Shown here one piece after another: positions 1 to 18,640 of a stretch of 18,640 bases of DNA (within the stretch, counting starts at the first letter, position 1; each line of letters opens with the position of its first letter). The position numbers and the translations under genes were made by a program. Source of the stretch: Candidatus Scybalocola fimicaballi (GTDB taxonomy: Bacteria > Bacteroidota > Bacteroidia > Bacteroidales > Paludibacteraceae); assembly GCA_002317115.1 (NCBI GenBank), contig DCIP01000193.1, positions 3,830 through 22,469 of the forward strand, in the 5' to 3' direction. Under the pieces are notes generated by a model. The model did not search any database. It saw only the letters and a program-made list of their open reading frames with translations, and was not told where the DNA came from.

Positions 1-924
1 CCTGAGGATTCTCTATACACAATCGAGGGTAATGTCCAGACTAACGTCGGAAGATACGATATCTTCGTTTCACTTGTTGATATTAGAAACTATGAGTGGA
101 TCGATGGTACTACTGATGATTTGACTTATAGATTCGCAATTATCCATCCAATTGTCAAGGATACAATAAATCCTTCAGATATTAAGCTTCCAAATGAGGA
201 GATTGAGTCTGGTGATACAGTATCTTTGTACGACAAACCGGGTGACTATATCTACGATATGACATTCGACAGCTTGGCTCACGAGCAGGGCTTCGAGGAT
301 GTGAAGGGAGAACTTGGTGAGGATGGAATCAATTTGATCATTCCTGATGATGTTAAGCCAGGCAACTATGATGTCACTGTGTCAATCACAGATATCGATG
401 GTGACGTGATCGATACAACAATCAGCTTCTCTGTCGCATATCCAAGTGATTTGATCATAAGATTGTTGAATGATGTTCTTTCTGTCAATAACACAGGTAA
501 TGAGTTTACATCTTACCAGTGGTACAAGAATGGCAAGAAGATCGACGGCGCTACAGATCAGTTCTACTGTGACCTTGATGGTGTTAAGGGTGTTTACAAG
601 GTTCAGGTTGTAAATAAGGCTGGCGACACATTGTTCATCGCAGAACGTGAGTTTGAGGCTATCATTCCTCCATTCAATGTGACTTTGAGTAAGAATCCTG
701 TTAATACAGGAGAGTCGTTCACAGTTACTATTGAGGGAATTGCCGATTCGAATATCTTGGCTGCTTCTTCACTTGTTGTTTACGACATTAATGGAATCGT
801 TGTTAGCAATAAGTTCGGAGTGGAGAAGATGAACACAATGTCAATCGGTAATATCGGTGAGTACATCGTGGTTGTGAGAATCGCCAGTGGACAGACTGTA
901 AGCAAGCATCTGTTGGTAAAGTAA
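1..924 (+). CDS. T9SS-exported Ig-like surface protein, 3' part only (5' end outside window)
   Basis: The frame is open from base 1, so this is the last 307 residues of a longer protein. It consists of beta-rich, Asp/Gly/Val-rich repeats. An Ig-like module lies around residues 148-215, with the typical core YQWYKNGKKIDGA at about 171-183. Residues of about 225-307 look like a T9SS type A sorting domain: it starts near NPVNTGESFTV, has a central VVYDINGIVV strand, and ends GEYIVVV...KHLLVK. Such proteins cross the outer membrane through the type IX system and become anchored on the surface or released; an adhesin or scaffold role is an inference. A beta-barrel gene follows after 19 bases and is probably in the same operon. 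The function of the missing N-terminal part cannot be judged. Confidence 0.8.
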   Translation, partial: PEDSLYTIEGNVQTNVGRYDIFVSLVDIRNYEWIDGTTDDLTYRFAIIHPIVKDTINPSDIKLPNEEIESGDTVSLYDKPGDYIYDMTFDSLAHEQGFEDVKGELGEDGINLIIPDDVKPGNYDVTVSITDIDGDVIDTTISFSVAYPSDLIIRLLNDVLSVNNTGNEFTSYQWYKNGKKIDGATDQFYCDLDGVKGVYKVQVVNKAGDTLFIAEREFEAIIPPFNVTLSKNPVNTGESFTVTIEGIADSNILAASSLVVYDINGIVVSNKFGVEKMNTMSIGNIGEYIVVVRIASGQTVSKHLLVK

Positions 925-943
925 AGTTAGGGAGGTTATTAAA

Positions 944-1957
944 ATGAAGATAAATTTCAAAATGATGATGGCTTGCCTATGTGCAGCCGGATCAATGAAT
1001 GGTTTTTCGCAGACTGAACAATATCTTAGAGCGAGTTTGAATGGTGGAATTTCCACCCTTCAATACTCCTCTGATGAGATTTCGACTGATTTGTTCTCTT
1101 CGTCGAGCCTTGGTGGAGGCTTGACTGCAGAATACTTCTTGTTCTTCAATAAGTATATCGGAGCGTCTGCTGGAGTTGGTGTGACGATGTCGCGGAGTAA
1201 GTATGAGTTGAATGACGTTATGAGCAAAGAAATGTCATACTACTCTTATGATGACAGATCGACCAAGAGTTTTGTCTACAATGCCAATTTTGAAAATTGG
1301 GGTGAGAAGCAGACGGTTTATACCATTGATGTCCCTGTAAGTGTCGCTGGAAGATACTCTTTCTCAGATAAGATTACAGCGATGGCTAACATGGGTGTCA
1401 AATTCCAGTTCCCTATCAAGGCTACTTACAAGGTGGCTGACGGTAGCAAACGTACATCCACTGGCTATTTCCAGGATGCTAATGTGGTGCTTTCAAAAAT
1501 TCCTCATCAGGGATTCTACACTTTGGACCACGCTCTTGACGGAGATTTGGATACTAAGGATCTTGTCATTGCCGCATTCTTGGATTTGGGTGTGATGCAG
1601 AAGATTGGCAGCCAACATTTCTACTACGGCATCTATGGTCAGTTGGGTGTCACACCGCTTAATGTGGAGACAAGTAATGAGTTCTTGACTCAGTTTGGAA
1701 TCTACAATTCTCCGCTTAACACAACGGAGATTGACAAGGTCCGTCTTGTGTCGTTGGGTATTAAGTTGGGTTACGTGTTGCCAGTTAGGACTAACTCTGA
1801 AGAGGCAGAGAAAACGGAGGAAGATAGCACTTATACTGGTATTAAGCCAGAAATGGATGATCATCCCTATACAACTGTTCATTCAGAATCTTCGGAATCT
1901 CCTAATATGAATGAAGTAAAAGAGACTGAATCTGTGAATGGTGAAGAATCAAAATAA
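944..1957 (+). CDS. Outer-membrane beta-barrel protein with acidic C-terminal tail
   Basis: This 337-residue protein has a signal peptide (MKINFKMMMACLCAAGSMNGFSQ) and then a barrel-like body of alternating hydrophobic and polar strands with many Gly and aromatic residues, for example FNKYIGASAGVGV near the start and LGIKLGYVLPV near residue 275. It resembles the Bacteroidota outer-membrane beta-barrel (OMP_b-brl / PorT-like) superfamily. The barrel seems to end near residue 282. A tail of about 55 residues rich in Glu and Ser follows, which is unusual because most barrels end in a terminal aromatic strand. An AGGGAGG ribosome site lies 8-14 bases before ATG. The gene follows a T9SS cargo gene after 19 bases and precedes a strong terminator, so the two probably form the end of one operon. 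An anchoring or partner role for the upstream protein is inference only. Confidence 0.8.
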   Translation: MKINFKMMMACLCAAGSMNGFSQTEQYLRASLNGGISTLQYSSDEISTDLFSSSSLGGGLTAEYFLFFNKYIGASAGVGVTMSRSKYELNDVMSKEMSYYSYDDRSTKSFVYNANFENWGEKQTVYTIDVPVSVAGRYSFSDKITAMANMGVKFQFPIKATYKVADGSKRTSTGYFQDANVVLSKIPHQGFYTLDHALDGDLDTKDLVIAAFLDLGVMQKIGSQHFYYGIYGQLGVTPLNVETSNEFLTQFGIYNSPLNTTEIDKVRLVSLGIKLGYVLPVRTNSEEAEKTEEDSTYTGIKPEMDDHPYTTVHSESSESPNMNEVKETESVNGEESK

Positions 1958-1982
1958 GATCTGAACAACACGTTTGTTAAAT

Positions 1983-2023
1983 AAAAAAGTCGACGGTCAA
2001 AATGTTGATCGTCGATTTTTTTA
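1983..2023 (+). terminator. Rho-independent terminator after the beta-barrel gene
   Basis: An 11-bp stem (TCGACGGTCAA at 1990-2000 with TTGATCGTCGA at 2005-2015, one G-T wobble) closes a 4-base AATG loop. A T-rich tract follows, and an A-run precedes it. Confidence 0.9.
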
Positions 2024-2084
2024 TTGTGTGATGAAGATTTTATATTATATTTGTATTTATTGATGTGGCAGACAGACGAGGATT

Positions 2085-2125
2085 CGTTTGAAACGATAAT
2101 CCATATATATGGGATGAAATTTCAT
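2085..2125. promoter_or_regulatory. Cluster of three palindromes, candidate operators of the GH74 gene
   Basis: Three dyads are stacked directly upstream of the promoter: CGTTTGAAACG (2085-2095, odd-centred), CCATATATATGG (2101-2112, perfect) and ATGAAATTTCAT (2114-2125, perfect). The last abuts a possible -33 TTG (2127-2129). The position suits regulator binding sites; no regulator is encoded in the window. Confidence 0.45.
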
Positions 2126-2146
2126 GTTGGAAATCTCGTTATCGGT

Positions 2147-2154
2147 TATCTTTG
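2147..2154 (+). promoter_or_regulatory. Bacteroidota-type -7 box for the GH74 gene
   Basis: TATCTTTG matches the TAnnTTTG -7 consensus, 45 bases before the ATG at 2200. A TTG at 2127-2129 is the only nearby -33 candidate, with a 17-base spacer that is a little short. Confidence 0.65.
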
Positions 2155-2199
2155 CGTCAATTACATTAGTAGACAAAAGGGTTATTAATATCTTACGCT

Positions 2200-5160
2200 A
2201 TGAAATTAAATCATTTATTTCCGGTGATCGGATTGCTTGCGTTTGCCATGACAGCAAATGCAGCTGGGTTTGATTATGAAGGAGCTGATGCAAAACCAGC
2301 AGGAAGTGGTTGGGATGCGGAATCAGAAATCGTAGACAACCCATATAAATCAGGTAATACATCTTCTAAGTGTACAATGGTGCATCCTACTGAAGCGTGG
2401 GGTGTCGCTGGTGAGTGGATGGAAGAGAACACTGGAGAATATAAGATTGTCGCTGATTTCTTCGTTAAGAAGGATTGTGATATCAACTGTTATCATGCCG
2501 GTGTCGACGCGAACAAGAAGGCTTCTTTGAAGGGAGGCAAGTGGAATCGTGTCGTGTTTGACTTTAGTGCGCTAGGTTCAAGTGCCCAGGCTATGGTTTA
2601 TTTCGGACAGGTCTCTCAGGATTGGTATGTTGACAATATTCAGTTTGTAAAACTAAGCGAGAATGTCGCAGACTACGACACGGAGTCGTTCTCTCCTGAT
2701 CCTGACGTCGCTTATACTTTCGGTCGTGTGAAGATCGGTGGTGGTGGATTCGTTTCTGGAATCATCGCTGAGGGTTCTACTATGATTGCCCGTACCGACG
2801 TGGGTGGTGCTTACATCCGTAATCACGCTAATTGTTCATGGGATCCAATCACAGATTTCATTTCAGAGGACGACAAGGGTCTTTATTCAATTGAGGCTGC
2901 GGCTATCGACCCTTCAAATACTAAGAATATCTATCTTCTTGGTGGTTGCCAGTATTTCTCTGGCACTAAGACTGCCATGATGATCAGTAAAGACGGTGGT
3001 AAGAATTTCAGCATCGTGCCTGTGACTGATCTTGTCCGTGTCCATGGCAATGGTCAGGGACGTAACTGCGGTGAGCGTATCGCCGTCGATCCAAACAATA
3101 GCGATATCGTTTACGCTGGAGGTCGTGCCGGTGTTCCTTTGATTGTCTCTACTGATGGAGGTAAGACTTGGAAATCTGTTTCTTCTTTCCCTGCTACTGC
3201 TTATAGCAAGTCAACTAAGTGGCCTGCTTGGGAAAGTACATCGGTAAACACAACTCCTGATGAGAATGGTACGACATCTGTTGTAATCGACAAGAGTTCG
3301 GTTAAGAACGGTAAGTCGCAGCGTATCTTCGTCGGTATTTCTCGTACAGGTGCTGATAATCTTTATGTCAGTGAAGACGCGGGTGCTACTTGGTCGGCTG
3401 TCCAGGGTACTGACAATGGCTTTATCCCATGTCGCATGAAGATGAACAGCAAGGGTGAACTTATCATTGCTTGTGCCGACAAGTGCGTAGGTGGCGCTAA
3501 GGGTAAGATGTATAAGTACGATATCGCTGGAGATAAGATGACTGACATCACTCCATCTAATGCTCCTGCACTTGGTGGATTTGATATCGCACCGTCTGAT
3601 CCAAACAAGATGGTGGTTTCTACTAACAATACTTGGATTCCTCAGAAGTGGGATGGCGGACAAAGTGCTAATGGTGATATCATCTGGACTACTATCGACG
3701 GTGGTAAGACTTGGAATTCTCTACAGAACAAGATGACTCTTTACAATAATGGAGTGACTTGGGTTAAGGGCTATGCTCTTCACTGGTGTGGATCTGTATG
3801 TATTGATCCAACTGACGAGAATAAGGCTTCATTCACTTCTGGTAACGGTATCTTCACTTGTGACCAGATCTGGTGTCCTGATCCAAAATTCTATTTCGAC
3901 GTGAATGGAGTGGAGGAGACTGTGCCTCTTGACATCACTTCAATCCCAGGCAGAAACACTCTTTCTGTAATCGGAGACTACACTGGATTTATGCACAATG
4001 ATATCCATGAGTTCCCTGCTATTCACGATCCTGCTCCTGGTACTACAGGTGGTATCTGCTACTATCCTCAGAATCCAGATGTGATGATGCGTGTCGCTAA
4101 CGAGGGATTCTTCATCACAACAAGTGGCGAGACTGGTTGGAAGAAGGTGTCAAAGACATCTGCGTCATACAACAACCCATATTGCAGTGAGTGCGCTCCA
4201 ATGGCCTCAAACGAGGGTAAGTGTGCTATCACTAAGGTCGACGGAAAGTATCGTTTCTTCGTAATTCCAATTCCTGATTCAAACGGAGAGGGAAATGGTA
4301 GCGGTATCTTCTATTCCGACGACGAGGGTGCTACTTGGACTGCAATCGCAGGTACAAAGAAGGCAATTCGTATCGTTACTGATCCTATGAACGACAAGTA
4401 TCTATATGCGTCGGGAATGGGTGTGCTAATGGTAAGTAAGGATTACGGTAAGACATATAGCGACGTCGCTCTTCAGAACACATTCGGATGGCAGAGTGCT
4501 TACACTCGTCTTTGCGTCGTTCCTGGTCACGAAGGATTGATCTACGCTCCATGTGCAGACAATGGTGTTCAGGTTTCTACTGATCACGGCGCAACATTCA
4601 AGAAATTGTCTGGAATCGAAAGCTGTGAGGCTGTCGGATGTGGTAAGGGTAAGAAAGATGGCGAGTATGCTCTATATATCTATGGCTCAGCCGGCTACGG
4701 TAATGGATTCTACCGCTCTCTTGATGAAGGTAAGACATGGCAGTTGCTAAGCGACTCTAAGCATCAGTTTGGCGGCCCAGGTAACGGTCAGTTCCTTGAG
4801 GGTGACCAGAATGTATTCGGCCGCTTCTACATGAGTTCAATCGGACTTGGTATCATCTATGGTGAAGAGTCAGCTACAGCTGTTCCTCATACTTGGGAGT
4901 GCTCTACATTAGTAAGTGAGGGATGCGACGCATCTGGTGTTGACGACGTTGATGCTGCAAACTCAATGGTGGTTTATCCAAACCCATCAAGCTCAGATTT
5001 CACATTCGCTGTGGCTGGAGAGTATGAGTTGGTGTCAGCACTTGGTCAGGCAATCGCGTCTGGTGTGGCTGAGGTTGGAGAAACATTCGCTGCCAACCTT
5101 CCTTCAGGAGTATACTTCTTGAAGATGAATGGAGAAGCTTTCAAGGTTGTGAAGAAGTAA
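2200..5160 (+). CDS. Secreted GH74-family xyloglucanase with T9SS sorting domain
   Basis: This 986-residue protein probably hydrolyses the beta-1,4-glucan backbone of xyloglucan outside the cell. A signal peptide (about 1-21, ending TANAA) is followed by a beta-sandwich-like accessory region (about 22-165). Next come the two beta-propellers of GH74, beginning near KIGGGGFVSGI. Both acidic catalytic positions known in GH74 appear conserved: Asp200 in ARTDVGGAY and Asp593 in SVIGDYTGFMHND. At least eight Asp-box-like motifs are visible, such as SKDGGKNF, STDGGKTW, TIDGGKTW, SDDEGATW and SLDEGKTW. The last 70 or so residues form a T9SS type A domain (VVYPNPSSSDFTF ... LPSGVYFLKM ... FKVVKK). The gene stands alone between a promoter and a terminator, with no susC/susD neighbours. 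GH74 also includes oligoxyloglucan-specific exo-enzymes, so endo or exo action cannot be settled here. Confidence 0.92.
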   Translation: MKLNHLFPVIGLLAFAMTANAAGFDYEGADAKPAGSGWDAESEIVDNPYKSGNTSSKCTMVHPTEAWGVAGEWMEENTGEYKIVADFFVKKDCDINCYHAGVDANKKASLKGGKWNRVVFDFSALGSSAQAMVYFGQVSQDWYVDNIQFVKLSENVADYDTESFSPDPDVAYTFGRVKIGGGGFVSGIIAEGSTMIARTDVGGAYIRNHANCSWDPITDFISEDDKGLYSIEAAAIDPSNTKNIYLLGGCQYFSGTKTAMMISKDGGKNFSIVPVTDLVRVHGNGQGRNCGERIAVDPNNSDIVYAGGRAGVPLIVSTDGGKTWKSVSSFPATAYSKSTKWPAWESTSVNTTPDENGTTSVVIDKSSVKNGKSQRIFVGISRTGADNLYVSEDAGATWSAVQGTDNGFIPCRMKMNSKGELIIACADKCVGGAKGKMYKYDIAGDKMTDITPSNAPALGGFDIAPSDPNKMVVSTNNTWIPQKWDGGQSANGDIIWTTIDGGKTWNSLQNKMTLYNNGVTWVKGYALHWCGSVCIDPTDENKASFTSGNGIFTCDQIWCPDPKFYFDVNGVEETVPLDITSIPGRNTLSVIGDYTGFMHNDIHEFPAIHDPAPGTTGGICYYPQNPDVMMRVANEGFFITTSGETGWKKVSKTSASYNNPYCSECAPMASNEGKCAITKVDGKYRFFVIPIPDSNGEGNGSGIFYSDDEGATWTAIAGTKKAIRIVTDPMNDKYLYASGMGVLMVSKDYGKTYSDVALQNTFGWQSAYTRLCVVPGHEGLIYAPCADNGVQVSTDHGATFKKLSGIESCEAVGCGKGKKDGEYALYIYGSAGYGNGFYRSLDEGKTWQLLSDSKHQFGGPGNGQFLEGDQNVFGRFYMSSIGLGIIYGEESATAVPHTWECSTLVSEGCDASGVDDVDAANSMVVYPNPSSSDFTFAVAGEYELVSALGQAIASGVAEVGETFAANLPSGVYFLKMNGEAFKVVKK

Positions 5161-5181
5161 ATAGTTTTGATATATTAGTAG

Positions 5182-5226
5182 AAAAGCCGTTTTGGAGTGA
5201 ATGCTTCAAAACGGCTTTTTTGTTTT
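5182..5226 (+). terminator. Strong Rho-independent terminator after the GH74 gene
   Basis: A 16-bp stem with one wobble (5182-5197 with 5204-5219, core AAAAGCCGTTTTG/CAAAACGGCTTTT) and a 6-base loop is followed by a T-run. Confidence 0.95.
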
Positions 5227-5309
5227 AATCATCGGAATCACCTCCATGTCACATACATTGGTTAGGAAAATGGCTATCTCTTGCGATTCCTTACCTACCG
5301 TCGCTACTG

Positions 5310-5317
5310 TACTTTTG
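5310..5317 (+). promoter_or_regulatory. -7 box upstream of a small membrane-protein gene
   Basis: TACTTTTG matches TAnnTTTG and lies 31 bases before the ATG at 5349. No good -33 TTTG is seen at the usual distance. Confidence 0.5.
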
Positions 5318-5348
5318 CAATCGAAAGTTAAACTAAAAAGAGGATATT

Positions 5349-5441
5349 ATGATACAGGATATATTTCAGTTCACGGCAGGAATCGTTTTAATCATTATTG
5401 CTTTCTATTATTCTTATAAAGGAGAAAAACAGAAAGCATAA
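5349..5441 (+). CDS. Probable 30-residue single-pass membrane protein
   Basis: The frame encodes MIQDIFQFTAGIVLIIIAFY (residues 1-20) and then a short basic tail (YSYKGEKQKA). A hydrophobic stretch of about 13 residues (AGIVLIIIAFYYS) followed by Lys residues fits one membrane span with the C-terminus inside. A TAnnTTTG box 31 bases upstream and an AGAGG ribosome site 5-6 bases before ATG support real expression. It sits between the GH74 terminator and a hairpin, as an independent transcription unit. I do not recognise a family. Chance occurrence in AT-rich sequence is the main alternative. Confidence 0.5.
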   Translation: MIQDIFQFTAGIVLIIIAFYYSYKGEKQKA

Positions 5442-5474
5442 GTCTCAGACAACTTTTTTTAGTATCTTAAGACA

Positions 5475-5508
5475 ATAAAGCAGTGACTGTGTCCAGCCAC
5501 TGCTTTAT
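5475..5508. terminator. Hairpin between convergent genes, possible bidirectional terminator
   Basis: A perfect 11-bp stem (ATAAAGCAGTG at 5475-5485, CACTGCTTTAT at 5498-5508) encloses a 12-base loop. It lies between the small plus-strand gene and the minus-strand lipoprotein gene. Neither side carries a long T-run, so termination strength is uncertain. Confidence 0.5.
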
Positions 5509-5528
5509 ATATCAGAATGAATTAGTTT

Positions 5529-6302
5529 TTATTTCGTAACCGCACGAACATTTTTCCCTATGCAACGATCAAATTCTGTTATATCAAAATGGTTGACTCC
5601 AAAACACCAATATTTAGAATTCCTTGGGGAATTAAAGTTGTCGCCAAGAGTTGATGTCCAATAATGCCCGCCTGGAAATGATTGTCCAAAGTCTGGGCGT
5701 TCTCCGCCAGCTGGAAAAAAGATGACATTGTTGTTGATTTTGCTGACACACACTAATCCGGCTACCTCTGTACCACCAAATGTGGTTGCCACATTCCATT
5801 CGCAGTTTCTTAACAACTCTTCCATTTCTTCTGCAGTTGGAGTCCTCCATTTTTCACTCCAGTTTGCGGTCGCAGCGTCGTCTTCTGGATCTAATGTTGT
5901 CTTGTTGTCAACTATGCCGTAACCCTCATCGCTGTTATACTTAGTAAATGTGTGGGATTTGTGTTCGTCTTCGTCCACCCATTTGTAGGTAGTGATGTCG
6001 TACTTTTCTTTTGAAGATGTCTCTCCCCAAGAAAAATAGTCTCCAAATTCAAATTCAGTAGTCGCCCCGACGTTGCAAGTCGCCCATTTTATTCCGCTTG
6101 GTAATCCGAGGTCGACATACGTGTGGCCGTCTACTTGTCCAGAAACTGTGATTTTGTTAATGGTTGACCAAAACGCTTCTTGTTGTTTTCTCTCTTCTTC
6201 TTGCTTTTTAAATTCGTCGTCGTTTTCGTCCAAACATGATGAAAAAGAAAACAAAACACTACTTGCTAAGAGTAGTTCGCCAATAAAGTGCTTGTGTTTC
6301 AT
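5529..6302 (-). CDS. Surface lipoprotein with Fibrobacter-type major paralogous domain
   Basis: This 257-residue protein begins with a lipoprotein signal peptide, with the acylated Cys at residue 23 (SFSSC). The acidic stretch right after it (LDENDDE) resembles the surface-export signals described for Bacteroidota lipoproteins. A charged KKQEEERKQQE segment leads into a domain with HTYVDLGLPSGIKWATCNVGA, FGDYFSWGE, WRTPTAEEMEEL and a C-terminal GKNVRAVTK. That pattern matches the Fibrobacter succinogenes major paralogous domain (FISUMP family) seen in many Bacteroidales lipoproteins. The molecular function of this domain is unknown; surface recognition is a guess. It is transcribed alone from a divergent promoter region shared with the downstream plus-strand hydrolase gene. 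Confidence 0.82.
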   Translation of the reverse strand: MKHKHFIGELLLASSVLFSFSSCLDENDDEFKKQEEERKQQEAFWSTINKITVSGQVDGHTYVDLGLPSGIKWATCNVGATTEFEFGDYFSWGETSSKEKYDITTYKWVDEDEHKSHTFTKYNSDEGYGIVDNKTTLDPEDDAATANWSEKWRTPTAEEMEELLRNCEWNVATTFGGTEVAGLVCVSKINNNVIFFPAGGERPDFGQSFPGGHYWTSTLGDNFNSPRNSKYWCFGVNHFDITEFDRCIGKNVRAVTK

Positions 6303-6343
6303 GGTAATATATGTTTTGATGTATTTAGACTAATCAATTATTG

Positions 6344-6351
6344 CAAATGTA
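6344..6351 (-). promoter_or_regulatory. -7 box for the surface lipoprotein gene
   Basis: Read on the minus strand this is TACATTTG (TAnnTTTG), 41 bases before the ATG at 6302. The -33 element is not clear. Confidence 0.5.
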
Positions 6352-6448
6352 ATGCTCTTTTGATACAAAAAAAATTAATGTGTGTTTTTTTTGAATATTC
6401 TTTGCTTCTGTTCCTCATGTTTTGAAGGATTCTCAAACTTTTTTATGT

Positions 6449-6456
6449 TATCTTTG
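6449..6456 (+). promoter_or_regulatory. -7 box for the alpha/beta hydrolase gene
   Basis: TATCTTTG lies 25 bases before the ATG at 6482. A TTTG at 6421-6424 is about 24 bases upstream, wider than the usual spacer. Confidence 0.6.
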
Positions 6457-6481
6457 CATATAAATATTACACAATTCAAAG

Positions 6482-7510
6482 ATGAATTTACATATTTCGA
6501 ATATTGTCAAGCTGGTTCTTGTTATGTCAGCTTTCTTTTCAATTAATGCGAACGCTCAGTATGTGGAAGATATATTGGGTGACGGTTATTTAAGCCGCAC
6601 TATCGAGCAACCGGATGATTATGATGGTAAAGTGGTCTGCACCGTCATCAAAAAGCCGACTATGCCTAATGTGAAAAAGGCGATTGTCTATGTGCATGGC
6701 TACAACGATTATTTTTTCCAGAAAGCTCTTGGCGATAGTGCCAACGCTCACGGCTATAATTTCTATGCTGTTGACCTGCGCAAATACGGTCGTTCCCTGC
6801 TTCCAAATCAGGAGCATTTCTTCTGCAAAAAGATGAGTGAATATTTCCCTGATATCGATGCTGCCGTCTCTATAGCTCGTCAGGAAGGCAATGAGAAGGT
6901 TTACCTTATGGGCCACTCTACAGGTGGTCTGAGCTCAACTCTATATGTTGGGCAGAAGAAGAACACTCCGAATATTGATGGCTTGATTCTCAACAGTCCT
7001 TTCTTCGACTGGAATTTTGGTCCGATGATGGAGAATGTCCTTATGCCATGTGTCAGTTTCGTAGGAATTTTTGCAAAGAGATTGAAAGTGCAGGGCTCGA
7101 ATAATGTTCCCTGTGGATATGCACAATGTCTGATGAAGAATTTCCGTGGTGAGTGGGATTACAATGGAGAGTGGAAGAAACCATACGAGCATACCAAACG
7201 TGCTGGCTGGGTGCATGCGATCAACCGTGGTCAGATAAAAGCTCGTCGACATACTGATATTAAATGCCCGATATTGCTTATGAGCAGTGACAAGTCTGTC
7301 AAGGAAGAAGACGATTGGAGAGAAGAGTTTATGTATGCCGACGTCGTGCTTGATACGAAAGAGATCCAAAAATACGGTAAAAAGATAGGCAAGAATGTCA
7401 CACCTGTCATAATCAAGGATGGAATGCACGACCTGATCCTTTCCAAGAAAAACGTGAGAGACGAAGCCTACAAAACTATATTTGAATGGTTGGAGAAAGT
7501 AGAGAAATGA
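6482..7510 (+). CDS. Secreted alpha/beta hydrolase (serine aminopeptidase S33 / lysophospholipase-like)
   Basis: This 342-residue protein has a signal peptide (about 1-25, ending NANAQ) and an alpha/beta-hydrolase fold. YVHGYNDYF near residue 70 fits the oxyanion-hole loop, and the nucleophile elbow GHSTGG places the catalytic Ser at 146. The likely acid is Asp270 in MSSDKSV and the likely base is His316 in DGMHDLIL. The family (Hydrolase_4) contains monoacylglycerol lipases, lysophospholipases and acyl-peptide hydrolases, so the substrate is undefined; an ester or peptide in the periplasm or outside is likely. The gene has its own promoter, divergent from a lipoprotein gene. No clear terminator follows. 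Confidence 0.85.
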   Translation: MNLHISNIVKLVLVMSAFFSINANAQYVEDILGDGYLSRTIEQPDDYDGKVVCTVIKKPTMPNVKKAIVYVHGYNDYFFQKALGDSANAHGYNFYAVDLRKYGRSLLPNQEHFFCKKMSEYFPDIDAAVSIARQEGNEKVYLMGHSTGGLSSTLYVGQKKNTPNIDGLILNSPFFDWNFGPMMENVLMPCVSFVGIFAKRLKVQGSNNVPCGYAQCLMKNFRGEWDYNGEWKKPYEHTKRAGWVHAINRGQIKARRHTDIKCPILLMSSDKSVKEEDDWREEFMYADVVLDTKEIQKYGKKIGKNVTPVIIKDGMHDLILSKKNVRDEAYKTIFEWLEKVEK

Positions 7511-7638
7511 TGGCTCGTTCGTTTTTGATAAATGTAACATCTTAATACGTGCAGTTGTTCCAAATGAGGATTGTTAAGGACCTATGTTTGATTTATTAGT
7601 GGCACAATAAGATAATACGTTGAAAAAAGCATTGTGTA

Positions 7639-7669
7639 TTTGTGAGTTTATAAAAAACAAATAAATTTG
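7639..7669 (+). promoter_or_regulatory. Promoter of the antitoxin-like gene
   Basis: TTTG (7639-7642) and TAAATTTG (7662-7669) are separated by 19 bases, a good match to the Bacteroidota -33/-7 arrangement. A second -7-like TATTTTTG at 7704-7711, with a TTTG 17 bases upstream, could be an alternative. Confidence 0.65.
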
Positions 7670-7731
7670 CATTTGAAAGGGATTTGTCAGTTTTAGACAC
7701 TCTTATTTTTGAAAAACTAAAGATTTAGATT

Positions 7732-7947
7732 ATGTCATATTCAGAATTGGCTAAATTAGAATTGTGGGATGCAGTTAATTGTATCAACTCGCAATCGGAT
7801 CTAGATGAATTCAAGAATTTGATTGCAAAGTTTTTTGCAGACAAGGCACAAAAAGCAATAGATACATTATGGGAAAATGGATCTATAGATGAAGCCACTA
7901 TTGAGGATTGGGGCAAAGAACACATGAGAACTCCATATAAACAATGA
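7732..7947 (+). CDS. Small antitoxin-like protein, partner of a PIN-type toxin
   Basis: This 71-residue, mostly helical, acidic protein has LAKLELWDAV near the start, a central FKNLIAKFFADKAQKAIDTLW, and an ending EDWGKEHMRTPYKQ. From memory, proteins of this shape in Bacteroidales lie directly before PIN-domain ribonuclease toxins and serve as their antitoxins. Here the next frame starts in an ATGA overlap with this gene's stop and encodes what looks like the C-terminal end of such a toxin, which supports the assignment. No DNA-binding motif is obvious. A promoter with both boxes lies upstream. It may now be a solitary antitoxin. Confidence 0.6.
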   Translation: MSYSELAKLELWDAVNCINSQSDLDEFKNLIAKFFADKAQKAIDTLWENGSIDEATIEDWGKEHMRTPYKQ

Positions 7948-8048
7948 GACATATCGTCACAAACGATGCTCACTTTGACATCCTCAAAACAATAGAATTC
8001 CCCAAACTTGAAATATCTTCCTTACAGAATTTTTCCTATAGTCTCTAA
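7944..8048 (+). pseudogene. C-terminal remnant of a PIN-domain toxin
   Basis: A 34-codon frame starts at an ATG that shares bases with the upstream TGA stop (ATGA). Its product begins MRHIVTNDAHFDILKTIEFP and continues KLEISSLQNF. IVTNDAHFDIL followed by FPK matches, from memory, the last strand and helix of Bacteroidales PIN toxins, including the conserved ND near the end. About 100 residues that should precede it, with the first catalytic Asp residues, are missing. The simplest reading is an internal deletion that kept the translational coupling but removed the nuclease. Confidence 0.55.
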
Positions 8049-8126
8049 TCCTCGGTTTCGCACCTATTTGTGTTTAGAAACTCAATTCTTCGAATCTTTC
8101 CATATTATTATTTTTTTTCTTGATAA

Positions 8127-8570
8127 TCACTTAGTTTCATATATTCCGTCTGGGTTATAACGTTTTTTATCGTAATATTCATTTGTAATATATAATGAAT
8201 CGAACCATTCAGCATCAAAAAAATCAGAATATCTTCTAGTTATGTCCATTAGCATATCTTCTTTCTCTACAAATACGAATTGACAAATGGAATCATTCTT
8301 TAAACAATCATACTTAATGCAAGATGTATCTATATTTGAAATATAAGGTACACAAAAGAATGTATCTTGTTTTTGAGAATATATTCCACTCCAAGACATT
8401 GGATATACACTATTACAATACAAGTGAAAAAATCCTGATCTCCAGTCGAGTGAAAGAAAAATTTCAGAATTCTTACTCTTGTATGTTTGACCATTTAATA
8501 ATCCAAATATATAAATGAATACAAAAAAAATGTAATATTTCTTATTGTGTATAATCTTGCTTCTTTTCAT
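8127..8570 (-). CDS. Exported small protein after an Rhs scar, candidate orphan immunity protein
   Basis: This 147-residue protein starts at MKRSKIIHNKK, 7 bases after the stop of an Rhs-core remnant. A longer frame exists, but its upstream part reads the Rhs scar and a repeat in the wrong frame, so I reject that start. The N-terminus has a positively charged head and a hydrophobic stretch (YYIFFVFIYIFGLLNGQ), a signal peptide or membrane anchor. The rest has many aromatic, Cys and Asp residues (DWRSGFFHLYC, DTSCIKYDC) and no family I recognise. Its position after an Rhs end mirrors the next cassette, where a lipoprotein follows the Rhs toxin; immunity function is inferred from that. The sequence is AT-rich compared with the trp genes, consistent with transfer. 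Confidence 0.6.
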   Translation of the reverse strand: MKRSKIIHNKKYYIFFVFIYIFGLLNGQTYKSKNSEIFLSLDWRSGFFHLYCNSVYPMSWSGIYSQKQDTFFCVPYISNIDTSCIKYDCLKNDSICQFVFVEKEDMLMDITRRYSDFFDAEWFDSLYITNEYYDKKRYNPDGIYETK

Positions 8571-8577
8571 TTGTCTA

Positions 8578-8661
8578 TTAATTATTTGTGTGCTGGGCGA
8601 TATTTCCATCGGCATCGGTGATGTAAGATGTTGAGCCAAGATGATCATGGTGGTAGAAGAA
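8578..8661 (-). pseudogene. Rhs-core scar
   Basis: The minus strand encodes FFYHHDHLGSTSY then ITDADGNIAQH, the conserved segment near the end of the Rhs/YD-repeat core, followed almost at once by a stop (HTNN*). The rest of the core (PYGE ... DPxG) and any toxin tip are missing. Bases 8590-8619 match 10453-10482 of the next cassette with one difference. The reading frame runs upstream through a dispersed repeat to 8802 with no Rhs similarity, so this is a deletion remnant. Confidence 0.75.
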
Positions 8662-8677
8662 GATGAGATGATGATAC

Positions 8678-8755
8678 CGCTCGTGCTTACGCACTCGCGG
8701 AGGAATGTGGGGGCAAGGGCGTTCCGCCCTTTGCAATCCTCGTTTCCTGATTCCA
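8678..8755 (-). repeat. Dispersed hairpin repeat, copy A
   Basis: The stretch matches the other strand at 14461-14536 over about 75 bases with a few differences. Read on the minus strand it has a GGGCG/CGCCC hairpin (GAA loop) and a second hairpin with a GTGC/GCAC stem, GTAA loop, GA opposite GA, and an outer CCGC/GCGG stem. It abuts the Rhs scar. Confidence 0.75.
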
Positions 8756-8799
8756 ACTTCTGTATTATTCAGAAACTTAAAGATCGCTTTGGGTGTTTG

Positions 8800-8816
8800 C
8801 AAAGATAATTATCTTT
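8800..8816 (-). promoter_or_regulatory. -7 box overlapped by a 16-bp palindrome, upstream of the Rhs-scar cassette
   Basis: On the minus strand 8807-8800 reads TATCTTTG (TAnnTTTG). Bases 8801-8816 form the perfect palindrome AAAGATAATTATCTTT, which covers the box and could be an operator. The leader downstream contains AAGCGATCTTTAA, shared with the other Rhs cassette. Confidence 0.45.
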
Positions 8817-8873
8817 TTCAAATCATCTTCATTTTTCACCAACACTTAAACTATAGTTCAGTATCAATCTTTA

Positions 8874-9500
8874 TCATTCAACAACTATTGAATTCAATAT
8901 TTCCATTTTCTCATTAAAATCAAATTGTTCTGGAAAATCTTGATTTTTTATCAAAAAACTGTATTGCCAATGATCGGTTGTTGCAATAGTGCAATGGATT
9001 AACGTCTCGATACATAGTTTTTTATCCTGTCGCCACAATCTGTTTGGGAATATACAAACAAAAACTTTCTTTTCATCACCATTAGACAATTTTTCCCTCT
9101 TTATATCATAATAATATTCATAACAAGGAAAAGCGTTTACAAAATTATGTTCAAAAAAATCCAAATCTGGCAATTTTTCAAAAGGCCAAGATTCAAATGA
9201 GAAAAAATTTAATTTTTGGGAATCAGCAACATAAGCAGCCGTAGCAAACCTAAGGTCGGTATCGCCATATATATTTCCATTTTTCTTTATATATGCCTCT
9301 TGACATGTAAGGAAATCCTTATATTTTATGTATTTTGACGGCAATTTATATTTTATCACATGATGTCCATCATTACATGAATCTAAATAAAAGGTACTGT
9401 CCATACATACAGACAAAGACTTTGATGAATAAGAGAAATCATTTGTTGTACATGACAAAAATGTCAATATAAAAATCAATATACAATATAACTTGTTCAT
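8874..9500 (-). CDS. Lipoprotein, candidate immunity protein of the adjacent Rhs toxin
   Basis: This 208-residue protein starts one base after the stop of the Rhs-CT frame, so the two are almost certainly cotranscribed and translationally coupled. I chose MNKLYCILIF rather than an ATG 33 bases upstream because it gives a clean lipoprotein signal peptide (ILTFLSC, acylated Cys17) without overlap into the Rhs gene. The mature part is rich in aromatic and acidic residues (FFSFESWPFEKLPDLDFF) with no family I recognise. Polymorphic toxin systems normally place the immunity gene right after the toxin gene, so immunity is the likely role. A lipid anchor would put it in the cell envelope, implying that the toxin acts in the periplasm; both steps are inference. 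Confidence 0.7.
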   Translation of the reverse strand: MNKLYCILIFILTFLSCTTNDFSYSSKSLSVCMDSTFYLDSCNDGHHVIKYKLPSKYIKYKDFLTCQEAYIKKNGNIYGDTDLRFATAAYVADSQKLNFFSFESWPFEKLPDLDFFEHNFVNAFPCYEYYYDIKREKLSNGDEKKVFVCIFPNRLWRQDKKLCIETLIHCTIATTDHWQYSFLIKNQDFPEQFDFNEKMEILNSIVVE

Positions 9501-9501
9501 A

Positions 9502-10485
9502 TTAATAATTTGCTTTTGCAGGTTTTGTTCCAAAATGAGATTTCATGATTTCTATGTATTTTGAGTTATCCCAAATTTGCCCATATATTGGATCATAATA
9601 TATCCAATCACTCAGATTATCTACTGACTTCAAATGACCAGTCTGAATCTGAGTTTGAACCCATGGTCCGCCATACATTATCATTCCATTAAGCATACTT
9701 ATTTCTGATGGACCATTAGCATCTGGAGTTTGATGTCTTATTGATGCATTATGACCAGCTCCATGAATAGTCAAATACGTTGCAAATCCAACAGGATCTG
9801 TATTATATGAACCACATTCATTAATTATAGCGTTTACATCTAAAGCTATCACATCCGTTTTAGGAACAAATTCAAATTTTCGTTTAATAGGATCTATCAA
9901 ACGTGGATATATAGCAGTGGATCTTTCCGGATTATCAGATCCTCCATGCCAATCTCCATATTGAGAGTTAAAGAATTCCTTTGAACATCGTTTAGATATA
10001 AAGGATCTAACCTTATCAGCAGCCCCTAGAACAACATATGAATCCGTATCATCCATTCGACCAGGATCAAAATTTTGTCCATCAGGAGCAAGTGTCATCC
10101 TAGTATTTAGACCTAATTTAAAAAATTTATCATTTACCTTATCTATATAACGCTGTATTCCTATTTTATCCTCTTCTTGAAGATTTACCAAATAAATCGT
10201 ATTCTCCCTTCCATCCGGATCAACCAACTTCACCGGATTTCCCATACAATAATTATATGGAGACATTCCAGCATACTTCTCCCACATCGGATCCACACTC
10301 AACCACATTGCTCCCGTAGGATCCAAGTATCTGGCTCCATAGTAGTACAAACCTGTTTCGTTGTCAAGTTCTTTGGCATTGAACAAGAAATTAGTTGAGA
10401 ATTGGGAATTACGCTCCTCCACAAACACTTCTCCGTAAGGAATGTATTCGATGTGCTGGGCGATGTTTCCATCGGCATCGGTCAA
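9502..10485 (-). CDS. Orphan Rhs C-terminal cassette with zincin-like toxin domain
   Basis: About 327 residues are readable from a TTG at 10485. Residues 1-94 are the Rhs core end: TDADGNIAQHIEYIPYGE, FNAKELDNETGLYYYGARYLDP, and the closing NPVKLVDPDGRE that separates core from toxin. Residues 95-327 are the variable tip. In it, HGAGHNASIRH (His241, His245, His251) has the H-x3-H-x5-H spacing of metzincin zinc sites, and GMIMYGG (265-271) could be the Met-turn. The catalytic Glu expected at 242 is Gly. There is no ATG start: the frame opens only 10 codons further upstream, inside a C-rich repeat, so the Rhs gene is 5'-truncated. It may be silent until recombined with a full Rhs gene, or simply decayed. 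A lipoprotein gene follows after one base. Confidence 0.75.
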   Translation of the reverse strand: MTDADGNIAQHIEYIPYGEVFVEERNSQFSTNFLFNAKELDNETGLYYYGARYLDPTGAMWLSVDPMWEKYAGMSPYNYCMGNPVKLVDPDGRENTIYLVNLQEEDKIGIQRYIDKVNDKFFKLGLNTRMTLAPDGQNFDPGRMDDTDSYVVLGAADKVRSFISKRCSKEFFNSQYGDWHGGSDNPERSTAIYPRLIDPIKRKFEFVPKTDVIALDVNAIINECGSYNTDPVGFATYLTIHGAGHNASIRHQTPDANGPSEISMLNGMIMYGGPWVQTQIQTGHLKSVDNLSDWIYYDPIYGQIWDNSKYIEIMKSHFGTKPAKANY

Positions 10486-10508
10486 GCCCCCTAGCCCCCT
10501 GAAGGGGG
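10485..10508. repeat. C-rich hairpin repeat at the Rhs truncation point
   Basis: Two AGCCCCCT units (10485-10492 and 10493-10500) are followed by a G-run. CCCCC (10495-10499) and GGGGG (10504-10508) form a hairpin with a TGAA loop. Similar CCCCCTGAAGGGGG units are, from memory, common intergenic repeats in Bacteroidota. It directly replaces the Rhs codons expected before TDADGN. Confidence 0.65.
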
Positions 10509-10605
10509 ATCTGGTTCATCACTTTTGTAGAGACATTCCTGTAATAGAATCTCAGATTGGAAACCTATTAAAGATCGCTTGTCGTATTTTTTTGAATCGA
10601 CGTCG

Positions 10606-10613
10606 CAAATATA
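10606..10613 (-). promoter_or_regulatory. -7 box upstream of the Rhs-CT cassette
   Basis: Minus-strand TATATTTG fits TAnnTTTG. It lies inside a 9-bp inverted repeat (ATTTTTTTG at 10586-10594, CAAAAAAAT at 10615-10623) and next to the palindrome CGACGTCG (10598-10605). The -33 element is not clear. Confidence 0.45.
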
Positions 10614-10634
10614 GCAAAAAAATCATACCGCGAT

Positions 10635-10727
10635 ATGTATCTTAAGCCAACCAATGTCGGATTTGATTTTGCTATTCTTTTTATTGCACTCGTCTTTGTC
10701 ATTTTAAAAAAGATTATAATGATCTAA
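10635..10727 (+). CDS. Doubtful 30-residue hydrophobic reading frame
   Basis: The frame encodes MYLKPTNVGFDFAILFIALV, then FVILKKIIMI. One possible membrane span (about 10-24) is followed by two Lys. No ribosome site or plus-strand promoter is convincing, and T-rich sequence often gives such frames by chance. Confidence 0.22.
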   Translation: MYLKPTNVGFDFAILFIALVFVILKKIIMI

Positions 10728-10749
10728 TGCTAAAATAATTGCCAAATAT

Positions 10750-10780
10750 TTTGATTTATTATCAATGTTATCTAATTTTG
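10750..10780 (+). promoter_or_regulatory. trp operon promoter
   Basis: TTTG (10750-10753) and TAATTTTG (10773-10780) are exactly 19 bases apart, the best -33/-7 match in the window. Transcription should start near 10787. An inverted repeat GTCAAT (10783-10788)/ATTGAC (10795-10800) lies at the start region. Confidence 0.8.
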
Positions 10781-10804
10781 CAGTCAATAAAACCATTGAC
10801 ATTT

Positions 10805-10903
10805 ATGGATTACCAAAGAATACATAGATATTGGCGATGGTGGCTTTCTTCAGAGATAAATAGAAGTGAAGCAGTCGCCTACTCAAAAAGCTTACGTAAA
10901 TAA
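10805..10903 (+). CDS. trpL: trp leader peptide (attenuation sensor)
   Basis: This 32-residue peptide begins MDYQRIHRYWRWWLSS and ends SLRK. It has three Trp codons within four positions (residues 10, 12 and 13; bases 10832-10843), although Trp is normally rare. It starts about 18 bases after the predicted transcription start and precedes trpB by about 150 bases. Its codons overlap RNA segment 1 of the attenuator, and segment 2 also lies inside the frame, at 10863-10879. The logic matches the enterobacterial trp leader: ribosomes pausing for charged tRNA-Trp control which hairpin forms. The start has no strong Shine-Dalgarno site, which is normal in this phylum. The symbol reflects role, not sequence homology. 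Confidence 0.85.
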   Translation: MDYQRIHRYWRWWLSSEINRSEAVAYSKSLRK

Positions 10904-11026
10904 TCAATTTACGGTTCATTGTCGGATTCATCAAGGCGCGAATCTGATGATGTTTTTGCGTTTATGTATTAAGGTAACTGAAATATAGCATAAGGCTGTT
11001 TCACTTCTGGTGAGACGGCCTTTTTT
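10833..11026 (+). promoter_or_regulatory. Four-segment transcription attenuator of the trp operon
   Basis: Segment 1 (10833-10851, over the Trp codons) can pair with segment 2 (10863-10879): GGCGA with TCGCC, CTT with AAG, and CTTC with GAAG. Segment 2 can instead pair with segment 3: AGAAGTGAAGCAG (10862-10874) with CTGTTTCACTTCT (10996-11008), 13 pairs including one G-U. Segment 3 also pairs with segment 4 (11010-11022) as the terminator. A ribosome stalled at the Trp codons covers segment 1, which frees 2 to pair with 3 and prevents termination. With ample Trp, 1:2 and 3:4 form. Two more hairpins (10895-10913 at the leader stop, 10919-10950) lie between. Confidence 0.85.
10992..11026 (+). 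terminator. Attenuator terminator before trpB
   Basis: The 13-bp stem AAGGCTGTTTCAC/GTGAGACGGCCTT has two wobbles and a 5-base TTCTG loop. It is followed by a T-run ending at 11026, 30 bases before the trpB ATG. Confidence 0.9.
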
Positions 11027-11056
11027 CATTTAGAAAAAATAAAAAGATTTACATAT

Positions 11057-12247
11057 ATGAATAATTACGAAGTAAGCAAAGAGGGTTACTACGGAGAATT
11101 CGGTGGAAGCTACATTCCAGAGATTCTTCATAAGGTGGTTTACGATCTTCAGGCTCAGTATGAGGAGATTATGAACAGCAAGGATTTCAAGGAGGAGTTT
11201 CACGCTCTTCTTAAGGATTACGTTGGCCGTCCATCTCCACTTTACTATGCAAGCCGTTTGAGCGAGAAGTATGGTTGCAAGGTCTATCTAAAGCGTGAGG
11301 ATCTTAACCACACTGGTGCTCACAAGATCAACAACTCACTTGGTCAGATTCTTCTTGCTAAGAAGATGGGTAAGACTCGTATCATCTGCGAGACTGGCGC
11401 TGGCCAGCATGGTGTGGCTACTGCCACTGCTTGTGCTCTTATGAATCTTCCTTGCGTTGTCTACATGGGTGCAACTGATGTTGAGCGTCAGAAACCAAAC
11501 GTGGAGAGAATGAAGATGTTGGGAGCAACAGTTGTTCCTGTACAGAGTGGTAATAAGACATTGAAGGATGCCTGCAACGAGGCTATCCGCGACTGGTGTA
11601 CTAATCCACACGACACTTTCTATATCATCGGTAGTACAATGGGTCCTCACCCATATCCTGAGATGGTGGCAAGAATGCAGAGTGTCATCAGTGAGGAGAT
11701 CAAATGGCAGATCAAAGAGAAAGAGGGTAGAGACTATCCTGACTACTTGATGGCTTGCATCGGTGGTGGATCAAACGCTGCTGGTACTATCTATCATTAT
11801 AAGAGCGACGAGAGAGTTAAGATCGTTCTTGCTGAGGCTGGTGGTCTTGGCGTCGAGACTGGCGAGACTGCAGCGTCGCTAAATATCGGTACTGTCGGAA
11901 TCCTTCACGGTTCGAAGATGTATGTTATGCAGACTGAGGATGGTCAGATCATTGAGCCATATTCAATCTCTGCCGGACTTGATTATCCTGGCGTCGGACC
12001 ATTGCATTGCCAGATGTTCAAGGATGGAAGAAGCAACGTGCTTCCTATCACAGACCAGGAGGCTCTTGACGCTGCTTTCGAGCTGACTAAACTTGAGGGT
12101 ATCATCCCTGCTCTTGAGAGTGCTCACGCTCTTGCTCTTCTTCCAAGATTGAAAGATAAGTTCAAGAAGGACGACGTCGTTGTCTTGACTGTCTCTGGAC
12201 GTGGTGACAAGGATATGCAAACTTATTTGAAACACCTTAACAAATAA
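11057..12247 (+). CDS. trpB: Tryptophan synthase beta chain
   Basis: At 396 residues it has normal length for TrpB, the PLP enzyme that joins indole and serine into tryptophan in the alpha2-beta2 complex. The PLP-binding Lys is Lys90 in HTGAHKINN, and the catalytic Glu is Glu112 in ETGAGQHG; both are shifted by 3 from Salmonella numbering (87 and 109). GGGSNAAGT binds the cofactor phosphate, and [15 protein letters not shown] is a family signature. It is the first structural gene after the attenuator and lies 5 bases before trpA. Start choice: [17 protein letters not shown] gives the usual N-terminus, with A-rich sequence upstream. Confidence 0.98.
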
Positions 12248-12252
12248 TTACA

Positions 12253-13026
12253 ATGACAAGAATTTCACGCCTTTTCCAAGAAAAGGAAAAAGATATATTT
12301 TCAGTCTACTTCTCATCAGGTTATCCTACAGTAGACTCGGCTCCACGCATCATCAAGGCTTTGTCTGATGCTGGTGTGGACATGATTGAGATCGGTATCC
12401 CATTCTCAGATCCGTTGGCTGACGGTCCTGTGATTCAGCGTAGTAACTCTATCGCTTTGAAGAACGGTATCTCTCAGAAACTTCTTTTTGAGCAGATTAA
12501 GGATATCCGTAAGGTGACAGATATTCCATTGATTTTCATGGGTTATATCAACTGTGCTTTGCAGTACGGTTTCGAGAATCTATGTAAGAAGGCTGTAGAG
12601 ATTGGTATCGACGGAATTATCCTTCCAGACCTTCCAGTCGACGAGTACAATGCTGAGTATCGTCCAATCGTTGAGAAGTATGGTCTTGACTTCATCCACT
12701 TGATCACTCCTGAGACAAGCGATGAGAGAATCCGTCAAATCGACGAGGCAAGTACAGGTTTCGTTTATATGGTTTCGTCTGCCGGCACAACAGGTGCTCA
12801 GAGCAGTTTCGCACAGAGCAAGCAGGATTATTTCAAGCGTATCAAGGCTATGAATTTGAAGAATCCTACATTGGTTGGATTCGGAGTTTCAAACCAGGAG
12901 ACTTTCCGCGCTGCAGCTGATAATTCACGTGGAGCTATCGTTGGTAGCCAGTTTATCAAGGAGCTTGACGCTAATCCTACAATTGAGGACGCTGTCAGCT
13001 CACTAATCAAGAAAATTAAAGGTTGA
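12253..13026 (+). CDS. trpA: Tryptophan synthase alpha chain
   Basis: This 257-residue TIM-barrel enzyme cleaves indole-3-glycerol phosphate to indole and glyceraldehyde 3-phosphate and channels indole to TrpB. Both catalytic acids are present: Glu46 in MIEIGIPFSDP and Asp57 in LADGP, equivalent to 49 and 60 in Salmonella. The phosphate-binding region VGFGVSN (about 213-219) is also intact, as is the YMVSSAGTTGAQ loop. Spacing of 5 bases to trpB and 4 to trpE indicates one cotranscribed unit. Having trpA next to trpB and before trpE differs from the B-E-G-D-C-F-A type order I associate with Bacteroides. Confidence 0.98.
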   Translation: MTRISRLFQEKEKDIFSVYFSSGYPTVDSAPRIIKALSDAGVDMIEIGIPFSDPLADGPVIQRSNSIALKNGISQKLLFEQIKDIRKVTDIPLIFMGYINCALQYGFENLCKKAVEIGIDGIILPDLPVDEYNAEYRPIVEKYGLDFIHLITPETSDERIRQIDEASTGFVYMVSSAGTTGAQSSFAQSKQDYFKRIKAMNLKNPTLVGFGVSNQETFRAAADNSRGAIVGSQFIKELDANPTIEDAVSSLIKKIKG

Positions 13027-13030
13027 GGCT

Positions 13031-14425
13031 ATGTTTAAGTTTAAGACAAATGTCGTGACACTGTTGGGAGATATGCACACTCCCGTCGAGACATATCTTC
13101 GTGTCCGCGACCTTTATTCGCAGAGTGCATTGATGGAGAGCTCTGACTATCATGGTGGCGAGAACAACCGCTCATTTATCGGTTTGGAGCCAATCGCAAG
13201 CGTTTCGATCAGCCATGGAAAATGTTTGATGAAGTTTCCTGATGGAAGCCGACGCGAGCATACCGTCGACAAATCTTATCGTTCGGATCACGCTATCAAT
13301 GATTTCTTGAAGGAGATCTCTTGCGACGGTGAGTATTCCAACTATTGTGGACTTTACGGTTACACTTCATTCAACGCTGTCCGCTATTTCGAGGATATCA
13401 ACGTGAAGGATGAGGTCAACCAGTCGGCTGACGCTCCTGACATGCTTTACATCTTGTATCGCTATATCATCGTCTTCAATGATTTCAATAATGAGTTGAT
13501 GATTGTCGAGATGCTTCAGGATGGCGAGCAGAGCAGAATTGAGAGAGTCCGCACAGCAATCCGTGGTGGAAAGATCAACAATTTCGATTTCCACGCTATC
13601 GGCGAGACTACAAGTCCGTTGACAGACGAGGAGCACAAGGCAAACATCCGCAAGGGAATCGCACACTGTTTGCGTGGTGATGTATTCCAGATTGTGTTGT
13701 CAAGACGTTTCATCCAGAAATACGAAGGAGACGACTTCAAGTTGTATCGTGCGTTGAGAAGCATCAACCCGTCGCCATACCTATTCTATTTCGATTTTGG
13801 TGGATTCAGAATCTTCGGTTCAAGCCCTGAGACTCACTGCCGTATCGACGGTGATCAGGCTTACATTGATCCAATCGCAGGAACAACAAAGCGTACTGGC
13901 GACGCCGCTCAGGATGCCAAGAATGCTCAGTATCTTCACGATGATCCAAAGGAGAACGCAGAGCACGTGATGCTTGTCGACCTTGCCCGCAACGACTTGT
14001 CGCGCAACTGTCACGACGTCTACGTAGAGAAATACAAGGAGATGCAGTACTACAGTCACGTTATCCACTTGGTGAGCCGTGTGCGTGGTACACTTGATAA
14101 GGGAGCAGATCCAATCAAGGCATTCATCGACACATTCCCAGCAGGTACACTTTCTGGTGCACCAAAGGTAAGAGCCATGCAGTTGATCTCAGAGTACGAG
14201 CCACACAACCGTGGAGCATACGGAGGCTGTATTGGATTCATCGGTTTGAACAAGTCGTTGAACCAGGCAATCACAATCCGTACATTCGTAAGCCGTGGAG
14301 GTGAGCTATGGTTCCAGGCAGGTGGTGGTATTGTTGCCAAGAGTAACGAGGAGTACGAGTTGCAGGAGGTAAACAATAAGTTGGGTGCATTGCGTCGTGC
14401 CATCACAATCGCTGAGACACTTTAA
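13031..14425 (+). CDS. trpE: Anthranilate synthase component I
   Basis: This 464-residue protein makes anthranilate from chorismate with ammonia supplied by TrpG. The C-terminal chorismate-binding domain is complete: FQIVLSRRF, NPSPYLFYFDFGGF, GSSPE, PIAGTTKRTG, ENAEHVMLVDLARND, and FPAGTLSGAPKVRAM with GAYGGCIGF. The N-terminal LMESSD (residues 34-39) matches the LLES element that binds feedback-inhibiting tryptophan in known TrpE proteins, so allosteric control is likely in addition to attenuation. TrpE rather than PabB is favoured by this motif and by the operon. It follows trpA after 4 bases. trpG does not follow at once: 129 bases of repeats intervene. Confidence 0.96.
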   Translation: MFKFKTNVVTLLGDMHTPVETYLRVRDLYSQSALMESSDYHGGENNRSFIGLEPIASVSISHGKCLMKFPDGSRREHTVDKSYRSDHAINDFLKEISCDGEYSNYCGLYGYTSFNAVRYFEDINVKDEVNQSADAPDMLYILYRYIIVFNDFNNELMIVEMLQDGEQSRIERVRTAIRGGKINNFDFHAIGETTSPLTDEEHKANIRKGIAHCLRGDVFQIVLSRRFIQKYEGDDFKLYRALRSINPSPYLFYFDFGGFRIFGSSPETHCRIDGDQAYIDPIAGTTKRTGDAAQDAKNAQYLHDDPKENAEHVMLVDLARNDLSRNCHDVYVEKYKEMQYYSHVIHLVSRVRGTLDKGADPIKAFIDTFPAGTLSGAPKVRAMQLISEYEPHNRGAYGGCIGFIGLNKSLNQAITIRTFVSRGGELWFQAGGGIVAKSNEEYELQEVNNKLGALRRAITIAETL

Positions 14426-14426
14426 T

Positions 14427-14454
14427 AGCTTAGAGCTTAAAGCTTAGAGCTTAG
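14427..14454 (+). repeat. Four tandem copies of a 7-bp unit
   Basis: AGCTTAG is repeated four times (second copy AGCTTAA), starting two bases after the trpE stop. The function is unknown. Confidence 0.8.
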
Positions 14455-14460
14455 AGAAAA

Positions 14461-14536
14461 GGCATCAAGGTTTTGAGGATTTCAAAGGACGGAACGCCCT
14501 TGTCCCAAACACCACGCGAGCCCGTAAGGGCGAGCG
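14461..14536 (+). repeat. Dispersed hairpin repeat, copy B
   Basis: This is the inverse-orientation partner of 8678-8755. It has a hairpin with a GCCC/GGGC stem, a GTAA loop, GA opposite GA and an outer CGC/GCG stem. The stem differs from copy A (GTGC/GCAC) by paired changes that keep base pairing. It lies in the trp transcript between trpE and trpG. Confidence 0.75.
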
Positions 14537-14554
14537 AAATCAAAATTATATTAT

Positions 14555-15118
14555 ATGAAAATAGTAATTATAGATAACTACGATTCATTCACATACAACC
14601 TCTCTCACTTGGTCAAAGCACTAGGTGCAGACGTTACTGTGTATAGAAACGACCAGTTCAAATTGCCAGATCTACAGCAGTTTGACAAAATCATATTGAG
14701 CCCAGGCCCTGGTATCCCAACAGAAGCCGGCTTGCTTATGAACGTGATTGCCGAGTATAAAGGCAAGAAACCAATCTTAGGAGTTTGCCTTGGCCACCAG
14801 GCAATCGGAGAGAGTTTTGGAGGAACATTGACAAACCTATCCGACGTATTCCACGGAGTGCAGACAGACATCGACATCACAGTTGACGACTATGTGTTTG
14901 CAGGATTGGAGAAGAGAATCCCCGTCGGAAGATATCACTCATGGGTAGTCGACGCGAAAGGATTCCCAGCTGATTTGGAGATCACAGCAGTATCTGGCGA
15001 AGGACAGGTAATGGCATTGCGTCACAAGACCTTTGATATCAGAGGCATCCAGTTCCATCCAGAATCAGTGCTTACTCCAGACGGAAAGCAAATGATCAAA
15101 AACTGGTTGGAGCATTAA
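14555..15118 (+). CDS. trpG: Anthranilate synthase component II, glutamine amidotransferase
   Basis: This 187-residue class I glutamine amidotransferase releases ammonia from glutamine for TrpE. The triad is Cys78 in LGVCLGHQAIG with His168 and Glu170 in QFHPESVL; the N-terminal DNYDSFTYNL and oxyanion SPGPGIP are typical. The length fits a stand-alone TrpG with no TrpD fusion. The same fold is shared by PabA, but location in the trp operon favours TrpG, which may serve both. It is separated from trpE by repeats and is the last trp gene here; a terminator follows at 15185. Confidence 0.95.
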   Translation: MKIVIIDNYDSFTYNLSHLVKALGADVTVYRNDQFKLPDLQQFDKIILSPGPGIPTEAGLLMNVIAEYKGKKPILGVCLGHQAIGESFGGTLTNLSDVFHGVQTDIDITVDDYVFAGLEKRIPVGRYHSWVVDAKGFPADLEITAVSGEGQVMALRHKTFDIRGIQFHPESVLTPDGKQMIKNWLEH

Positions 15119-15133
15119 TCAGCGCATGTAGAG

Positions 15134-15149
15134 ACGCACGGCCGTGCGT
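15134..15149. repeat. 16-bp perfect palindrome in a GTAGAGAC-type element
   Basis: ACGCACGGCCGTGCGT follows TGTAGAG. TGTAGAGAC also occurs at the Rhs leader (10527-10535). It resembles short palindromic intergenic repeats known in several phyla. Confidence 0.6.
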
Positions 15150-15184
15150 GTCACAGAGATAATATTCGTAAAGATTAATACAAT

Positions 15185-15228
15185 AATCCCGGCTGCGTAT
15201 CAATCCGATAGCAGTCGGGATTTATATT
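15185..15228 (+). terminator. Terminator of the trp operon
   Basis: A 12-bp stem AATCCCGGCTGC/GCAGTCGGGATT (15185-15196 with 15211-15222, one wobble) with a 14-base loop is followed by TATATTT. Confidence 0.85.
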
Positions 15229-15290
15229 TGTTGAGACGAGGAAGCCCCACGTCTTTTGCCGTTTTTGTACCATATTAACATTAATTTGAT

Positions 15291-15298
15291 TAATTTTG
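15291..15298 (+). promoter_or_regulatory. -7 box for the MBOAT/SGNH operon
   Basis: TAATTTTG fits TAnnTTTG and lies 29 bases before the ATG at 15328. TTTG at 15264-15267 gives a rather wide 23-base spacer. Confidence 0.65.
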
Positions 15299-15327
15299 CA
15301 AGGATTAATAGAAAGAAATAATAATTT

Positions 15328-16776
15328 ATGATTTTTAACTCATTAGAATATTTGATATTCTTGCCGGTAGTGTTCTTGCTTTATTGGTATGTGTTCAAGA
15401 GTCTTAGATGGCAGAATCTGTTTGTTGTCGTCGTGTCATATTTCTTTTACGGAATGTGGGACTGCAAATTCCTTTTGCTTATCGCTTTCACGACACTCTG
15501 CAGCTTTGTGACTGGTATTGTGATTGGCAGTGATGTCGAAAAAGGAAATGTCAGCAAAGCGAAAGCTGTTTGTGTTTCCAATGTGGTTATAAATCTGCTG
15601 ATACTTGGAATATTCAAGTATTATAATTTTTTCGCCGACAGCTTCGTTAGCTTTATGTCTTATCTGGGAATCTCTGTTCATGCGACGTCTCTCAAATTGA
15701 TTCTCCCTGTCGGTATTTCTTTCTACACTTTTCAAGCTTTGAGTTATTCTATTGACGTCTATAAGGGAAAATTGGCGGCGACACGTGACATCATATCTTT
15801 TTTCGCATTCATTAGTTTTTTCCCTCAACTTGTGGCGGGCCCCATAGAAAGGGCTACGAATCTCCTGCCTCAGTTTGCTAAAGCCCGAATATTCGAATAT
15901 GATAAGGCTGTCGACGGAATGCGTCTCATCCTTTGGGGGTTGTTCAAGAAGATTGTCATAGCAGACAACTGTGCTGAATTCGTGGATAAGGTGTTCAACA
16001 ATTACGAGGCTCACAACGGAAGTACTCTGGCTCTTGCCGGTCTCTTTTTCGCTTTTCAGATTTACGGAGATTTTTCTGGATATTCGGATATAGCTATCGG
16101 TACGGCCAAACTGTTTGGTATCTCGCTTAGGGACAATTTCAGAATGCCATATTTTAGCCGTGATATTGCGGAGTTCTGGAAAAGGTGGCATATCTCATTG
16201 AACAAGTGGTTTGTGGACTATGTTTATATCCCGCTTGGCGGAAGCAGATGCAGTAAGATTCTTGTGGCAAGAAACGTATTTGTCATATTTCTGTTGAGTG
16301 GACTTTGGCACGGAGCCAACTGGACGTATGTTGCGTGGGGCGCTTATCACGCCTGTTTGTTCCTTCCGTTGATTATGCTGAATCTCAACAAGCGTAATAC
16401 TGATGTTGTGGCTAAAGACAAGAAATGCCCGTCGGCTAAAGAATTCTTCAGTATGCTTCTGACATTTGTGCTTGTGATCATTGGATGGATTATTTTCCGC
16501 GCGGACAACATTACTGCGGCTTATGATATTCTTGCTAAGGTTTTGAATGTCGCGTCGTGGGAAAATACGTGGTTTTCTATGACATACAAGACTCCTGTCA
16601 TAATTGCAATCTTTCTTTGTCTGATCGTTGAATGGATAAACAGAACCAGAGCCCACAGTTTTGAATTTAGCTGGATAAAGAATAAATATGTCCATTTCGC
16701 AATGTATTATTTCATTGTCGCTTGTATTGTATTGTTCTCTGGCCAAAACGTCACTTTCATTTATTTCCAGTTCTAA
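15328..16776 (+). CDS. MBOAT-family membrane O-acyltransferase (AlgI-like)
   Basis: This 482-residue protein has many membrane spans and the signature of the AlgI/DltB/PatA branch of MBOAT proteins. It contains YFFYGMWDCKF near the start, FFPQLVAGPIERA in the middle, the first conserved His at 288 (EFWKRWHISLNKWF), and the active-site His at 328 (GLWHGANWTYVAWGAYHA). Family members move an acyl group, usually acetyl, from the cytoplasm across the membrane to a partner that modifies alginate, peptidoglycan or another glycan. A putative SGNH-type partner starts 5 bases after its stop, which strongly suggests a two-component O-acetylation system. The target glycan is not indicated. The symbol is withheld because the substrate is unknown. 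Confidence 0.93.
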   Translation: MIFNSLEYLIFLPVVFLLYWYVFKSLRWQNLFVVVVSYFFYGMWDCKFLLLIAFTTLCSFVTGIVIGSDVEKGNVSKAKAVCVSNVVINLLILGIFKYYNFFADSFVSFMSYLGISVHATSLKLILPVGISFYTFQALSYSIDVYKGKLAATRDIISFFAFISFFPQLVAGPIERATNLLPQFAKARIFEYDKAVDGMRLILWGLFKKIVIADNCAEFVDKVFNNYEAHNGSTLALAGLFFAFQIYGDFSGYSDIAIGTAKLFGISLRDNFRMPYFSRDIAEFWKRWHISLNKWFVDYVYIPLGGSRCSKILVARNVFVIFLLSGLWHGANWTYVAWGAYHACLFLPLIMLNLNKRNTDVVAKDKKCPSAKEFFSMLLTFVLVIIGWIIFRADNITAAYDILAKVLNVASWENTWFSMTYKTPVIIAIFLCLIVEWINRTRAHSFEFSWIKNKYVHFAMYYFIVACIVLFSGQNVTFIYFQF

Positions 16777-16781
16777 ATGCC

Positions 16782-17864
16782 ATGGATAAATTCCTTAAAA
16801 ACTTCTGTTTGTTCTGCCTTCCAATATTGGGCATAGCGATTTTTACAATATATTGCACAGTAACGTTCCCTAAAGATGGTCAAGGAGACCTTGGTCGATT
16901 CGGATATGTCTATTTCGATGAAGATTATAATAGGTCTCTTCGCTCATTTGCCGCTACTGATACATCAAAAATAAAAAATATTCAAAGTCTTGATGAGGTC
17001 GACGCTGATTCTTCGATTCTTACGGTTGGAGACTCTTTTTCTCAGATGGGAGACGAGGGATACCAGGCATTTCTGCAGGATTTGTATCCTGGCTATACAA
17101 TTTTCAATTTCGTAGGGAAGGATGTCTCTATAGAACGTTTCCAATGGGCTGTCGACATCCTAAAAGACACTACTGTAAAACTTCCGGAAATAATTATAAT
17201 AGAGAGCGTTGAACGTAGTCTCTCCCACAGACTTTATGATATAGTGGTGTCGTCTGATGGAGTTGGTGAGAATGCTGTTAGAAGGTTGGAGCCCAAGAAT
17301 GACAGTGAACAGCCTGAGATGAATAATGGTAGCGTCGCAGATTCAAACAATAATCCTTCCTGTCTGGGTGAAGCAAAGAAGGTTTTGGCGAATACTCAGG
17401 AGTATATAAGAAAAAAACTCAATATAGAAAATCCGGTTAAGAGAGTCGGACTGAATGATTCTTTCTTTACATGTAAAGGACATGAGAATGAACTTGTTTA
17501 CTATAAGTTTGATCTGAGAAAAATGTCTCCGACGAAAGCTCCCGTATGTCAGCAAAAGATGGATTCTATTCTTTCTTTAGCTTCAAAAAGGGATATACGA
17601 TTCCTATTCGTTGTCGCTTCTGATAAATTTCATTTATACAATGAGTTTACAGTGAATAATAGTAAAAGGAATGCTGTATCACAGCTTTCGTATTTCGAGA
17701 AAGTCTATGATTCACCTATGTTCTTAAATACTCGACTAATTCTTTCTGAACATTTGAAGAATAGGGAAAAGGACATTTACAAGAGCAACGATACTCATTG
17801 GTCTGCCAAGGCGTCCAAATATGTGGCAGAGGAGATTAAGAAAAAACTTGAATCTCAAAAGTAG
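16782..17864 (+). CDS. Membrane-anchored SGNH/AlgX-like O-acetyltransferase partner
   Basis: I chose the ATG at 16782 (MDKFLKNFCLF), giving 360 residues. An earlier ATG at 16722 would overlap the MBOAT gene by 55 bases and place extra residues before the membrane anchor. The N-terminus has one hydrophobic span (CLPILGIAIFTIYCTV), with the rest in the periplasm. VGDSFSQMG places a Ser at 85 like the SGNH nucleophile, and SNDTHWSAKAS near the C-terminus supplies Asp337 and His339, the DxHW pattern of AlgX/AlgJ-type enzymes. The likely role is transferring acetyl groups delivered by the MBOAT neighbour onto a surface glycan. The central part is poorly conserved to my eye, and a polar Asn/Ser-rich insert lies near residue 180. 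Confidence 0.85.
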   Translation: MDKFLKNFCLFCLPILGIAIFTIYCTVTFPKDGQGDLGRFGYVYFDEDYNRSLRSFAATDTSKIKNIQSLDEVDADSSILTVGDSFSQMGDEGYQAFLQDLYPGYTIFNFVGKDVSIERFQWAVDILKDTTVKLPEIIIIESVERSLSHRLYDIVVSSDGVGENAVRRLEPKNDSEQPEMNNGSVADSNNNPSCLGEAKKVLANTQEYIRKKLNIENPVKRVGLNDSFFTCKGHENELVYYKFDLRKMSPTKAPVCQQKMDSILSLASKRDIRFLFVVASDKFHLYNEFTVNNSKRNAVSQLSYFEKVYDSPMFLNTRLILSEHLKNREKDIYKSNDTHWSAKASKYVAEEIKKKLESQK

Positions 17865-17891
17865 AGTGGAGTATTTTGAATCTTATCGCAT

Positions 17892-18640
17892 TTATTTCAT
17901 TCCTCTGCTTGCCTTCACAACTTCAAAGGCTTTGTTGATCTCCTGACATTTCTCATTGGCTTTGCGTACTGCGTCGGGACCCTTGCTCTCCATCAAATCA
18001 GGATGGTTGACACGCATAAGATTTCGCCAGCTTGCTTTGATCTCTTTGTCTGTGGCATCTCTGTCGATTCCAAGAGCGGCATACGCTTTCTCCAGTTCAC
18101 TTGAATATTTAGATTGATTATTGCTTTGGCTATTTTGTGAATTGCTCTGCGAATTATAGTTTTGAGAGTTTCTGTTTTGTCGTTTATCCTTTTTATTTGA
18201 TTTCTCTTTTTTATCCTTATTCTTCCTGTTTTCATACTTCATTCTCATGTAATCAAAGGAAGTTTTGGATACTTTAAGCCTTTCTGCAACTTTACGCAGA
18301 AAATTAAGTTCAGCATTAGTACAAGTCTCATCTGCATAGACTAGATCAATCAATACCCTTAAAATATCCTCGCGTTTTCTATATTCTTGACGAAATTGCT
18401 TGTTGATTTTTCTGCACACCTCTTCTACGTTATAATCCATATATTCGTAGCTTAGGTATTGCTTTACTTTGTCAACTCGTTCTTGAAAATTCTTTTTGTC
18501 ATATTTTAAGATAAATGCCTTGATAACGTCGAGCTCGCATACCATCTTCGAACGGTCCACTTTCATTGCTTCTGCCAACAACTCAACTGTAAGATCAACA
18601 AACAATTTGTCGTTATCCTCTTTTTGATTTTTTGCTTTCT
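17892..18640 (-). CDS. TerB-like plus J-domain protein (DjlA-like), N-terminus outside window
   Basis: The frame is open to the window edge (reading KAKNQKEDNDKLFVDLTVEL), so a true start lies beyond 18640; an internal TTG at 18605 is unlikely to be the start. An alpha-helical TerB-like domain (LFVDLTVELLAEAMKVD, DLVYADETCTNAELNFLRKVAERL) comes first. A Lys-rich and then Asn/Ser/Gln-rich linker of about 45 residues follows, then a C-terminal J domain with the HPD motif (RVNHPDLM) that stimulates DnaK-type ATPase. This order matches DjlA-type co-chaperones, which have an N-terminal membrane anchor that would be outside the window. It converges on the SGNH gene with a 27-base gap and no visible terminator. 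Confidence 0.88.
   Translation of the reverse strand, partial: KAKNQKEDNDKLFVDLTVELLAEAMKVDRSKMVCELDVIKAFILKYDKKNFQERVDKVKQYLSYEYMDYNVEEVCRKINKQFRQEYRKREDILRVLIDLVYADETCTNAELNFLRKVAERLKVSKTSFDYMRMKYENRKNKDKKEKSNKKDKRQNRNSQNYNSQSNSQNSQSNNQSKYSSELEKAYAALGIDRDATDKEIKASWRNLMRVNHPDLMESKGPDAVRKANEKCQEINKAFEVVKASRGMK

What the first reader, a model, noticed from the sequence alone, without database searches (positions are those of the whole stretch)
10805..11026. Complete Trp-codon ribosome-mediated attenuator in a Bacteroidales trp operon
Seen directly: a 32-codon leader frame with three Trp codons in four positions, a strong terminator 30 bases before trpB, a 13-pair antiterminator (10862-10874 with 10996-11008), and a competing hairpin that covers the Trp codons. 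Established: in the enterobacterial trp leader this four-segment layout switches transcription according to charged tRNA-Trp. Inference: the same switch works here. The leader peptide and the long spacing (about 117 bases) between segments 2 and 3 differ from the E. coli form. I cannot check whether this has been described in this phylum.
Basis: partly seen in the sequence, partly recalled or inferred. Interest (0 to 1): 0.85.

Follow-up and report, generated by a model that had tools for sequence, protein, structure and literature searches.

The report
Stretched tryptophan attenuator in Bacteroidales
In front of the tryptophan genes of an uncultured gut-type bacterium lies an RNA switch that most likely turns the genes on when a ribosome stalls for lack of tryptophan; such switches were already predicted in this phylum, and this one is a longer, rebuilt version found so far in one genus.

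Summary
A 32-codon leader (10805-10903) with Trp-Arg-Trp-Trp, a hairpin over the Trp codons (1:2), a 13-15 pair antiterminator (2:3) and an intrinsic terminator (3:4) precede trpBAEG. The seven trpB-bearing genomes of the genus (of nine held) keep all of them. Three Trp within four codons occur in 0 of 5000 shuffles. Ribosome-mediated attenuation is the best explanation; it is inferred, nothing here measures read-through.

The kind is not new to the phylum: Rfam holds RF01692 'Bacteroid-trp' (row of Table 1 in PMC2864571). Of 96 usable trpB-upstream regions outside the genus, 58 carry a Trp-rich leader plus terminator.

The window's version is divergent. RF01692 finds none of the seven genus copies, though it also finds only 19 of 56 other leaders above cut-off. 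Segments 2 and 3 lie about 115-117 nt apart (28-91 in the other 58), with a conserved hairpin plus U-run between. Its antiterminator takes the terminator's 5' arm. In 50 of 58 relatives an 8-nt segment 2 pairs with the terminator loop and top of the 3' arm instead, with compensatory changes.

The parts
10749..10780 (+). Bacteroidota-type promoter: TTTTG 10749-10753 and TAATTTTG (TAnnTTTG) 10773-10780; transcript start estimated near 10787
   Evidence: Sequence; 10770-10781 invariant in 7 of 7 genus members. TAnnTTTG as the phylum's promoter motif is stated in a passage of PMC6414381; the upstream TTTG element and the start estimate are recalled/inferred.
10805..10903 (+). Leader peptide frame, 32 codons, Trp-Arg-Trp-Trp at codons 10-13
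   Evidence: frame kept in 7 of 7 genus members (32 codons in 5, 34 in L006 and L007); 0 of 5000 shuffles.
10833..10851 (+). Segment 1, overlapping the Trp codons; pairs with segment 2
   Evidence: 1:2 pairs in 105 of 105 cells; no variable base in 10832-10853.
10862..10879 (+). Segment 2, inside the leader frame; pairs with segment 1 (1:2) or segment 3 (2:3)
   Evidence: 10862-10876 no variable base in 7 genomes; 2:3 duplex -23.4 kcal/mol, 0 of 100 shuffles.
10895..10913 (+). Small hairpin over the end of the leader frame (HpA)
   Evidence: 45 of 49 cells paired; one double change, 10897:10911 U-A to C-G.
10917..10957 (+). Hairpin of 13 pairs (10917-10952) followed by U5 (HpB), between segments 2 and 3; candidate polymerase pause site
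   Evidence: 91 of 91 cells paired; U-run 5-7 long in the genus. Function inferred.
10994..11008 (+). Segment 3: 5' arm and loop of the terminator, partner of segment 2
   Evidence: 10994-11006 invariant in 7 of 7, while the 3' arm 11009-11022 varies at 4 of 14 positions.
10992..11026 (+). Intrinsic terminator (segments 3:4, stem 10992-11022, U-run to 11026)
   Evidence: -19.7 kcal/mol; 92 of 98 cells paired, the misses all at the innermost pair 11005:11009.
11057..12247 (+). trpB, first gene of the controlled operon
   Evidence: TIGR00263 588.5 bits, cut-off 392.
12253..13026 (+). trpA
   Evidence: TIGR00262 224.1 bits, cut-off 102.
13031..14425 (+). trpE (anthranilate synthase component I)
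   Evidence: PF00425 and PF04715 above cut-off; best NCBIfam TIGR00564 404 bits, below its cut-off of 518.
14555..15118 (+). trpG (glutamine amidotransferase of anthranilate synthase)
   Evidence: TIGR00566 187 bits, cut-off 121.

Best explanation
A ribosome-mediated transcription attenuator for trpBAEG. RNA polymerase makes the leader while a ribosome translates the short frame. If charged tRNA-Trp is scarce the ribosome halts on the Trp codons 10832-10843 and covers segment 1; segment 2, starting about 7 nt beyond the ribosome's edge, waits free and pairs with segment 3 as soon as that is made, before segment 4, so the terminator does not form and trpB is read. If tryptophan is ample the ribosome runs through segment 2 to the stop at 10903; segment 2 is then either covered or, once the ribosome has passed, held by segment 1, segment 3 is free to pair with segment 4, and transcription ends before trpB. 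The two hairpins in the long gap bring segments 2 and 3 together, and the second, with its U-run, probably makes polymerase pause just before segment 3. Shown: the sequence parts and their conservation. Inferred: every kinetic step, tryptophan dependence and the pause.
For: All parts present and kept in 7 of 7 trpB-bearing genus genomes. Conservation follows the RNA and the Trp codons, not the peptide: segments 1 and 2 and the Trp codons have no variable base, the 1:2 loop between them (still inside the frame) varies at 6 of 8 positions, segment 3 is invariant over 10994-11006 while segment 4 varies and keeps pairing through G-U/A-U swaps. Geometry: a ribosome with codon 13 in the A site, covering about 12 nt downstream (figure stated in PMC4833913, part 1 read), ends at 10855 and leaves 10862 free. 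Folding with the stalled ribosome's bases masked gives 2:3 at probability 0.99 when polymerase has made segment 3; with no ribosome or one at the stop, the full leader gives 3:4 at 1.00 and 1:2 at 0.68-0.71. Genes: trpB, trpA, trpE, trpG. Homologous layout upstream of trpB in 58 of 96 usable regions outside the genus, with covariation in the terminator and in the segment 2 pairing.
Against: No read-through or expression data. Equilibrium folding is not a clean switch: with no ribosome, or one at the stop, and polymerase at 11008-11015, 2:3 is still favoured (0.93-0.98) over 1:2 (0.01-0.04); and for the full leader with a stalled ribosome the terminator is slightly favoured (2:3 only 0.11-0.24). 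The mechanism therefore needs 1:2 to form first and persist, and 2:3 to form first under stalling. The 1:2 and 2:3 pairs never vary compensatorily within the genus, so there is no covariation proof for them in this variant; the two outer 2:3 pairs are lost in 6 and 4 of 7. The genus sample is 7 close genomes.
Confidence: 0.88

Rival explanations
1. A direct tRNA sensor (T-box-like) or a metabolite riboswitch reads tryptophan or tRNA-Trp, and the short frame is incidental.
For: The leader is structured (z -4.68) and about 240 nt long, room enough for a sensor domain.
Against: No T-box or riboswitch family appears among the Rfam matches of the window at E up to 1 or of 10780-11030 at E up to 10. 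A sensor would not need three Trp codons in an open frame kept in 7 of 7 genomes.
Confidence: 0.03
2. A trans-acting RNA-binding protein (TRAP-like) decides between 2:3 and 3:4.
For: Competing 2:3 and 3:4 structures are also used by protein-controlled attenuators (recalled).
Against: Does not explain the Trp codons or their overlap with segment 1. No search for a TRAP gene was made.
Confidence: 0.03
3. The terminator is a fixed brake (leaky, unregulated), and HpB is a second terminator in tandem.
For: HpB plus U5-U7 resembles an intrinsic terminator and has no obvious upstream antiterminator partner.
Against: Segment 3 is invariant where segment 4 is not, and a 13-pair partner for it is kept upstream in 7 of 7. 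If HpB ended most transcripts the downstream switch would be pointless.
Confidence: 0.06

Closest known systems
Bacteroid-trp RNA, Rfam RF01692 (Bacteroidete tryptophan peptide leader RNA)
   Same: Same phylum and order, same place upstream of trp genes, Trp-rich leader frame, hairpin over the Trp codons, followed by a terminator.
   Different: The covariance model finds no match in the window (stretch 10780-11030 at E up to 10) or in the six genus relatives (for L004, 44). Segments 2-3 are about 115-117 nt apart instead of 28-91; two extra hairpins; a frame that runs 27 nt past segment 2; antiterminator on the terminator's 5' arm.
Enterobacterial trp leader (trpL, Rfam RF00513; recalled, not compared here by sequence)
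   Same: Segment logic 1:2, 2:3, 3:4 with segment 2 taking the terminator's 5' arm and Trp codons in segment 1 (recalled layout).
   Different: Leader peptide 32 codons against 14 in E. coli (recalled); long structured gap between segments 2 and 3; stop codon lies beyond segment 2. No RF00513 match was listed.
Leader of L008 (G054), nearest trpB outside the genus (85% identical; sister in the tree)
   Same: trpBAEG order, Trp codons, terminator directly before trpB.
   Different: Short 16-codon leader with the ordinary segment 2 pairing to loop and 3' arm, so the long form looks derived within this lineage.

Membership tests
Leader-peptide (ribosome-mediated) transcription attenuators | Short translated-looking frame with clustered codons for the operon's amino acid | tested here: met
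   WRWW in 7 of 7 genus members; 0 of 5000 shuffles. Translation itself not shown.
Leader-peptide (ribosome-mediated) transcription attenuators | Intrinsic terminator between leader and first gene | tested here: met
   10992-11026.
Leader-peptide (ribosome-mediated) transcription attenuators | Mutually exclusive antiterminator and protector hairpin placed so that a stalled ribosome chooses between them | tested here: met
   1:2 and 2:3 share segment 2; 2:3 and 3:4 share segment 3. Met as anatomy only.
Leader-peptide (ribosome-mediated) transcription attenuators | Read-through depends on charging of tRNA-Trp | not testable with these tools
   Needs transcript data.
RF01692 Bacteroid-trp | Match to the covariance model at or above 49 bits | tested here: not met
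   0 of 7 genus copies; 10780-11030 not listed even at E up to 10. Caution: only 19 of 56 other Trp leaders reach 49 bits, 16 match below it and 21 not at all at E up to 1, so the model is narrow.
RF01692 Bacteroid-trp | Trp leader frame upstream of trp genes in Bacteroidota | tested here: met
Bacteroidales short trp leader (as surveyed here) | 8-nt segment 2 (GUCGURAG) pairing with terminator loop and top of 3' arm | tested here: not met
   In the genus the duplex with loop + 3' arm is no better than shuffles (27-83 of 100), that with 5' arm + loop is reached by 0 of 100, in 7 of 7.

The most novel reading that the evidence does not exclude
Bacteroidales trp attenuators come in two builds that swap within the order: the common short one, in which a segment 2 that usually overlaps the leader stop codon captures the terminator's loop and descending (3') arm, and a rarer one that captures the ascending (5') arm as in E. 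coli. The window's genus has gone over to the second build and inserted a pause hairpin between segments 2 and 3, so that polymerase waits for the ribosome at a point separate from the 1:2 hairpin. A 3'-arm-capturing antiterminator would be an uncommon way to block an intrinsic terminator.
Probability: 0.35. Interest if true: 0.5.

Novelty: new variant of a known kind. Interest (0 to 1): 0.36.

Why it matters
It widens the known range of the phylum's trp leader beyond the Rfam model, which misses this genus and most of the leaders I surveyed (19 of 56 above cut-off), and shows that a working-looking attenuator can be stretched and rewired between close relatives (L008 against the genus, 85% identical TrpB). 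Attenuation needs ribosome and polymerase to keep step; whether they do in Bacteroidota, whose translation starts do not rely on Shine-Dalgarno (stated in a passage of PMC9723704), can be tested directly on these leaders.

Tried and rejected
One search, a first scan for leaders, left minus-strand loci unreversed and so showed no leader in five genus copies; redone with orientation. One search, a genus alignment, used wrong coordinates for most rows and was not used; one search counts rest on the alignment.

Weak Rfam matches in the window (BTnc201, AaHKsRNA41; five) lie below cut-off and were set aside. RF00506 Thr_leader matches in relatives are below its cut-off of 55 bits; those on the leader strand sit on or near the terminator, and I read them as terminator resemblance.

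A second Trp leader before the separate trpD-trpC cluster was looked for in seven genus genomes and not seen: the short frames with two or more Trp listed there show no Trp cluster like WRWW directly before trpD, or lie inside genes. The pattern TGGCGNTGGTGG is too common to help (control pattern also matches).

In the survey I dropped L101 and L106 by hand from 60 outside rows (frames inside apparent upstream coding sequence, no convincing layout), leaving 58; L118 was kept. L081 (5 nt upstream) was unusable, leaving 96 of 97. About 38 of the weakest trpB places were not fetched.

The idea that the common short leaders individually prove 3'-arm capture was weakened: only 11 of 58 reach 1 of 100 shuffles or fewer for loop + 3' arm, and 5 of 58 for 5' arm + loop. 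The support lies in the alignment.

Full report
What is there. The window holds trpB, trpA, trpE and trpG (11057-15118) in this order, preceded by a promoter-like TAATTTTG at 10773-10780 and a leader of about 240 nt. The leader frame 10805-10903 encodes MDYQRIHRYWRWWLSSEINRSEAVAYSKSLRK. A terminator with a 14-pair stem (10992-11022) and a U-run lies about 30 nt before trpB. The fold is far more stable than shuffles (z -4.68, 0 of 200), and three Trp within four codons of a short frame appear in 0 of 5000 shuffles of the intergenic stretch.

Conservation in the genus. Nine genomes of the genus are held; seven have trpB at E up to 1e-100, and all seven carry this leader. Trp codons, segment 1, segment 2 and the core of segment 3 (10994-11006) do not vary. 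The loop between segments 1 and 2, though inside the frame, varies at 6 of 8 positions. Segment 4 varies at 4 of 14 positions; pairing with segment 3 is kept by G-U/A-U and G-C/G-U changes except at the innermost pair. So the constraint follows the RNA structures and the Trp codons rather than the peptide. L006 and L007 have insertions after segment 2 that change the frame's last codons yet leave a stop nearby (34 codons). Against this: the lack of variation means no compensatory proof for 1:2 or 2:3 here, and the outer two pairs of 2:3 hold in only 1 and 3 of 7. A full-length DNA match to the leader was found in 7 of 358 genomes of the family, all of this genus; four others gave only short matches of 29-51 nt.

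How it likely works. With the ribosome halted on the Trp codons, masked folding gives 2:3 at 0.99 once segment 3 is made; with no ribosome or one at the stop, the full leader gives the terminator at 1.00. Results that do not fit a simple equilibrium switch: before segment 4 exists, 2:3 is favoured even without a stalled ribosome (0.93-0.98), and with a stalled ribosome the full leader still slightly prefers the terminator (2:3 at 0.11-0.24). The switch must therefore be kinetic, decided by which helix forms first; that is the usual view of such attenuators (recalled) but is not shown here. A frame stop 27 nt beyond segment 2 means the finishing ribosome probably uncovers segments 1 and 2 together, letting 1:2 re-form; this is inference.

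The gap between segments 2 and 3. It contains HpA (10895-10913, one double change 10897:10911) and HpB (10917-10952, 91 of 91 cells paired, then U5-U7). HpB looks like a terminator or pause hairpin. I saw no upstream partner for its 5' arm, so I favour a pause that holds polymerase just before segment 3; untested.

The wider family. To avoid choosing genomes by their leaders I took the DNA upstream of trpB: 97 regions outside the genus (30-locus lists, 40 further regions, nine named loci), 96 usable; 58 carry a Trp-rich ATG frame followed by a terminator. The 38 without one were not examined further; trpB need not be the first gene there. RF01692 was run on 56 of the 58: 19 reach its cut-off of 49 bits, 16 match below it, 21 do not match at E up to 1; 0 of 7 in the genus. 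A genome-wide search found RF01692 in 37 of 393 Bacteroidales genomes at E up to 0.001, 21 over cut-off, and in 1 of 14 control genomes, a Bacteroides.

Two builds. In alignment A1 of the 58 the 8-nt GUCGURAG after the Trp codons pairs with the terminator loop and the top of its 3' arm: 86.0% of cells (shuffles 83.2, 0 of 500; slid versions at most 46.3%), 20 cells with both sides changed (8.9 expected, 0 of 500), covariation score 0.266 (1 of 500); less striking are the number of pairs with changes on both sides (23 of 500) and of pair types (69 of 500). Five of the eight pairs share letters with the terminator stem and so are not independent evidence; the clearest is column 48 (in the stop codon where the stop overlaps) with 205 (terminator loop): G-C 38, A-U 12, G-U 3, other 4. 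On a TrpB tree of 48 rows the A-U state needs 5 changes, at least 3 forced by well-supported branches. The terminator itself covaries strongly (93.7% of cells, 103 cells changed on both sides, 21.8 expected). Fifty of 58 rows form 6 or more of the 8 pairs; by duplex energy loop + 3' arm is stronger by at least 1 kcal/mol in 37 of 58 and 5' arm + loop in 13 of 58, among them L057, L058-L060, L009, L012 and L118. The stop codon overlaps this segment in 32 of 58, lies after it in 19 and before it in 7; the gap from segment 2 to the terminator is 28-91 nt, median 44, against about 115-117 in the window. The genus sits beside L008, which has the short build, and then L057, which has a 5'-arm antiterminator. 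Long frames that run past segment 2 also occur elsewhere (for example L009, L012, L042-L045), so that feature is not unique.

What is known. Bacteroid-trp is listed as a likely cis-regulatory RNA of Bacteroidetes in Table 1 of PMC2864571 (passages seen; its supplement was not available). PMC6414381 (passages) describes it as similar to the E. coli leader and conserved before the trp operon of Flavobacterium psychrophilum. PMC9723704 (passages) reports strong clues for leader peptide attenuation upstream of amino acid operons in that species; PMC7366714 (passages) notes leader-peptide-like short frames in B. thetaiotaomicron. A 2004 comparative study of attenuators that I recall as covering Bacteroidetes/Chlorobi was not seen. 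Searches listed no paper that I recognised as describing a long variant or 3'-arm capture; the library lacks most subscription journals, and a planned Term-seq search did not run.

Verdict.

Noticed in passing
window 14555-15118 and downstream; G003, G004, G006, G002 contigs: The trp operon is split in this genus: trpBAEG carry the attenuator, while trpC, behind an apparent trpD, lies about 13-16 kb away on the same contig in four genomes (other contigs in three). In G054 trpB, A, E, G, D, C are contiguous. No WRWW-like leader was seen before the separate cluster.
   Followed up: partly
A1 columns 43-50 and 203-210; e.g. L018, L062, L068: In the common Bacteroidales trp leaders the segment 2 motif GUCGURAG, in 32 of 58 overlapping the leader stop codon, pairs with the terminator loop and 3' arm with compensatory changes.
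   Followed up: yes
Rfam RF01692 against surveyed loci: The Rfam model reaches its own cut-off in only 19 of 56 Trp leaders tested outside the genus; it would gain from re-building.
   Followed up: partly
window 10917-10957: Hairpin plus U-run between segments 2 and 3, terminator-like, kept in 7 of 7 genomes; pause or second terminator unknown.
   Followed up: partly
window 9502-10485, minus strand: A protein with an RHS repeat-associated core domain (TIGR03696, 72.6 bits) lies directly upstream, divergent from the trp operon.
   Followed up: no
window 15328-16776: MBOAT-family O-acyltransferase directly after trpG (PF03062), where G054 has trpD and trpC.
   Followed up: no
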